From positions 1 to 64,000 of the forward strand of contig WRKT01000008.1 of assembly GCA_009777995.1 (NCBI GenBank): 64,000 bases of DNA. The letters run 5' to 3'. Origin of the DNA: Treponema sp. GTDB taxonomy: Bacteria; Spirochaetota; Spirochaetia; Treponematales; Breznakiellaceae. How positions within the stretch are numbered: the first letter of the stretch is position 1; the number at the start of each line of letters is the position of its first letter. Made by a program: the position numbers and the translations under genes. The notes beneath the pieces are model-generated. The model was given only the letters and a program-made list of their open reading frames with translations, did no database searches and had not been told where the DNA came from. Positions 1 through 64,000 of this stretch are shown in pieces.

Positions 1-102
1 AGGATAGAGGACAATGTGATTATTACAAAAACCGGTGTGGTTAATCTTTCAGAAGGCATAATTAAGAAAGCTGAGGATATAGAGAATTTTATGGCCGGGT
101 GA
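1..102 (+). CDS. C-terminal end of an M24-family peptidase (Xaa-Pro aminopeptidase type), partial
   Basis: Only the last 33 codons are inside the window; the frame is open from base 1 and ends with TGA at 100-102. The peptide begins R-I-E-D-N-V-I-I-T and continues with a short T-G-V-V-N-L stretch. This matches the usual tail of M24 metallopeptidases, where the final metal-site Glu-Asp (in an R-x-E-D motif) is followed by a strand and the gene end. These enzymes remove N-terminal residues before proline and are cytoplasmic. The identification rests on this tail alone, so another pita-bread-fold enzyme such as creatinase is possible. Confidence 0.55.
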   Translation, partial: RIEDNVIITKTGVVNLSEGIIKKAEDIENFMAG

Positions 103-152
103 GAGCAGGTTTTAAATATCCCACACAGAAATAGCCGCCGCGTCTTGCTAAA

Positions 153-920
153 TTAAACGGCTTTCAAGCTCTCAATCACCCGTAGCAAATTACCCAGCAA
201 ATGCTCGTGATACACCCTCCCGATTTCCGCCGAAGACTTTGACGGGCTGCCTGTGGTACCGCCTGAGATCCTCCCCAGCTCTGCTGTATGCTCCTTTGTA
301 GCAGGCACATAACAGAGCGTGTCGTTGGGGTATTGCGGGTCCACGCTGTATAGCGGTGTTTCCTTAACCGGATTGTCCACGGCTTTTTCAAGGTGAACAA
401 GGTCAGGGTGTAAATGCATTAAGTGCGATGTTTCAATTTCATCCGAATGGCCGACAGGGCCGATGTCAAGTCCCGGGATCAGATCTTTGGACATATAAGC
501 CGGATCGAAGATTACCGCCTTGCAGAGGAGCTTCGATTGGGCGCGCTGTGCCGCAATTTGCATCCAGGGGATGTTTACAATGCGATGTCCGTTTATTATC
601 ACAAACTTGCGAAACCCGTGTGTATGGAGGGATTCTATAACATCATATAGATATTCGATTAGAACCTCTGCACGCACGCTGACTGAGCCGGGCAGAGCCA
701 TGTGGTGAGGGCACCACCCGAACCAAAGAGGCGGTGTTACAATAACGCCGGCTTTCTCGGCTGCCTCTTCTGCAAGGGCCTTGGCCACAAATGAGTCGGT
801 TCCCAACGGCAGATGATAACCGTGCTGCTCAACACTCCCTACAGGGATCAAAACCACATCCGAGGTTTTCTGCTTTTCTGCCAGCTCCTTCCAACATAAC
901 TCTTCCAAACGATAGCTCAT
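153..920 (-). CDS. creatininase-family amidohydrolase
   Basis: This 255-residue protein has the creatininase fold signature: Glu31-Gln-His33 in a V-G-S-V-E-Q-H-G motif, Asp42 in L-G-T-D, Asn-Gly-His at 110-112 and a G-H-S-D-E-I-E-T-S segment at about 157-165. These are the expected metal ligands of a binuclear cytoplasmic amidohydrolase acting on cyclic amides or formamido compounds. The usual N-G-H-G-G-N motif is altered to N-G-H-R-I-V-N, so the substrate cannot be assigned. A strong GAGGTAGG ribosome site precedes the ATG and contains the stop of the upstream serine hydrolase gene, so the two are translated from one minus-strand operon. True creatinine hydrolysis is not supported. Confidence 0.85.
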   Translation of the reverse strand: MSYRLEELCWKELAEKQKTSDVVLIPVGSVEQHGYHLPLGTDSFVAKALAEEAAEKAGVIVTPPLWFGWCPHHMALPGSVSVRAEVLIEYLYDVIESLHTHGFRKFVIINGHRIVNIPWMQIAAQRAQSKLLCKAVIFDPAYMSKDLIPGLDIGPVGHSDEIETSHLMHLHPDLVHLEKAVDNPVKETPLYSVDPQYPNDTLCYVPATKEHTAELGRISGGTTGSPSKSSAEIGRVYHEHLLGNLLRVIESLKAV

Positions 921-925
921 TAGGC

Positions 926-2896
926 CTACCTCAATTCAAGCCGGAACTCATCCCCGGGGCTTCCAATAAAGGCAATCAGATCACCTTCGGTTAGCTCTGC
1001 GCTGTTTTTCCCTGTAACAGTCGTAAGATTCTTAAACTCCATCTTTTCGTTGTATAAGCCGAAAGCACCTGTTTTTGGGTACTGTACAGAAATTGTCTTT
1101 CCTGTGCAGCTTTTATCTACAAGGTAAAATATGGTATACCCATTTTCTGCTATTTTCAGCGTCTTTTTTGTATCTTCAAGATACGGTATGCAATCCTTAT
1201 TAATAAATACCATTCCGCCTGCGTAAAGATACTCTGTGTCTCCCTCTGTGTGAAATTGCAGATCTGTAACATCTCTAAAGTACAGTTCGTTTTTAGCGTG
1301 GTTTTCATTGATGATACGACAGCCTCCATAAGCATAACCAATTTGGGTGTTGACAGGCAGTTCAATTCGGGTAGAAGAAGTGAAAGACAGGTAGCCCTGC
1401 GATGTGAACTTCTCGTTTATTAACAGATATTTTTTATCCTTTCTTTTTTCCCAAGAGGATGCAATCTTTTCGGCGATAGGATTATCATGCAATTTTTGAT
1501 ACTGGAAACAGTTCCAAGCAATCGAACCTATTTCAGGGAAAGTAAAGTATAAATCTGTCTGCAAAAAAATCAAGTCTTCTGCTTTTTTAATAAAGCGTAC
1601 AGCAGTACTTCCGTCAGGATTTTTAAACAAACCATCACCTGAATAAATATAGTTTTGCTTAGGGATTAGCCCTCCAAAAATCATTGGAAGTTCAAACTCA
1701 CCGTCTTTAATTTTAACCTCTACAAACTTACCGTTTTCTGCATATACTCCCGAAAACCCCAATAGTTCAGCAGGCATTTCTTTCTTGACAGGAGCAGTAA
1801 AGGCAGTTTCCGGTTTTCTTTCTTTAATAATGCCGAACCCTTTTAAAGAATCAAGTAAAAGCTCTATTGCGAAAGACAGTTGATAAAGTGAAGAACTGCC
1901 CGATGAAAGAACAGCTGCTGCCAGATCATGCTCAGGTATGCATACAAATGCGGAATGATACTGAATTGTGTTTCCGCCCTTATAATGGGCTTTTATACCA
2001 TACTTGCTGAAAGGCGGCAGATGCACATTATCCCAGCCAAGGCCATATGAAAAGATACTTACCCCTTCCTCATCAATGGGCCATATTCCCTTCTCATATT
2101 CTTTTTGAGCCATCGCCTTTGCTGACTCAAGAGACAGTATCTTCTTCCCTGTGAAAACTTTAGCTAACTTGCAGAGATCTTCTGCGGTGGAATAAATTCC
2201 ACCTGTGCCAATCAGATTCGTAGCTTCAAATGGCAGAGTCCCGTCGTACATTGACATACATGCCCTTGCAAGCTGAGTTCTGTCAAAATTATCAACGGGC
2301 GTTTTCGTGTTTTTTATACCAAGAGGCTCAAAGAAAAACTTTTGTAGGTACTCGTTATACTTCATGTCGCTTAAGCGCTCAACAAGTATCTCAAGCAGAG
2401 TAAAGCCGTCATTACAATATTCTGAAAAAGCTCCGGGGTTAAATTTTAAAGTGCCTGTTTTTAAATTTGCAAGCAAATTGTCATGGGCGTATGTATCGCT
2501 GTCTTCGAATAAAAAAGCACCCTTATAGTGTGAGCCATAGATACCTGATGAATGGTTCATAAGATGTCTCGGAGTTATTCCGGTATATCGCGCATCAGCC
2601 ATTTCAAAGTCGGGCAAATATGTCTTTACCGGTTCATCAATGTCCAGTTTTTTCTTATCCGAAAGCAGCATCGCTGCCGAGGTTACAAAGACCTTGCTTA
2701 TCGAGCCGATGCCATACATAGTGTTTTTATTCAAGGGTCTGCTTTCAGTTTTGTCATAGACACCATTTGAGCCTGACAAGATAATTTCATCACCCTTCAT
2801 AAGTGCATATTGAATGCCCGTTGATTTATAGGCTGCAAGTGCCGTTCCTGCCATTTTATTTGCTTTTTCCAATAAAGATGCGGTCAGTTCTTTCAT
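926..2896 (-). CDS. serine hydrolase, class C beta-lactamase/DD-peptidase fold
   Basis: The N-terminal half is a beta-lactamase-family (PF00144) domain. The active-site S-x-x-K is Ser65-Ile-Ser-Lys68, the Y-x-N motif is Tyr160-Cys-Asn162, and an H-Y-K-G-G segment stands where the third motif is expected. The remaining ~270 residues form a beta-rich tail of unknown role, making this 656-residue protein much longer than AmpC-type enzymes. There is no clear signal peptide, so it is probably cytoplasmic and may act as an esterase or peptidase rather than a resistance enzyme. A GGAGG site lies just before the ATG, and only two bases separate it from the upstream gene, so it is the middle gene of a three-gene operon. 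Confidence 0.85.
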   Translation of the reverse strand: MKELTASLLEKANKMAGTALAAYKSTGIQYALMKGDEIILSGSNGVYDKTESRPLNKNTMYGIGSISKVFVTSAAMLLSDKKKLDIDEPVKTYLPDFEMADARYTGITPRHLMNHSSGIYGSHYKGAFLFEDSDTYAHDNLLANLKTGTLKFNPGAFSEYCNDGFTLLEILVERLSDMKYNEYLQKFFFEPLGIKNTKTPVDNFDRTQLARACMSMYDGTLPFEATNLIGTGGIYSTAEDLCKLAKVFTGKKILSLESAKAMAQKEYEKGIWPIDEEGVSIFSYGLGWDNVHLPPFSKYGIKAHYKGGNTIQYHSAFVCIPEHDLAAAVLSSGSSSLYQLSFAIELLLDSLKGFGIIKERKPETAFTAPVKKEMPAELLGFSGVYAENGKFVEVKIKDGEFELPMIFGGLIPKQNYIYSGDGLFKNPDGSTAVRFIKKAEDLIFLQTDLYFTFPEIGSIAWNCFQYQKLHDNPIAEKIASSWEKRKDKKYLLINEKFTSQGYLSFTSSTRIELPVNTQIGYAYGGCRIINENHAKNELYFRDVTDLQFHTEGDTEYLYAGGMVFINKDCIPYLEDTKKTLKIAENGYTIFYLVDKSCTGKTISVQYPKTGAFGLYNEKMEFKNLTTVTGKNSAELTEGDLIAFIGSPGDEFRLELR

Positions 2897-2898
2897 AT

Positions 2899-3633
2899 TT
2901 ATACCTCCAAATTATTTATCAATACTCTTGTCCACGGCTTACCCCCCGGCCGGAAGGTTGCAGATAAATTCCCGTCAACTGAGACAAAAAGCTCCGTTAT
3001 CATACCATCTTTATGGGTTATGCTTAATCCGTCTAAACAGAAAACCAAAAGAATATAAATTGATTCAATCTGTTGTAAAATAGGTGGGAGTGATTTTACT
3101 TCATTTGCGATTTCTTCATCACTGAATAGTGGCATATCGTCAAGAGATGTTTCCAATGTGCGCATTAGAGAAATTATTAAAGGTTTTTCTTCTATTAAAA
3201 CGCATATAGATTCAGCCTTTTTATAACTATTTTCTATTAGGTTCCGCAGCTCATCCCTACCCGATCCAAAGTTCTCAATTAAAAATGTATCACTAAAATC
3301 AGAAAGACTCTCAAGAAAAAGACTTTCATATGCGCCCTTATGTATTTCCCTATATCGTGAAAAATCAATCTTGGAAAATACATAGTCTTCAGGGGATACA
3401 CCTGCCTTTGCATTCTTAAAGTCCAGCCGGCTAAGCTCCTCCTGGACACGGCAGAGTCTTAAATATCTGCGTTTGATTCTGTTTATAATGATAGACTGCC
3501 CCGTGTTTTTACTTCCAACCGAAAGAGCTGCGAATTCTTGCAAAATTGGGAACGAAGAAATTGCCTTTATTTCCGGTGAAAGTACATGATCAAAAACAGG
3601 GGTTAATTTTTCTATTGCAATTAGACGATTCAT
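2899..3633 (-). CDS. protein of unknown function, first gene of the serine hydrolase operon
   Basis: This 244-residue protein is not recognised. It is predicted mostly alpha-helical, with many Arg/Lys/Glu residues and no signal peptide or membrane segment. A longer reading from base 3918 exists but would run antisense through the lipid-kinase-like gene and lacks sense as protein, so the ATG at 3633 (M-N-R-L-I-A-I) is preferred. It lies directly upstream of the serine hydrolase and creatininase genes on the same strand, suggesting a shared but unknown pathway. Its divergent intergenic region with the next plus-strand gene holds repeated GTAAAG motifs. Confidence 0.6.
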   Translation of the reverse strand: MNRLIAIEKLTPVFDHVLSPEIKAISSFPILQEFAALSVGSKNTGQSIIINRIKRRYLRLCRVQEELSRLDFKNAKAGVSPEDYVFSKIDFSRYREIHKGAYESLFLESLSDFSDTFLIENFGSGRDELRNLIENSYKKAESICVLIEEKPLIISLMRTLETSLDDMPLFSDEEIANEVKSLPPILQQIESIYILLVFCLDGLSITHKDGMITELFVSVDGNLSATFRPGGKPWTRVLINNLEV

Positions 3634-3646
3634 CTCTGCATATAGA

Positions 3647-3676
3647 GTAAAGTGCTTTACCCTATAATGTAAAGTG
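3647..3676. promoter_or_regulatory. repeated GTAAAG/CTTTAC motifs around a -10 box in a divergent intergenic region
   Basis: The palindrome GTAAAGTGCTTTAC (3647-3660) is followed by TATAAT (3663-3668) and then by GTAAAGTG (3669-3676). The two GTAAAGTG copies are 22 bases apart, two helical turns, and the middle CTTTAC pairs with either. The block lies between the divergent genes starting at 3633 and 3686, so it could be the operator of a repressor covering the plus-strand -10 box. No good -35 was found. The regulator is unknown. Confidence 0.4.
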
Positions 3677-3685
3677 TTTATTCTT

Positions 3686-4252
3686 ATGATGATGAAAGCT
3701 GAACTTGCAAGAAAAAGTCTGCACATACTTATCGCCTTGGTACCTGTCCTTGCCTCAATCAACCTTTCCGGCACCGTATTGCTTCTTTTCCTTGGCCTCT
3801 TGATATACAGCACTGCTGAAAGCCTGCGCTTCCTCGGGTTTTCTCTGCCTATTATCTCTTCCATTACAAGGTATGCCTCAAGGAAAAGCGAGGAAGGGCG
3901 TTTCGCCCTTGGGCCCATAACCTTGGGCCTTGGCGCTCTTCTATCCCTTTTGCTTTTCTCTCCGATGCAGGCAGCCCTTGCAATTTACGTCCTTGCATTC
4001 GCAGACTGTGCTGCAGGTCTCATTGGCAAATTCGCAGGAAAGCATCGCCCCCGCTTTCTGGCAGGCAAAAGCATTGAAGGTACTTTGGCAGGTTTTATCG
4101 CAGCAGCTCTCGCAGGCTTCTTTGTTTCAGGTGATATAATGATAGCAGGTGTCGCAGGGATAATATCAATTTTAGTTGATATTATCCCTCTCGGAGACTT
4201 TGACAATTTGATCCTGCCGCTTGCTGTAGGTCTTGCTTCCTCTGTACTATAA
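3686..4252 (+). CDS. diacylglycerol/polyprenol kinase family membrane protein
   Basis: The protein is a small polytopic membrane protein with about six hydrophobic segments. It shows the hallmarks of the CTP-dependent DGK1/SEC59/VTE5 lipid-kinase family: an N-terminal A-R-K-S-L-H-I, a F-A-D-C-A-A-G-L-I-G-K segment, G-K-S-I-E-G-T-L-A-G and a terminal I-P-L-G-D-F-D-N-L motif. The family phosphorylates lipid alcohols such as dolichol, phytol or diacylglycerol at the membrane; the bacterial substrate is unknown. A GTG at 3674 and ATGs at 3686, 3689 and 3692 are all possible starts. The gene converges on glycerate kinase with two bases between stops. Confidence 0.75.
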   Translation: MMMKAELARKSLHILIALVPVLASINLSGTVLLLFLGLLIYSTAESLRFLGFSLPIISSITRYASRKSEEGRFALGPITLGLGALLSLLLFSPMQAALAIYVLAFADCAAGLIGKFAGKHRPRFLAGKSIEGTLAGFIAAALAGFFVSGDIMIAGVAGIISILVDIIPLGDFDNLILPLAVGLASSVL

Positions 4253-4254
4253 TT

Positions 4255-5457
4255 TTACTTACACAAAATAACCGTAATATCGTTTACATTCGTCCCTGTA
4301 GGCCCTGTCTTTATCAAACCGGCAACTGCCGCTAGGCCCTTATACGAATCATTGTTGGCTAGAATCTCCTGCAGATTAAGCCCCCGCTCCTTTAACCTTC
4401 CCGCCGTACTCCCGTCAACAATGCCGCCTGCCGCATCGGTCGGACCGTCTGTGCCGTCAGAGCCCACTGAAAAAACCAGCAGGTCTTGAAGGCCCGAAAT
4501 GCCTTCTGCGGCAGCAAGAGCCAGCTCCTGATTCCTCCCCCCGGTGCCCGTACCCTTAACACTTACTACGGTCTCACCTCCAAGGATGATGGCGCAGGGC
4601 CGCTCAAAGACCCCGTTCGGCGTCGCGGTCCCCACAGCGACTTGTCTCGCAATCGAAGAGACCAACCTCCCTGCCTCCCTAGCCTCACAGTTCATGTCAG
4701 TGCAAAGAATGTGTGCATTATACCCAAGGCCAAGGGCTGCAGACGCCGCACTCTCGCAGAGAGTCCGAACACTCCCCGTAATCACTGTCTCAACATTATC
4801 AAGAGACTTCGGTGTTTCCCTGCACAGATAATCACTCACCTTATCACCCAAATCAAGATCATACTTGCGCAGAACCGCAGCTACATCATCTATTGTAGAT
4901 AAATCAGGCGCAGCAGGTCCCGATGCAATCGAGTCAGGCCTGTCCCCAAGCACATCAGAGAGAATTATCGTAAAAACCTTCCCCGGGGAGCAAATTTGCG
5001 CAAACCTGCCTGCCTTTACAGCCGAAAGACGCTTCCGGATCATGTTCACTTCGACAATATCTGCCCCGCAGGCAAGGAGCTTTGAGTTAACTTCGATAAT
5101 ATCGGCAAGACTAAGGCCCGGCAGAGGCTGTTCAAACAGGGCAGAGCCCCCGCCCGAAATAAGGAACAGCAACTCATCATCCTCTCCAAGCCTCTTGGCC
5201 ATTTCTATGGCCTTCCCGGTGCCGATTAGGGTATTCTCGTCAGACAGGGGATGTCCCGCCTCGATTATCCGGAAGCCCCGGATTTCACCGCCTGAATGGC
5301 CATACTTTGTCAGCACAATGCCGCTTTTTATCCTGCTTCCAAGCTCCTTTCGGGCAGATTTTGCCATGGTCCAAGCCGCCTTCCCAATTGCAAGGCAGTA
5401 AATATCACCCTTGAAAACCCTTTCCCTTAGGGCATTACTCACCGCCTGCTGCGGCAA
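4255..5457 (-). CDS. glycerate 2-kinase (MOFRL family)
   Basis: The sequence matches class II glycerate kinases: an N-terminal DUF4147 domain with A-I-G-K-A-A-W and the glycine-rich F-L-I-S-G-G-G-S-A-L phosphate loop, then a MOFRL domain with G-G-R-N-Q-E-L-A-L and S-V-G-S-D-G-T-D-G-P-T-D-A-A-G motifs. It phosphorylates D-glycerate to 2-phosphoglycerate in the cytoplasm and so feeds lower glycolysis. The conventional start is a TTG at 5457, but it has no ribosome site. In-frame coding continues upstream to ATT codons at 5518-5523 preceded by GGGGTGA (5527-5533), adding about 22 residues that resemble the family's usual N-terminus, so an ATT start is plausible. Confidence 0.87.
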   Translation of the reverse strand: MPQQAVSNALRERVFKGDIYCLAIGKAAWTMAKSARKELGSRIKSGIVLTKYGHSGGEIRGFRIIEAGHPLSDENTLIGTGKAIEMAKRLGEDDELLFLISGGGSALFEQPLPGLSLADIIEVNSKLLACGADIVEVNMIRKRLSAVKAGRFAQICSPGKVFTIILSDVLGDRPDSIASGPAAPDLSTIDDVAAVLRKYDLDLGDKVSDYLCRETPKSLDNVETVITGSVRTLCESAASAALGLGYNAHILCTDMNCEAREAGRLVSSIARQVAVGTATPNGVFERPCAIILGGETVVSVKGTGTGGRNQELALAAAEGISGLQDLLVFSVGSDGTDGPTDAAGGIVDGSTAGRLKERGLNLQEILANNDSYKGLAAVAGLIKTGPTGTNVNDITVILCK

Positions 5458-5536
5458 ATTATCGGAGATTGCCTGTTTTATTATGAAGTTTGCATCGCGA
5501 TATAATTCATCAATTTTAATAATGTATCACCCCACA

Positions 5537-5565
5537 CTGACAAACAATTATTTTTCCATTATACT
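5537..5565 (+). promoter_or_regulatory. sigma70-type promoter for the GH13 gene
   Basis: CTGACA at 5537-5542 and TATACT at 5560-5565 are separated by exactly 17 bases. Transcription would begin near 5572, giving a leader of about 100 bases before the ATG at 5671, or a leaderless message if the ATG at 5572 is used. Confidence 0.55.
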
Positions 5566-5670
5566 ATTAAAATGCAGAAATTCCACGCGGTTTACCGCAT
5601 CGCTCTTTCTAAATTTTCAAGCACCTCTTCGAAGAATACGAATTTTAGTGCAGCAAATAGAAAGGCCCTT

Positions 5671-8600
5671 ATGGAATTTCACATCAGAAATGAAGTGCGG
5701 GAAGAACACAGCCTTGAAGGCAGCCTATTTTCTCTGACCGGGAATGTTGTTCTTACAGATATGCGTCAGGTGCGAAACCTGACAATGCAGTTGAACGAGG
5801 GCGTAGACCCTGCGAAAAACCCGGAGCGCATTGTTCGCGCAGGGCAATTGAATGCAATGGGGTTAATTGATGAGGTTCTTCATTATATTGTTGCCCTATA
5901 CAGGGAGCAGGTACAGAGTGATGTCTTTGATACGGCGCTTGCCCGGCTGAACGAAAAGCTTGGGAGCGGTAAGACCGCGGCCCTGCTTGAAGGCTTCTGC
6001 GGGCGCTTCCCCCCAAGGGATGTTTACGGAGGAAAGGTCGGAGTTAAGGGCTATCTTGAGGGAAGTGACGGAGGGGAGAGCTGCCGAAGTCTCTCTCTTG
6101 AAGAGATACTCCTTCTTGCAATGGCTAACCTTAACCCCGCATTCAGACAGTTTTTATTTCTTTTTGATGATTCAGAACTCGCACAGAAAACTGTCTACGC
6201 AGGCGCAATTGACGAACTCAAAGCACATCTCTCTGAGCTTCCTGCCTTCGGCCCTGACGGCATGAGCCTTTGGGATACGCTTCGTGCCCCTGCCCTTGCA
6301 TCCCCGGATTCTCTTTTGGGCCAGCTCGATTTCATGCGCAAGAGGTGGGGCCTCATTTTAACTCGATATATGAGCCGCCTCCTTACCGGCTACGATATTA
6401 TTAAAGAAGAAGAAAAACCGTCGTTTTTTGGTCCCGGGCCAAGCATGGCGATGGACTTCAGCCTTTTACAGAACGAATACGAGCGCTTTACCCCCGATCA
6501 GGAGTGGATGCCTCAGGTGGTGCTTATTGCGAAGAGCACCCTGGTCTGGCTTTTTCAGCTTTCGCAAAAATACGGAAGGGAGATTAGCAGGCTTGATGAG
6601 ATCCCGGACGAAGAGTTGGATGAACTTGCACGCAGAGGTTTCTCGGGTCTTTGGCTCATAGGTCTCTGGGAGAGGAGCAAGGCGAGTAAGACCATCAAGC
6701 AGTGGACAGGCAACCCCGAAGCAGAGGCCTCTGCCTATAGCCTTTACGATTACGACATCGCAGAATCCCTTGGCGGCTGGGCTGCCCTTGGAACCCTCCG
6801 CTCCCGCTGTATGCGCCGCGGAATACGAGTCGGTTCTGACATGGTTCCAAACCATACCGGCCTTGACAGCCGCTGGATGATAGAGCACCCCGATCGCTTC
6901 CTCCAGCTTCCGTATCCGCCATTTCCTTCTTATAATTACAGCTGCAATAACCTCTCGGGGCGAGATGATGTAACCGTTCAAATCGAAGACCATTATTTCA
7001 GTCGAAGTGATGCTGCAGTCGTCTTTAAACGCATCGACAATAATACCGGCGAAGTCCGTTATATCTACCACGGCAATGACGGCACTTCCATGCCCTGGAA
7101 TGACACCGCACAGATTGACTTTTTAAACCCGGAGGCCAGGGAAGCTGTTATACGCACGATTGTTGGAGTATGTCAGCAGTTCCCGATAGTGCGCTTTGAT
7201 GCAGCAATGACCCTTGCCAAGCGTCACATCCAGCGGCTCTGGTATCCGGTGCCCGGTCAGGGCGGCGACATTGCAAGCAGGGCCGAGCATGCCATCTCCA
7301 CAGATGAGTTCAACCGCCGCATCCCCGAAGAGTTTTGGCGCGAAGTTGTTGATCGCTGTGCCCATGAAGCGCCATATACCCTGCTTCTTGCAGAGGCTTT
7401 CTGGATGATGGAAGGATACTTTGTCCGCACCCTTGGCATGCACCGGGTTTATAACTCTGCCTTTATGAATATGTTGAAAAATGAAGAAAACGAAAAATAC
7501 CGAACAACAATAAAAAACACCCTCGAATTTGATCCTGAAATTCTAAAACGCTTTGTTAACTTCATGAACAACCCCGACGAAGATACCGCAGTCGCCCAAT
7601 TCGGCAAGGGTGATAAATACTTCGGTATCTGCACCCTCCTTGTTACAATGCCCGGCCTTCCAATGTTCGGCCACGGTCAGATCGAAGGCTTTGAAGAGAA
7701 GTACGGCATGGAGTATCGCCGCTCCTACTACGATGAAAAGCCCGACGGCTATCTTGTTGATCGCCACGAAAGGGAGATTTTCCCCCTAATGAAAAGGCGG
7801 CATCTTTTTTCGGGAAGTGCAGATTTCTGTCTTTACGATTTTCTCTCTTCCGATGGAGGTGTGAACGAAAATGTTTTTGCGTATTCAAACCGTGCAGGTA
7901 GCGATAGGATTTTAGTTCTATACAATAATAGTTACTATAATACTTCCGGCAGGATTATCAGGAGCGCTGTTGCAATTCCGCAGAAAGACGGATCTCACAG
8001 ACAGGACTCACTCTGCCATGCCCTTGGCCTCAGGGGAGAGGAACGCTACTTCATACTTTTCAGGGAGCAGCGCAGCAATTTATGGTATATTCGCTCTTCA
8101 AAAGAAATTGCAGAACAGGGACTTTTCGCAAGTCTTAACGGTTACCAGGCTCAAGTGTTTATTGATATTCGGGAGGAAGAAGATACAGCCCAAGCTCGTC
8201 CCGGAAGTTGGGAATGCCGATGGGCAACCCTAAACCACGAGCTAGGCGGCAGGGGAGTAGTTGATATCGATGAATGTCTTATGGACATACAACTCGGAGA
8301 GCTCTATGCCCCCCTAAGAGATATCCTCTCTCCCGACCGTTTAATTGATAAAAAGGGTGAAACTTTGCGAGAGCCGGTTCTTGCATTTGCAAGAGCTGTA
8401 TTAAAGTATATTGATGATAGTGAAGGTAAGTATATACAAGCAGAGAGTGATATAAAAAAAGACTATAAGTATTCAGAGAAGCAGATATTAAGTGAATGGG
8501 AGTCTATACATAAAGTTATTAGTAAAACCAAGAATGATAATTTAGCATCCATGGCTTTGGGGTATGGCACTTTATTGTTACTAAGATCGATTTTAAATTC

Positions 8601-9084
8601 GGCAGCCACAGACGGAGAAGAGGCAGCAACCCTTGCCTTACATTGGAAGCTCGACCGCCTCCTTCGCAGATGCTGGGAGCAGGCAGGTATCCCTGCCGAT
8701 AAAGTCTCACGGGGAATAAAGATCGCTCTTTTCCTATTAACTCTTCGCCAACCTTCAAAGCCCAAGGCAGTAAAGACCGCAAAGGCTGTAAAGGTTAGTA
8801 AAGTACCCGATACACCCGGCGCCATTGCCGCAGCTCTTGTCCTAAAATACTATGATTCTGAAGATCTCAGGAGTCTTTTAGGAGTAAATCGCTTTAATGA
8901 TGTAACCTGGTTCAATAAAGAAGCTTTTGAAGATGTACTGCTGCTGCTTCCCTTATTCCTCTCCCTTGAGCCGGCTTATGCGAAGCAGAGTAAAATGATT
9001 GCTGATGTGGTAAAGCTCTTTAAAAATTCCGGGAAAAAATCCGGATATAGATTTGATGAACTTGTAAGAGCACTGGAGATATGA
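5671..9084 (+). CDS. very long GH13 alpha-amylase-family protein
   Basis: A GH13 (beta/alpha)8 catalytic core lies in the middle of the protein. The four family regions are visible: D-M-V-P-N-H-T-G, I-V-R-F-D-A-A-M with the nucleophile Asp at 7198, L-L-L-A-E-A-F with the acid/base Glu at 7393, and N-N-P-D-E-D with the third Asp at 7576. Region IV normally reads N-H-D, so the histidine is replaced here. The core is preceded by ~290 residues and followed by ~400 residues with no recognised domain. There is no signal peptide, so it probably acts on intracellular alpha-glucans or sugars. An ATG at 5572 would add 33 unconvincing residues; the ATG at 5671 has an AAAGG site. The HD-domain gene follows within 7 bases. 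Confidence 0.85.
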   Translation: MEFHIRNEVREEHSLEGSLFSLTGNVVLTDMRQVRNLTMQLNEGVDPAKNPERIVRAGQLNAMGLIDEVLHYIVALYREQVQSDVFDTALARLNEKLGSGKTAALLEGFCGRFPPRDVYGGKVGVKGYLEGSDGGESCRSLSLEEILLLAMANLNPAFRQFLFLFDDSELAQKTVYAGAIDELKAHLSELPAFGPDGMSLWDTLRAPALASPDSLLGQLDFMRKRWGLILTRYMSRLLTGYDIIKEEEKPSFFGPGPSMAMDFSLLQNEYERFTPDQEWMPQVVLIAKSTLVWLFQLSQKYGREISRLDEIPDEELDELARRGFSGLWLIGLWERSKASKTIKQWTGNPEAEASAYSLYDYDIAESLGGWAALGTLRSRCMRRGIRVGSDMVPNHTGLDSRWMIEHPDRFLQLPYPPFPSYNYSCNNLSGRDDVTVQIEDHYFSRSDAAVVFKRIDNNTGEVRYIYHGNDGTSMPWNDTAQIDFLNPEAREAVIRTIVGVCQQFPIVRFDAAMTLAKRHIQRLWYPVPGQGGDIASRAEHAISTDEFNRRIPEEFWREVVDRCAHEAPYTLLLAEAFWMMEGYFVRTLGMHRVYNSAFMNMLKNEENEKYRTTIKNTLEFDPEILKRFVNFMNNPDEDTAVAQFGKGDKYFGICTLLVTMPGLPMFGHGQIEGFEEKYGMEYRRSYYDEKPDGYLVDRHEREIFPLMKRRHLFSGSADFCLYDFLSSDGGVNENVFAYSNRAGSDRILVLYNNSYYNTSGRIIRSAVAIPQKDGSHRQDSLCHALGLRGEERYFILFREQRSNLWYIRSSKEIAEQGLFASLNGYQAQVFIDIREEEDTAQARPGSWECRWATLNHELGGRGVVDIDECLMDIQLGELYAPLRDILSPDRLIDKKGETLREPVLAFARAVLKYIDDSEGKYIQAESDIKKDYKYSEKQILSEWESIHKVISKTKNDNLASMALGYGTLLLLRSILNSAATDGEEAATLALHWKLDRLLRRCWEQAGIPADKVSRGIKIALFLLTLRQPSKPKAVKTAKAVKVSKVPDTPGAIAAALVLKYYDSEDLRSLLGVNRFNDVTWFNKEAFEDVLLLLPLFLSLEPAYAKQSKMIADVVKLFKNSGKKSGYRFDELVRALEI

Positions 9085-9090
9085 TACGAC

Positions 9091-10278
9091 ATGAAAGGCC
9101 TCCGAAACTCTTTAGAAAAAATATGCACTTCTCTTTACAAAACCGGGTTTTCGGCAAAGCTTATCGGGTTCAGCGCAATTGACAGGTATCTCGGATTACC
9201 CGATCTTCCCTATATAGGCATTGAAACAAACGCAGACATTGCAGTTCTTGCCCGCCTCATGGAAAACCTTCGTTTCCCCGGAATCGATCTTGCAGCCGGA
9301 GCTGTAGATACGAACGAGGGAAGCTGCTATTTCCGTTGCATCGAAACAGGCGAAAACAGCGGGTATACATTCCCCCTCCTTTCCTTTTCCTACGATTACC
9401 CAAGCAGACGCTTCCATGATCCAAAGGGAGTCTATCCCTTATTAAAAGAGCTAAAGCAAACAGAAAAGCTCAGTCTTGCAGAACCCGCAGAACTCCCGAA
9501 GACAAGCCGATATAAAATCCTAATGGAGACAGGCTTGCTCCTTGCACGTTATGACTCTTCTGTAAGCATCTCTAAACTCTCCCAAAAATTTACCGAGGCT
9601 CTCGAAGAATACCCGAGCGAGGCGCCGCCCGGGCCTGAATCCCAGAGGGTCTTTCTTTGCAGCATATTACTCTCTCGTTATCCTGAGCGCGGCCTTGAAT
9701 TTTTTAAACGCACAGGGCTGTTAAAAGAGCTCTGGCCCGAACTCGCCGATTTGGATGATGTTGATCATTCCAAGGAGTATCACCCTGAAGGAAATGCGTG
9801 GAGCCATACCCTTGAGACTTTCCGGCACAGAAAGGCTCATAGCTCAGGTGCCTATGACTTAAAACTTTCTCTTGGGCTCTTGGTACATGATATGGGAAAA
9901 CCCATCTCTGCATCATTCGGGAGCCGCCGCTTTGACGGCCATGCAGAGTTAGGCGCAAGAGCAGCAGCAAGGTTTTTAAAGCGCCTTGAATTTGAAAATT
10001 GCATGGTTGACGATATCTACTATCTTGTAAGGCACCACATGCTGCCCGCCGCCCTTAAGAGGCTGCCCCTAACCAAGACAGCCGAAATAATGTCCTCTCC
10101 TGTTTTCCCGACCCTTATGGAACTATACCGCTGCGATGAATCATCTTCATTTAAAGGCCTTGACGAGTACTATGAAAACTCAGCCGCCTATAAGGCTTAC
10201 TTAAAGAATCTTAAAAACCCCTATAGGTCTCCTGACGGGAAAAAAATAAACAGGGCCGCAATACTAAATCCTAAATAA
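9091..10278 (+). CDS. HD-domain protein related to CCA-adding enzyme/poly(A) polymerase, nucleotidyltransferase head degenerate
   Basis: The C-terminal half carries an HD hydrolase domain: W-S-H-T-L-E-T-F, L-L-V-H-D-M-G-K-P, G-H-A-E-L-G-A and V-R-H-H-M supply the metal-binding His/Asp residues. The overall layout resembles bacterial CCA tRNA nucleotidyltransferases with a C-terminal HD domain. The N-terminal head keeps the fold pattern (L-I-G-F-S-A-I-D-R-Y-L-G) but lacks the G-G-x-V-R-D and D-x-D catalytic signature, so nucleotide addition looks lost. It may act as a phosphohydrolase or phosphodiesterase. It is 6 bases behind the GH13 gene and probably co-transcribed, and its 3' end overlaps the convergent hemolysin III gene by 8 bases. 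Confidence 0.75.
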   Translation: MKGLRNSLEKICTSLYKTGFSAKLIGFSAIDRYLGLPDLPYIGIETNADIAVLARLMENLRFPGIDLAAGAVDTNEGSCYFRCIETGENSGYTFPLLSFSYDYPSRRFHDPKGVYPLLKELKQTEKLSLAEPAELPKTSRYKILMETGLLLARYDSSVSISKLSQKFTEALEEYPSEAPPGPESQRVFLCSILLSRYPERGLEFFKRTGLLKELWPELADLDDVDHSKEYHPEGNAWSHTLETFRHRKAHSSGAYDLKLSLGLLVHDMGKPISASFGSRRFDGHAELGARAAARFLKRLEFENCMVDDIYYLVRHHMLPAALKRLPLTKTAEIMSSPVFPTLMELYRCDESSSFKGLDEYYENSAAYKAYLKNLKNPYRSPDGKKINRAAILNPK

Positions 10279-10921
10279 TATACCATACCGCAAACCAGTG
10301 ACATATTGCACCGATCATAACAAAGACATGCCAAACGGAATGCATGAATTTTATTTTCTGCCTGCGATAAAAAATAATCCCAAGAGAATAAATTACCCCG
10401 CCTAAAAAAATCAGAAAAACACTGCGGCCCGGAACCGATTGAAGCAGCGGAACAAACCCGACTATCACAGCCCATCCCATCATCAAATAAACTGCAATTT
10501 GAACCTTCTTCATTGCCTTTATATCTAAAAAATTCAGCGTTATACCCAAAACCACCATTGTCCATTGGAAGGCAAAAAGACTCCAGCCCCACGCTCCTCC
10601 AAGACCGCTTAAACTCAAGGGGGTATAAGTACCTGCGATAAAAACAAAAATAATCGAATGGTCAAGTTTACGCATTATACGCTTTGTACCAGGATGCTGT
10701 ATTGCATGATACACTGTCGAGATTAAGAACATCACAATCATGGTAGAGGTAAAGACAATCACAGCAATAATGTCCAGACTGCCTCCCCCCTGTCCGCCAA
10801 GAAGCCCGCCCGCCCTAAGACTAAGGAGCACGAGGCCGGCAGTGGCAAGCAGGGCACCAAAGCCGTGGAGTACGGAGTTCGCAATTTCTTCACTAATGGT
10901 GTAAGATGGAAATGGATTCAT
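10271..10921 (-). CDS. hemolysin III family (PAQR-type) membrane protein
   Basis: The 216-residue protein has about seven transmembrane segments and the family's conserved histidines: H-G-F-G in the first segment, V-Y-H-A-I-Q-H after the third, and S-V-W-H-V-F and I-C-H-W-F near the C-terminus. These mark the HlyIII/TrhA/YqfA group, related to eukaryotic adiponectin receptors, which bind a metal ion in the membrane and have been linked to membrane energetics rather than true haemolysis. Length is normal for the family. The GH3 gene lies 26 bases upstream on the same strand. Confidence 0.9.
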   Translation of the reverse strand: MNPFPSYTISEEIANSVLHGFGALLATAGLVLLSLRAGGLLGGQGGGSLDIIAVIVFTSTMIVMFLISTVYHAIQHPGTKRIMRKLDHSIIFVFIAGTYTPLSLSGLGGAWGWSLFAFQWTMVVLGITLNFLDIKAMKKVQIAVYLMMGWAVIVGFVPLLQSVPGRSVFLIFLGGVIYSLGIIFYRRQKIKFMHSVWHVFVMIGAICHWFAVWYII

Positions 10922-10947
10922 ATGGGGTTTAGACCCGGTATATCACT

Positions 10948-13404
10948 TTAAGTTGCAAGACCCTTACCGCTTTGTAAAATGCTTTCGACTACCCTGCCTG
11001 CACAGAGGCGTAACTGTTCAATGGTATAAACCCCGGCTTCCAGATCCTTCCTTAGCATGTTAATATACTCTTTACCGCCCGGCATCATTAAATCGTTGCC
11101 TGCTGCTATTGCGGAGCCATTTCCTGCAAGGCCCTTGCCTGTTGAAAACCAGTCGGTCATCACCACTCCGTCAAAGCCCCATTCCTTACGCAGGATTGCA
11201 GTACAAAGATCGTAGTTATTCGGAGTATAAGTTCCATTAAGAAGATTATAACTTGTCATTATGGCCTTTGCTCCGCTTTCCTTTATAGTTATGCCAAAGG
11301 CCTTTAGATAGATTTCGCGAAGGACGCGCTCGCTTACCCTGCTGTCACTTTTGTTCCGGTTTGTCTCCTGGTTATTTGCAGCATAGTGCTTTACCGTTAC
11401 ATAGCAGCCTTTTAGACTTTGTACACCTCTTGTAATAGCCGCTCCTATCTTGCCCGAAAGAACAGGGTCTTCGCTAAGATACTCATAGTTTCGCCCGCAA
11501 AGCGGGTTGCGGTGTATATTGATGCTTGGTGCAAGAAGCCATGTCGCACCGTATTCCTGCATCTCTTCGCCCTTCGCCTTGCCTATGTGTTCAACCAGCT
11601 CAGAGTTCCATGTCTGTGCCATTGAAGTACCCACAGGGAACATTGTAGCAAATTGATACAATAGTTCACCTTTTTTGGGATTACCATAGATGAACATACG
11701 TAATATTTTTGGCATGCTGGCCATTAGTTCCATCATTGCATCGACCGGTTTGACTTTTCCGTTCTTGTACCGAACACTTGTTCTTTGCAGGCGCACTCCT
11801 GCAGGGCCGTCACATAGGGCAGCGTTCGGAAGGCCATGTTTTACAAAATCAGATGTGGTATATGCTGCAGCTCCCGGTACAGAATAATACGGGTTCGTGT
11901 CCCAAATGCCGCTGCCGCATACAACTTTAAAGAGATCCTCTTTTGTAAGTTTATCAAGGATTTTAATTGTACTTTCAGAAAATGGTTTTTCAGGGGCATT
12001 ATAATCGTGTTTAAGGGTTTGGAAGTCGGCAGGGTTTACCTTTAGCTTTTGTATACCCTCCGGTATACGTTCTTTTCTTTTTTCGTTAGGACGAATTTCA
12101 TCGAAGGGTTTCTTATTAACACAGAGATTTTTACAAACTTCAGTTGTTATATTTTCTTCTATTGTTATGATAAGAGCCGGTTTTGTGTTCTTTGAGTTTT
12201 CACCTACACGGACAATATAATCACCCTTTTCCAGAATCCAACTTGAACTCTCCTCGTCATACCCTGCAAGGTCTTTTAGATCAAAGGTAAGGGAGAGCTC
12301 TTCCTGTTCACCGCTTCCCAAGGCTTTAGTTTTTCCGAAAGCTGCAAGACTCTGGTACTCCCTTTCCAATTTCCATGATGGCGCAGACACATAGAGCTGG
12401 ACAACTTTTTTCCCATTATGGATGCCTGTGTTTTGCACTTTTATGCTGACAGAGACCTTGGTTTTGGTTATACTCGCTCGGATAAATTTTATTTCAAATG
12501 TTGAATATGTTAACCCATATCCGAAAGGATATCTTGGCTCTTTGTCAAAGCTGTCAAAGTATCGATACCCCACATATAGACCTTCCTTGTACTCCTCGTA
12601 GTCTGTATGTCCTTTTAAGTGGCTGTATTCCATGGCATTGGGCAAGTCTTCATATTGCTTTGCCCAAGTGGAAGAAAGGCAGCCGCTAGGGGCGAACTTG
12701 CCTGTAATAAGGTCTGCAAGGGCATTACCGCCCTCCATGCCCTGCTGCCCGAAAAGGACAATGGCAGAAATATTTTTAATGGAATCCAGGGCAGAAATAT
12801 CCATTGGTGCACTGCAATTAACTACAAAAATAATTTTCGAAAAGCGACTTGAAAGAAAGCGCAAATGGTCGATTTCCCCTTGGCGGATTACATACTCAGA
12901 GAGCCTCCGTTCGGAGCATTCTCCTGCCTGCCGTGCTAAAACATACATGCATACTTCAGCTCTGTCAGATACATCACTCTCTATAATTTCACGTCCGCAC
13001 GGGTACTGGAAGGGGTTGGCCATAATATTGATTCTCTCATCAGAGCTGCCTATCACCATCTTGGTCCCAATATTTTTATTAAAGACTGCCTTTTCTGCCA
13101 TCAGTTGCTTTTCGTAGTCATTAAGCCAGGCACTGTCTGCAATGGTAAAGCCTGCATCTTTAAGCCCCTGCTCAATGCTCACAGAATAGCGTTCATTCAC
13201 CTCCCCGCTACCCGTACCACCCTTAATAGTATTGCGCGCCCCTGCGCCGAATAAGGCAATTTTACCGGGAGCAAGAGGAAGTACGTCCTCATTCTGCAAA
13301 AGCACAATCCCCTCGGCTGCAACTTCACGCGATAAAAGGCGGTTCTTCGCCTCCAATGCACTTACCTCTTTACTTGCCCTTGCCTTTGTCCGCACAGTTT
13401 TCAT
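10948..13404 (-). CDS. beta-glucosidase-type GH3 glycoside hydrolase with permuted domains
   Basis: All GH3 parts are present but in reversed order. The GH3 C-terminal alpha/beta domain comes first (G-I-V-L-L-Q-N-E and G-T-G-S-G-E-V-N near the start, then the Y-P-F-G-Y-G-L region), a fibronectin III-like domain follows, and the N-terminal TIM-barrel domain is last. The barrel holds K-H-Y-A-A-N-N-Q and the nucleophile Asp in V-V-M-T-D-W. Such permuted GH3 enzymes are known from some rumen bacteria. It should hydrolyse terminal beta-glucosides or similar sugars; no signal peptide is seen, so it acts in the cytoplasm. The ATG at 13404 has GGAGAAG 6 bases upstream, which favours it over the ATG at 13416. 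Confidence 0.9.
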   Translation of the reverse strand: MKTVRTKARASKEVSALEAKNRLLSREVAAEGIVLLQNEDVLPLAPGKIALFGAGARNTIKGGTGSGEVNERYSVSIEQGLKDAGFTIADSAWLNDYEKQLMAEKAVFNKNIGTKMVIGSSDERINIMANPFQYPCGREIIESDVSDRAEVCMYVLARQAGECSERRLSEYVIRQGEIDHLRFLSSRFSKIIFVVNCSAPMDISALDSIKNISAIVLFGQQGMEGGNALADLITGKFAPSGCLSSTWAKQYEDLPNAMEYSHLKGHTDYEEYKEGLYVGYRYFDSFDKEPRYPFGYGLTYSTFEIKFIRASITKTKVSVSIKVQNTGIHNGKKVVQLYVSAPSWKLEREYQSLAAFGKTKALGSGEQEELSLTFDLKDLAGYDEESSSWILEKGDYIVRVGENSKNTKPALIITIEENITTEVCKNLCVNKKPFDEIRPNEKRKERIPEGIQKLKVNPADFQTLKHDYNAPEKPFSESTIKILDKLTKEDLFKVVCGSGIWDTNPYYSVPGAAAYTTSDFVKHGLPNAALCDGPAGVRLQRTSVRYKNGKVKPVDAMMELMASMPKILRMFIYGNPKKGELLYQFATMFPVGTSMAQTWNSELVEHIGKAKGEEMQEYGATWLLAPSINIHRNPLCGRNYEYLSEDPVLSGKIGAAITRGVQSLKGCYVTVKHYAANNQETNRNKSDSRVSERVLREIYLKAFGITIKESGAKAIMTSYNLLNGTYTPNNYDLCTAILRKEWGFDGVVMTDWFSTGKGLAGNGSAIAAGNDLMMPGGKEYINMLRKDLEAGVYTIEQLRLCAGRVVESILQSGKGLAT

Positions 13405-13474
13405 ATACTTCTCCATAGATAATTATTTCTCTTTTCTTTATAGCATATTAATTCTGTATAGATCACCTCTGTAC

Positions 13475-13517
13475 TTGACTGATTTTTGTTTTCCGTTTAA
13501 TCTGGAATTGGATTCCA
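13475..13517 (+). promoter_or_regulatory. promoter and palindrome upstream of the broken DUF4143 ATPase gene
   Basis: TTGACT (13475-13480) and TAATCT (13498-13503) are 17 bases apart. A perfect inverted repeat, TGGAAT-TGG-ATTCCA (13503-13517), starts at the -10 box and covers the expected start of transcription, as an operator would. CGGAGG at 13525-13530 is a good ribosome site for the ATG at 13536. Confidence 0.45.
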
Positions 13518-13535
13518 AATTGAACGGAGGGCCAA

Positions 13536-14217
13536 ATGCTTGAAAGAACTATAAGTAAGGTTATAGAAGAATATTCTAAAAATTTCAGGGTTTTGCTTCT
13601 TTCAGGTCAAAGGCAACGTAGAAAAACCCCTCCAATTTTTTAACTTTCTTACTGCTGTCGCTGCAAGAACAGCTAACCTAATAAACTACAGTAACCTTGC
13701 CCGTGATATAGGTATAGATGTAAAAACAGCTCAAGCCTGGATGGGAGTACTTGAACGGTCCGGCCTTGTTTATATTTTACAACCTTATTCACCAAATATC
13801 ACCAAACGTATCATAAAAACACCCAAAGTTTACTTCCTTGATACGGGCCTGTGTACCTACCTTTGCCGATGGGAAACACCGGATACCCTATACTCAGGAG
13901 CAATGGACGGTGCCATCCTTGAGACTTGGTGCCTGGGAGAGATACTGAAAAGTTATCTGCATAGAGGCATATCTCCTCTTATTTATTTCTACCGCGACAC
14001 CGATCAAAAAGAAATAGCTTTTGTGATAGAAAAAAATATGACCTTGTATCCGATAGAAGTAAAAAAGTCAGCGATGCCCGGTGAGTCTGATATAAAGCAT
14101 TTTAGCGCTCTTAAAAACTTGGGGAAAAAGATCGGAATGGGAGCGGTTTTATGTCTTGCTAATAATCGAATACCAATAAACAGAGAGGTCGTTTCCATCC
14201 CTGTCTGGGAGATTTAA
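13536..14217 (+). pseudogene. remnant of a DUF4143 AAA ATPase gene, core deleted and frameshifted
   Basis: The first 27 codons (M-L-E-R-T-I-S-K-V-I...L-L-S-G-Q-R-Q) match the start of DUF4143-type ATPases and stop exactly where the Walker A loop should begin; this frame ends at 13643. A second frame, shifted by one base, carries the C-terminal part from 13618 to 14217: the winged-helix segment N-Y-S-N-L-A-R-D-I-G-I-D and the DUF4143 domain with Y-F-L-D-T-G-L and F-Y-R-D-T-D-Q-K-E-I-A-F. About 170-200 residues including Walker A and B are missing. The intact relative at 60666-61910 shows the full layout. A shortened protein could still start at 13741, but it would lack ATPase activity. Confidence 0.8.
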
Positions 14218-14244
14218 TTTTGATGGAGGTGCTTTTCGGTCAAA

Positions 14245-15498
14245 CTACGTTTCCGCTGCAATTTGCTGCTTAATCATCTCAAGATTCTTCTTGCTGCTTA
14301 GCCAAAAGTTTAGCACTAAACAAACTGCTAAAATCAAACCCATCATAATTAAAGCCGTTGTATAACTACCAAAAGAATCATACATAAATCCAAAGATGAG
14401 CGGGCCGATTGTTGCTCCTGCAGAGCCGGCCATAATAATAAAGCCGATGATATCACCTACATCCTTAACTCCGAAGAGGCGTGGTGCCATATTAGGTCCG
14501 TAAAGGCCGGCAAGACAGCCGCATGCAGCCATACCGAAGGCAATAATTAATGCACCTGCGAAACCTGTCCAAAGGAATGTAAGCAACAATACAACACAGC
14601 ATACACTCCCTGCGATGGTCATTGCGTACTTTGGGCCGATTTTATCGCAAAGAAAGCCAAAGATAAATTGCCAGGGCATTCCAAACAATGTAAATATGGC
14701 TAACACATACGCTGCGTTCACCGGGTTGAGCCCGAGACTCCTAAATATTACTGCTGCCTGACTGCTGAAACCCTGTGCGACTAAGGTGCATAGAAAAACG
14801 ATTAATACGATTGTCCAAAAGACATTGTTCCTAATAACTTTATTAAAAGGCAGAGAGGGAGGTATTTTATATTGGGCACCACCTCCTACCGCCTCGGCAG
14901 CGCCATAGGGCTTAAGACCATATTTTTCCGGTGCTCCGCTCACAAGGAAGGCACTTAGAATAACCCCTGCTCCTGCTGCAATGCCGATTATCATGACGAT
15001 GGGTTGGTACCCGGCGATGGCAATCAAATTTCCTATAACAGGTATAGTCACCGTAAGTACAATGCCCATGACCACCATGCAGAGGCTCATCATCGTACCC
15101 CTCATCTTTTCAAACCATTGAGCAATTACAATTTGTGCCATTGCAATTCCGCCCCATGTTGATCCAACTCCATTAACGAAGGCAGCTACATATATTGAAG
15201 ATATGTTTATAGACCTTGAAATCGTTGCCTGAAATGTAAAAATCATGATCCCCGCAGTAATAATCATCACCTTCCGGTTAATAACCTTAAGCACCCTCCC
15301 GATAGTTGCGGCTCCAATAGCTGAGCCCACCGTAGATATACTCATGGAAATCGCCAGCATACCTATGGTCGAGCCTGTGGTTTGCGACATTTGTTCCAAA
15401 TAAAGTGACATCATTATGAAAGGTGCCAATGAACAGGTGGACATTAGTACTGCTCCTGCACCTGATAAAAACGCTTTTGTATTTCCTTGACCATTCAT
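14245..15498 (-). CDS. MFS transporter, OFA/monocarboxylate-like
   Basis: The 417-residue protein has twelve hydrophobic segments and a central loop with the G-A-P-E-K-Y-G-L-K-P-Y-G-A motif that is common in the oxalate/formate antiporter and monocarboxylate-carrier groups of the major facilitator superfamily. It should exchange or symport a small organic anion across the inner membrane, but the substrate cannot be read from sequence. It stands alone on the minus strand, diverging from the hydrogenase operon; a link to fermentation-acid transport is only inferred. Confidence 0.85.
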   Translation of the reverse strand: MNGQGNTKAFLSGAGAVLMSTCSLAPFIMMSLYLEQMSQTTGSTIGMLAISMSISTVGSAIGAATIGRVLKVINRKVMIITAGIMIFTFQATISRSINISSIYVAAFVNGVGSTWGGIAMAQIVIAQWFEKMRGTMMSLCMVVMGIVLTVTIPVIGNLIAIAGYQPIVMIIGIAAGAGVILSAFLVSGAPEKYGLKPYGAAEAVGGGAQYKIPPSLPFNKVIRNNVFWTIVLIVFLCTLVAQGFSSQAAVIFRSLGLNPVNAAYVLAIFTLFGMPWQFIFGFLCDKIGPKYAMTIAGSVCCVVLLLTFLWTGFAGALIIAFGMAACGCLAGLYGPNMAPRLFGVKDVGDIIGFIIMAGSAGATIGPLIFGFMYDSFGSYTTALIMMGLILAVCLVLNFWLSSKKNLEMIKQQIAAET

Positions 15499-15602
15499 AC
15501 AAACTTCCCTTAATAAAAACGATTTTCAGTATAGCCAATTTTCTTCAGATAAACCAATCCCATCGGAGCTCTCCCCTCAATCTATGCAAATCTCTTAAAA
15601 TT

Positions 15603-15626
15603 TGCTAAAATCTCCATTAAGGAGAT
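15603..15626 (+). promoter_or_regulatory. extended -10 box and SD-sequestering hairpin before the hydrogenase operon
   Basis: TGCTAAAAT (15603-15611) resembles an extended -10 box. Overlapping it, ATCTCC (15610-15615) pairs perfectly with GGAGAT (15621-15626) across a 5-base loop, so the AAGGAG ribosome site of the first gene lies inside a 6-bp stem. If transcription started upstream of the hairpin, it could limit translation; if it started from this -10 box the 5' arm would be absent. Confidence 0.35.
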
Positions 15627-15630
15627 GATG

Positions 15631-16122
15631 ATGAGCCCAAAATTTGATTTTACAGTCATAGATAAGGCAGTTGATGAATGGGGTGCAAAGCCCGGTTCCA
15701 TTATCCCTGTGCTTCAAGAGGTCCAAGAGAGGTATAATTACCTGCCGCCTGAGGTTTTTCCCTATGTTTCGGAGAAGCTTGGCGTAAGTGAAGCGAGGAT
15801 TTACGGAGTAGCCACTTTTTACGAAAATTTTTCTCTCGAGCCCAAGGGGAAATTCGTCATTAAAATCTGCGACGGAACAGCCTGTCATGTGCGCAAGTCC
15901 ATCCCCAATTTAGAGCGTTTCTATAAGGAACTCGGACTTTCAGAGAAGAAAATTACCACGGACGATCTTGGCTTTACAGTGCAGACCGTGGCCTGCATAG
16001 GCTGCTGCAGCCTTGCCCCGGCTCTCATGGTCTGCTCCATCGGAGTCCCCGACAAGGTTTATGCCAATGTAAATCCGGATCAGGTTTCAGAAATAATTAA
16101 GGAACTTAGAGCTTCACTTTAA
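15631..16122 (+). CDS. hydC: NADH-dependent [FeFe] hydrogenase small subunit (NuoE/24-kDa-like)
   Basis: This thioredoxin-fold [2Fe-2S] subunit has the four cluster cysteines in C-D-G-T-A-C and A-C-I-G-C-C. It is homologous to NuoE and to HndA/HydC of trimeric, electron-bifurcating hydrogenases, where it passes electrons within the NAD(H) module. Three ATGs in a row occur at 15625, 15628 and 15631; AAGGAG ends at 15624, so the third has the best spacing (6 bases). It is the first gene of the operon, 21 bases before the large NuoF-like subunit. Confidence 0.92.
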   Translation: MSPKFDFTVIDKAVDEWGAKPGSIIPVLQEVQERYNYLPPEVFPYVSEKLGVSEARIYGVATFYENFSLEPKGKFVIKICDGTACHVRKSIPNLERFYKELGLSEKKITTDDLGFTVQTVACIGCCSLAPALMVCSIGVPDKVYANVNPDQVSEIIKELRASL

Positions 16123-16143
16123 CGAAATTATAGGGAGAAGAGT

Positions 16144-18054
16144 ATGCCGAAATTAACTTCCAGAGCTGAACTTCAAAATATAAGGGAAATATATAAGAAG
16201 TCATTAGATAAAGAAACATGCAAGGTGATAGTTTGCGCAGGAAACGGCTGTATTGCATCCGGATCACTTGCCGTGTATGAGAAGCTTAAAGAAATTATCA
16301 AAAACAAAAAGATAGACTGCTCCCTTGAGCTGAAGGAAGACCCCGCCGAGGCCCATCATTCTTCGCTAAAAATCGGCGGATGCCCCGGGCTCTGCAGCGA
16401 GAGCGTCCTTGTGCTTGTTCAACCTCAAGGATGGCTTTACTCAAAGGTAAAGGTTGAAGATGCTGAAGATATAATCGAACAGACAGTCAAGAACGGGAAG
16501 CCTGTCGAACGTCTGGCAGTGAAGGGCCCTGACGGGAAGCCTATCCTAAAGAAAAATGAACTTCCCTTTTATAAAAATCAAACACGAATTGTTTTAGAAA
16601 AATGCGGCGAGATTCACGTTGAGTCAATTAATGAGTATATCGCAGTCGGCGGCTATACAGCCCTTGAGAAGGCCCTCTTTGATGCGACTCCCGAAGAGCT
16701 GTGCAAGGAAGTCAAGGATGCAAACCTTCGCGGGCGCGGAGGTGCAGGTTTCCCTGCAGGCGAGAAGTGGACAGATACTCTAAGAGAAAAATCAGACGTA
16801 AAGTATGTTGTATGTAATGGTGATGAAGGGGACCCCGGCGCCTTTATGGATCAGTCTATTATGGAAGGTATTCCGCATCAGATGATCGAAGGAATGTTAA
16901 TTGCAGGCAGGGCTATCAATGCAAATCAGGGGTATATCTATGTGCGTGCAGAGTACCCGAGGGCAGTTGAACGCTTAAAGCTTGCAATTAAACAGGCAAA
17001 AGAATCAGGCCTGCTCGGAGAAAAAATCCTTGGAACCGATTTCAACTTTAACCTGACAATTTATAGAGGTGCAGGTGCCTTTGTCTGCGGTGAAGGCTCC
17101 GCTCTTATGAGGTCCATCGAAGGAAGACGTGGTATGCCCCGCGTTAAGCGCTATCGCTCGACGCGGGTAGGCCTCTTTTCAAGCCCGACTGTTATTAACA
17201 ATGTCGAAACCCTTGCGACAGTGCCCCTTATCATCAATCGGGGAGCTGCATGGTATAAAACCATCGGCACTGAAAAGAGCCCCGGGACTAAGGTTTTTGC
17301 TCTTACAGGTAAAATCGCAAATACCGGTCTTATCGAAGTCCCGATGGGAGTAAAATTAAATGATATTATTTATGATATTGGCGGCGGTATTTTAGACGGC
17401 AGAAAGTTTAAAGCTGTTCAGATTGGAGGGCCATCCGGTGGCTGTCTTACAGATGATGACCTGGACTTACAGTTGGACTTTGACTCCGTTCCAAAGGCAG
17501 GGGCGATCATCGGCTCGGGCGGTCTTGTTGTCATGGACGATACAAACTGCATGATCGAAATTGCTCGCTTCTTCATGAACTTTACCCAGAAGGAGTCTTG
17601 CGGAAAATGTGTGCCCTGCAGGGAAGGCACACTCAGGATGTTAGAGATCCTTAACCGGATTGTTGCAGGAGATGGCAGGGAAGGGGACATCGAACTGCTT
17701 GAAGAACTTTCTACAACTGTTTTAAATGCATCCCTTTGCGGGCTCGGTAAAACAGCGCCAACCCCGGTTATAAGTACTCTCAAACGATTCATGAACGAGT
17801 ATAAAGACCATATTTATAACGGCAAATGCACTGCACGCGAGTGCTCACACTTTAAGAATCTTGCAATAATCCCTGAAAAATGTGTCGGCTGCGGTGCATG
17901 CCCAAAGGTTTGCCCTGTCGATGCAATAAGCGCACAGGATAAAATCCTTGAAGGAAAAAAGAAAGCCTACTATATACTTGATAAGGCAAAGTGCATTAAA
18001 TGTATGGCCTGCATAGATGCCTGCAAATTTTCTGCAATTATTGAGGAGGCATAA
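16144..18054 (+). CDS. hydB: NADH-dependent [FeFe] hydrogenase flavoprotein subunit (NuoF-like)
   Basis: Domains in order are an N-terminal thioredoxin-like [2Fe-2S] domain (residues ~1-120, with V-C-A-G-N-G-C and G-G-C-P-G-L-C), the NuoF core with the NADH/FMN-binding G-R-G-G-A-G-F-P and G-D-E-G-D-P-G-A-F motifs, a [4Fe-4S] site in E-S-C-G-K-C-V-P-C-R-E-G-T, and a C-terminal 2x[4Fe-4S] ferredoxin (C-V-G-C-G-A-C-P-K-V-C and C-I-K-C-M-A-C-I-D-A-C). This is the HydB/HndC architecture, which carries the flavin where NAD(H) and ferredoxin electrons meet. At 636 residues it is full length. AGGGAGAAG precedes the ATG. Confidence 0.93.
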   Translation: MPKLTSRAELQNIREIYKKSLDKETCKVIVCAGNGCIASGSLAVYEKLKEIIKNKKIDCSLELKEDPAEAHHSSLKIGGCPGLCSESVLVLVQPQGWLYSKVKVEDAEDIIEQTVKNGKPVERLAVKGPDGKPILKKNELPFYKNQTRIVLEKCGEIHVESINEYIAVGGYTALEKALFDATPEELCKEVKDANLRGRGGAGFPAGEKWTDTLREKSDVKYVVCNGDEGDPGAFMDQSIMEGIPHQMIEGMLIAGRAINANQGYIYVRAEYPRAVERLKLAIKQAKESGLLGEKILGTDFNFNLTIYRGAGAFVCGEGSALMRSIEGRRGMPRVKRYRSTRVGLFSSPTVINNVETLATVPLIINRGAAWYKTIGTEKSPGTKVFALTGKIANTGLIEVPMGVKLNDIIYDIGGGILDGRKFKAVQIGGPSGGCLTDDDLDLQLDFDSVPKAGAIIGSGGLVVMDDTNCMIEIARFFMNFTQKESCGKCVPCREGTLRMLEILNRIVAGDGREGDIELLEELSTTVLNASLCGLGKTAPTPVISTLKRFMNEYKDHIYNGKCTARECSHFKNLAIIPEKCVGCGACPKVCPVDAISAQDKILEGKKKAYYILDKAKCIKCMACIDACKFSAIIEEA

Positions 18055-18055
18055 T

Positions 18056-19774
18056 ATGGCCGAATATTTTACAATTGACGGCATATCCGTTGAATTTGAA
18101 AAAGATCTGAATGTGCTTGAGCATGCTAAAAGATGTAATATTGATATTCCCGCCTGCTGTTATACGCCTGAATTATCCATATATGGAGCATGCAGAATGT
18201 GTCTTGTTGAGATTGTAGATCAAAGATCGGGCAGGATAACGCTGGACTCATCTTGTTCACTGCTTCCAAAACCGGAAATGGTCATAAGAACAAATACCAA
18301 GCAGCTAAGAATGTACCGTAAAAACATTCTGGAACTGTTAATAGCAAACCATTGTCAGGATTGCAATACCTGCGACAGTAACCTTGATTGCAAGCTCCAG
18401 ACATATGCTAATATCTACAATGTAAAAGGTATACGTTATCCTCAATTGTCTCCAAAACCTAAACTCGATACTTCTTCTCCCTGTATCCGGAAGGATATTG
18501 CCAAGTGTATACTTTGCGGTCTTTGTGTCAGGATGTGTAACGAAGTTCAAAATGTAGGTGCAATAGATTTTGCACATCGCGGTATTGAAATGCGAATTGC
18601 CACTGTAAATGAAAAACCCATAGGCCAGTCAAACTGTGTCGGCTGCGGGCAGTGCGCATCAATTTGCCCTGTTGGTGCTCTTTCAATAAAAAGCGATGTA
18701 AAAAATGTTAGTGAGCTTTTAGCTGATCAAAATAAAAAGCTAAGCGTCCAGATTGCCCCGGCAGTACGCTTCGCTGTCGGGAACGCCTTTGGTATAGCCC
18801 CCGAAGAAAATACCTTCGGCCGACTTGTTGCAGCTCTGCGCCTTATCGGCTTTGACGAAGTTTATGACACCAATACTGCAGCAGATATGACCGTTGTTCA
18901 GGAAGCCGAAGAGCTCCTTGAACGCTTAAAAACCAAACCGGCATGGCCCTTATTTACATCCTGCTGCCCTGCATGGATTCGCTATGTGGAAAATCAATTC
19001 CCCGAAGTAATGCCACATGTATCGACAACAAAGTCTCCAATGCAGATATATGCCGCAACGTATAAAAAGGCAGGGGATGTGAATCATATTCACGGGGCAA
19101 TAATGCCTTGCACTGCAAAAAAACTTGAAGGCCTCCGCCATGAATTCCATAAAAATACATCTTTCGTTTTAACAACCCAAGAAATAATTCAAATGATTAA
19201 GGAGCTTGGCATCGACTATGCTTCAATTCCCTGCGAAGAAGTTGACAATAAATGGGGTCAGTCCACAAGTGCGGCTCTTATCTTCGGTGTTTCAGGCGGT
19301 GTAATGGAAGCAGCCTTACGTTATACGCTATCAGTTCTCGGTCAAAGCAACGAAGAGAACTATCGAGTCATCACGGAGTCAGGAATTCGGGGCCTGCCAA
19401 AAACCGATGCAAAGGCAGGCGCATTAATTGACGGAATAAAAACAGCGAAGCTTAACCTTGCAGGCACTGAACTCTCTGTTGCAGTTGTCTCAGGCCTTGC
19501 AAATGCCGCCGAAATTATAGGGCGCATAAAAGAAGGGGAGCACTTCGATTTCGTTGAAGTAATGGCCTGCCCCGGCGGCTGCATTTGCGGCGGAGGACAG
19601 CCCGGGGCAGACTGGGCCTTAAAAGAAAAGCGCGCAGAGGGGATATACCTTGCAGCCGATGCAATGCCCTTAAAAAGCTCAGAGCAGAACCCTATAATAA
19701 AAGAATGGCGAACTCTCATGGGAGATAAAAAAACAGAACATGAGCACTGGCATATTCACTACGGAGGAAAATAA
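18056..19774 (+). CDS. hydA: [FeFe] hydrogenase catalytic subunit
   Basis: The N-terminus has a plant-type [2Fe-2S] domain, a H-C-x2-C-x5-C cluster motif and two [4Fe-4S] ferredoxin motifs (C-I-L-C-G-L-C and C-V-G-C-G-Q-C). The H-cluster domain shows all three signatures: T-S-C-C-P-A-W from residue 301, M-P-C-T-A-K-K from 350 and A-C-P-G-G-C with cysteines 505 and 509. Cys303 is the expected proton relay, so this is a catalytic group A enzyme of 572 residues rather than a sensor. It evolves or takes up H2 with electrons from the HydBC module. GAGGAGG precedes the ATG at 18056; an in-frame ATG at 18017 would overlap hydB and is unlikely. No maturases (HydE/F/G) are in the window. Confidence 0.95.
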   Translation: MAEYFTIDGISVEFEKDLNVLEHAKRCNIDIPACCYTPELSIYGACRMCLVEIVDQRSGRITLDSSCSLLPKPEMVIRTNTKQLRMYRKNILELLIANHCQDCNTCDSNLDCKLQTYANIYNVKGIRYPQLSPKPKLDTSSPCIRKDIAKCILCGLCVRMCNEVQNVGAIDFAHRGIEMRIATVNEKPIGQSNCVGCGQCASICPVGALSIKSDVKNVSELLADQNKKLSVQIAPAVRFAVGNAFGIAPEENTFGRLVAALRLIGFDEVYDTNTAADMTVVQEAEELLERLKTKPAWPLFTSCCPAWIRYVENQFPEVMPHVSTTKSPMQIYAATYKKAGDVNHIHGAIMPCTAKKLEGLRHEFHKNTSFVLTTQEIIQMIKELGIDYASIPCEEVDNKWGQSTSAALIFGVSGGVMEAALRYTLSVLGQSNEENYRVITESGIRGLPKTDAKAGALIDGIKTAKLNLAGTELSVAVVSGLANAAEIIGRIKEGEHFDFVEVMACPGGCICGGGQPGADWALKEKRAEGIYLAADAMPLKSSEQNPIIKEWRTLMGDKKTEHEHWHIHYGGK

Positions 19775-20922
19775 TGCAATACATTAAATTTGGAAATATC
19801 CACGAGAAAATCTCTCGCCTTGGCCTTGGCTGCATGCGTCTGCCGCAGATAGAAACTGAAGACGGTAAAAAAGACTTCGACGACGATGCAGGTATAGAAT
19901 TAATCCGCACTGCCATCGATAAAGGAATAAACTACATCGACACAGCCTGGATGTACGGAAGGAGCGAGATTGTCGTAGGCAAAGCCCTGCAAGACGGCTA
20001 TCGCTCAAAGGTGATCCTTGCAACCAAGATCTGGTTCAGCGATAAGACCACTTGCAAGGCAGACCTTGAAGCTGCCCTGCAAGATCAGCTTAGCCGCCTG
20101 CAAACCGACTATATCGATGTCTTTCTCCTACATAATATGCACCAGGGAAACTGGAAGAGGGCCCTGCAATGCGATGCCCTTAATTTCCTCCGCGAATCAA
20201 AGGAGAAGGGCCTAATCAGACATTGTGCATGTTCCATCCACGAGCGTTATGATCATCTTATTACCGTCCTTGATGCCTTCCCCTGGGAAATGGTAATGGT
20301 CCAGTATAATTATCTGGATAAAAACAATCAGGTCGGGCAAAAGGGCGTGCGAGAAATTCATGCTCGTGGAATTCCGGTTATTGCAATGGAGCCCCTGCAC
20401 GGCGGCCTTCTTGCACAGGACGTTCCCCAAGACGTTGTCGATGCATTCGGCGACTTCCACCCGGATAAGAATCAGGCAGCAAAGGCCTTTATGTGGTTAT
20501 ACAATCAACCGGAAATTTCCGTAATACTTAGCGGTTCAAGTACTGTTGAACAAGTTTTGGATTCTATAAAAATCTTTGAACATGCAGACTATAATGTGCT
20601 CAAAGAAGCTGACGAAGAGGTTTACGAAAAAGTCCGTGAAGTCTGGAGCAAAAAGGCGAGGATTTCCTGTACCAACTGTAAGTACTGTCTCCCTTGTCCC
20701 GCAGGTGTTAATATCCCTGAAATCTTCCGCATGCTCAACGAAACTGCAAGAGATGCCCAACGCTCGCAACGCTGGTTGTATAGCGCGATATTAATGGCCG
20801 CAGGAGAAGGTGCTACAAAGTGCACGAAGTGCAAGTTATGCGAGCCGAAATGCCCGCAGTTCATTCCGATTGCAGAGAAACTTGAAGAAGCCCATGAAAT
20901 CCTTACCTATAAAAAAGATTAA
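19774..20922 (+). CDS. aldo/keto reductase with C-terminal 4Fe-4S ferredoxin domain
   Basis: The first ~270 residues form an aldo/keto reductase barrel with the Asp-Tyr-Lys-His tetrad visible in Y-I-D-T-A-W-M-Y-G, I-L-A-T-K-I-W and V-F-L-L-H-N. The tail holds clustered cysteines (C-T-N-C-K-Y-C-L-P-C-P and C-T-K-C-K-L-C-E-P-K-C-P), an Fe-S domain seen in a subgroup of anaerobe reductases. Its ATG overlaps the hydA stop in a T-A-A-T-G arrangement, so the gene is translationally coupled to hydrogenase. This suggests use of ferredoxin or hydrogenase-derived electrons to reduce a carbonyl substrate, but that is inference. Confidence 0.88.
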   Translation: MQYIKFGNIHEKISRLGLGCMRLPQIETEDGKKDFDDDAGIELIRTAIDKGINYIDTAWMYGRSEIVVGKALQDGYRSKVILATKIWFSDKTTCKADLEAALQDQLSRLQTDYIDVFLLHNMHQGNWKRALQCDALNFLRESKEKGLIRHCACSIHERYDHLITVLDAFPWEMVMVQYNYLDKNNQVGQKGVREIHARGIPVIAMEPLHGGLLAQDVPQDVVDAFGDFHPDKNQAAKAFMWLYNQPEISVILSGSSTVEQVLDSIKIFEHADYNVLKEADEEVYEKVREVWSKKARISCTNCKYCLPCPAGVNIPEIFRMLNETARDAQRSQRWLYSAILMAAGEGATKCTKCKLCEPKCPQFIPIAEKLEEAHEILTYKKD

Positions 20923-20937
20923 GCGAAAGGAGCAAGG

Positions 20938-21480
20938 ATGTATTTCAAGAAGCTTGTAGGTACCAAATGCTACTTATCACCCATAAACGAAAACGATGCT
21001 GAAAAGTTTACCAAATGGCTTAACAACCTGGAAATGACTCAGTACTTATCTGCACTTTTTACAAAGAGCATTAATGTTCAGAGCGAGAGAGCAATCCTCG
21101 AAAGGCTTGCAAAGGAGCATAATTACTCGATAATTGACATTAAAACAAATGAGCTCCTTGGAAACTGCGGCTTTGTAAATCTGGATCACATAAATCAAAC
21201 AAGCGATGTTGGAATATTCATTGGCAATAAAGATTATTGGGGTAAGGGATATGGAACAGAAGCCTTAAGCCTGCTTGTTGATTTTGGATTTAGAGTTTTA
21301 AACTTGCACTGTATTTCATTAATAGTTATTTCTTTTAATAAAAGGGCAATAAGGTCTTATGAAAAAATCGGTTTTAAAATAATCGGGAAAAAACGTGAGT
21401 CAGTTTTAATGGGTAAGGACAGGCACGACATGGTTTATATGGATATTTTATTCGATGAGTTTTACGCTAAAAGAAAGTAA
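20938..21480 (+). CDS. GNAT acetyltransferase, RimJ/RimL type
   Basis: The protein starts with the L-V-G-T-K-C-Y-L-S-P typical of RimL-type N-acetyltransferases and has the acetyl-CoA-binding region N-K-D-Y-W-G-K-G-Y-G-T-E-A. It transfers an acetyl group from acetyl-CoA to an amine or protein N-terminus in the cytoplasm; the target is unknown. GAAAGGAG precedes the ATG 15 bases after the aldo/keto reductase, so it may be the last gene read from the hydrogenase operon. Length is normal at 180 residues. Confidence 0.85.
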   Translation: MYFKKLVGTKCYLSPINENDAEKFTKWLNNLEMTQYLSALFTKSINVQSERAILERLAKEHNYSIIDIKTNELLGNCGFVNLDHINQTSDVGIFIGNKDYWGKGYGTEALSLLVDFGFRVLNLHCISLIVISFNKRAIRSYEKIGFKIIGKKRESVLMGKDRHDMVYMDILFDEFYAKRK

Positions 21481-21498
21481 TTGGAGTTGGAGGAGTAT

Positions 21499-22866
21499 AT
21501 GGAAATGATAGCAGAGAAGACAGTAAAGCGGCTTAATGAATTAATCGACCAGAATCGTGAGCGCATTTTAAAAGCAGCAGATTTTATCTGGAAGAACCCT
21601 GAGACAGGTTATAGGGAATGGAAGACTTCCAAGTTTATGGATGAGCAGTTCAAGGAACTCGGGTATAAAACCATACATTTCGATGGAGTTCCCGGTTTTT
21701 ACGCCGACATTGACACAGGCCGCCCCGGTCCTTCTCTAGCCATAATGGGAGAGCTCGACAGTGTTATCTGCGCAAGCCACCCCGAAGCAGACCCCGAGAC
21801 AGGTGCCGTTCATGCCTGCGGGCATCATACCCAATGCGCCTATCTTGTAGGAGTTGCCGGCATTTTAAAAGACCCCCAAATACTGGAAACCCTTTCAGGT
21901 AAAATTCGTTTAATCGCAGTCCCTGCTGAAGAACTGCTGGAGCTTGAATTCAGGGCATCCCTTCGCGATAAGGGTACGATTAAATATTTCGGCGGTAAGG
22001 TTGAGTTTTTATACCGCGGCGTATTCGACGGAATGTCTGCTGCAATCATGAGTCATTCAGGGGGAAGCATTTCTGAAAAGCCCTTGGTTTTATATAAAGG
22101 AAATAATGGATGCATTACAAAGACGATTACATTTAAAGGCAAGGCTGCCCATGCAGGCGGCGGCCCGCACAGAGCCATCAATGCCCTTTATGCGGCGACT
22201 TTAGGAATAAATGCCATCAATGCAATCCGCGAAACCCTTAAGGAAGAAAACTACACCCGAATCCACCCCATCATTACTGATGGCGGTGTTGCAGTAAATG
22301 TTATTCCTGAAACAGCAAAGCTGGAATCCTATGTGCGTGGTGCAAACCCTGAAGCAATGGTAGCCGAGAATAAAAAGGTAAACCGTGCTCTTGCAGGTGC
22401 AGCTCTTTCTATAGGAGCAGGCCTAAGGATACAAGACATCCCCGGTTATATGCCCCTCCATAATAGCCTTGACCTTAACGAGACATCGAAAAAAGTCGGG
22501 GACGTGATTTTCGGTGAAGATAACGTAGAAATAAACACTGAATGGAAGGCAGGTTCCACAGATATGGGAGACCTCTCCTGTGTATTGCCTGTAGTGCATG
22601 CAGGCGGCGGCGGCGGTGAAGGAACAGGCCATGGAAATGACTATCGCATAATCAAGGCTGAGACTGCCTGCGTTGACAGTGCCAAGTACATTTGTGCTTT
22701 AGCCTGTGCCCTTCTCGGCAGCGGCGGTGCAGAGTTAAAGAGGATTAAGGATAACTATAAGCCTGTTTTTGCAAGCTATAAAGAGTACTTTGATTTTGTT
22801 GATAAAATCTACAGCGAGAAGGAACTTGTGAAGTACGATGGAGACTCGGCAGCAATTATTTGGTAG
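21499..22866 (+). CDS. M20-family amidohydrolase, p-aminobenzoyl-glutamate hydrolase-like
   Basis: The fold and motifs match the AbgB/amidohydrolase branch of peptidase family M20: M-G-E-L-D-S, H-A-C-G-H-H-T-Q for the first metal site, V-P-A-E-E-L for the catalytic Glu, K-A-A-H-A-G-G of the dimerisation domain and G-T-G-H-G-N-D near the end. These zinc enzymes release amino acids from N-acyl or p-aminobenzoyl conjugates in the cytoplasm. The ATG at 21499 is preceded by GTTGGAGGAG and is preferred to a TTG at 21481 next to the upstream stop. Its end overlaps the convergent kinase-like gene by 11 bases. Confidence 0.87.
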   Translation: MEMIAEKTVKRLNELIDQNRERILKAADFIWKNPETGYREWKTSKFMDEQFKELGYKTIHFDGVPGFYADIDTGRPGPSLAIMGELDSVICASHPEADPETGAVHACGHHTQCAYLVGVAGILKDPQILETLSGKIRLIAVPAEELLELEFRASLRDKGTIKYFGGKVEFLYRGVFDGMSAAIMSHSGGSISEKPLVLYKGNNGCITKTITFKGKAAHAGGGPHRAINALYAATLGINAINAIRETLKEENYTRIHPIITDGGVAVNVIPETAKLESYVRGANPEAMVAENKKVNRALAGAALSIGAGLRIQDIPGYMPLHNSLDLNETSKKVGDVIFGEDNVEINTEWKAGSTDMGDLSCVLPVVHAGGGGGEGTGHGNDYRIIKAETACVDSAKYICALACALLGSGGAELKRIKDNYKPVFASYKEYFDFVDKIYSEKELVKYDGDSAAIIW

Positions 22867-23857
22867 CCAAAGCTTTTAAGTCATAAACTTTCTGTAGTGT
22901 CTCTATATGATACGACTTCTCTTCGGGTGCTTTTGCTCTTAGGAACCATTCGATGAATCTATAACCGAATAATGCAAGTATAAATTCATGGATACAGTTA
23001 TCCTTGACAGAAACATTCGAATATTCGCAAAAACCTTTATAGTATGCAGGTACACATCGAAGATAGTTTTCCTTCATATTATCTACATCAGCTTCATCTG
23101 CAAGGAGGCTTGCAATATCTTCGCCAAGATAACCCCATCCTGTTGTATCCCAATCTATAAGGAAGATGTTCCTGTTTGAACTAAAGATATTTGTAACCCA
23201 GAAATCCCTATGACATAAAACTATAGGTAATTGCTCTATGCGTTTAAAAATCTCATCTGCATTATCATCAAAATCAATAAGCATTTTACAAAGGTGAGCA
23301 GGTATTTCAGAATCGGAAGAGCGAATATAATCATATACCTTATTCCATCCCCTATAGTGCAAATAAAACCTCTTTGCATAGTCTGTCCCGCTTAAATTTG
23401 CAAGTTTCTGTAATACAGCAGGTTTCTCGGAGAACAATTTTCCTTGAAACTTTCCAAGTTCATAAGCAGCCGCCTCATACATATCCGGAACAAGATCATC
23501 ACCTGATATACCGTCTATATATTCAAGCCATAATTGAATCTCATTTTCATTCTGCTCTAAATGATAACACTTTGGCCATCGAAATGTGTCCGTAAAAAGA
23601 GTCCCTAGATCAGATGCGTATAGGTCATACTCCCTGCGCCATGAAGGCGGGTCATTCGGCCTTTCCCATTTCTTTGAGATTTTTAGAACGACATTATACG
23701 GGTAATCTCCTTTTAAGGTTTTTGCATTACCCGAAATAAGATGAACACTGCCTACAGTGCCCCCGTGTAATTCCTCCGTTTCATGGCTCATGTCAATAAT
23801 GTCTTCTTTAAAAAGCTCATGCAAAACGATTTTTAATGTATCAATTTTAATATTCAT
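22856..23857 (-). CDS. aminoglycoside-phosphotransferase/choline-kinase-fold small-molecule kinase
   Basis: The catalytic loop L-C-H-R-D-F-W-V-T-N and the metal-binding I-D-W-D-T-T-G-W-G place this 333-residue protein in the APH (PF01636) superfamily of small-molecule kinases. Family members phosphorylate antibiotics, choline, homoserine or sugars, and the substrate here is not evident. The ATG directly follows the stop of the DUF368 transporter gene, so it is the last gene of a four-gene minus-strand operon. The pairing with a polyprenyl-phosphate transporter hints at an envelope precursor, but this is speculation. Confidence 0.78.
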   Translation of the reverse strand: MNIKIDTLKIVLHELFKEDIIDMSHETEELHGGTVGSVHLISGNAKTLKGDYPYNVVLKISKKWERPNDPPSWRREYDLYASDLGTLFTDTFRWPKCYHLEQNENEIQLWLEYIDGISGDDLVPDMYEAAAYELGKFQGKLFSEKPAVLQKLANLSGTDYAKRFYLHYRGWNKVYDYIRSSDSEIPAHLCKMLIDFDDNADEIFKRIEQLPIVLCHRDFWVTNIFSSNRNIFLIDWDTTGWGYLGEDIASLLADEADVDNMKENYLRCVPAYYKGFCEYSNVSVKDNCIHEFILALFGYRFIEWFLRAKAPEEKSYHIETLQKVYDLKALATK

Positions 23858-24697
23858 TCATAATACCTTAGGCTTGCTTAACTTCCCAAACCAATATGCA
23901 ATAAAAAAGCCAATAATAAAAAGCACAAGCCCTATATAAACCGGAGGCCCAAGACTTAAACCCTCTATATTATCACTTGTATCAAAAATAATGCCCGGAA
24001 TGACTGCAATAAAAAAACCGAAAAGAATAGACATTGTAGTTGTATAATCAGAAGAAAGCAAAAAACTTACCGCTTTAGATACAGTGAATAAACCGATGAG
24101 TGCACCGGTTATTGCAGGTGCATATATTGCGAGAGTGAAATTTTCAGGCCTGAAAGACATAAGTGTAAGCCAGTGCCCGTATATTCCTATGGCAGAAAAA
24201 AAGGTGGCCCAATTAAACCCCGGTATAATTGTTAAAGCTAATCCGAAAAATCCGAGCAGAAATGAAATGGGTATTGTTATCGTTTCTGAAGCACTTGTCG
24301 TATTTCCTAAAAACAATAAACCCAGGCCCAATAGAAAAGAAGGCACCATAAGGATATAGTGCTTAGCTCTCAAGATTCCATTGCGTTTCACTTCACCAAA
24401 AAATAGGGGTATTGTTCCAAGAAGCATTCCAAAAAAAGCAAGTCTGGTTTGTATCTCGTATTGTTTCAGCAAACTATCAATTACTCGGCTAAAAAATACA
24501 GCACTTATCATCATCCCTGAAATGATAGGGACTAAAAATACCATTTTTTTTATAAAATCCTTATAAAGGGTTGCAATATAGTCGATGGTTTTATTGTATA
24601 AACCTAAGCTTATCATTATAATCCCGCCCGAGAGGCCGGGAGCAACGCCGCCTATGCCTATAAATAATCCCTTAATAAAAAGCTTAATATGTTCCAC
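23858..24697 (-). CDS. DUF368 family undecaprenyl-phosphate transporter
   Basis: The polytopic protein opens with G-G-V-A-P-G-L-S-G-G, the hallmark loop of DUF368, and has a second such element with G-F-N-W-A-T-F-F in the second half, as expected from the family's internal repeat. DUF368 proteins have been shown to help return undecaprenyl phosphate across the inner membrane for reuse in peptidoglycan and surface polymer synthesis. The start is a GTG at 24697, three bases after the acetyltransferase stop, pointing to operon expression. Length (279) is normal. Confidence 0.85.
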   Translation of the reverse strand: MEHIKLFIKGLFIGIGGVAPGLSGGIIMISLGLYNKTIDYIATLYKDFIKKMVFLVPIISGMMISAVFFSRVIDSLLKQYEIQTRLAFFGMLLGTIPLFFGEVKRNGILRAKHYILMVPSFLLGLGLLFLGNTTSASETITIPISFLLGFFGLALTIIPGFNWATFFSAIGIYGHWLTLMSFRPENFTLAIYAPAITGALIGLFTVSKAVSFLLSSDYTTTMSILFGFFIAVIPGIIFDTSDNIEGLSLGPPVYIGLVLFIIGFFIAYWFGKLSKPKVL

Positions 24698-24700
24698 TAA

Positions 24701-25207
24701 TTATAACTTATACCTTGCAACGACTTCGCCTTCAATAATGCGCCCGTCCTCCTCAAATCCATGGGAAGCAAAAGTGCTTTTGGAAGCTATATTTGTAGGC
24801 ATATAAGAAGAATAACAGTAACTTGCCTCCCCGAAAGGTTTTGCCTTAATTTCCTCCATTACTTGACGCAATGCTTCACGGCCTATTCCTTTTCCTTGAT
24901 GTTCTTTGTCAATAAATAAGCGCCAAACATAATAAATATGCTCATCCTTACTATAAGAATCTTCACTTTCTTCAGGCGGGAAGTAGCCGTACATAATAAA
25001 GCCCACCATCTTACCGCTCTCGTAAATTGCATAAGGCACAGCAATGCCGCCCTCGCCGGTTTCTTCACGAGCCTTATTTGTATCATAGGCCTGCGCCAGG
25101 CTAACGGCATTACTTGCAACAAATTCCTTTTGCTCAGTCGTAACTCTAAGGTTAATACATTCGAGCATATTCTCATCTAAAAGCGATATTTTTCTAAGTT
25201 CTATCAT
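24701..25207 (-). CDS. GNAT acetyltransferase, polyamine acetyltransferase-like
   Basis: The protein has the M-I-E-L-R-K-I-S-L opening, the F-I-M-Y-G-Y strand and the acetyl-CoA loop H-Q-G-K-G-I-G-R-E-A-L-R. The layout resembles Bacillus BltD/PaiA-type spermine/spermidine acetyltransferases, which regulate polyamine levels in the cytoplasm. Substrate assignment is by resemblance only. It is the second gene of the minus-strand operon that starts with the lipoprotein at 25592, with 4-base spacing on its upstream side. Confidence 0.8.
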   Translation of the reverse strand: MIELRKISLLDENMLECINLRVTTEQKEFVASNAVSLAQAYDTNKAREETGEGGIAVPYAIYESGKMVGFIMYGYFPPEESEDSYSKDEHIYYVWRLFIDKEHQGKGIGREALRQVMEEIKAKPFGEASYCYSSYMPTNIASKSTFASHGFEEDGRIIEGEVVARYKL

Positions 25208-25211
25208 ATTG

Positions 25212-25592
25212 TTATCTCGGAGCCAGAGGAGTAACTTCAGTTAGATCTAAATTGAATATGCCGCTTATTCCGTGAAACCCTGTAACAAATATAATTCGCT
25301 GATGGTTTGCAGTAAATGTTAATTCTCTTATTGTTGCATCTCCTGCACCAAACCTTGCTCTAATTGTATGATGCCCGTTTGGAACCGTAAATCTTAAGCT
25401 TCTTCCCGGAGCATTTATAGACCCCATATTATCACCATTAACTGTTATATGTATTGGAATGGCAGCTCCTACAGTACCTGTACCCCTTTCAACAATTATT
25501 AACGACTCGTTTTCTGAAACACGTAATGAAGCACAGGAAGTCAATGTACCCACCATTAGAAAAACTATTGACCATAAAACTGCTCTTTTCAT
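25212..25592 (-). CDS. small lipoprotein with a beta-sandwich-like domain
   Basis: A signal peptide of about 20 residues ends in the lipobox L-T-S-C, so the mature protein should be lipid-anchored at the cell envelope. The remaining ~105 residues are rich in beta strands, with a V-P-N-G-H-H-T-I-R-A-R segment that resembles PEGA-type surface domains; no exact family was recognised. GGAG 7 bases upstream supports the ATG at 25592 over the ATG at 25604, which contains that site. It heads the operon with the acetyltransferase, DUF368 transporter and kinase-like genes. Confidence 0.7.
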   Translation of the reverse strand: MKRAVLWSIVFLMVGTLTSCASLRVSENESLIIVERGTGTVGAAIPIHITVNGDNMGSINAPGRSLRFTVPNGHHTIRARFGAGDATIRELTFTANHQRIIFVTGFHGISGIFNLDLTEVTPLAPR

Positions 25593-25712
25593 AAAATTCT
25601 CCATTAGTCCGGTTTACAGTTTATTCAATTGTTGGTCAAGTATATTTATATGTCATTTTCAACCCCCCCTTGACAAAATTTGATTTTTTCATCAGACTTA
25701 TACTGGGGTCGT

Positions 25713-26336
25713 ATGTACGAAACGCTTCAACGTCAGATGATACAACAACAGTTAGAATCAAGGGGAATTAAGTCGGAAGCTGTCCTTGAAGCAATGCGTC
25801 AAGTACCCCGTCATCTTTTTGTCCCCGAAAAATTGCAAAAGCACGCCTACGACGATTCCCCCCTCCCAATAGGCCACGGGCAAACAATTTCCCAGCCCTA
25901 TATCGTTGCTTTTATGACAGAATGGCTCGGACTCATTCCGGGGATGAAGGTGCTGGAAATCGGCACCGGCTCCGGTTATCAAACTGCCATTCTTGCCCAC
26001 ATGGCAACCGATGTTTACTCGATTGAGTTGCTTGATGAAATCTACTCAGGTACAAGAGAACTCATTACAGATCTTTTATATGACAATATAACTTTAAAAT
26101 GCGGTAACGGCTATCTTGGCTGGCCTGAGGAAGCTCCCTTCGATAGAATCATCGTTACTGCCGCCCCAAAAAGAATCCCCGAAATCCTAATCGAGCAGCT
26201 TAAAGACGGGGGTAAAATGATAGTCCCTGTCGGCCCTGTGCATTCCGTGCAATACTTAAAACTTATTGCAATAAAAGACGGTGAAATCTTTGAGAGCAAC
26301 CTGCTTCCCGTAAGATTTGTCCCAATGATAGAATAA
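25713..26336 (+). CDS. pcm: protein-L-isoaspartate O-methyltransferase
   Basis: The sequence follows the Pcm family from end to end: V-P-R-H-L-F-V-P, the P-I-G-H-G-Q-T-I-S-Q-P-Y active-site segment, the SAM-binding L-E-I-G-T-G-S-G-Y-Q-T-A and the late I-V-T-A-A-P strand. It methylates abnormal L-isoaspartyl residues so that damaged proteins can be repaired. At about 207 residues it is normal length. The ATG at 25713 is preferred over a TTG at 25680. The PEP carboxykinase gene follows after 18 bases and may be co-transcribed. Confidence 0.93.
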   Translation: MYETLQRQMIQQQLESRGIKSEAVLEAMRQVPRHLFVPEKLQKHAYDDSPLPIGHGQTISQPYIVAFMTEWLGLIPGMKVLEIGTGSGYQTAILAHMATDVYSIELLDEIYSGTRELITDLLYDNITLKCGNGYLGWPEEAPFDRIIVTAAPKRIPEILIEQLKDGGKMIVPVGPVHSVQYLKLIAIKDGEIFESNLLPVRFVPMIE

Positions 26337-26354
26337 AATATAGAAGGAGTTTCC

Positions 26355-28226
26355 ATGAGAGTCGAAGATCTAAAGCATGCAAAGCTTAAAAAATGGGTTA
26401 AAGATTGGGCTAAAATAATGAAGCCTGCAGCAGTGGAAATTTGTAATGGAACGAAGAGGGAATACGATAAAATGCTTAAAATCCTCGTAAGCTCAGGTCT
26501 TGGTATAAAGTTAAACGATAAGATAAGACCCGGCTCCTACCTCTTTCGATCTGACCCTTCCGATGTTGCCCGTGCAGAAAGCCGCACCTTCATTGCAAGC
26601 AAAAAGAAAGTCGATGCGGGTCCGAATAATAATTGGACAGACCCGGATGAGCTAAAAAAAACCATGACCGACCTTTTTAAAGGCTGTATGAAAGGCCGCA
26701 TAATGTATGTGATCCCCTTCTCCATGGGGCCTGTCGGTTCTGATATTGCAAAAATCGGTGTTGAGATAACTGACAGCCCCTATGTTGTAGCAAACATGCA
26801 TATAATGACAAGGGTAGGAAAGAAGGTTCTCGATGTGCTTGGCACTGACGGCTTTTTTGTGCCCTGCGTCCATTCGATTGCAAAGCCGCTTGCTAAGGGT
26901 GAAAGTGATGGCGGAAAGTGGCCCTGCGAGCCCGATGTTCAAAAAAAGTTTATCAGTCATTTCCCCGACACTTACGAGATCTGGTCCTACGGCTCGGGTT
27001 ATGGCGGCAATGCCCTTCTCGGGAAAAAGTGCCTCGCCCTGCGCATCGCATCGGTGCTTGCAAGGGATGAGGGCTGGCTTGCCGAGCACATGCTCATCCT
27101 TAAAATCACCAACCCCGAAGGCGAGGTGAAGTACTTTGCAGGCGCCTTCCCCTCAGCCTGCGGTAAAACCAACCTATCGATGCTCATACCCACAATGCCC
27201 GGCTGGAAGGTGCAGACGATAGGAGACGATATTGCATGGATGAAGTTTAAGGAAGACGGCCGTCTCTATGCGATCAACCCCGAGGCAGGCTTCTTCGGAG
27301 TAGCCCCCGGGACCAGCGACAATTCCAACTTCAATGCAATGAAGACTATCAGCCATAATACCATATTTACAAACTGCGGCCTTACCGTTGACGGCGATGT
27401 CTGGTGGGAGCAGATCGGATACGGAGTGCCGGGCGGTGAAGTCCTTGACTGGAAAGGCCAGAGAAGACCTGCGCCAAAGACCGACAAGGGCGTCAAGGGC
27501 GAAGAGATTGCCCATGTCAACGCCCGTTTTACCACCCCTGCAAGCCAATGCCCTGCAATTGCCCCCGAATGGGAAGACCCGAACGGCGTACCCATAAGTG
27601 CATTCATGTTCGGAGGCCGGCGTGCAACAACCATCCCCCTTGTTAACCAAAGCAAGAGCTGGGTTCACGGTGTCTTCCTTGGCTCTATTACCGGCTCGGA
27701 AATCACCGCGGCAGCTCTGGATATCGCCGCAGGTTCCGTCCGTCGTGACCCGTTCGCAATGCTTCCCTTCTGCGGCTATAATATGGGAGACTATTTTAAC
27801 CACTGGATTAAAATCGGCCAAAAAGCAGCCGCCGAAGGCCATGCAGATAAACTCCCGAAGATTTTCTTCGTCAACTGGTTCCGCAAGGATACCTTCGATC
27901 ATTTCCTCTGGCCCGGTTATGGCGAGAATGCCCGCGTGCTTGCCTGGATTTTTAACCGCTGTAATGATGAGGAAAATTATCTTGAAACCGCGATTGGGAA
28001 TCTGCCAAAGCCCGGCTCCATTGAGCCGCCCGAAGGCCTTAACCCCGATGTAATGAGTTCTCTCTGCTCGGTTGACGTGGAAGGTTGGGAGGCCGAAATT
28101 GCAGACATTCGCAGCGATTATTACCCCCAGTACGGTGCAAGGCTTCCGAAAGTACTTTACGAGGAGCTCGATGTTATCGAAGGAGAACTGGCAAAGTTGC
28201 ATGCTATTTTGACAGGCAATAGGTAA
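26355..28226 (+). CDS. pckG: phosphoenolpyruvate carboxykinase (GTP)
   Basis: The 623-residue length and motifs are those of the GTP-dependent enzyme, not the ATP type: Y-V-I-P-F-S-M-G-P, the kinase-1a loop F-P-S-A-C-G-K-T-N-L near residue 265 including the reactive Cys, G-D-D-I-A-W-M for the second metal site and F-F-G-V-A-P-G-T. It interconverts oxaloacetate and PEP with GTP/GDP in the cytoplasm. In fermenters it can run in the CO2-fixing direction toward C4 acids, or serve gluconeogenesis. An AAGGAG site precedes the ATG. Confidence 0.96.
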   Translation: MRVEDLKHAKLKKWVKDWAKIMKPAAVEICNGTKREYDKMLKILVSSGLGIKLNDKIRPGSYLFRSDPSDVARAESRTFIASKKKVDAGPNNNWTDPDELKKTMTDLFKGCMKGRIMYVIPFSMGPVGSDIAKIGVEITDSPYVVANMHIMTRVGKKVLDVLGTDGFFVPCVHSIAKPLAKGESDGGKWPCEPDVQKKFISHFPDTYEIWSYGSGYGGNALLGKKCLALRIASVLARDEGWLAEHMLILKITNPEGEVKYFAGAFPSACGKTNLSMLIPTMPGWKVQTIGDDIAWMKFKEDGRLYAINPEAGFFGVAPGTSDNSNFNAMKTISHNTIFTNCGLTVDGDVWWEQIGYGVPGGEVLDWKGQRRPAPKTDKGVKGEEIAHVNARFTTPASQCPAIAPEWEDPNGVPISAFMFGGRRATTIPLVNQSKSWVHGVFLGSITGSEITAAALDIAAGSVRRDPFAMLPFCGYNMGDYFNHWIKIGQKAAAEGHADKLPKIFFVNWFRKDTFDHFLWPGYGENARVLAWIFNRCNDEENYLETAIGNLPKPGSIEPPEGLNPDVMSSLCSVDVEGWEAEIADIRSDYYPQYGARLPKVLYEELDVIEGELAKLHAILTGNR

Positions 28227-28260
28227 TATGATAGTATATGCCTAATAAAAAGAGGTTTTT

Positions 28261-29172
28261 ATGAAAAACGTCACAGGACTTTTTTGGTTTATAGCTCTTA
28301 CGGTATTTTCAGTGGTTTCTGTAACAGGTCAAACCACCGGGTCTTTCAGACAGGAAGGAGTTGCCTCCATATACGGTGCCACTCTTGCAGGCAGACCAAC
28401 TGCCTCAGGCGAGGCTTATAATCCCGATAATCTTACAGCAGCCCATCCGACCCTGCCCTTCGGCTCCGTTTTAAGGGTAACAAATACTCTAAACATGCAG
28501 CAGGTGACAGTCCGCATAAATGACCGAGGGCCCTTCATGCCCGGCAGGTTAATCGAGCTCTCAAGGGCAGCAGGGGATTCCCTCGGCATTCCCATGACAG
28601 GGACTGCAAGGGTGATAATCGAGCAGGTAGGCGGACCCCCGGCCCCAACCACGACCGCTCCTGCGGCTACCCCCCCACCCGCGGCCATCACGCTCACTCC
28701 GACTCCCTTAACATCGACACCCCCTCCTTCAGCCACATATCGCTCCGATGTGCCGCCTCCGATCATACAGGTGGTTCGTGAAGAACCGCCCCTGACCACT
28801 CCGCCGCAGATAACTCAAGTTGAAACCCAAAGGCCTGTGATAGTCGAGACAGTTGCCCCCGTGGCGGCTGCTCCTGTTTTGCCGCCACAGGGCCCCCCCG
28901 CAACACTCACAGGCGCCTCGGTTGATCCTACAAGTGCAAACCTCTACCGCCTCAGACTTGGCTCATTTAGAGACCCTGCTAACGCTGTGAATGTTTTTGA
29001 AAGACTTGCAGGTGCAGGACTTGCGCCGCGTTACGAGCCCTTCGGCGATTTATACCGTGTCGTTCTGCCATATATTAGAGCCGCTGATGTTTCTTCGATT
29101 GCACGTATCCTCGGCAATATTGGCTTCACCGAGGCCTTCGTACAGGTTGAGACACAGGTCGCGCAGAGGTAA
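28261..29172 (+). CDS. rlpA: RlpA-like double-psi beta-barrel protein with SPOR domain
   Basis: After a signal peptide comes a DPBB domain (about residues 33-125) with G-V-A-S-I-Y-G, the A-A-H-P-T-L-P-F-G segment and the catalytic-type Asp in I-N-D-R-G-P-F. A ~100-residue Pro/Thr/Ala-rich linker leads to a C-terminal SPOR domain (about 225-300) that should bind denuded peptidoglycan at the septum. RlpA proteins act as septal lytic transglycosylases or cell-separation factors. No lipobox Cys is obvious, unlike E. coli RlpA. AGAGG precedes the ATG; the small barrel gene follows after two bases. Confidence 0.9.
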   Translation: MKNVTGLFWFIALTVFSVVSVTGQTTGSFRQEGVASIYGATLAGRPTASGEAYNPDNLTAAHPTLPFGSVLRVTNTLNMQQVTVRINDRGPFMPGRLIELSRAAGDSLGIPMTGTARVIIEQVGGPPAPTTTAPAATPPPAAITLTPTPLTSTPPPSATYRSDVPPPIIQVVREEPPLTTPPQITQVETQRPVIVETVAPVAAAPVLPPQGPPATLTGASVDPTSANLYRLRLGSFRDPANAVNVFERLAGAGLAPRYEPFGDLYRVVLPYIRAADVSSIARILGNIGFTEAFVQVETQVAQR

Positions 29173-29174
29173 CA

Positions 29175-29651
29175 GTGAAGAAAATTATCATTTTAATTCT
29201 ACTCGGGTTTTTGCTTGTATCTATTATCAATGCTGATGATAATCCCTATAGGGGAGCAATACGCTTAAACCCTGCAGATATTTTCATTAACTTACACAAT
29301 GCATTGCCCGGCGCATCCATTACCTGGACTCCGTATCTATGGGGTAATATTGGAATCCCCGTTGAACTCGATGCCCACCTTGGTTGGGGTGTACTCAACG
29401 GAGTGCAATTATCATTACTTGGAGGAATAGAGTATTTCCCTTTAAACAGTCTTTTCCTTGATGCAAAGCTCGGGGCTTCGATTCACATCGATGACGGAAT
29501 AAAACCCGCCTTCATTTGCAAGGCAGGTGCAGGTTATCAATTTATTTTCGGCAGGGGTTTTCTTTTTACTCCGGGAGCAGGCATTGTGTATAACGGGCAT
29601 AACGGGTTAGGTGTATATTTTAATTTAGCTCTAGGATATGCATACAGATAA
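29175..29651 (+). CDS. small secreted beta-barrel-like outer-membrane protein
   Basis: The protein starts at a GTG with AGAGG upstream. It has a signal peptide (K-K-I-I-I-L-I-L-L-G-F) and then short amphipathic strands rich in Gly and aromatic residues, ending in a Tyr-Arg terminus. This pattern, with repeated A-G-A-G-Y and L-G-G-I-E-Y-F turns, fits a small 6-8 stranded outer-membrane barrel. No named family was recognised. It lies between rlpA and a hydrolase gene whose ATG touches its stop, so the three probably form one transcript. Confidence 0.65.
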   Translation: MKKIIILILLGFLLVSIINADDNPYRGAIRLNPADIFINLHNALPGASITWTPYLWGNIGIPVELDAHLGWGVLNGVQLSLLGGIEYFPLNSLFLDAKLGASIHIDDGIKPAFICKAGAGYQFIFGRGFLFTPGAGIVYNGHNGLGVYFNLALGYAYR

Positions 29652-29665
29652 TGGGGAAGGGTAAG

Positions 29666-30733
29666 ATGAAAAAGAAAAACCTTAGAGTATCACTCTTAAT
29701 AATATTAACATTAACTTTCTTAACTTTCATTGGATGCACAATAATTACAATGGAAGTTTATTCGCAGACCTTTGGCAGAACCGAGGGCTTCCTCGCCGGA
29801 AATTTTTACACATACTTTACCTGGAACGATATCGATCAAAATAAGTATTCGCGCCAAACGGTTCATTTTAATTCGGGCGGAAACAGGCTTCAAGGCTTTA
29901 TTTACGGATCTGCTAACAATAAAGGTCTTGTGGTAATTTCACACGGACTTGGCGGCACTGCCGATGCATACTTTCCGCTTATTATGAATTTTGTTGATAA
30001 TGGCTGGCGCGTTTTTGCTTATAATAATACCGGGGTTGCAGGAAGCGAGGGCAGTTCAATTAGAGGCCTCTCTCAATCCATGATCGATCTGGATGCTGCA
30101 CTGAAATATGTTGCAAGCAATAATGCTTTAAATAGCTTACCCCTTATGCTCGTAGGGCATAGCTGGGGAGGATTCGCAGTTTGTTCAGTCCTCAATTTCG
30201 ACCATAATGTAAATGCAGTTGTAAGTTTTGCAGGCTTTAACAGTGCAAGAGATATTTTTAAGGAGCAGGGTATCGCCTTTGTTGGCGGTGTTTATTATCT
30301 GCTTACTCCCTCGGTTTGGTCAATGGAAAGACAAATTTTTGGAGATATGATAAATCTTACTGCAGTCGGAGGGATTAATAAAACCGATACCCCTATTATG
30401 CTTGTCCAAAGCTCCGATGACGACATTGTGCTTGCAGACTCTTCGTCAATTTATGCCCATAGGGTGAGTATAACGAACCCAAACCTCGAAATTATTTTCT
30501 ACGACGGGGATGAAGTTCGAGGCCACAATTTTGTTTATGGCTCTCTCGCACAGAGGCAATACATGGAATCTGCAACAGATAGCTGGGAGAGTTTTAAAGA
30601 GGGGCATCAGACCGTTAATAATGCCCTGATGGCTGAATGGGCAGAAGGGTATAATTTTGATAAGACCCGGGCAAATGAACTTGACCCTGTTTTAATGAAT
30701 CGTATAAATGCCTTTTTTACTTCAAATTTGTAA
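29666..30733 (+). CDS. membrane-anchored alpha/beta hydrolase
   Basis: An N-terminal hydrophobic segment ends in F-I-G-C, a possible lipobox, followed by an alpha/beta hydrolase domain. The oxyanion H-G-L-G-G and the nucleophile elbow G-H-S-W-G-G are clear, an Asp lies in S-S-D-D-D-I-V and a late His in G-H-N-F. It is probably a periplasmic serine esterase or peptidase; the substrate is unknown. GAAGGG 6 bases upstream favours the ATG at 29666 over the one at 29651, which overlaps the stop of the preceding gene. Confidence 0.8.
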   Translation: MKKKNLRVSLLIILTLTFLTFIGCTIITMEVYSQTFGRTEGFLAGNFYTYFTWNDIDQNKYSRQTVHFNSGGNRLQGFIYGSANNKGLVVISHGLGGTADAYFPLIMNFVDNGWRVFAYNNTGVAGSEGSSIRGLSQSMIDLDAALKYVASNNALNSLPLMLVGHSWGGFAVCSVLNFDHNVNAVVSFAGFNSARDIFKEQGIAFVGGVYYLLTPSVWSMERQIFGDMINLTAVGGINKTDTPIMLVQSSDDDIVLADSSSIYAHRVSITNPNLEIIFYDGDEVRGHNFVYGSLAQRQYMESATDSWESFKEGHQTVNNALMAEWAEGYNFDKTRANELDPVLMNRINAFFTSNL

Positions 30734-30836
30734 AAAAAGCATAAATTCGTAAAAAAAAGTTAAAAATTTCCTCAAAATTTAAAGCAAAAATGCATTTTTA
30801 CCCCGTATATAGCTAAATACAAATTAGGGGGAAAAA

Positions 30837-31958
30837 ATGAAAAAATGCTTAAATTTTAGGTTTATAGGACTGCTGCTAATTTTACTTATGATGATTTTCT
30901 CTTGCTCCGATGCCGGTATCGATCCCGATTATTTCGATCCGGAAACCGAAACCGAAACAGAGAGAAACATCAACGAAGAAGAAAATGAGGAAGATGAAGA
31001 ACAGGAAGATGCTGAAGATGAAGAGGACGAAGAGGATGCGCTCGGCCCAAGCGCAGAGCTGATTGGAGGGATAGTTGTTTCAGGAACGCAGATGGTTTTT
31101 GCGTTTTCTTCTGAAGTGATCTTCCTGTCTGTTTCCCTGTCTCTCGGTCTTGAGCTTGAGACAGAAGTGAGAGTAGAAGGAAACTTTATAACAGTAGTCC
31201 TCGAAGAAGAAATTGAACCGGGCCTGCGCTTCACTGCAGAACTTGAGGTTGAAGATGAGTGGGGAAATGTCTTTATCGAAAAGATCGACCTTATCTCTAA
31301 AAACAATCGTGTTCCTCAACTGCGTATAAATGAGCTTAGGACTGAACATGACAGCAGTTCAGGCCGGGTTGAATTTATCGAATTTTATATGCTTACAGAA
31401 GGGAATCTGGGCGGGCTCCAAGTATTTATTGAAAGTAATCCTAGTCAGCCAATTGTTTACGAGTTTAGTCCGATAGAAGTTAATCCCGGGGAATATGTTG
31501 TGCTCCACCTGCGCACGCTCAGCGATGAAAGCGTGGATGAATACGGTGATGATCTTGGCGAATCAGGCGGTGTCGGCTCAAGCGCCACAGCCCGTGATTT
31601 CTGGATACCCGGCTCAACCAAGCTCCTCCGTAAAACCGATATAGTGTATGTGATGGATCAAGATGGAAATGTTTTATCGGCAGTGATGATTTCCGAAACC
31701 CAAGACTCTTTTTGGGATAAGGATTATTTTATTAAGGCAGCCGGGTTTCTGCACGACAGGGGTGCCTGGACATGTGCAGAAGGAGGAATTGCCGGCCCTG
31801 CCGATGCGGTAAGCAGTGCAGACATTCGTACAAGTACCACCCGCAGCATCTCAAGGGACGAGACAGCAGAGAATACCAAAACTGCAGCCGACTGGTATAT
31901 CACTGCTAACAGCGGCGCAACACCCGGACTTCCGAATAACCCTTCTCGCCTTCAATGA
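30837..31958 (+). CDS. lipoprotein with highly acidic linker and lamin-tail-like domain
   Basis: The signal peptide ends in I-F-S-C, a lipobox. A ~45-residue stretch after it is almost entirely Glu and Asp. A strand-rich region and then a lamin-tail-like (LTD) domain follow, recognisable from L-R-I-N-E-L-R-T-E, V-E-F-I-E-F and P-G-E-Y-V-V-L-H-L, and the tail has S-G-A-T-P-G-L-P-N-N-P. The gene at 45169 is a paralogue with the same order but no acidic linker. It should be displayed on the envelope; the function is unknown. GGGGG precedes the ATG. A 103-base A/T-rich gap separates it from the hydrolase gene. Confidence 0.75.
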   Translation: MKKCLNFRFIGLLLILLMMIFSCSDAGIDPDYFDPETETETERNINEEENEEDEEQEDAEDEEDEEDALGPSAELIGGIVVSGTQMVFAFSSEVIFLSVSLSLGLELETEVRVEGNFITVVLEEEIEPGLRFTAELEVEDEWGNVFIEKIDLISKNNRVPQLRINELRTEHDSSSGRVEFIEFYMLTEGNLGGLQVFIESNPSQPIVYEFSPIEVNPGEYVVLHLRTLSDESVDEYGDDLGESGGVGSSATARDFWIPGSTKLLRKTDIVYVMDQDGNVLSAVMISETQDSFWDKDYFIKAAGFLHDRGAWTCAEGGIAGPADAVSSADIRTSTTRSISRDETAENTKTAADWYITANSGATPGLPNNPSRLQ

Positions 31959-32284
31959 GTTATAATGGAGTAAAGCCGGCCTGAAACTGTGAACTGGTTT
32001 TCGTTTGTGTGTAATAATGCAATTCCATGCTCCTTCGCTGCTGCGAGCATATCCGGAGGGACGGGGCGGGAATTGCAAATTATTATTAGGGGAAGTCCGT
32101 TAGTCGCAGCAACGGCTACTGTATTTAAGTGGGCCTGTATTGTTATAAGGGCATTCCCGTTTTTTGCACGGCTAAGCACATCAGAGAGGAGGTCGCCGGA
32201 ATAGGCCCCCTTAAACGGTGCATCTTCAAAGTCCTCATGCAGAATATCGGCACTTAGGAAGGCAGCTGCTTCGCGGATGGTCAT
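31952..32284 (-). CDS. DRTGG-domain-like protein
   Basis: The 110-residue protein resembles the DRTGG-type domains (PF07085) often encoded near [FeFe] hydrogenase or phosphotransacetylase genes. The cues are G-A-Y-S-G-D-L-L-S-D-V-L, A-L-I-T-I-Q-A-H-L-N and the final glycine-containing strand S-G-R-L-Y. The domain is thought to be regulatory, but its ligand is unknown. Its ATG overlaps the stop of the HAD hydrolase gene by one base, so the two are translationally coupled. The hydrogenase operon is 12 kb away, so any link is only suggestive. Confidence 0.65.
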   Translation of the reverse strand: MTIREAAAFLSADILHEDFEDAPFKGAYSGDLLSDVLSRAKNGNALITIQAHLNTVAVAATNGLPLIIICNSRPVPPDMLAAAKEHGIALLHTNENQFTVSGRLYSIITH

Positions 32285-33099
32285 TATTTATCGAGAATAT
32301 ACTTCTTGATTATCTCTGCAACGCCGTCTTCGTCGTTCGTTTTTTCGCTTACGGCATCGGCAATCTTCTTAAGCCGCTCATCCCCATTTGCCATTGCAAC
32401 GCCAATGCCTGCCCAGCGGATCATGGCTTCATCATTCATCGAATCACCTATTGCCATGGTTTCCTCGGCGCTTATATTCTTCAATCCGGCAATCATGGAC
32501 AGGGCAGCACCCTTATTTGAATCCCCGTGAGACACCTGGAGGAAGTACTTCCTGCTTGTAAAGATGCCAAGCTTTTCCTGCATATTCTTCCGTAAAAGAT
32601 TCTCAACCCCCGAAAGAAGTTCAGGCTCTCCGGGTACTATCAACTTATAACATCCAAAATCCGCAAGGTCACGGAAGTTTTCTACCACCACCTGTCTTAA
32701 ACCGGTCAACTTCTCGTCAATATCGGAATACTTATTTTTTCTTGAGATATAAGTGATATTGTCTGCGTACATCTGGAGGGGGAAGCCCTCCTGTTCCGCA
32801 AGATCGCAAATAGTAAGAATGGTCTTATGATCCAGCATCGATTCATGGACCACATTACCTGTATCGCTTTCAGTAATAAGAGCTCCGTTATTTGAAATTA
32901 GGTAACCCGGTCTTGTATTAAGGCCGAGAAAACGGACATAGGGATCCATGGCCTCAGGAATCCTGCCTGAAGCCAGCACTATTATCACCCCCGCCTGCTC
33001 AGTGCGTTTTATTGCTTCTCTGGTTCTGGGAGAAATCGAAAGTTCTGAGCTTAGAAGGGTATCGTCCATATCAATTGCGAGAATACGTATTGGTTTCAT
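32284..33099 (-). CDS. Cof-type HAD hydrolase
   Basis: All four HAD motifs are present: D-M-D-D-T-L near the start, A-S-G-R for motif II, a Lys in S-N-K-G-A-A, and A-I-G-D-S-M-N-D-E for motif IV. The IIB cap region and the L-Q-V-S-H-G-D-S-N-K-G segment are typical of Cof/YidA sugar-phosphate phosphatases. It dephosphorylates sugar phosphates or related metabolites in the cytoplasm; the substrate is not defined. Length (271) is normal. It is divergent from parA. Confidence 0.92.
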   Translation of the reverse strand: MKPIRILAIDMDDTLLSSELSISPRTREAIKRTEQAGVIIVLASGRIPEAMDPYVRFLGLNTRPGYLISNNGALITESDTGNVVHESMLDHKTILTICDLAEQEGFPLQMYADNITYISRKNKYSDIDEKLTGLRQVVVENFRDLADFGCYKLIVPGEPELLSGVENLLRKNMQEKLGIFTSRKYFLQVSHGDSNKGAALSMIAGLKNISAEETMAIGDSMNDEAMIRWAGIGVAMANGDERLKKIADAVSEKTNDEDGVAEIIKKYILDK

Positions 33100-33162
33100 A
33101 TATACAGAATAACCTCTTGGGGCCTAGTGTTCAATAGACAAATTTGCAGTTATAATGGATTA

Positions 33163-33927
33163 ATGGGAAGAAGTTATGTTTTTGTGAATCAAAAAGGAGG
33201 GGTGGGGAAGACAACCTCTGCAATTAATATAGGTGCATTCCTTGCCGAAGCAGGGAAATCCGTACTCCTTGTTGACTTTGATTCCCAGGCTAATTTATCG
33301 AGCGGAGTCGGTGTAAGCAGAAAGTCGGCAAAACCGGGGGTTTACGAGCTGATTTCAGGCCTTGCGACCCTCGAAGCGGTGACTCGGCCCACTTCCATAA
33401 AAGGACTTTCGGTAATTCCCGCCGAGATTGAGCTGTCAGGGGCCGCTGTCGAGCTTGTGGACAAGGATGAAAGGGATTTTTTCCTTTCAAAGGCCCTAAG
33501 CCCCGCGAAAAATATCTACGATTTCATCCTTATCGACTCTCCTCCCTCCCTCGGAGTGCTCACTTTAAACGGAATTACGGCAGCAGATGCAGTGCTTATT
33601 CCGATGCAATGCGAGTATTTTGCAATGGAGGGCCTTACCCATCTCTTACAGACAGTAAAAATAATTCAGAAAAACCTGAACCCGAACCTTGATGTGGGCG
33701 GAATCTTTTTTACCATGTACGATCCAAGAACAAGGCTCGCCCAACAGGTTGTCAAAGAGGTCAGCACATATTTCAAGAATAAGGTGTTTTCTACAATAGT
33801 ACCAAGGAATATCCGGCTCTCGGAGGCTCCTTCCCACGGCCTTCCGATTTCAAAATATGATCCTGCTTGCAGCGGCGCAAAGGCCTACAAAAGCCTTGCA
33901 AATGAGGTTCTCGAACGTGGCATCTAA
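33163..33927 (+). CDS. parA: chromosome partitioning ATPase ParA
   Basis: This Soj/ParA ATPase has the deviant Walker A motif K-G-G-V-G-K-T-T at the N-terminus, the Walker A' D-F-D-S-Q-A-N and the D-S-P-P-S motif. It forms ATP-dependent gradients on the nucleoid to move ParB-parS complexes. The ATG at 33163 gives the usual short N-terminus; a GTG at 33127 would add 12 odd residues. No ribosome site precedes 33163, but TATAAT lies at 33151-33156, so a leaderless or near-leaderless transcript is possible. The parB start lies inside its end. Confidence 0.94.
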   Translation: MGRSYVFVNQKGGVGKTTSAINIGAFLAEAGKSVLLVDFDSQANLSSGVGVSRKSAKPGVYELISGLATLEAVTRPTSIKGLSVIPAEIELSGAAVELVDKDERDFFLSKALSPAKNIYDFILIDSPPSLGVLTLNGITAADAVLIPMQCEYFAMEGLTHLLQTVKIIQKNLNPNLDVGGIFFTMYDPRTRLAQQVVKEVSTYFKNKVFSTIVPRNIRLSEAPSHGLPISKYDPACSGAKAYKSLANEVLERGI

Positions 33928-34801
33928 ACGCGGCCTTGGGAAGGGGCTTTCGGCCCTCCTCCCCGATAATATCGAAGATTTCAAACTCGACGATAAGAAG
34001 GATGCCCCCTCTCGAGGGGGTGAGCTTCTTGTATCACTCGATAAACTCTCCCCAAACCCCGCACAACCCCGAAAAGACTTTAAGAATGAAGAGATGGAAG
34101 AACTTGCCGAATCCATCAGGCAGCAGGGCATAATTCAGCCGATTATTGCCGAAGACAGCGGCGGGGGAAATTATACCATAGTGTCAGGAGAGAGGAGGGC
34201 AAGGGCGGCCCGCCTCGCAGGTCTTTCGGAAGTACCCGTGGTCTTAAGGAAGTACTCAGAGGAAAAGCGCATGGAAGTCTCGCTCGTAGAGAATATTCAG
34301 AGAGAAGACTTAAACCCGATTGAAGAGGCTGCCGCCTACAGGCAAATTATGCAAACAGAAGGCCTCTCCCAGGATGATCTTGCAAAGAAAGTGGGCAAGA
34401 ACCGCGCAACCGTTGCAAACTCTCTTAGACTTCTTAAACTCCCTGCCGAAATGCAGGAAAGTCTAAGAAAGGCTGAGCTCTCGCCCGGCCATGCAAGGGC
34501 CCTCCTCTCCGTTACAAATCCGGTGGCCCGGGAAAACCTCTTCCTTGAAATCGTTAAAAAAGGCCTTTCTGTAAGAGAAGCCGAGAAAAAAGCCGCAGTA
34601 AGCGGGGGCACAAAAGCTCAGAAGCAAAAAAAGAAAAAGGGAAGGGCTCCTGAGCTTGAAGCAATGGAAGAGAAGTTTATTACCCGGCTTGGCACAAAAG
34701 TGAAAATCGACGGAGATTTTAATAAGGGCACTGTTCTAATCGACTATTATTCAATGGAAGATTTAGACAGGCTTTATAATATACTCGGAGGTTCCAAATG
34801 A
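33902..34801 (+). CDS. parB: chromosome partitioning protein ParB
   Basis: The sequence opens with K-R-G-L-G-K-G-L-S-A-L-L, the ParA-interacting peptide. It then has the N-terminal CTPase domain with N-P-x-Q-P-R, G-E-R-R-x-R-A-A and V-E-N-I-Q-R-E-D-L-N-P-I-E-E-A, a central HTH (L-A-K-K-V-G-K-N-R-A-T-V-A-N) and a Lys-rich linker before a dimerisation tail. It binds parS and spreads along DNA. ATG 33902 or GTG 33917 are both reasonable starts within the end of parA. No parS site was noticed in the window. Confidence 0.94.
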   Translation: MRFSNVASKRGLGKGLSALLPDNIEDFKLDDKKDAPSRGGELLVSLDKLSPNPAQPRKDFKNEEMEELAESIRQQGIIQPIIAEDSGGGNYTIVSGERRARAARLAGLSEVPVVLRKYSEEKRMEVSLVENIQREDLNPIEEAAAYRQIMQTEGLSQDDLAKKVGKNRATVANSLRLLKLPAEMQESLRKAELSPGHARALLSVTNPVARENLFLEIVKKGLSVREAEKKAAVSGGTKAQKQKKKKGRAPELEAMEEKFITRLGTKVKIDGDFNKGTVLIDYYSMEDLDRLYNILGGSK

Positions 34802-35313
34802 TAGACCATAAGTTAATCGATAATTTTACCCTTTTATCAAAGGATTTTGCGGTAAAATGGAAGAACATGGTTCGTAAAACTCCTCAGCTCAGTCATTATA
34901 ATACCATGGATGATAATGCCCTTATTGAATTGAATGCCCCCTTTTATCCTCTTTTTGCAAAAACCCTGGACAGGGGACTTGATCGCAACCTTATCGGGAA
35001 TTTTTTTGCGAGTATGGGCAAGGTCAGAATGGAAGAAGGATACCCCATTTCCGAGGTTATTTATGCCCTGACTCTTGCAGAAAAGGTCATTATTGAGTAT
35101 CTAATGACCGAATTTGCACCCGAGAGCACAACAAAAATGTATCAATCCATGGGTGTTATTACAAAAATATCCGAATTCTGCCTTATGGGATGCTTTTATT
35201 TAACAAAAGGATACCTTGAAGCGGTCTATACTAAAATGAATATCAATGATAGAGTATCTGAAGAGTTATTAAAAAGGTATTTTAAGGACGATTTTTTCTT
35301 TAAACAAGAATAA
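34798..35313 (+). CDS. helical protein of unknown function between parB and the ATP synthase operon
   Basis: The 171-residue protein is predicted all-helical, soluble and without recognised catalytic motifs. The segment Y-P-I-S-E-V-I-Y-A-L-T-L-A-E-K-V-I resembles the sensor-like helical domain at the N-terminus of RsbR/RsbRD-type proteins, but the match is weak. Its ATG overlaps the parB stop (A-T-G-A), so it is translated with parAB, and atpB begins 13 bases later. It could connect partitioning or a sensor to ATP synthase expression, but this is not shown by sequence. Confidence 0.55.
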   Translation: MIDHKLIDNFTLLSKDFAVKWKNMVRKTPQLSHYNTMDDNALIELNAPFYPLFAKTLDRGLDRNLIGNFFASMGKVRMEEGYPISEVIYALTLAEKVIIEYLMTEFAPESTTKMYQSMGVITKISEFCLMGCFYLTKGYLEAVYTKMNINDRVSEELLKRYFKDDFFFKQE

Positions 35314-35325
35314 TACCGAGTAAAA

Positions 35326-36048
35326 ATGGAAGCACTTGAGATAAAGACAGTTTTTATTCTTGAATTTGCAAATATTTCAATCCCGATATCCGAAACTGTG
35401 CTTGTCTCTTGGCTGGTCATGCTTATCCTTATAATTGCATCAGTCCTGCTCACCCGCCGCCTTAAGGAAATCCCCTCAGGCTTCCAGATCTTTTTAGAAG
35501 CCGGGATCGATTTTTTAAATAATTTTGCAAAAGATCAGTTCGGTGCCTTTTCCAAATTCCTTGGTCCCTATATGGGCTCCCTCTTCCTTTTCCTCATTGT
35601 TGCAAATATGATAGGTCTTTTTTCCCCCTCCGAGGGAATTTCATTATTCAGCCTGGAGTTTAGTGCCCCCTTTGCCATCCATCCTCCCACCAGAGACATT
35701 AATGTCACGGCAGCCCTTGCATCAATGTCGATCTTGCTTCTTTTAGTTTGCGGTTTATTTGCAAGGGGTATTACCGGATGGTTTAAGCATTTGCTTCATC
35801 CGATACCGATGATGCTGCCCTTTAATATTCTTGAGTACGCAACAAGGCTTCTCTCTCTTGCCCTCCGTCTCTTCGGAAATGTCCTTGGCAGTGTTGTCAT
35901 TATGGGCCTTATTTCAGGTCTTGTTCCTGTAATTATTCCGATGCTTCCTGCCATTTATTTTGAAATTTTCGACGGAGTAATTCAGGCTGTCATTTTTGTA
36001 TTTCTAACCAGTCTTTATATTTCTGAGGCTGTTAAGGTTCACGATTAA
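35326..36048 (+). CDS. atpB: F-type ATP synthase subunit a
   Basis: The 240-residue protein has about six transmembrane segments and the essential Arg in L-A-L-R-L-F-G-N, which faces the c-ring during ion translocation. The N-I-L-E-Y and late S-L-Y-I-S-E-A-V motifs also fit subunit a. It starts the gene order a-c-b-delta-alpha-gamma-beta-epsilon, with no atpI before it. It lies 12 bases after the helical gene at 34798 and is probably read from the parAB side as well. Confidence 0.94.
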   Translation: MEALEIKTVFILEFANISIPISETVLVSWLVMLILIIASVLLTRRLKEIPSGFQIFLEAGIDFLNNFAKDQFGAFSKFLGPYMGSLFLFLIVANMIGLFSPSEGISLFSLEFSAPFAIHPPTRDINVTAALASMSILLLLVCGLFARGITGWFKHLLHPIPMMLPFNILEYATRLLSLALRLFGNVLGSVVIMGLISGLVPVIIPMLPAIYFEIFDGVIQAVIFVFLTSLYISEAVKVHD

Positions 36049-36058
36049 GGAGTAAAGA

Positions 36059-36289
36059 ATGGAACTTCAATTTTTAATTGCCATTGGTGCAGGTATTGCG
36101 GTTTTTACCGGCATTGGAGCAGGTATTGGCATCGGAATTGCAACATCCGGTTTTGTGCAGGCGGTTTCCCGTCAGCCTGAGGCTGCGAATAAAATGACAC
36201 CCCTATTCCTCTTGGGTGTTGCGCTTGCCGAGGCAACCGCTATTTACGGCCTTGTTGTTGCACTTGTGTTAATAACCAGACTGGTATAA
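36059..36289 (+). CDS. atpE: F-type ATP synthase subunit c, proton-type
   Basis: This is a two-helix hairpin of 76 residues with the loop R-Q-P-E and the ion-binding carboxylate Glu58 in A-L-A-E-A-T-A-I-Y. Aligned to Na+-binding c subunits, the Gln of helix 1 is Ile25 and the Ser after the carboxylate is Ala59, so two Na+ ligands are missing although the Thr and Tyr are kept. This favours proton coupling. A glycine-rich G-I-G-A-G-I-G-I-G packs the ring. AAGGAG precedes the ATG. Confidence 0.94.
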   Translation: MELQFLIAIGAGIAVFTGIGAGIGIGIATSGFVQAVSRQPEAANKMTPLFLLGVALAEATAIYGLVVALVLITRLV

Positions 36290-36294
36290 AAACT

Positions 36295-36789
36295 ATGTTG
36301 GATTTCTCTGTTACCTTTTTTATTACAATAATAAATATCACTTTTTTATTTTTAATACTAAGAGCGATATTGTTTAAACCGGTAACGAAATTCATGGAAG
36401 ACAGGGCAAAGCGTATAAAAGATTCAATTGACGAGGCAGAGATTGATAAGGCCCATGCCAAAGATCTTATTGCCAAGTATGAGGGGAGCCTAAAAACCGC
36501 AAATGCCGAAGCAGACTCAATTATACGCTATGCCAAGGAGCTGGCAAATATCGAGGCCGAGAAGATAATTTCAGACAGCCGCATCATTGCCGAAAGAGAG
36601 CTGACAAATACTCGCAAGCAATTGGAAATGGAACACCGTGCTGCTATTGCCAACTTTAGGCAGGAAGCGGCAGCTCTTGTTGTTGCCACAGCTTCAAAGC
36701 TGCTTGAAAGAGAAATTGACGGCGAAGACTCAAGGCAATACGCTCAAATACTTCTTAACGAAGTTGCAGGCGACCCGGAAAAGGATTGA
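36295..36789 (+). CDS. atpF: F-type ATP synthase subunit b
   Basis: A single N-terminal membrane helix (F-F-I-T-I-I-N-I-T-F-L-F) is followed by F-K-P-V-x-K-F-M-E-D-R and a ~120-residue charged coiled coil, the standard peripheral stalk layout. It links subunit a to the delta-alpha head. At 164 residues the length is normal, and only one b gene is seen, so it should form a homodimer. The ATG is 5 bases after atpE, and atpH starts one base after its stop. Confidence 0.92.
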   Translation: MLDFSVTFFITIINITFLFLILRAILFKPVTKFMEDRAKRIKDSIDEAEIDKAHAKDLIAKYEGSLKTANAEADSIIRYAKELANIEAEKIISDSRIIAERELTNTRKQLEMEHRAAIANFRQEAAALVVATASKLLEREIDGEDSRQYAQILLNEVAGDPEKD

Positions 36790-36790
36790 T

Positions 36791-37387
36791 ATGAAATCCG
36801 TTAGGACCTGGGCAATGGCATTTATTAACTCTGCCGAAAATGAAGGCCTTGACATTGCCTATTCCATAGACACTCTAAAGGAACTCTCATCTCAGGTTAA
36901 AGCTCTTTCCGGATTCTTTTATGGCAGAAACGCTGCTGCGATGCTTGAAAATCTTCTTAGGGAAGAAATTAAGAAGGCCAATCTCTCAGATGAGGGGCCT
37001 GCTTCCTTAAGCATTGAGCTTAGTGTGCGCTTTATAATCCTAACTGTAAGAAAAAATATGTTTAAGCAATTAAAATTAATTATTGATGATATTACCCGCA
37101 TCATGAATAAAAGGTGGCAAATAATAGAAGCAACGATGGAATACGCATTGCCCTGCGAAGAGCAGGCTGAGTTTGAAAATAGTCTGTCGGAGGCAATAAA
37201 AAGGAGAAGCGGTGCAAGTAAGGTGCTTCTAAGCACAAGGCAGAATCCGGCCCTGCTTGGCGGTTATAGAGTTAGAATAGGTGATGATGTATTTGACGCA
37301 AGCATAAGGAGTCAACTTGAGGAGCTGAAAATTGGTTTACAAAGCGATATGGGTGACTTATTTGACGGTGGGGATATAGATGGCTAA
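36791..37387 (+). CDS. atpH: F-type ATP synthase subunit delta
   Basis: The position between b and alpha and the weak OSCP/delta pattern identify this 198-residue protein. The N-terminal part is helical ([13 protein letters not shown]), and the C-terminus carries [18 protein letters not shown], the conserved delta ending. It joins the peripheral stalk to the top of F1. Its stop lies 8 bases inside atpA. Sequence divergence is normal for this subunit. Confidence 0.88.
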
Positions 37388-38888
37388 TTACGGAAACCTC
37401 TCCAGAATTCTGGAAGACAAGATTAAAAATTGGGATATTAAGACCGCTTCCGGTTCAACCGGCTTCGTTGTACAAGTTGGTGACTCGGTTGCCAATGTCC
37501 ACGGATTATCGAACGTTGTTTACGGTGAATTACTTGAGTTCAGCTCAGGTGCAAGCGGCATTGCTCTAAACCTTGAAGAAGAGGGTGTCGGCTGTATCCT
37601 TCTTTCCGGCGAGTCGGAAGTAATGGACGGCGATGAAGTAAGGAGCACCGGAAGGGTGGTTTCTGTTCCGACAGGCAATTCTCTTATCGGCAGGGTGCTG
37701 AACCCTCTCGGGGAGCCGATTGACGGCAAGGGCCCCATTAATCCCGAGAAATGGCTGCCTGTGGAGCATCCGGCAGCCTCGGTCATAGACAGGGGCAGTG
37801 TAAACACGCCTCTTCAAACAGGACTGCTCTCCATTGATGCAATGATACCGATAGGCAGGGGCCAGAGGGAACTTATTATTGGTGACAGGCAGACAGGTAA
37901 AACTGCAATTGCAATTGACACAATCATCAATCAAAGAGATAAAAATGTATATTGCATTTACTGTGCAATAGGACAGAAGGCATCTTCCGTTGCAGCAATT
38001 CTAAAGAACCTCCAAAAAGAAGGTGCAATGGATTATTCCTTTATCGTTCTTGCATCTGCTTCAGACTCTGCAGCCCTGCAATACCTTGCACCTTATTCGG
38101 CAGTAGCAATGGCAGAGCATTTCATGCATCAGGGAAAGGACGTGCTGATTGTTTACGATGACCTTTCCAAACATGCCGTTGCCTACCGTACAATCAGCCT
38201 CCTCCTGCGAAGGCCGCCGGGAAGAGAAGCTTTCCCGGGTGATGTTTTTTATCTTCACTCGCGGCTTTTAGAGCGTGCCGCTAAGCTTTCTGATAATCTT
38301 GGGGGCGGCTCGATTACCGCTCTGCCGATTGTCGAAACCCAGGCAGGTGATATTTCTTCCTATGTACCAACAAATGTAATTTCCATTACTGACGGTCAGA
38401 TCTTTCTGGATTCCGACCTCTTCAATTCGGGTTTCCGTCCTGCGATCGATGTCGGCCTTTCAGTAAGCAGGGTGGGCGGCTCGGCACAGTATAAGGCCAT
38501 ACGAAAGATCGCAGGCAGGCTGAGGCTCGACCTTGCCCAGTACCGTGAAATCGAAGCCTTCGCGCAGTTTGGCAGTGACCTTGACAAGGCTACCCAGGAA
38601 AAGCTTGCCCACGGTCAGAGGCTTATGGAATTGTTCAAACAACCTCAATATAGTCCATTTAATACAGCAGGGCAGTACAGTATTCTCTACGCTGCAGTAA
38701 ATAGTCTTCTTATGGATGTTAAGACATCGAATATAAAAACATTTATCAAAGGTTTTCTGGAATACCTGGAATCTCATCATCGGGAATTAATGGAGGATAT
38801 AATTAGAACAGGTGAATCGACGGCTGAAACAGAACAGATTCTTATGGATGCCATTATAAGCTATAAACAGATAGCAGAGCAGAATTAA
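37380..38888 (+). CDS. atpA: F-type ATP synthase subunit alpha
   Basis: This 502-residue subunit has the non-catalytic P-loop [11 protein letters not shown], the [10 protein letters not shown] segment and the signature [14 protein letters not shown]. It alternates with beta in the F1 hexamer. The ATG overlaps the atpH stop, so the two are translationally coupled. Confidence 0.97.
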
Positions 38889-38897
38889 GGCCCCGTA

Positions 38898-41182
<2,285 letters not shown>

Positions 41183-41184
41183 TC

Positions 41185-41604
41185 ATGGCGATTATGTTCC
41201 CCCTCGAAATACATACCCCCTATCGCCTTTTTTTTTCTGATTCTGTTCTTGCATTCTCTCTTACATTAATTGATGGGGAAATTGCCGTTTATGCAAACCA
41301 TGTGCCTTTTACGGCTCCGGTTATACCCTGCATTTTAAGGATTAAGGACAAGGACGAGGTTTGGAAAACAGCTTTTATTTCAGAGGGCATTCTCGAAGTA
41401 GGGGAGCAAAAAGCGATACTTATTTCTGATGATGCCGAGTGGCCGGATGAAATAAATTACGAGAGGGCAATTGCTTCCAAAGAAAGAGCAGAACAAACCC
41501 TGGAACATATAATGTTAAAATTCGAGAAGACAACAGCATTATCTGCCCTGCAAAGGGCAAACGCCAGGATCAAGGTCTATGAGCAGGCTGATAAGAAGAA
41601 ATGA
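41185..41604 (+). CDS. atpC: F-type ATP synthase subunit epsilon
   Basis: The N-terminal beta-sandwich is recognisable from the L-T-L-I-D-G-E-I-A-V-Y-A-N-H-V-P strand-turn and the G-I-L-E-V motif. A C-terminal helical pair (residues ~90-139) is present, so the usual inhibitory tail could form. It connects gamma to the c-ring. The next gene starts in an A-T-G-A overlap with its stop, so the synthase operon continues into a methyltransferase gene. Confidence 0.92.
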   Translation: MAIMFPLEIHTPYRLFFSDSVLAFSLTLIDGEIAVYANHVPFTAPVIPCILRIKDKDEVWKTAFISEGILEVGEQKAILISDDAEWPDEINYERAIASKERAEQTLEHIMLKFEKTTALSALQRANARIKVYEQADKKK

Positions 41605-42767
41605 GTATCTATGCTGATGTAATAAATGAAATCATCAAACTGCCCCATGCCGGCACTTTAAGAATAGTTCTTGGAAAACCCGGAAACGAAAAAACCCTAA
41701 TTAAACCAATTCTTTTAAAGGGAGTTAATGCATGGCAATGCGAAAGAATAATCAAGGGGGCAAGTTTCCATGAAAATATTTCTGAACCGGGTTTTCTCCT
41801 CTTCCTTGAAAGACTCTTTAACGAAGAAGGGTTTAAGAATATCACTATAATTACCATGGAAAGTGTTATAACTTACCGTGTATCAAAAAAGCAGACCCTT
41901 CATCGAAGTAAGTCCGAGAATAAAAGCCCCGTAAAACCCACTCTAACTCACGACAAAAAGAAAAACCATATCCTTATAGAGGGGATGCAGGTGCAGCCCC
42001 TTGTGGACCTCGGTGTTTTCACTGCTGACTATAAAATTATTAAGGCTAAGTATAATAAGTTCAGACAGATAAACAGCTTCCTTAAAATTATCGAAAGCGG
42101 CATTGCAGCCATGTCGCCCGGCAAGTCCTGCAACTCTTTAAACATTCTCGAGTTCGGCTGTGGGAAATCTTATTTAACTTTTATTTTATACTATTACTTT
42201 AAAATAATCAGAAAAATCGATGTTAAAATAACCGGTTATGATCTAAACAGCGAAATTGTTGACTACTGTAATGGTATTGCTAAAAAGTATGGGTATGACG
42301 ATCTTTCTTTTAATTGCGGCGACATATCGGAGATAAAGACATTTGAAAGCAAGCCCGACATCATCATAACCCTTCATGCCTGCGATACCGCAACAGATAA
42401 GGCCTTATACAATGCCGTCACCAATAAAGTAAAATATATCTTCTGCGTTCCATGCTGCCAAAAGGAGCTGAACCAAAAAATAAAGTCCAAAGATGAGCTT
42501 TCGTTATTACTCCGTTACGGACTAATAAAGGAACGCTTCTCGGCCCTGCTCACAGACACTATACGCTGCGAGCTTCTTGCAGGTGAAGGATATGCCGTGG
42601 ATTTGGTGGAATTTGTCGGAGAAGAGAATACCCCTAAAAACATCATGATTCGGGCAAGGTATTCAGGTTTTAAGAAGGACAATGCTGAAAAGGTGAAGAA
42701 ACTTCTTTTAAGGTTTGACCTTGAGCAAACCCTTTTTAACCTGATCAAGGGAAATAAGGTAGATTGA
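41601..42767 (+). CDS. SAM-dependent methyltransferase (PF13679-like) at the end of the ATP synthase operon
   Basis: The C-terminal ~230 residues hold a Rossmann methyltransferase domain with the SAM loop N-I-L-E-F-G-C-G-K-S-Y, the acidic strand T-G-Y-D-L-N-S and I-I-T-L-H-A-C-D-T-A-T-D-K-A, typical of the METTL25/RRNAD-like group. F-C-V-P-C-C-Q-K-E follows, a Cys-rich active-site segment. The N-terminal ~120 residues are unassigned. RNA is a likely substrate by family, though unproven. It is coupled to atpC by a 4-base overlap, an unusual placement. Confidence 0.8.
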   Translation: MSIYADVINEIIKLPHAGTLRIVLGKPGNEKTLIKPILLKGVNAWQCERIIKGASFHENISEPGFLLFLERLFNEEGFKNITIITMESVITYRVSKKQTLHRSKSENKSPVKPTLTHDKKKNHILIEGMQVQPLVDLGVFTADYKIIKAKYNKFRQINSFLKIIESGIAAMSPGKSCNSLNILEFGCGKSYLTFILYYYFKIIRKIDVKITGYDLNSEIVDYCNGIAKKYGYDDLSFNCGDISEIKTFESKPDIIITLHACDTATDKALYNAVTNKVKYIFCVPCCQKELNQKIKSKDELSLLLRYGLIKERFSALLTDTIRCELLAGEGYAVDLVEFVGEENTPKNIMIRARYSGFKKDNAEKVKKLLLRFDLEQTLFNLIKGNKVD

Positions 42768-42793
42768 CACCTTTTTTTAATTAAGGTTAGAAT
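42764..42793 (+). promoter_or_regulatory. sigma70-type promoter for a small membrane protein gene
   Basis: A perfect TTGACA (42764-42769) overlaps the stop of the methyltransferase gene, and TAGAAT (42788-42793) follows after 18 bases. AAGGAGAAGG then precedes the ATG at 42815. Confidence 0.6.
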
Positions 42794-42814
42794 AAATCCT
42801 AAGGAGAAGGTTAC

Positions 42815-43045
42815 ATGAGCACGGCAGTACTTATAATTCTGTGTATTTTTTCTGTTTCCATGGTTTCTGTACTCCTGCCTCATTTCGGTAATATCGCAAA
42901 ATTAAAGAAAGACAAGGAAATTGAAAAATTAAAATACGAAAAAGAAATTATGTTATTAAAGCTCGAAAGTGAAAAAATCCAATTAAAGCTCCTTGAAGAA
43001 GAGAATAAGAAACTCGATAGAATAATTTACGAACAAAAATCTTAA
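42815..43045 (+). CDS. small membrane protein with cytoplasmic coiled coil
   Basis: The 76-residue protein has one N-terminal transmembrane helix (V-L-I-I-L-C-I-F-S-V-S-M-V-S-V) followed by a continuous charged helix of ~45 residues with heptad leucines, for example I-E-K-L-K-Y-E-K-E and L-K-L-E-S-E-K. No family was recognised. Strong ribosome site and its own promoter support it as a real gene. The layout resembles small phage-shock or septum-scaffold proteins, but no such function can be claimed. Confidence 0.65.
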   Translation: MSTAVLIILCIFSVSMVSVLLPHFGNIAKLKKDKEIEKLKYEKEIMLLKLESEKIQLKLLEEENKKLDRIIYEQKS

Positions 43046-43064
43046 ATTTCTGCCGCTCGCCGGA

Positions 43065-43898
43065 CTAAAGCCACAGGTAAATCTTATGAAGCTTTGAGCA
43101 GGCAAACCATGTGCCGAGGCAAAGGAGCACGAAGCCCGGCAGGGGAGTAATCCAGGTATCAGAGAGCAGCAGCATATTCCTTCCTGTAAATGCAAGGAAG
43201 ACACCGATGCCTATGGAAATATAAGTGCGGGAATCCCTTAAGTAGGCTGAAATAAAGAAGGAAATAATTGTAACAGAAAATATCCCCATTTCGGCAAGGG
43301 ACAGCATCGATGCATATCCCTTCCCGTAAATAAAGGTAGAATCCCAATATAAATTGTCAACCGGAACGTAGGAGGCTATCAGCATACTCGCTAAAACCAT
43401 AAGGGAAAAGACAGTTTGCTGCTTCTGGAAATCATAACCTGCAGCAAAAAGACCTGCCGCGAAAAGTGAGAACAAACCGAAGTATCGCCCGAAGAGCAGA
43501 GAGCGAAAGGCGGCGATGGAATACATCGAAGGAAATGAAAGAGTCCCCGTAAGGGGTATCATCATCCTTGCAAATTCAAATGAAAGAGATATTGCAAAAA
43601 AGCTAAGGAATAGGACTTCGGGGGACTGGGTTTTCTCGAAGAAATAATAGATAACTGCGATGCTTATAAGGGAGTAGGCCGCAGCAGCAACCATGGTCCA
43701 GAAAGGAACATAGGCCGAAGGCAGGGCAAAATGATAAACAATACTTTGAAAAAAGCCGTTTGAGCGAAGAATAGCAGATTCACTAAAGGCAGGAAAATCC
43801 GTAAAAATAAAGTACCCGGACACTCCGATAAAGATCAATGAAAAGCCGGCAAGAATTATCCCCCCCCGTAAAAAATTATTCCTTGCTGTTAGAGTCAT
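43065..43898 (-). CDS. polytopic membrane protein of unknown function
   Basis: The 277-residue protein has about eight hydrophobic segments separated by short loops, starting with R-G-G-I-I-L-A-G-F-S-L-I-F-I-G. A mid-protein S-F-E-F-A-R-M-M-I-P motif and a F-R-S-L-L-F-G-R-Y segment look conserved in style, but no transporter or enzyme family was identified. It lies in the inner membrane. The gene stands alone, converging on the small coiled-coil gene and diverging from the DUF2259 gene across a short repeat. Confidence 0.65.
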   Translation of the reverse strand: MTLTARNNFLRGGIILAGFSLIFIGVSGYFIFTDFPAFSESAILRSNGFFQSIVYHFALPSAYVPFWTMVAAAAYSLISIAVIYYFFEKTQSPEVLFLSFFAISLSFEFARMMIPLTGTLSFPSMYSIAAFRSLLFGRYFGLFSLFAAGLFAAGYDFQKQQTVFSLMVLASMLIASYVPVDNLYWDSTFIYGKGYASMLSLAEMGIFSVTIISFFISAYLRDSRTYISIGIGVFLAFTGRNMLLLSDTWITPLPGFVLLCLGTWFACSKLHKIYLWL

Positions 43899-43920
43899 AT
43901 CGTATGATATATCATAATGA

Positions 43921-43962
43921 GCGCCTGCTCAAGAGCACTTGCTCAAGTGCGCCTGCTCAAGA
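43921..43962. repeat. three tandem 14-bp repeats
   Basis: Three 14-base units lie head to tail: GCGCCTGCTCAAGA, GCACTTGCTCAAGT and GCGCCTGCTCAAGA. The first and third are identical. The middle unit and the start of the third can form a hairpin, GCACTT-GCTC-AAGTGC (43935-43950). The array lies in the divergent intergenic region upstream of the DUF2259 gene. Confidence 0.8.
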
Positions 43963-44002
43963 CTCCCTGTAAAGAACCGATATTATATAAGAGGAGAAAT
44001 CC

Positions 44003-44689
44003 ATGTTTAATAAAAAGGCTGTTTTTATAATGGCGCTTGCCCTCTTAACAGTATACGGGCTTTTCCCCGGGGATACGGCAACCTTTGTCGACCTTGGCTT
44101 CTCCAGGGACGGCAGATTCTATATGTTCGGCCAGCATGGGGTTCAAACGAATACATTAAGACCCTGGGCTGACCTATTTGTCGTAGATGTGGCACAGAAT
44201 AACTTTGTAAGTAATGGAAGACATACATATATTCACGAAAACCCGGTAATTGCAGGCCAAAACGGCTCAGGTGCCCTTAACAGGCTCATTGTCCAAAATG
44301 CACCCCTTGCAGAAAGGCACCAAATAGATTATAACTTCCAGGGCCTGCCCCTCTTTATTTCTCTTGACAATACTGACGACTCCGTTTCCTTTAGAGATTT
44401 TGAATCAGGCGCATCCTACAATGCAACTTTGGTTTCATTTATTGAAGGCTCAGGCGAATCACTTAGGTCATCATTCTTTATAAACCTTGAAAGGACAAAT
44501 AGGGACGGCTCAAATAAAAGTTATATAGTCGGAACTCCTCATTTTAGAAGGCCCCAAATCGCCTCGTATCGAATTCAAAGGGTGATGGTCGCCCCAAGTG
44601 ACGCCTCAATGATCTTCGTAATCGAAATGAGAAGATGGGAGGGCGAGAGCTTCAGCATTCGCTATATGGTCGAGGCTGTTCGCTTATAA
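44003..44689 (+). CDS. DUF2259 family secreted protein
   Basis: After a signal peptide, the mature protein begins G-D-T-A-T-F-V-D-L-G-F-S-R-D-G, the conserved opening of DUF2259 predicted secreted proteins, which I associate mainly with treponemes. The remainder is beta-rich and ends with I-R-Y-M-V-E-A-V. It is likely periplasmic or surface-exposed. AGAGGAG precedes the ATG. Its 3' end overlaps the convergent gene at 44662 by 28 bases. Confidence 0.75.
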   Translation: MFNKKAVFIMALALLTVYGLFPGDTATFVDLGFSRDGRFYMFGQHGVQTNTLRPWADLFVVDVAQNNFVSNGRHTYIHENPVIAGQNGSGALNRLIVQNAPLAERHQIDYNFQGLPLFISLDNTDDSVSFRDFESGASYNATLVSFIEGSGESLRSSFFINLERTNRDGSNKSYIVGTPHFRRPQIASYRIQRVMVAPSDASMIFVIEMRRWEGESFSIRYMVEAVRL

Positions 44690-45096
44690 TTATCCTTACA
44701 CGGGCGAAAAATCTGTGTAACCCGATTCCCGTCCTCAGAAAGAAATCTTAAATACATCCTCTCAAGGGGGATAGACCTCTGCCATAGGGTCTCAAGTTGA
44801 ACCTCAATTGCCATTTCTGTAATTTCTTCCCCGGTTAACTGTCTCTTTTCTTGGGAAAAATAATAATCTCCTTCGGGCAGTTCAAAATAATCCTCGGATT
44901 TCCCCGGAACCCCGCTAAAAATCAATTTCCCCGGGAAAATATCCCTCTTGGGCTCAAAGCTCACTCCCTGTACCTTATCCAGGGTAAAGCAGAAGAGCCT
45001 TTCCCCCTCCTCGGGGCAATTAAAGGGCTCCCGCCAATCATCAGGAGTATAAAAAAGCGGAGAAGCAAGTTTTAACCTTAAAATTGTAAAATCCAT
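44662..45096 (-). CDS. protein of unknown function, overlapping the DUF2259 gene
   Basis: The 144-residue protein is not recognised. It has no signal peptide or membrane segment and alternates short strands and helices; Y-F-E-L-P-E-G-D-Y-Y-F and R-M-Y-L-R-F-L-S-E-D-G-N-R suggest a compact beta-rich fold. The arrangement opposite DUF2259, with tail-to-tail overlap of 28 bases, is unusual but both frames look coding. It is unlikely to be part of the lipoprotein transcript that runs away from its start. Confidence 0.6.
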   Translation of the reverse strand: MDFTILRLKLASPLFYTPDDWREPFNCPEEGERLFCFTLDKVQGVSFEPKRDIFPGKLIFSGVPGKSEDYFELPEGDYYFSQEKRQLTGEEITEMAIEVQLETLWQRSIPLERMYLRFLSEDGNRVTQIFRPCKDNYKRTASTI

Positions 45097-45168
45097 AAAA
45101 AAATATACAAAAAAATCTCAAAATAATAAAGCGTCCTGCATATTGGCGCAGTATATGGTTAGGAGGAT

Positions 45169-46137
45169 ATGATGATAAAATATCGATTGACCGTTTTTGC
45201 TCTGCTGATGTGCACGCTTTTCACTGCCTGCTCAACAGGAGAGGTCCTAATGCAGATCATTGAAAACAAGGCCGAGGTGCCTGTTTTTCTCGGCTGCCGC
45301 CCCATAACGCCCACAGAAATACTATTCAGCTTTTCTGCGGAGGTGGAGGTGGTTTCCCTCAATTTTGACCCTGCTGTGGAGATTGGCTCCATAGAGGGCG
45401 GCTCTGATGTCAGGGTGACCCTTAATAAGCCGATAGAGGAGGGGAAGAGGATCACCGCCGATATCCTTGTCGAAGATGCGGGAACGAATACCCTGAATGT
45501 CATCGTGCCGTTTAGGGCAAGGAACGATCGCATGCCAAAGCTCATTTTTAATGAGGTTCGCACCGAATATTCAAGGCCGAGGGTGGAATTTGTTGAGTTT
45601 CTCATTCTTGAGGCAGGAAATCTTGGTGCCTTGCGTCTTTTTATTGCCTCTGTCTCTGTTTCTGTGCCTGTTTATGAGTTCATGCCCGCTGAGATTAACG
45701 CAGGCGAGTATCTTGTGCTTAATTTAAGGACCATTGAAGATGTAAGTGATAGTCCCAATGAGCTCCATTTGCCCGGAAATACCAAATTGCTCCGCAGAAC
45801 CGATGCTCTTTGGCTAATGGATCAGGATGATAATATCCTCGATGCCCTGCTTCTTAGTGAAAACCCGGGGCCTGTATGGGCAAGTCAGAATCTGATAATG
45901 GCGGCAGAACTCTTTGGAAGGCATAATGCCTGGCAAGTTGACGGCGGGGCGGAAGGCCGGGCCCCGACTCCCGCAGATGCTGTAATAACTTCGGGAACCA
46001 CCGCTACAAGGACAATCAATCGGGATGAGAGTACCCCTCCTTCAAGAAGTCCTTCAGGAAGGGCGGAAAACTGGTATATAACTGTTACAAGCGGAAATTC
46101 CCCGGGCAGGTTAAACAATCCCGGAAGACATAATTAA
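45169..46137 (+). CDS. lipoprotein with lamin-tail-like domain, paralogue of 30837-31958
   Basis: A signal peptide ends in F-T-A-C, a lipobox, so the mature protein should be lipid-anchored. The body shares its plan with the lipoprotein at 30837: a strand-rich region, then L-I-F-N-E-V-R-T-E, V-E-F-V-E-F-L, A-G-E-Y-L-V-L-N-L-R-T and L-P-G-N-T-K-L-L-R-R-T-D, ending S-G-N-S-P-G-R-L-N-N-P. It lacks the acidic linker of its relative. LTD-type domains mediate binding at surfaces, but the target is unknown. AGGAGG precedes the ATG. The stop overlaps the convergent thioredoxin gene by 4 bases. Confidence 0.75.
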   Translation: MMIKYRLTVFALLMCTLFTACSTGEVLMQIIENKAEVPVFLGCRPITPTEILFSFSAEVEVVSLNFDPAVEIGSIEGGSDVRVTLNKPIEEGKRITADILVEDAGTNTLNVIVPFRARNDRMPKLIFNEVRTEYSRPRVEFVEFLILEAGNLGALRLFIASVSVSVPVYEFMPAEINAGEYLVLNLRTIEDVSDSPNELHLPGNTKLLRRTDALWLMDQDDNILDALLLSENPGPVWASQNLIMAAELFGRHNAWQVDGGAEGRAPTPADAVITSGTTATRTINRDESTPPSRSPSGRAENWYITVTSGNSPGRLNNPGRHN

Positions 46138-46457
46138 ATTAAGCCAATAAAAAGAGCCTCGATATCGTTTTTTGGCAGGGCGCCTGCCGCCTGATTCGCT
46201 ATCTTCCCGTCTTTATACACTACCAGGGTTGGTATGCTTCTAATGGTATGGCGTCTTGAAAGCTCATCTTCCTCATCCACATTTACCTTGCAAACTTTTA
46301 AACGGTCTGTATATTCTTCTGCAAACTGGTCAATTACAGGGCCGATCATTCTGCACGGCCCGCACCAAGCCGCCCAGAAATCAACTAATACAGGAATTGA
46401 TGACTGTATTACCTCGCTCTCAAAGTTTTCACCGGTTACCACAATGCTTTTGCTCAC
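46134..46457 (-). CDS. trxA: thioredoxin
   Basis: This 107-residue protein has the redox motif W-A-A-W-C-G-P-C-R-M and the cis-proline segment R-S-I-P-T-L-V-V-Y. It reduces disulfides in cytoplasmic proteins, normally recharged by thioredoxin reductase, which is not in the window. The start is a GTG at 46457 with GGGAGG upstream. It is a single gene on the minus strand. Confidence 0.95.
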   Translation of the reverse strand: MSKSIVVTGENFESEVIQSSIPVLVDFWAAWCGPCRMIGPVIDQFAEEYTDRLKVCKVNVDEEDELSRRHTIRSIPTLVVYKDGKIANQAAGALPKNDIEALFIGLI

Positions 46458-46584
46458 AACTTTCCTCCCTGTTATTAATTATTTTATTTCTTCCCATTTT
46501 ATCTTAAGTCCAAGGTTTCTTCAAGGCTTATATCAAATGCATTCATAATTTACTTCATTAAAAATTTAGTTTATACTTACAGGC

Positions 46585-47919
46585 ATGTTAAATAAATATA
46601 TCGAACGGTTCCGTTCAGCCCTAAAAATACAGACAGACTGGGCAACGAGCGATAAAATCGCAATAGAATCAAGTCTTAGCCGCTTCCAGGATTTCTTAAA
46701 AGAAGCCTACCCGGCATTTCACAAAGCCGCAGAGTGTCATATCCTCTCGCCCTATGCAGTTGCCTACCGCTGGCCCGGTGCTTCACCGGAGAAACTACCT
46801 GTTTTATTAATGGGACATTATGATGTGGTCCCCGCAGAAACAGAAAAATGGTCTGTGGAACCCTTCGGCGCCGAGATGAAGGACGATTTTATCTATGGCC
46901 GCGGTGCCCTGGATATGAAGAATATTGTTATAGCCATTATGGAAGGAGCCGAAAACCTCTGTACTGCCGGCTTTAAGCCAAAGGGTGATGTCTGGATCGC
47001 CTGGGGAGGGGATGAGGAGAGATCGGGTTCTCTTGGAGCAGTTCATACTGCAAAATGGTTTAAAGAAAAAGGAGTGAAATTCTCCTATGTAATCGATGAA
47101 GGAACCCCTGTCGCTGTCGATCAGATCCGCGGGGTTCAAGGTCCCCTTGCCCTTATTGGGATCGAAGAGAAAGGTTTCTTGAGTCTTAGACTGGAGGTCG
47201 AGCAGAAGCCCGGCCATGCCTCTCAGCCGCCTGAGGAACAGGCTGCAGCAATTCTTGGCCGTGCCCTTATCAATATATCGAAAAGGCCCTTCCCCTGGCT
47301 CCTTACTCCCGCCGTGGAAGCTTTCTTTAAGTCCCTTGCCCCCCATGTTACGGGCATAAGCAGTTTCGTGATGAAAAATGCCCGCCTCCTCGGGCCCTTA
47401 TTCTTCAAAGTTGCAGCAACCGGTCCCTCAACAAGGGCTCTTTTGCGTAATACAGTCGCGATGACCATGCTGGAAGGAAGCATGGCAGATAATGTTATGC
47501 CTTCCCTTGTCAGGGGTGTTATCAATCTTAGACTCCTTCCCCCATGGACCGTGGAAGAGGCTATTCGCTTTATCGAATCTAGTATCGCCGATGACAGAGT
47601 CAAGGTTTCCATACACGGCTTTGGGAGTAACCCAATGAAGAGCGGCCCCGATCAGGCATCGCAAAAGAGCCCCGGCTGGAAGGAAATCTTTTCAGCCTTC
47701 GATCGCAGTTTTCCCGGAGTCCCCGTCCTTCCATTTTTAATGCCTGCAACCACCGATTCAAGGCACTATAAGGAAGTCGCGGACTATATATTCCGCTTCT
47801 GTCCGTTTAAAGTTAACCCCGAAGAAATGTCGAGGATACACGGGCATGACGAGAGGATTTCCATCGAGAACTTGCAGAAAGGTCTTGAGTTTTACACCGC
47901 TCTTATGGAGCAGTTTTAG
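46585..47919 (+). CDS. M20-family metallopeptidase (carboxypeptidase/PM20D1-like)
   Basis: The first metal site is G-H-Y-D-V-V-P, then Y-G-R-G-A-L-D-M-K with the bridging Asp, the catalytic W-G-G-D-E-E-R, and the dimerisation domain with P-G-H-A-S-Q-P-P. A late H-G-H-D-E-R supplies the last ligand. This branch of M20 cleaves C-terminal or N-acyl amino acids in the cytoplasm. Length of 444 residues fits the Gly-Xaa carboxypeptidase group. It lies 8 bases ahead of the release-factor-like gene and may be co-transcribed. Confidence 0.88.
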   Translation: MLNKYIERFRSALKIQTDWATSDKIAIESSLSRFQDFLKEAYPAFHKAAECHILSPYAVAYRWPGASPEKLPVLLMGHYDVVPAETEKWSVEPFGAEMKDDFIYGRGALDMKNIVIAIMEGAENLCTAGFKPKGDVWIAWGGDEERSGSLGAVHTAKWFKEKGVKFSYVIDEGTPVAVDQIRGVQGPLALIGIEEKGFLSLRLEVEQKPGHASQPPEEQAAAILGRALINISKRPFPWLLTPAVEAFFKSLAPHVTGISSFVMKNARLLGPLFFKVAATGPSTRALLRNTVAMTMLEGSMADNVMPSLVRGVINLRLLPPWTVEEAIRFIESSIADDRVKVSIHGFGSNPMKSGPDQASQKSPGWKEIFSAFDRSFPGVPVLPFLMPATTDSRHYKEVADYIFRFCPFKVNPEEMSRIHGHDERISIENLQKGLEFYTALMEQF

Positions 47920-47927
47920 TTTTAACA

Positions 47928-48347
47928 ATGAATTCCATCCTTTTGTTTCAATCGATCCGAACAAAGGCCCGCGCCGATTTCTCCCGCTCCCCGGGGCCCG
48001 GCGGGCAGAATGTCAACAAGGTAAATACAAAGGTGACCCTGCGCATACACTTGGATGATTTGGCAGGCCTAAGCGAGGATGAACAGAAGCGATTACGGGA
48101 AAGCCTCGCCTCTCGTATTACTACGGCAGGTGAGATTGTTATAAGTGCGAGCGAAGAGCGATCTCAAAGGATCAATCTTGAGCGTGCCTATAGCCGTATG
48201 GAAGCCCTTATTGTGAATGCAGGGCGGCTCCCCCGCACCCGCAGAGCTACAAAGCCGAGTAAGGCCGCAAGGGAAGAAAGGCTTAGAGCAAAGCGCCTAA
48301 AGAGCAGGAAAAAAGTTGAGCGCAGTTATAAGCCTGATACTACATAA
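47928..48347 (+). CDS. arfB: ArfB/YaeJ-like peptidyl-tRNA hydrolase for ribosome rescue
   Basis: The class I release-factor catalytic motif appears as S-P-G-P-G-G-Q-N-V-N-K, with the essential Gly-Gly-Gln. No stop-codon recognition domain is present, and the C-terminus is a Lys/Arg-rich tail (R-L-R-A-K-R-L-K-S-R-K-K) that can enter an empty mRNA channel, as in ArfB. It frees stalled peptides from ribosomes on truncated messages. 139 residues is the normal length. No good ribosome site is visible. Confidence 0.9.
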   Translation: MNSILLFQSIRTKARADFSRSPGPGGQNVNKVNTKVTLRIHLDDLAGLSEDEQKRLRESLASRITTAGEIVISASEERSQRINLERAYSRMEALIVNAGRLPRTRRATKPSKAAREERLRAKRLKSRKKVERSYKPDTT

Positions 48348-48367
48348 ATTGCTAACGGGAGATTAAT

Positions 48368-49162
48368 ATGTCATCAAACGAAAAGCTGTTAATTGAAAAG
48401 TACTCAGGCCTTATTGAAGAGCAGAGGGGCAATGCTTCAAGAGCATTTGCCTTGGAGTTTCATTATACAAAAAAGGTTTTAAATAATTATGTCGATAAAA
48501 ATTCGACGATAATAGAAGTCGGGTGCGGCACCGGTTATTATGGACTATACCTTTCAGAGTTATGCAAGGAATATACCGGGGTTGATCTGATTAAGGAGAA
48601 TATCGAGCTGTTTAACAGCAAAATAAGTGATAATAAAATTTTGAACTGTAAGGCACTTGTGGGGGACGCAACAAACCTTGTAAATATAGATAATGAAGTA
48701 TTTGATCTTGTCCTTGTATCGGGGCCAATGTATCACCTGCCCGGAGCAGAGAGGGACTTGGTTTTCGAAGAAGCAAAAAGAATCTGCAAGAAAAACGGTA
48801 TAATTATTTTCACCTATCAAAACAGGCTAGGTGTTTATTTACAAGCCTGTATCCTAAGTAACCCCGATGAATACCCGAACGAAACTGCAAACAATTTCTT
48901 CCTTGAAAAATCCACAAGCGACAAATCCCCCGGCCTATTCTTTTTCACAAGCCCCGAAGAAATGAAATCGCAGGCAAAAAAGCATAAATTAAGAATACTC
49001 AAAAATGTCGGAGTAAAGTATTACTTTAACAGTAAGTTAATAGACAACATGGACGATCCAAAGTATAAGTGCTGGATGGATTTCCTCGATCATCTCTGCG
49101 AAAGCGAATCCGGCGCAGGCCTCAGCGTCCAGGCCCTGCTTGTCTGCCGGAGGGAGGAGTGA
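48368..49162 (+). CDS. SAM-dependent methyltransferase (class I)
   Basis: The Rossmann signature [12 protein letters not shown] is followed by Y-T-G-V-D-L-I and [11 protein letters not shown], the class I small-molecule methyltransferase pattern. The substrate is unknown. It lies two bases before the hsdM ATG, so it could be expressed with the restriction-modification operon, but nothing in the sequence shows DNA as a target. GGGAG precedes the ATG. Confidence 0.85.
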
Positions 49163-49163
49163 T

Positions 49164-50711
49164 ATGGCTAAATCAAAAGGAGCGAAAATCGATTCATCTG
49201 CATCAATTGAGAAACTGCTCTGGAAATCTGCCGATAAGCTAAGAAAAAATATAGACGCTGCAGAATATAAACATGTTGTCCTTGGTCTAATATTTTTAAG
49301 ATACATTTCTGATGCCTTTGAAGACCTTTATGCAAAGTTAAAGAGCGGGAAAGGGGAATATGCAGGAGCAGACCCTGAGGATAAAGACGAGTATAAAGCG
49401 GAAAATATTTTCTTTGTTCCAAAGGTTGCTCGCTGGTCATACCTACAATCCATGGCAAAATTACCCACCATTGGTAAAGTTGTCGATGATGCCATGGATG
49501 CCATTGAGAAGGATAATCCATCGCTTAGGGATGTATTACCCAAAGTATTTGCCAGGGGCAATTTGGACCCTGCTAACCTTGGCGGGTTAATCGACCTTAT
49601 AGGGAATATTGCCCTTGGGGATGCGAAAGATCGAAGTGCTGATGTACTTGGCCATGTATTTGAGTATTTCCTTGGAGAGTTCGCCCTTGCCGAAGGTAAA
49701 AAAGGCGGTCAATTCTATACCCCGCGAAGTGTTGTAGAACTTTTAGTAGAAATACTTATGCCATACAAGGGCCGTATATTCGATCCCTGCTGCGGTTCAG
49801 GCGGTATGTTCGTACAGTCTGAAAAGTTTGTGACCGCCCACAAGGGTAAAATAAATGATATAAGCATCTATGGACAGGAAAGCAATCAGACCACTTGGCG
49901 ACTTGCGAAAATGAATCTTGCAATCCGCAGTATCGACAGCTCCCAGGTCAAGTGGAACAACGAAGGCTCATTTTTAAATGATGCTCATAAAGACCTTAAG
50001 GCCGATTTTGTTATTGCTAACCCTCCCTTTAATGACAGCGACTGGTCGGGGGATCTTCTCCGGAATGACGGCAGGTGGAAACACGGTGCTCCTCCTGCGG
50101 GAAATGCAAACTATGCGTGGATTCAGCACTTCCTTTACCATCTAAGCCCAGGCGGCATTGCCGGCTTTGTTCTTGCAAAAGGCTCGCTGACTTCAAAGAC
50201 ATCCGGTGAAGGTGATATACGCAAGGCATTGATCGAGGCTCATCTTGTTGATTGTATTGTCAATCTTCCGGCTAAGCTCTTTTTGAATACCCAAATACCT
50301 GCATGCCTCTGGTTCCTGTCTCGCAATAAGTCCAACGGTAATTATAGAAATAGGACTGAAGAGATATTGTTTATAGACGCACGAAACGAAGGCCATCTGA
50401 TTAATCGCAGAACCAGGGAATTATCAAGTGATGATATTCAAAAAATCGCCTCGACATACCATGAATGGCGAAAAAGCAAAGGAAAATACGAGGATATAAA
50501 AGGTTTTTGCGCCTCTGTAAACATTGAGCGTGTAAAGGAACTGGATTATGTGCTTACACCCGGCAGGTATGTAGGTCTCCCTGACGAAGAGGATGACTTT
50601 GATTTCAAAGAGCGGTTCAATAGCTTGAAGGCAGAGTTCGAGGAACAGTTGAAGGAGGAAGCAAGGCTGAATAAGGCTATACTGGAAAATCTTAAAAAGG
50701 TGAAAGTATGA
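49164..50711 (+). CDS. hsdM: type I restriction-modification DNA methyltransferase subunit HsdM
   Basis: The 515-residue protein has the HsdM N-terminal helical domain (L-W-K-S-A-D-K-L-R), the SAM loop [11 protein letters not shown] and the catalytic N-P-P-F from residue 286, which mark N6-adenine methylation. It forms an M2S complex with HsdS and, with HsdR, the restricting enzyme. GGAGGAG precedes the ATG at 49164. Its stop overlaps the DUF1016 gene by 4 bases (A-T-G-A), so the island is one operon from here. Confidence 0.95.
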
Positions 50712-51832
50712 GGAAAAGTACGAAAAACGATTATTCCGATATAATACAGCGTATAAAGGATGCCATACTTAAAAGCCGTTATCGTGCGGCATCTTTAGCA
50801 AATAAAGAATTATTATCTCTATACTACGGAATTGGTAGATATATTTCTGTAAACAGTCGGGAAGGGGTTTGGGGAACGAGTGCTATTGCTACCATATCTG
50901 AGAAACTACAACAAGAATTACCCGGTTTGCGTGGTTTTTCGGCATCTAATATAAAAAACATGAGATTGTTTTATGAAGAATGGGAGGAGTTCTTCACAAT
51001 TCGCCGGCCGTTAGCCGGCGAATTAAGAACCCAATCGAAAGATATTGATATAGAAGTATTAACAGCATATCGCCAGCCGGTGGCTGGCGATTTAAAACCA
51101 GTAGAAATTGAATTATTTTTTATTATTGGTTTTACCCATCATTGCGAAATCCTTTCTAAGATAAAAACTTTTGAAGAGCGATTTTTCTATATTGGGCTCT
51201 GTGCTACTGAGTTTTGGAGTAAAGAAAAGTTGCGTTATAATTTGAAAAGTAATCTATACGCACAAAAAGGAAAAATATCTAATAATTTTAAGGCAACTAT
51301 ATCTGACAAAGATTTAAGGCGAAAAGCCCTGTTATCGTTTAAAGATGAATACCTGCTTGATTACATTAATATTGAATCACCCGATGACGAGCCGGATGAA
51401 CGCGTCTTGGAAAGCGAAATTGTTAATAATATTAAGAAATTCATTATGTCACTCGGCAATGATTTTTCCTTTATTGGCAATCAATATAGGTTAGTTGTAG
51501 AAGAGCAGGAATACTTTATAGATTTGCTTTTTTTTAACCGACAGTTACAAGCATTGATAGCTATAGAACTAAAACGAGGTAAATTTAAACCTGAATATTT
51601 TGGGAAGATGAATTTCTACTTATCTATACTTGATGATTTGGTGAGGCTTCCGCATGAGAACCCGTCTATTGGTATTATTTTATGTAAATCAAAAAGTCAC
51701 CGTGTTGTAGAATATGCTTTCCGTGACATGAAAAAGCCAATGGGAGTTGCTACCTATAAAACGGCATCAAAACTACCACCTGAATATAGAAATATACTTC
51801 CAAACGCGGAACAACTTAAGGAGTTGCTTTGA
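50708..51832 (+). CDS. DUF1016 (YhcG-type) PD-(D/E)XK nuclease-fold protein
   Basis: The N-terminal DUF1016_N helical domain ([12 protein letters not shown] and [10 protein letters not shown]) is followed by a C-terminal nuclease-like domain with F-I-D-L-L-F-F and A-I-E-L-K-R-G, the PD-(D/E)XK core, and F-G-K-M-N-F-Y-L. Proteins of this family are often found in or near type I RM loci. The linker between the domains (residues ~97-130) is odd: two near-repeated peptides, R-R-P-L-A-G-E-L and Y-R-Q-P-V-A-G-D-L, are coded by perfect DNA hairpins. A 4-base overlap couples it to hsdM. Confidence 0.88.
50998..51024. repeat. perfect hairpin inside the DUF1016 gene, copy 1
   Basis: AATTCGCCGGC pairs with GCCGGCGAATT across the loop CGTTA, an 11-bp perfect stem inside coding sequence. 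It encodes the R-R-P-L-A-G-E linker peptide and is related to the second hairpin 45 bases downstream. Confidence 0.8.
51069..51091. repeat. perfect hairpin inside the DUF1016 gene, copy 2
   Basis: ATCGCCAGCC pairs with GGCTGGCGAT across the loop GGT, a 10-bp perfect stem. The core CGCC(G/A)GC is shared with the first hairpin. It encodes the R-Q-P-V-A-G-D linker peptide. Confidence 0.8.
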
Positions 51833-51928
51833 AGTGTAGTTATGAGTATTATTGTATTTCAGACTGTTTCCAAAATAGAATAGTTGAAAATAAAGCGCAA
51901 CTGTTCAAAACGAGAGGACAGTTAGAAC

Positions 51929-51955
51929 AAAATTGCAGACAGTGTCTGCAATTTT
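51929..51955. terminator. 12-bp perfect stem, possible bidirectional terminator, in the DUF1016-orf183 gap
   Basis: AAAATTGCAGAC pairs with GTCTGCAATTTT around the loop AGT. The U-rich 3' arm would give a short terminator tail, and the A-rich 5' arm makes it look the same on the other strand. A second weaker pairing, AACTGT with ACAGTT, lies just upstream. The rest of the 170-base gap shows no gene. If it terminates, orf183 and hsdS would need their own promoter. Confidence 0.45.
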
Positions 51956-52024
51956 AAGTATTAATGGAGTAGCATATTAGGAAATTTATCGCACAAAATC
52001 TCCATGACACAAAGAGGGGGAATT

Positions 52025-52555
52025 TTGATATTAGACGAAACAGAACTAATTAGTAAAGGTCACGGAAAATGGTCAGAAAAAGGCGTTCCTCACAAAGGTT
52101 GGATATGTATAGATATTGAGGATACAGGAGAATTATCATCAGTATGTGAAATGTGTGAGAAACAGCTAATAAGGTATAAGCATTATATGAAACATTCAGA
52201 TTATCAGAAAGTTCTTAAAGTTGGATGCGTTTGCGCTGGTAATATGGAAGATAATTTGGTGTCAGCAAGAAGGCGTGACGATTTCATGAAGTCACGGAGT
52301 AATAAACGAAAAAAATGGCTAAATAGAAACTGGAAGAGATCTGCTAAGGGTAATGATTATTTAAAGTCTGATGGATATTTAGTTGTTATGATGGACAAGA
52401 ATGCTTTTTGGAGTGCTTTAATTCAAAGTGATGATAAGACATTTGTGAAATGGAGTCAACGTAAATATAAAACTATAAATGAAGCAAAATTAGCTGCATT
52501 TGATTATTTGACTAAAATATTATCAGAAAATCAATATTATGGGAAAGGAGTGTAA
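52025..52555 (+). CDS. small Cys-rich protein of unknown function inside the hsd island
   Basis: The protein has paired cysteines, C-E-M-C and G-C-V-C, about 28 residues apart, likely a zinc site, with R-Y-K-H-Y-M-K-H-S-D-Y between them. A basic stretch follows (R-K-K-W-L-N-R-N-W-K-R-S-A-K-G-N). The pattern recalls an unnamed bacterial family I cannot place by function. GAGGGGG lies 4 bases before a TTG at 52025, a better start than the ATG at 52004, which lacks a ribosome site. It ends two bases before the hsdS ATG. It could bind nucleic acid, but this is inference. Confidence 0.6.
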   Translation: MILDETELISKGHGKWSEKGVPHKGWICIDIEDTGELSSVCEMCEKQLIRYKHYMKHSDYQKVLKVGCVCAGNMEDNLVSARRRDDFMKSRSNKRKKWLNRNWKRSAKGNDYLKSDGYLVVMMDKNAFWSALIQSDDKTFVKWSQRKYKTINEAKLAAFDYLTKILSENQYYGKGV

Positions 52556-52556
52556 A

Positions 52557-53726
52557 ATGAATGAGTGGCGGGAAGCTATCCTTGACGATATTGCGTCAGT
52601 AAATCCACCAGAGTTCTTAAAAAGAGGTGAAGCGGCAAAGAAAATCGCTATGGAATGCTTAAAACCGTTTATCAAAAAAATCAATGAATTTTCTATTGAA
52701 CCTTTTAATGGAGGTATGAAATTTAGAAATGGTGATACTATTATTGCCAGAATTACTCCGTGTTTAGAAAATGGCAAGACCGCTTATGTTGATATTCTCG
52801 ATCCAGACGAAATAGGTTTCGGCTCAACTGAATATATTGTATTAAGAGAAAAGAATGGCTTAAGCGATAAGCATTTTTTATATTACTATGCAATTTCCCC
52901 AGAATTTCGCGATGTAGCTATTCTTTCAATGACAGGAAGCTCTGGGCGTCAACGTGTAGAAACAAGTGTTATTAAGAACCATATTCTCTTTGTTCCCCCT
53001 CTCCTCGAACAGAAGGCTATTGCCAGAGTACTTTTCAGCTTAGATGATAAGATAGATCTACTTGACCGCCAGAACAAGACCCTTGAGGCTATGGCGGAGA
53101 CCTTGTTTCGGCAATGGTTTGTAGAGGAAGCTGATGAGGGGTGGGAGGAAGGAAAGCTTCCAGATGAATTTTCCTTCATAATGGGTCAATCTCCTGTTGG
53201 TACTTCATTCAATTAAAATAAAATTGGTATTCCAATGTTTCAAGGAAATGCTGATTTTGGCTTTCGTTTCCCTTCTGAAAGAGTATATACTACTGAGCCC
53301 ACTCGGTTTGCTGATCAATTTGATACACTTGTAAGTGTTCGGGCACCTGTTGGAGAGCAAAATATGGCTTTGGTAAAATGTTGTATTGGTCGTGGCGTTG
53401 CTTCCTTTCGATACAAGCACAACAGAGATTATTATACATATACGTATTTTAAGATCCGTTCGTTATTAATGGAAATAAGGCAATATAACGATGAAGGTAC
53501 AGTCTTTGGTTCTATTGGAAAAGCTGATTTTGAATCATTGGATATAGATATTCCACCACAGGATTTGATACATAATTTTGAAAGAGTAGCAAAACCGATT
53601 AATGATAAAATTATAGAGAATTGTGGTCAAATCCGCACCCTTGAAAAACTTCGCGATTCCCTCTTGCCTAAGCTGATGAGTGGAGAAGTGATTTTAGAAG
53701 GATATAATCATGAATACAGATTTTGA
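52557..53726 (+). pseudogene. hsdS: type I specificity subunit HsdS gene with in-frame stop
   Basis: The first 220 codons cover target-recognition domain 1 (E-W-R-E-A-I-L-D-D-I to the G-S-S-G-R-Q-R-V-E segment) and the central conserved helices (L-D-D-K-I-D-L-L-D-R-Q-N-K-T-L-E). The second recognition domain begins G-Q-S-P-V-G-T-S-F-N and is cut by TAA at 53214-53216. The same frame then resumes N-K-I-G-I-P-M-F-Q-G-N-A-D-F-G-F and runs to the terminal conserved helix (T-L-E-K-L-R-D-S-L-L-P-K-L-M-S-G-E) and stop at 53726. No frameshift is needed; one base change from a sense codon such as GAA would explain it. The 5' half (TRD1 plus spacer) could still work as a half-subunit dimer. AAAGGAG precedes the ATG. 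Confidence 0.88.
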
Positions 53727-56133
53727 AAAAAAACTTACTAAATCTATTATTTACGGGCAACTAGAAAAAAAATGTACTGAAAATTCTCAGCATGAAGTTT
53801 TAACCCTTGTATCAGAGGTAGGTAGTTTTGCAGTCATGCGTTTAAAAACAGTTATCAAAAATATGCCAGAATTCACATTGCACGATGATGTTCATATTTT
53901 CAATATGCTTGGGATTTTGGAAAAAATTATTCCAGCATCTAGTTTGATAAAATTGTCTATTCCAGATTTGCTTATGTTAATTCTTTCGGTGTTTTTACAT
54001 GATATTGGTATGGCTCCAGATGAAAAATACATAAAAGCTTGGAAAAATCAACTTCTAGACAATGAATATGATGAAGAGTTACAGAAAGAGAAAGAAAATT
54101 TTGTCCGTTTCCGTTTAACATTTACACATCAATTGTCTGATATTAAACGATTTAATGCAGAAAGCGAATATTCAAAAGCGCAGCTTCTTGAAGATTATAT
54201 TATTACTGAATATATAAGAACAACTCACTCAACACGTGCAAGGAAAATAATTGCAACTTATTGGGATAGAAGAATTATGTATCAAGATACAGATTTAACT
54301 GAGGATTTAGCTGCGATATGTTTTAGTCACAATGAAAATTATACTTACTTACTCAACATGGAAACATTCAAAGTTTGTGGTCAAGATACATACCTTTGCC
54401 TTCCTTTCATAGCTACATTATTAAGATTAGTTGATATTATAGATTTTGATCCTAAACGAACACCCCCGGTTCTGTTTTCGCATTTAGCTGTTAAAAATCC
54501 AGTTTCACTTACTGAATGGAGAAAACATCAAAGTATAAAGGCGTGGACAATATCATCGAAAAAATTGGTTTTTTCTGCACAATGTGAGCATCCAGCAATA
54601 GAGGCTGCAATACGATTAGTTTGCGATCAAATTGATGAAGAGTTGAGGAATGGAACAATAGTATTATCAAATTTATCAAATGAAGGCATGGATATTGACG
54701 AAACTATTTATAGAATACCATTACCACCTCGGGTAGATAGACAAAAAATACAAGCTAAAAAAGATATATCTACTGGAAAGCCAATCTATCGTTATAACAA
54801 TACAAAATTTACATTAAACAAGAAGCAAATAATAGACTTACTAATGGGAACAAAACTATATGGAAAACCAGATGTCGCTTTACGTGAATTGTTGCAAAAC
54901 TCCATAGATGCCTGCTTATTAAGAAAAAAGCTTTCAGAGATATGGGGTGTCGAATATAATCCGAAAATTAAAGTTTTACTATATAGAAGGAATAATATTG
55001 ATTATATGCAAGTGAGCGATAATGGAATAGGAATGAATCAGCACATAGTAGATAATTACTATACGAATGTTGGTTGCTCTTACTATTCATCACGAGAGTT
55101 TAATGAACTTATAACTTCGTTTAAGTCTACATTTGTTCCTATTTCTAGATTTGGTATTGGCATACTATCATGTTTTATGGTAAGCGATTCTATGGAAGTT
55201 ATAACGAGGAGAATAACCGGGCGTTTTGAATGTGATAATGCTTTAAATATATTAATTGAGGGACTAGAAAGTCTATTCGTAATATCTGACTCTAACAAAG
55301 AAGAACCAGGAACAGATACGATATTAACATTAAGACAAGTACATCCTTGGGAAAGAATGAATGAAAATGAATTTGTAGATTGCATTAGAACTATTATACC
55401 TAATCCAGCTGTATTAATTGACATAGAAACAGATAAAGGAAGTGTTATTCATTCGAGTGATTATTTTGAAGGTATGGATTTAAAACCTATGCTAGATTAT
55501 TCATGGCATAATGAAAAAAATATTAGAAAGCTTGACATAGATTTAGAATGCGAAGAATATGGCTTTAAGGGCAAGGGTTGTGTTGGCATTCTTGTTAATA
55601 ATGAAGTTCCTGTGGATGTAATTGAAGTGTTATCAAGAGATGTTAGAATAGATGAAGAAACATACACATTATCGTCTAATATTAAATATGGAATTAACTG
55701 CATCTCTGAAAATTCGACGAGCATTTCTGTTGACACTAATGGTAATATTGATACAGATACCTCTTTTACGGAGAAATTTAGATCAAAATCTTCATTGTCT
55801 ATACATGGAATTGAAGTACCTTGTGATTTATTTTACAATTATACTAATAGGCAGTCAAAAACAATTATTGAAATGCCATTTCCATTTTCTTTTAGACTTG
55901 ATATTGGACAACACAGCGAACTAAATTTAAATACAGCAAGAAACCAGATTGTTTATGATGAAAAGTGGTTGCTTTTTGAAGAAAATTTATATCGAATAAT
56001 TTGCAAACAACTCGTATCTATTCTTAGTCCATCTGACTGGGGATTATTAAAGAATATAATCGGGAAAAATAAAGATAGTGTATTCAATAAAATTGCCCAA
56101 CAATTTCAGGACAATGAAACAGTTATATTTTAA
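53710..56133 (+). CDS. HD phosphohydrolase-like plus GHKL (Hsp90-type) ATPase protein, candidate defence protein
   Basis: The 807-residue protein has two recognisable parts. An HD-like domain (residues ~30-260) shows H58-D-D, F-L-H97-D98-I-G-M, T-H173-S-T-R, S-H207-N-E-N and L-V-D242, an H...HD...H...H...D pattern. A GHKL ATPase domain (~370-500) has the N-box R-E-L-L-Q-N397-S-I-D400-A, G1 D-N-G-I-G-M (437-442) and G2 F-G-I-G-I-L-S (481-487), as in HtpG or MutL. A ~300-residue C-terminal region is unassigned. No membrane segment is present. It overlaps the hsdS end by 17 bases and has AGAAGGA before its ATG. It is visibly more A/T-rich than the housekeeping genes. A role in phage defence is inferred from context only. 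Confidence 0.82.
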   Translation: MNTDFEKKLTKSIIYGQLEKKCTENSQHEVLTLVSEVGSFAVMRLKTVIKNMPEFTLHDDVHIFNMLGILEKIIPASSLIKLSIPDLLMLILSVFLHDIGMAPDEKYIKAWKNQLLDNEYDEELQKEKENFVRFRLTFTHQLSDIKRFNAESEYSKAQLLEDYIITEYIRTTHSTRARKIIATYWDRRIMYQDTDLTEDLAAICFSHNENYTYLLNMETFKVCGQDTYLCLPFIATLLRLVDIIDFDPKRTPPVLFSHLAVKNPVSLTEWRKHQSIKAWTISSKKLVFSAQCEHPAIEAAIRLVCDQIDEELRNGTIVLSNLSNEGMDIDETIYRIPLPPRVDRQKIQAKKDISTGKPIYRYNNTKFTLNKKQIIDLLMGTKLYGKPDVALRELLQNSIDACLLRKKLSEIWGVEYNPKIKVLLYRRNNIDYMQVSDNGIGMNQHIVDNYYTNVGCSYYSSREFNELITSFKSTFVPISRFGIGILSCFMVSDSMEVITRRITGRFECDNALNILIEGLESLFVISDSNKEEPGTDTILTLRQVHPWERMNENEFVDCIRTIIPNPAVLIDIETDKGSVIHSSDYFEGMDLKPMLDYSWHNEKNIRKLDIDLECEEYGFKGKGCVGILVNNEVPVDVIEVLSRDVRIDEETYTLSSNIKYGINCISENSTSISVDTNGNIDTDTSFTEKFRSKSSLSIHGIEVPCDLFYNYTNRQSKTIIEMPFPFSFRLDIGQHSELNLNTARNQIVYDEKWLLFEENLYRIICKQLVSILSPSDWGLLKNIIGKNKDSVFNKIAQQFQDNETVIF

Positions 56134-56135
56134 TT

Positions 56136-56234
56136 GTGCCTATTATAGATTTAAGCCAAATCAGCACCCTCAAAAAACTCCGCAATACCCTCTTGCCAAA
56201 ACTCATGAGTGGTGAAGAGAGGGTTGAGGTATAA
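56136..56234 (+). pseudogene. remnant of an hsdS 3' end, duplicate of the hsdS C-terminus
   Basis: Starting right after the HD-GHKL stop, one frame reads V-P-I-I-D-L-S-Q-I-S-T-L-K-K-L-R-N and continues T-L-L-P-K-L-M-S-G-E-E-R-V-E-V before TAA at 56232-56234. This aligns with the intact end at 53625-53726 (Q-I-R-T-L-E-K-L-R-D-S-L-L-P-K-L-M-S-G-E). DNA identity over ~60 bases is high but with mostly third-position differences, so the copies are diverged homologues and not a recent duplication. No start codon or upstream hsdS part is attached. Confidence 0.85.
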
Positions 56235-56745
56235 GTTTATCATTTTTCAATCTTTTTTCATAGCCATTATAATCATTAAAATCTGTTGACTTTACAAAGA
56301 TATCAAGAGCTTCTCCTACAAAAATTTTTTGTGCGATGTTATAATCAAATTTATGCTCAGCTACTTCAATTAGCCATGGGAATGTCCTTAGGTATTTTAG
56401 CAGAGCGATACCGGCGGCGGTTGGTGAGGAATTTCTGCTTTTCCACTTTGTTAAAGTACGCTGGGGTAGACCTACAGCCCTTTCAATCCCGGCAAAATTA
56501 ATTTTTCTTTCCTCAAAATATTTTAAAACTTCATCAATATAAGCTTCATTAAGGGTAGAGAGGGCTTTTTCAATTACTTTATCATTTTCACCGGAAATGT
56601 CTCCTTTAAAATCACATTCCATACATTTATCATAAAAGATATCTATGCTCAAATTTTTACTCAAATCACCGCTTATAGTTTCATTCTGCATAAAATGTTC
56701 AATTTTATCTGATCCGCATGAAGGGCATAACTTTCTTTCATCCAT
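56203..56745 (-). CDS. zinc-ribbon/HTH regulator, MqsA-antitoxin-like
   Basis: Near the N-terminus are C-P-S-C and, ~35 residues on, C-M-E-C, a zinc ribbon as in MqsA-type antitoxins. A helix-turn-helix follows (F-A-G-I-E-R-A-V-G-L-P-Q-R-T-L-T-K-W-K-S-R), then a ~60-residue tail without known function. It should be a DNA-binding repressor. No toxin gene is adjacent, so the likely targets are its own promoter and hsdR, which starts divergently 142 bases away. The ATG at 56745 is preferred; an ATG at 56781 would cross its own -10 box. Its last ~10 codons lie antisense on the hsdS remnant, so its original end may have been replaced. Confidence 0.75.
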   Translation of the reverse strand: MDERKLCPSCGSDKIEHFMQNETISGDLSKNLSIDIFYDKCMECDFKGDISGENDKVIEKALSTLNEAYIDEVLKYFEERKINFAGIERAVGLPQRTLTKWKSRNSSPTAAGIALLKYLRTFPWLIEVAEHKFDYNIAQKIFVGEALDIFVKSTDFNDYNGYEKRLKNDKLIPQPSLHHS

Positions 56746-56751
56746 ATACAT

Positions 56752-56781
56752 AAAATACAGCATTTTGGGACAAAATGTCAA
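56752..56781 (-). promoter_or_regulatory. promoter of the zinc-ribbon/HTH regulator gene
   Basis: On the minus strand TTGACA (56781-56776) and TATTTT (56757-56752) are 18 bases apart. Transcription would begin at or next to the ATG at 56745, so the message may be leaderless. A small palindrome, GACAAAATGTC (56769-56779), overlaps the -35 box. Confidence 0.5.
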
Positions 56782-56787
56782 ACAATT

Positions 56788-56804
56788 TGTTCCATTATGG
56801 AACA
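56788..56804. promoter_or_regulatory. 17-bp perfect palindrome, probable operator between regulator and hsdR
   Basis: TGTTCCATTATGGAACA is a perfect inverted repeat with 8-bp arms and a single central base. It lies 6 bases upstream of the regulator's -35 box and about 35 bases upstream of the hsdR promoter, as expected for a shared site of the divergent HTH regulator. Confidence 0.6.
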
Positions 56805-56839
56805 GTTTTCTTGGCTTTTTGTTATATTTTGCTATTTTA

Positions 56840-56869
56840 TTGATTTTTTACCCTTTCTTATGTTAATAT
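56840..56869 (+). promoter_or_regulatory. possible promoter for hsdR
   Basis: TTGATT (56840-56845) and TAATAT (56864-56869) are 18 bases apart. The region is very A/T-rich, so chance matches are possible. AGGA at 56875-56878 is a weak ribosome site for the ATG at 56888. Confidence 0.4.
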
Positions 56870-56887
56870 TTCATAGGATCGAACAAA

Positions 56888-59800
56888 ATGACTATTAAAC
56901 TCAACGAATCAGCCATAGAAACCTATGCTATAGAACTCCTTGAAAAACAAGGTTATAAATACATCTACGGTCCCGATATCGCCGCAGACGGTGACAATCC
57001 TGAACGCTCCTCCTTTGAAGACATCTTGCTAATAGATCGCCTTAAAACAGCAGTCACCCGCATAAATCCCACCATTCCCATCGATGCACGGGAAGATGCC
57101 ATAAGGCAAGTCCAACGCCTTACATCACCTGATCTCATAGCCAACAACGAAGTCTTTCACCGTATGCTCACAGAGGGTATTAATGTCAGCTATCAAAAAA
57201 ACGGAAACAACCGCGGAGATTTAGTCTGGCTGATTGACTTTGATATGCCAAATAACAACGACTTTATTGTCCTTAATCAATACACCGTAGTAGAAAATAA
57301 TGTAAATAAACGCCTGGATGTGGTCTTGTTTATCAACGGATTGCCCATTGTTATTATGGAACTAAAGAATCCTACAGATGAAAACGCTACTGTAAAGACA
57401 GCATTTAACCAAGTACAAACTTATAAACAGGCCATTCCATCTATTTTTAACTACAATGCATTTATAGTTATTTCAGATGGCCTTGAGGCTAAAGCAGGTA
57501 CAATTTCCTCCGGTCTTAGTCGTTTTATGACATGGAAGAGTTCAGACGGTAAAGTTGTCGCATCTGCCCTAGAGGGAGAATTGGAAACGCTTATTCACGG
57601 AATGTTGAATAAAGATACACTCTTAGACCTTATTCGCCATTTCATTGTCTTTGAAAAAAGCAAAAAAGAAGACAAAGAAACAGGTATCATAACCATTCAA
57701 ACCGAAAAAAAGTTGGCGGCTTATCATCAGTACTATGCAGTTAATCGAGCAGTAGAATCAACACTTCGTGCCGCAGGATATGTGGATGGAGATAGAGACC
57801 AAGCGCCATATACAACTGCAGAAATTGCAGCCGAATCTCCTGAAAGTTATGGTTTATATGGTGTCAAATCTCAGCCTGCAGGTGATAAGAAGGGAGGCGT
57901 AATATGGCATACTCAAGGCTCAGGAAAATCCCTATCCATGGTTTTTTATACCGGAAAGATAGTTCTGTGTATGAACAACCCGACAATTCTTGTTATAACC
58001 GACCGGAATGACCTCGATGATCAGCTTTTCGATACATTTGCCGCATCTCGGCAATTACTTCGCCAGGAACCTGTGCAAGCAGAAAATAGGGAGCAATTAA
58101 AGGATTTACTGAAAGTTGCTTCCGGAGGCATTGTTTTTTCTACAATTCAGAAGTTCCAGCCCGAAGAAGGCAATGTCTATGAAAAACTTTCGGATAGGAC
58201 AAATATCATTGTCATTGCGGATGAGGCTCATAGAACCCAGTATGGGTTTAGGGCAAAGATAATTGATGATAAGGACGAGTCCGGTAACATTATAGGAAAA
58301 AAGATTGTATATGGTTTTGCCAAGTACATGCGTGATGCACTTCCTAATGCAACATATCTAGGGTTTACAGGGACTCCTATTGAAAGCACTGATGTTAATA
58401 CACCCGCTGTTTTCGGTAACTATGTCGATGTATATGATATTGCTCAAGCTGTTACAGATGGAGCTACTGTCCGAATTTTCTATGAAAGTCGTCTTGCAAA
58501 GATCATATTGAGCAATGAAGGCAAAAAACTTGTAAAGGAACTTGATGAAGAGTTGGCACAGGATGAGCTGACAGAAACACAAAAAGCCAAGGCAAAGTGG
58601 ACACAGCTGGAAGCCTTAATCGGAAGTGCTGACAGGATAAAGCAGCTTGCAAAAGATATAATTAGCCATTTTGAACAGAGACAGGAAGTGATGGATGGCA
58701 AAGCAATGGTCGTAGCAATGTCTCGTAGGATTGCTGCTGAACTCTATAAGGCAATCATTGATTTAAAACCTGAATGGCATAGTGACGATCTGAAGAAAGG
58801 CACTGTCAAGGTAGTTATGACTTCTGCTTCTTCGGATGGACCTGAAATTTCAAAGCATCACACAACTAAAGAACAACGGCGTGCATTAGCAGATAGAATG
58901 AAAAATTCAGAAGATGAACTTAAAATGGTCATTGTCAGAGATATGTGGCTGACAGGGTTTGATGTCCCACATCTTCATACCCTTTACATTGATAAGCCCA
59001 TGCAAGGTCACAATTTGATGCAGGCAATTGCACGTGTAAACAGGGTATACAAAGACAAATCAGGCGGCCTAGTGGTTGATTATCTAGGAATTGCTTCAGA
59101 TTTGAAGAGAGCCCTATCTTTCTATTCCGATGCAGGTGGGAAAGGAGACCCTGCTTATAATCAGGAACAAGCAGTGCTGCTAATGCAAGAAAAACTTGAA
59201 GTTGTTTCTCAAATGTTCTATGGTTTTGCATATGAGCAGTATTTTTCGGCTGATACAGGTAAAAAATTATCGCTAATTCTTGCAGCAGAAGACCACATTC
59301 TTGGCTTAGAAAATGGAAAAAAGCGTTTTGTTGATGAAGTGAGCGCCCTATCTCAGGCTTTTTCAATAGCAATACCTCACGAACAAGCGATGGATGTAAA
59401 AGATACTATTGCTTTCCTTCAGGCAGTAAAATCAAGGCTTGTAAAATTTGACAGTACCGGCATAGGCAAAACCGATGAAGAAATTGAAACAGCTATTAAA
59501 CAGGTAATAGACAAGGCCTTGGTTACCGAGCAGGTAATCGATGTTTTTGATGCTGCCGGTATTAAAAAACCTGATATCTCTGTACTATCAGAAGAGTTTC
59601 TTCTTGAAGTTAAAAACATGGAGCATAAAAACATTGCTCTTGAAGTTCTAAAAAAACTTCTGGATGATGAAATAAAATCGCGAACTAAGAGAAACCTAAT
59701 CCAGAGTAAAACCTTAATGGAAATGCTTGAAAATTCCATTAAAAAATACCACAACAAGATAATTACCGCAGCAGAAGTAATAGAAGAGCTTATTGAATTA

Positions 59801-60130
59801 TCAAAAGAAATTCATGAAATGGACAAAGAACCCAAAGAAATGAACCTAACCGATTATGAATATGCTTTTTATACTGCTATTGCCAACAATGACAGTGCAA
59901 AACAGCTAATGCAGAAAGATCAGCTTCGTGAGCTTGCTATTGTTCTTTACGAAAAAGTTAAGGAAAATGCCTCTATTGACTGGACTATAAAAGAGAGCGT
60001 AAAAGCAAAACTAAAGGTCATAGTTAAAAGAATCTTACGGCAATATGGTTATCCGCCCGATATGCAAGCACTCGCAACTGAAACGGTATTAAAGCAGGCA
60101 GAATTAATAGCCGAGGAGCTAACAAAGTAA
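56888..60130 (+). CDS. hsdR: type I restriction enzyme subunit HsdR
   Basis: The 1080-residue protein has the N-terminal nuclease core with Asp144 and Glu158-Leu-Lys160 (D...E-x-K), then a superfamily 2 helicase/translocase with Walker A G-S-G-K-S (~344-348), D445-E-A-H448 and late motifs G-F-D-V-P-H and M-Q-A-I-A-R-V-N-R. The C-terminal ~250 residues are helical and bind the methyltransferase core. No stop or frameshift is seen, so the motor and nuclease appear intact even though hsdS is broken. It has its own upstream region shared with the divergent HTH regulator. Confidence 0.95.
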   Translation: MTIKLNESAIETYAIELLEKQGYKYIYGPDIAADGDNPERSSFEDILLIDRLKTAVTRINPTIPIDAREDAIRQVQRLTSPDLIANNEVFHRMLTEGINVSYQKNGNNRGDLVWLIDFDMPNNNDFIVLNQYTVVENNVNKRLDVVLFINGLPIVIMELKNPTDENATVKTAFNQVQTYKQAIPSIFNYNAFIVISDGLEAKAGTISSGLSRFMTWKSSDGKVVASALEGELETLIHGMLNKDTLLDLIRHFIVFEKSKKEDKETGIITIQTEKKLAAYHQYYAVNRAVESTLRAAGYVDGDRDQAPYTTAEIAAESPESYGLYGVKSQPAGDKKGGVIWHTQGSGKSLSMVFYTGKIVLCMNNPTILVITDRNDLDDQLFDTFAASRQLLRQEPVQAENREQLKDLLKVASGGIVFSTIQKFQPEEGNVYEKLSDRTNIIVIADEAHRTQYGFRAKIIDDKDESGNIIGKKIVYGFAKYMRDALPNATYLGFTGTPIESTDVNTPAVFGNYVDVYDIAQAVTDGATVRIFYESRLAKIILSNEGKKLVKELDEELAQDELTETQKAKAKWTQLEALIGSADRIKQLAKDIISHFEQRQEVMDGKAMVVAMSRRIAAELYKAIIDLKPEWHSDDLKKGTVKVVMTSASSDGPEISKHHTTKEQRRALADRMKNSEDELKMVIVRDMWLTGFDVPHLHTLYIDKPMQGHNLMQAIARVNRVYKDKSGGLVVDYLGIASDLKRALSFYSDAGGKGDPAYNQEQAVLLMQEKLEVVSQMFYGFAYEQYFSADTGKKLSLILAAEDHILGLENGKKRFVDEVSALSQAFSIAIPHEQAMDVKDTIAFLQAVKSRLVKFDSTGIGKTDEEIETAIKQVIDKALVTEQVIDVFDAAGIKKPDISVLSEEFLLEVKNMEHKNIALEVLKKLLDDEIKSRTKRNLIQSKTLMEMLENSIKKYHNKIITAAEVIEELIELSKEIHEMDKEPKEMNLTDYEYAFYTAIANNDSAKQLMQKDQLRELAIVLYEKVKENASIDWTIKESVKAKLKVIVKRILRQYGYPPDMQALATETVLKQAELIAEELTK

Positions 60131-60141
60131 CCTAAGAAGGC

Positions 60142-60642
60142 TTAATCACTCCATCTATAAATCTCCCTCAATTTACCCATATCATACAAAATAGGTTCTG
60201 CAATTTCATCCCGGTCTGTCATTTGATTAAACTCTTCAATTGTGACCCATTTAATGTCAATAACTTCATTTTCCTGTAGTATTGCCTTAGAAATGTCTAC
60301 ATTTTCTGTAAACAAATAAATGTCCTTTATATCGTCCTTTCTAACTATGGTCTCGATTAACTTGCCATTCTCTGGATTTAGCTTTATTCCGATTTCCTCT
60401 TCGACTTCTCTCATTGCACCTGTAAAGCTGTCTTCGCCTGCAATTATTGAGCCGCCGGTACATTCCCATTTCAATGGGAATGTTTTATCTTCATGCCTCT
60501 GTGTTATAAGTATTTCATTTTTATCGTTAATTATCCAAATATTTAAAACTATGTGGTATTCTCCTTCAGGAATTTCATCCCCTCTAAGGAGAACCTTGTT
60601 TAGCTTTATCCTGTCCCTCGTATACAAATCCCAATATTCCAT
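60142..60642 (-). CDS. Nudix hydrolase
   Basis: The Nudix box is complete: G-G-S-I-I-A-G-E, then seven residues, then R-E-V-E-E-E-I-G-I. The N-terminal M-E-Y-W-D-L-Y-T-R-D-R resembles YfcD/IDI-like members that act on nucleotide diphosphates or isoprenoid diphosphates. The substrate is unknown. The ATG at 60642 follows TTTGGAG and is preferred over a longer reading from 60699 that would overlap the upstream gene. It converges on hsdR with 11 bases between stops and is likely co-transcribed with the ATPase gene upstream. Confidence 0.88.
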   Translation of the reverse strand: MEYWDLYTRDRIKLNKVLLRGDEIPEGEYHIVLNIWIINDKNEILITQRHEDKTFPLKWECTGGSIIAGEDSFTGAMREVEEEIGIKLNPENGKLIETIVRKDDIKDIYLFTENVDISKAILQENEVIDIKWVTIEEFNQMTDRDEIAEPILYDMGKLREIYRWSD

Positions 60643-60665
60643 TGTATTATCTCCAAAATTGTCAA

Positions 60666-61910
60666 TCATACATATAGATAACAAACAGGAACAGCCCAAA
60701 GGTCTTCGCCAAAGGGAACCACTGCAGTGCCTGTATAAAAAACTATTCCAAGTTTAAAGCGTTTGCTCACTGTTTCTTTTAAAAACTTAAGCCCGGTAAA
60801 GTCATTCTCATTCGGAGTTGAATTTAGCTTTACTTCAATTCCTACTACTTCATTATCTTTTTCTAAAACAAAGTCTACTTCTTTTTGATCCGAAGTTCTG
60901 AAATGAGAAATTTCCAGCCTGCTTATCGAGGAAGCATTTTTTATGATTTCGCTTGCAATATAGTTTTCAAGAAGGTGGCCCATCATAGTACGATCATTGT
61001 CGAAAATATCTTTTAATCCCCTCCTGAGCAGATAAAGGAGAAGATTTGTATCAGTAAAATATAATTTTGGTGATTTTGTAAAACGTTTATTTAAGTCTCC
61101 CGGCTTAGCCCATGCTTTAATTTCAAAAAGAATGAATGTATTAACAGCCGCTGCTTTATATCGCTCATAAGTTTTAATATCAATACCGATTTCTTGCGCA
61201 ATCTTACTGTTATTAAGTAAGCCCCCGGCACGCATTGCCAGGAATGAAAAGAGCATAATCATTTTCGCAGGATCTCTAATGTCTGCTATGGTACGGACAT
61301 CTCTTTGAATTAAAGTATTAAGGTAATCGCCAAACCATTGTTCTCTTTCAATATCCGGGTTTAATGCCGCCTCAGGGAAGGTGGCATTCTCAATTAATTC
61401 CAATAGATTATATGCATCATAGGAATGATATTCGAGCTTTTCCTCAAAAAGACGCTTTATAAAGTTTAAGCCCGTTCGTCTATGTTCACCGGAGGAAAAA
61501 GGAAGTAATGTCAATGTAGACATCCGCCCGACAAGTGCTTCAGCAAGGGCAGGCAGAGCCATTAAATTGGCTGAACCTGTAAGTAAAAACAGCTCTGTCC
61601 CATTGCCCTTTTCACGGTGCTTATCTACTTCCATTTTCAGATACGGATAAATTTCAGGTACAAGCTGAACTTCATCAATAATGTTAATTTTGTCATTTGG
61701 AAGGGAATTAATAAATGAAGCAGGGTCATTTTTTGCAGAAAAAAGGTTAATAGGCGAGTCAAAACTAATATAGTTTTGCTCTTTTTCAAGGTATAAATTT
61801 TTCACAAGAGTCGATTTCCCGCATTGACGAGGCCCATTCAGGTAAACAAGGGGCCTCGTTTTTAGGGTTTTTTCAAGCAAATTCTCTAAATTTCTCTTAT
61901 AATAATCCAT
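60666..61910 (-). CDS. DUF4143-type AAA ATPase, intact
   Basis: The N-terminal AAA domain has Walker A G-P-R-Q-C-G-K-S-T-L and Walker B I-N-I-I-D-E-V-Q-L, followed by a sensor region with L-L-T-G-S-A-N. A winged-helix segment (L-L-N-N-S-K-I-A-Q-E-I-G-I-D) leads to the DUF4143 domain with K-L-Y-F-T-D-T-N-L-L and S-D-Q-K-E-V-D-F-V-L-E, a nuclease-like core motif. Such proteins are common and variable in number in anaerobe genomes, and their role is uncertain. The pseudogene at 13536 is a relative. A strong promoter with palindromes lies directly upstream. Confidence 0.9.
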   Translation of the reverse strand: MDYYKRNLENLLEKTLKTRPLVYLNGPRQCGKSTLVKNLYLEKEQNYISFDSPINLFSAKNDPASFINSLPNDKINIIDEVQLVPEIYPYLKMEVDKHREKGNGTELFLLTGSANLMALPALAEALVGRMSTLTLLPFSSGEHRRTGLNFIKRLFEEKLEYHSYDAYNLLELIENATFPEAALNPDIEREQWFGDYLNTLIQRDVRTIADIRDPAKMIMLFSFLAMRAGGLLNNSKIAQEIGIDIKTYERYKAAAVNTFILFEIKAWAKPGDLNKRFTKSPKLYFTDTNLLLYLLRRGLKDIFDNDRTMMGHLLENYIASEIIKNASSISRLEISHFRTSDQKEVDFVLEKDNEVVGIEVKLNSTPNENDFTGLKFLKETVSKRFKLGIVFYTGTAVVPFGEDLWAVPVCYLYV

Positions 61911-61917
61911 TATTAAC

Positions 61918-61980
61918 CTCTTGCAATTTTGGTATTAAGATACCAAAAATTATAGGCATATAATCCCATTTTTGCAAGAG
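61918..61980 (-). promoter_or_regulatory. strong promoter with two inverted repeats upstream of the DUF4143 ATPase gene
   Basis: On the minus strand TTGCAA (61977-61972) and TATAAT (61954-61949) are 17 bases apart. Just after the -10 box is a perfect palindrome with arms TTTTGGTAT (61927-61935) and ATACCAAAA (61940-61948) around TAAG, covering the transcription start. A further inverted pair, CTCTTGCAA (61918-61926) and TTGCAAGAG (61972-61980), brackets the whole promoter. This is a good candidate for tight repression, perhaps autoregulation by the winged-helix part of the ATPase. Confidence 0.6.
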
Positions 61981-61986
61981 CATGTT

Positions 61987-62484
61987 TCATATGAAAAAGC
62001 AAATGTCTGCGATTACATTGCCCTTTTCGTCCGGAGTTGTGAAACGCGGGCATTGATCACGTTCAAAATACCAATAAGAACCATCATTATCATATTGAAT
62101 TTTAATTCCTTGTTCTTCAAGTATTTTTTTACACCCTAAACTATGCCCATGATATTCCATCACATCTTTTTCATTGCCGTATACCCAGCAAACAGCAAGT
62201 GATCCTTTTGGAAAATCAAAATGAAAAAACCTTTCAGGAACAGTAGTTTCTTTTGGCAGTAGCATACCAATCCAATAATCCAAAGAGCCGGATTTATCAA
62301 CCTTCATAAGTCCAAGATATGCATTCCAGTCTTCGTATTCGGCTTTAAATTTATCGTCAATATTTTTTTCCAAAAGATCAAACCATCCATTTTGCCACCA
62401 TTCACCCCAGTTTGCTCCTTTCTTCCCAATGAAGCGCAATGCAGGAATCTCTTGTTTATAAGTCTTAATTATTTCCACACCCAT
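61987..62484 (-). CDS. GyrI-like small-molecule-binding protein
   Basis: The 165-residue protein resembles the stand-alone effector-binding domain of AraC/GyrI type. The cues are the I-P-A-L-R-F-I-G strand, the Y-W-I-G-M-L strand, F-D-F-P-K-G-S-L-A-V-C-W and the aromatic-rich D-G-S-Y-W-Y-F-E. Such domains bind small hydrophobic ligands and some hydrolyse or sequester cytotoxic compounds. There is no DNA-binding domain. GGAG precedes the ATG at 62484; only one base separates it from the methyltransferase stop, so the two are co-transcribed. Confidence 0.75.
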   Translation of the reverse strand: MGVEIIKTYKQEIPALRFIGKKGANWGEWWQNGWFDLLEKNIDDKFKAEYEDWNAYLGLMKVDKSGSLDYWIGMLLPKETTVPERFFHFDFPKGSLAVCWVYGNEKDVMEYHGHSLGCKKILEEQGIKIQYDNDGSYWYFERDQCPRFTTPDEKGNVIADICFFI

Positions 62485-62485
62485 G

Positions 62486-63601
62486 CTATTTCTCCAATAA
62501 ATATAAGTATTCTGTAACGTGAATCTCACGCTCATCAAGATTACGAGAGCCGCGGAATGTATTATATGATGTTTCCAAGACCTGAACCCTCCCGATTTTT
62601 TCCAACATACCCTTCATCTGTTCAAGAGTAATAAACCCTTCAGAATTAAAAGAAATTAAGACAAATTTTGCCTTTATATTATTAACTAACTCGGATAAAG
62701 CAGAAAAAGCATGCTGTCTTTTGTTATAAGCAGAGCGATTCCAGTTGTTAGGAATACCTGAAACCGGACTTATATTTTCCGGGTATTCGTTTTCGAGTAT
62801 AAGGTTAAGCATAAAATAATTTGACCCATATGGATGCTGATTATAAGGAGGATCAATATAAGCTAAATCTACTTTCTGCACTTCATTTATTATCTGATTA
62901 GAGTCCCCTGCATATACAGTAAAATTGCAGTTAAAATTACTGAATACAGGGAATGGCAATGTGATATCACCCTTGATCCGAAAAAGAGCATCGTTGTTAC
63001 TTCCTCCAAATTGCCCGAGACCTGTTTCCTTATTTTTATGAAACCCCTTAAAAATGCCTGAAGTATTTGCATGAACCGAAGCCTTTGCGATTAAGGGAGC
63101 CAGGAAATATTTTTGGTATTCCGTTGGAATAGATTGTATATAGTCACGGGCTGTGTCTATATACATAGCGTTTCTTCTTGTATAAAAAACCCGATCGTCT
63201 TTTTCTATATAGTTATCGTTCTTTGGAGAATACAGTTTGGTAATTATTCCTTCTTTTAAGGGCATTGTTTCCATGTCTGAAAGAAGATTACTATGCATAT
63301 CTCTTAAGGCAGGCAGGTCTATATCGTCTTTATTTGATAAATAACATTCACCCGTAACAGTGGCATATTTTTCCAAGTCATTTACAAGAAGATAATTAGA
63401 AAATTGCTTAAATTGGCGGGCTACAATACCTGACCCTGTAAAAACATCAAAAATGTCCAATTTCTCCTTGCCAAGCCGATTCTGAACGATTTCGATGCCC
63501 TTCGTTATAAATTCCAAAAGAGAACGCTTATTTCCGATATACGTTATTATTTGCTGTGTTAAAAAGTCCTGATTTTCGTCTGAATCTGCCTGCCCGGACA
63601 T
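62486..63601 (-). CDS. D12-class DNA adenine N6-methyltransferase
   Basis: The SAM-binding F-D-V-F-T-G-S-G-I-V-A and catalytic Y-I-D-P-P-Y motifs occur in the order typical of alpha-type (D12/Dam) adenine methyltransferases, with the I-T-Y-I-G-N-K-R opening that contacts SAM. It methylates adenine in a specific DNA sequence that cannot be predicted. No partner endonuclease is seen next to it; it could be solitary, belong to a type II system whose nuclease lies beyond the right edge, or act as an anti-restriction or regulatory enzyme. Length (371) is somewhat longer than Dam. Confidence 0.88.
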   Translation of the reverse strand: MSGQADSDENQDFLTQQIITYIGNKRSLLEFITKGIEIVQNRLGKEKLDIFDVFTGSGIVARQFKQFSNYLLVNDLEKYATVTGECYLSNKDDIDLPALRDMHSNLLSDMETMPLKEGIITKLYSPKNDNYIEKDDRVFYTRRNAMYIDTARDYIQSIPTEYQKYFLAPLIAKASVHANTSGIFKGFHKNKETGLGQFGGSNNDALFRIKGDITLPFPVFSNFNCNFTVYAGDSNQIINEVQKVDLAYIDPPYNQHPYGSNYFMLNLILENEYPENISPVSGIPNNWNRSAYNKRQHAFSALSELVNNIKAKFVLISFNSEGFITLEQMKGMLEKIGRVQVLETSYNTFRGSRNLDEREIHVTEYLYLLEK

Positions 63602-63613
63602 ATCATTTTATTC

Positions 63614-63865
63614 CTAAGCAATCTCTTTATCATATTTTTTACTTTTCTCATATAATACTTCAGGATCTAAATCTATTCCATTTGGCCACTCAACAGTACC
63701 ATAAGATACTTTAACCATAGAGAATAACCTTTCATCTTTCAAAGATCGAAAAACACCTGTATCCAGATATGGTTTTACATCAAATACTTTCTTTTCTTTG
63801 TTTTCAAAAATTAATTCTAATTTATAGTCTTCTAAAACTTTGGCCTTCTTAACTGAAAAATACAT
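63614..63865 (-). CDS. DUF2442 family protein
   Basis: The 83-residue protein shows the DUF2442 pattern: L-E-L-I-F-E-N-K-E-K-K-V-F-D-V, F-x-x-L-K-D-E-R-L-F and the ending V-x-W-P-N-G-I-D-L-D-P-E. Genes of this family usually sit beside DUF4160 genes, as here, and the pair has been proposed to act as a toxin-antitoxin module, though this is not well proven. It starts 11 bases after the DUF4160 stop on the same strand, just ahead of the adenine methyltransferase gene. Confidence 0.88.
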   Translation of the reverse strand: MYFSVKKAKVLEDYKLELIFENKEKKVFDVKPYLDTGVFRSLKDERLFSMVKVSYGTVEWPNGIDLDPEVLYEKSKKYDKEIA

Positions 63866-63876
63866 AAGTTCCTCTT

Positions 63877-64000
63877 TTACCGCAAAGGTTCGATATTGAA
63901 TGGAAGCTCACCATTTTGAGCTAAGGTCCAGTTTGCCAGTAACTCTTCTTTATGTACTACTATCCACGCGGAAACCAGTTTTTCTTTATCAACCGGTAAT
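63877..64000 (-). CDS. DUF4160 family protein, C-terminal part, partial
   Basis: The frame is open to the right edge and its last 41 codons are inside the window. The peptide S-A-W-I-V-V-H-K-E-E-L-L-A-N-W followed by L-A-Q-N-G-E-L-P-F-N-I-E-P-L-R is the conserved end of DUF4160 proteins. It is the upstream partner of the DUF2442 gene. Function is unknown; a toxin-antitoxin role has been suggested for the pair. Confidence 0.8.
   Translation of the reverse strand, partial: LPVDKEKLVSAWIVVHKEELLANWTLAQNGELPFNIEPLR

What the first reader, a model, noticed from the sequence alone, without database searches (positions are those of the whole stretch)
53710..56133. HD plus GHKL-ATPase protein embedded in a type I restriction-modification operon
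An 807-residue protein with an HD-type hydrolase pattern (H58, H97-D98, H173, H207, D242) and an Hsp90/MutL-type ATPase (N397, D400, D-N-G-I-G-M, F-G-I-G) is placed between hsdS and hsdR, overlapping the hsdS end by 17 bases. Seen: motifs, order and overlap. Known: both domain types occur in bacterial conflict proteins, and type I loci often carry extra defence genes. Inferred: an ATP-gated HD enzyme that acts on nucleotides or nucleic acid when phage is sensed, working beside or as back-up to the RM complex.
Basis: partly seen in the sequence, partly recalled or inferred. Interest (0 to 1): 0.85.

Follow-up and report, generated by a model that had tools for sequence, protein, structure and literature searches.

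The report
ATP-gated HD enzyme riding restriction locus
Inside a bacterial DNA-restriction operon sits a foreign gene for an enzyme with a predicted phosphate-bond-cutting head and an Hsp90-type ATP motor; the same gene moves as a single piece next to many different anti-phage systems, which suggests a plug-in second line of defence that has not been tested.

Summary
Window 53710-56133 (+) encodes 807 aa: an HD-CE domain (Pfam PF24391, E=1.6e-54, residues 52-314) followed by an Hsp90-type ATPase (N-terminal plus middle domain, VIA-align Z 28 to TRAP1). The predicted metal ligands and ATPase motifs, including middle-domain R744, are invariant in 51 homologues. It overlaps hsdS by 17 bases and lies before hsdR.

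It is not a conserved part of type I restriction. Of 69 homologous loci only two others lie at type I RM. The commonest neighbour is an SMC/OLD/RloC-like ABC ATPase (24 loci within 300 bp); others sit at type III RM, BREX, ZacABC, AbiE, Avs2 or Z1 genes. Some pairs of loci share only this gene (up to 96% DNA identity) with unrelated flanks. In the window a duplicated hsdS 3' end (77 nt) brackets it, and the same interval holds Septu, IetAS, other cargo or nothing in relatives. It is a horizontally acquired, defence-associated cargo gene.

Most likely function: an ATP-gated HD phosphohydrolase effector acting as back-up or guard, as PrrC does in EcoprrI. Activity, substrate and trigger are inferred, not shown. 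No description was found in the open papers searched; PADLOC 2023 has no full-length model.

The parts
53710..56133 (+). HD-CE + Hsp90-type GHKL ATPase protein, 807 aa (the finding)
53863..54651 (+). HD-CE domain, residues 52-314; predicted metal ligands H58/H62, H97-D98, H173, H207, D242
   Evidence: Pfam PF24391 E=1.6e-54; genome scan gives the same span; invariant columns
54793..55455 (+). Hsp90-type N-terminal ATPase domain, about residues 362-582 (E393, N397, D400, DNGIGM 437-442, FGIG 481-484)
   Evidence: fold match to Hsp90 N-domains, model residues about 360-582; HMM alignment to HtpG
55456..56115 (+). Hsp90-type middle domain, about residues 583-802; R744 matches the conserved Arg of HtpG 'LNVSREI'
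   Evidence: TRAP1 N+M domain match, Z 28.4, 325 residues, model 368-790; weak second HMM segment
53628..53704 (+). hsdS 3' end, copy 1, directly in front of the HD gene
   Evidence: the repeat finder, 77 nt, 78% identical to copy 2
56157..56233 (+). hsdS 3' end, copy 2, behind the HD gene; reads '..QISTLKKLRNTLLPKLMSGEERVEV*' in frame, stop codon ends at 56235
   Evidence: the single hsdS end of L141 matches both copies
49140..50711 (+). hsdM, type I methyltransferase
   Evidence: Pfam N6_Mtase 3.3e-110, HsdM_N
50708..51832 (+). YhcG/DUF1016 PDDEXK nuclease-like gene, overlaps hsdM (PADLOC PDC-S02)
52004..52555 (+). 183-aa protein of unknown function, overlaps hsdS
   Evidence: no significant family
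52539..53726 (+). hsdS, interrupted by in-frame TAA at 53214-53216 (open pieces 52539-53216 and 53235-53726)
   Evidence: Methylase_S in both pieces; Glu at this site in L141
56203..56781 (-). MqsA-like zinc-finger/HTH ORF between the HD gene and hsdR (weak match)
   Evidence: NCBIfam TIGR03830 E=1.4e-4, below cut-off
56888..60130 (+). hsdR, type I restriction subunit
   Evidence: HSDR_N, SWI2_SNF2, T1RH-like_C

Best explanation
It is a horizontally acquired anti-phage cargo gene lodged in the variable hsdS-hsdR interval of a type I RM operon. The N-terminal HD-CE domain is the effector: a metal-dependent phosphohydrolase or phosphodiesterase acting on nucleotides or nucleic acid. The C-terminal Hsp90-type N+M module is the switch: ATP binding closes a dimer or clamp and, when a cue is met, turns the HD site on, so that the infected cell stops supporting the phage. 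In this locus the likeliest cue is a disturbed RM complex or its DNA products (a guard or back-up role as for PrrC in EcoprrI); elsewhere the cue would come from the partner, most often an SMC/OLD/RloC-like ABC ATPase. Shown by computation: domains, intact motifs, cargo mobility, defence association. Inferred: enzymatic activity, substrate, ATP gating, trigger and phage defence itself.
For: Domains and motifs: Pfam, 51-sequence invariants, AF2 pLDDT 86, Hsp90 N+M match Z 28, R744 aligned to the HtpG arginine motif; HD part pLDDT 86 with VIA-align Z about 12 to PPX/GppA HD domains and cyclic-nucleotide phosphodiesterases. Defence link: ORFs within 300 bp of 69 homologues match AAA_21 in 17/74 versus 2/74 length-matched distal ORFs, Fisher p=3e-4; type III RM mod-HD-res with overlaps (L060), BREX PglX/BrxHI/PglZ (L085), ZacABC (L052) and Avs2 (L048), AbiEii (L053), Z1 (L106), Avs2-like 327 bp upstream (L153). 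Cargo: L052/L067 share 2505 bp at 96.2% and nothing else; similar exact boundaries in L084/L088, L075/L107, L078/L114; window homology to Clostridia starts 12 bp before the ATG; hsdS-end duplication; GC 0.309 against 0.428 for the window; tree places it inside Bacillota. The slot holds Septu, IetAS, PDC-S11, PDC-S15 or nothing in relatives. Precedents: PrrC embedded in EcoprrI (PMC3874165), GHKL domain proposed to gate a nuclease in VcSduA (PMC12137116).
Against: No activity, phage or toxicity data exist. About half of the homologous loci show no recognised partner, so a partner is not obligatory or was missed. hsdS here carries a stop codon while the HD gene is intact, so an intact HsdS is apparently not needed to keep it harmless (unless the half-HsdS works or the stop is an assembly error). 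Foldseek on the HD part alone gave no hit at E<=0.001, and its VIA Z of about 12 lies within the range warned of for helical proteins. Enrichment of ABC partners was measured against distal ORFs of the same, often defence-rich, loci.
Confidence: 0.55

Rival explanations
1. Independent defence gene that merely shares a cargo hotspot with the RM genes and has no functional contact with them.
For: Variable slot with unrelated cargo; only 2 of 69 other loci are at hsd genes; precise gene cassette; acquired from Clostridia-like donors.
Against: Same strand and 17-base overlap with hsdS; repeated overlaps or tiny gaps with partner genes elsewhere, e.g. -39/-3 bp in the type III operon of L060 and 16-50 bp behind ABC ATPases, suggest coupled expression.
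Confidence: 0.25
2. Specialised chaperone: the Hsp90-like module helps assemble or protect large defence complexes (HsdR, SMC-type ATPases, BREX helicases); the HD domain senses or trims a nucleotide.
For: Full Hsp90 N+M pair with catalytic residues; partners are large ATPases of unrelated families, which suits a general helper.
Against: No Hsp90 C-terminal dimerisation domain was matched; the genome has its own HtpG-like gene; HD ligands are invariant, as expected of an enzyme; many homologues stand alone; gene-precise exchange between unrelated loci.
Confidence: 0.15
3. Functional subunit of the type I enzyme, or a regulator needed for restriction.
For: Position inside the operon.
Against: No Hsd-type domain; close hsd relatives lack it (L138-L143); nearly all homologues lie away from hsd genes.
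Confidence: 0.05

Closest known systems
HD-CE (Pfam PF24391)
   Same: N-terminal domain is a full-length member (263/263 positions)
   Different: The family is named but no paper in the searched library describes it; here it is fused to an Hsp90 N+M module; in L046 the same kind of domain is followed by a P-loop NTPase, and the PADLOC RT_UG24 model also matches it
Hsp90/HtpG/TRAP1
   Same: N-terminal ATPase and middle domains with E393, N397, D400, G-loops and R744
   Different: No C-terminal dimerisation domain matched; HD domain at the N terminus; a separate HtpG-like gene in the same genome
VcSduA, Shedu type I-D (PMC12137116)
   Same: GHKL ATPase fused to a predicted hydrolytic effector; works-like model of ATPase gating
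   Different: Effector is PD-(D/E)XK (DUF4263), not HD; domain order reversed
PrrC (EcoprrI) and RloC
   Same: Accessory gene embedded in a type I RM locus; RloC, like this family, only sometimes at type I/III RM (8/73, PMC2610378); AAA_13 proteins are frequent neighbours here
   Different: PrrC/RloC are ABC ATPase anticodon nucleases; this protein has neither domain
BbrUII/HgiDII-type GHKL restriction enzymes
   Same: GHKL ATPase in a restriction context; weak NF050001 match E=2.7e-6 over residues 429-521
   Different: Far below that family's cut-off (26 against 550 bits); different partner domain

Membership tests
HD-CE (PF24391) | Profile match above the curated cut-off over the whole domain | tested here: met
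   185.8 bits against cut-off 27, positions 1-263/263
HD superfamily hydrolase | H...HD...D metal-binding signature conserved | tested here: met
   H58, H62, H97-D98, H173, H207, D242 invariant in 51 sequences
HD superfamily hydrolase | HD fold | tested here: inconclusive
   Model pLDDT 86; top VIA rows are HD-superfamily PPX/GppA and PDEs at Z about 12, but Foldseek E is above 0.001
HD superfamily hydrolase | Metal-dependent phosphohydrolase activity | not testable with these tools
   needs biochemistry
GHKL / Hsp90-type ATPase | Nucleotide-binding motifs plus catalytic Glu and middle-domain Arg | tested here: met
   E393, N397, D400, D437-M442, FGIG 481-484, R744
Hsp90 chaperone | N, middle and C-terminal dimerisation domains | tested here: inconclusive
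   N and M domains matched to residue 802 of 807; no match to a C-terminal domain was seen
Shedu type I-D | DUF4263 PD-(D/E)XK nuclease domain | tested here: not met
   No such Pfam or PADLOC match
PrrC/RloC | ABC ATPase plus anticodon-nuclease domain | tested here: not met
   No AAA_13/ABC match in P0001
PrrC/RloC | Gene embedded in a type I RM locus | tested here: met
   Window layout; rare in this protein's family at large
Type I RM subunit | HsdM, HsdR or HsdS domain | tested here: not met
Anti-phage defence gene | Clustering of its homologues with defence genes | tested here: met
Anti-phage defence gene | Protects cells from phage | not testable with these tools
   needs phage assays

The most novel reading that the evidence does not exclude
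One exchangeable, ATP-gated HD enzyme serves as a universal add-on effector or guard for many unrelated immune systems (type I and III RM, BREX, ZacABC, Avs, AbiE, OLD/RloC-like ATPases), moving between them as a precise one-gene cassette and firing when the host system is inhibited.
Probability: 0.25. Interest if true: 0.85.

Novelty: new variant of a known kind. Interest (0 to 1): 0.58.

Why it matters
If true, bacteria share one plug-in second line of defence across otherwise unrelated immune systems, and the Hsp90 ATPase cycle has been used as an immune switch. It would give a single protein family in which to test how an Hsp90-type clamp gates an enzyme, and would explain part of the varied cargo between hsdS and hsdR.

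Tried and rejected
A single-sequence scan of genome contigs found nothing usable; an alignment query solved this. A protein search of the window's order is dominated by HtpG, so HD-CE was used instead; weak HD-CE hits there with open frames around 510 aa look like ordinary HD proteins and were set aside. Considered and rejected: subunit of the RM enzyme; housekeeping Hsp90; Shedu; PrrC/RloC homologue. Literature search for HD-CE returned only unrelated papers; searches for HD+Hsp90 defence proteins gave no description of this fusion, but most subscription journals are not held. A tRNA end on the L052/L067 cassette was suspected from a T-arm-like sequence; ARAGORN finds no tRNA. Foldseek found no solved structure matching the HD part at E<=0.001. 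A first count of ABC neighbours by phmmer used references taken from the neighbours themselves and is therefore biased; the Pfam comparison with matched distal ORFs is the one relied on.

Full report
OBSERVATION. The open frame 53710-56133 (+) encodes 807 residues and starts 17 bases before the end of the hsdS frame. Pfam assigns residues 52-314 to HD-CE (PF24391, E=1.6e-54, all 263 profile positions) and residues 388-502 to HATPase_c_3 (E=1.3e-6); the best NCBIfam partial matches are Hsp90/HtpG, and the PDB sequences matched are Hsp90 N-domains. In 51 homologues (the others 23-73% identical to it), H58, D59, H62, H97, D98, R170, H173, H207, R239, D242 and the ATPase residues E393, N397, D400, D437, G439, G441, G482, G484 and R744 are invariant.

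STRUCTURE. AlphaFold2 on the 51-row alignment gives mean pLDDT 86. Residues 368-790 match the N-terminal plus middle domains of human TRAP1 (4z1i, VIA Z 28.4, rmsd 3.8, 325 residues); the top rows are all Hsp90. The profile aligns 'lnsaRteI' around R744 with HtpG 'LNVSREI' (that segment scores weakly on its own), the middle-domain arginine known (own knowledge) to help ATP hydrolysis in Hsp90. The match stops at the middle domain; no C-terminal dimerisation domain was matched. The HD part folded alone has pLDDT 86; the best VIA rows are the HD domains of PPX/GppA and cyclic-nucleotide phosphodiesterases, Z about 12, with Foldseek E above 0.001. The sequence profile also aligns H..H..HD with PDE9 at E=0.02. 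This is suggestive of a phosphohydrolase or phosphodiesterase, not proof.

NEIGHBOURHOOD IN THE WINDOW. Order: hsdM, a YhcG-type PDDEXK gene overlapping hsdM, an unknown 183-aa gene, hsdS, the HD gene, an opposite-strand MqsA-like ORF, hsdR. hsdS has an in-frame TAA at 53214-53216, where the relative L141 has Glu in an otherwise very similar second half; this may be a real nonsense change or an assembly error. A 77-nt stretch of the hsdS 3' end (53628-53704) is repeated at 78% identity right after the HD gene (56157-56233), reads in frame and ends in a stop. In L141, a relative without comparable cargo between hsdS and hsdR, one hsdS end matches both copies. The simplest reading is that the HD gene arrived by recombination at the hsdS end, leaving the old hsdS tail behind it. 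Its GC is 0.309 against 0.428 for the window.

VARIABLE SLOT. Close relatives of this hsd system in the same order (HsdR 68-85% identical) hold different genes between hsdS and hsdR: Septu PtuA/PtuB (L138), IetAS (L143), other genes (L140, L142) or nothing of 100 aa or more (L141); more distant ones hold PDC-S11 (L145), PDC-S15 (L146) or a helicase (L148). The interval is a cargo site, and the HD protein is one guest.

HOMOLOGUES. A pattern scan with tblastn confirmation gave 79 loci in genomes and 12 in viral contigs. The closest (73-74%) are in Clostridia. The tree puts the window protein inside a Bacillota clade with full support, although the genome appears to be a spirochaete (L045, from a genome of the same class, and L101, titled Spirochaetae bacterium, come from contigs of the same length, 96,475 bases, and both begin inside the homologue; inference). 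DNA similarity to those Clostridia loci begins at 53698, 12 bases before the ATG, and does not extend into their flanks. Even more telling, L052 and L067 share a 2,505-bp block at 96.2% DNA identity, just the gene and its edges, with unrelated flanks (ZacABC and KAP genes in one, an AAA_13 ATPase in the other); L084/L088, L075/L107 and L078/L114 show the same gene-precise boundaries, while L064/L098 and L084/L087 share a two-gene ATPase+HD block. L098 has this pair inside an hsd operon between hsdM and hsdS, with its HD gene frameshifted.

PARTNERS. ORFs of at least 150 aa within 300 bp of 69 homologues (74 ORFs) were compared with 74 length-matched ORFs more than 4 kb away in the same loci. 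AAA_21: 17 against 2 (Fisher p=3e-4); SMC_N: 16 against 3; AAA_23: 15 against at most 2; AAA_13 and AAA_15: 10 each against at most 2. These are SMC/OLD/RloC-like ABC ATPases of several unrelated subfamilies; all ten upstream genes first sent to Pfam were of this kind, and counting matches by profile and phmmer gives 24 of 69 loci. The phmmer references came from the same neighbours, so the Pfam comparison is the unbiased one. Other partners: type III RM mod-HD-res with overlapping genes (L060); BREX PglX, BrxHI, PglZ (L085), ZacABC (L052), Avs2 and HsdS (L048); AbiEii at 47 bp (L053); Z1 (L106); nSTAND3-Mrr in a more distant relative (L116); Avs2-like 327 bp upstream in a further Clostridia sample (L153). 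Type I RM accounts for the window, L048 and L098 only. HD-CE at E<=1e-15 was found in 10 of 397 genomes of the family of L064 and 18 of 226 of the order of L050, so the domain is widespread but sparse.

MECHANISM. The repeated pairing of one intact HD enzyme with different sensors, and of HD-CE with other modules (a P-loop NTPase in L046; a match of the PADLOC RT_UG24 model), argues that HD-CE is the effector and the Hsp90-type module the switch. For the window, position and overlap with hsdS recall PrrC, a latent anticodon nuclease embedded in EcoprrI that is released when phage T4 infects (PMC3874165; PMC12707154). VcSduA is a recent precedent for a GHKL domain proposed to control a defence nuclease (PMC12137116). 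RloC offers a parallel for occurrence: 8 of 73 at type I/III RM (PMC2610378). Activity, substrate, gating and trigger are inferences. Against the strict guard model: hsdS is interrupted here while the HD gene is intact, and most homologues are not at RM loci; independence from RM therefore remains a serious rival.

NOVELTY. The domains are named in public libraries, but PADLOC 2023 has no model for the full-length protein and no paper in the searched open library was found to describe the fusion. Filed as a new variant of a known kind (GHKL-gated hydrolase effector; RM-embedded accessory gene).

Noticed in passing
window 53214-53216: In-frame TAA inside hsdS; the relative L141 has Glu at this site. 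Real nonsense change or assembly error.
   Followed up: partly
L138, L140-L143, L145, L146, L148: The hsdS-hsdR interval of related type I loci carries different cargo: Septu, IetAS, PDC-S11, PDC-S15, helicase, or nothing.
   Followed up: partly
L052 and L067, 9962-12466: Same HD gene at 96% DNA identity with unrelated flanks; its 3' edge holds a T-arm-like sequence, but no tRNA is found.
   Followed up: partly
L054 / L157: Three HD-CE-related genes close together (809, 874, 1298 aa) in one Clostridium locus.
   Followed up: no
L048, L095, L098: Homologues broken by frameshift or stop; in L095 and L098 just after the HD motif, which may hint at a cost of the active gene.
   Followed up: no
L046 6541-9993 (-): HD-CE domain followed by a P-loop NTPase (GYRGSGKTTL) instead of the Hsp90 module, 1151 aa.
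   Followed up: no
window 50708-51832: YhcG-type PDDEXK gene overlapping hsdM, a second accessory gene in the same operon (PADLOC PDC-S02).
   Followed up: no
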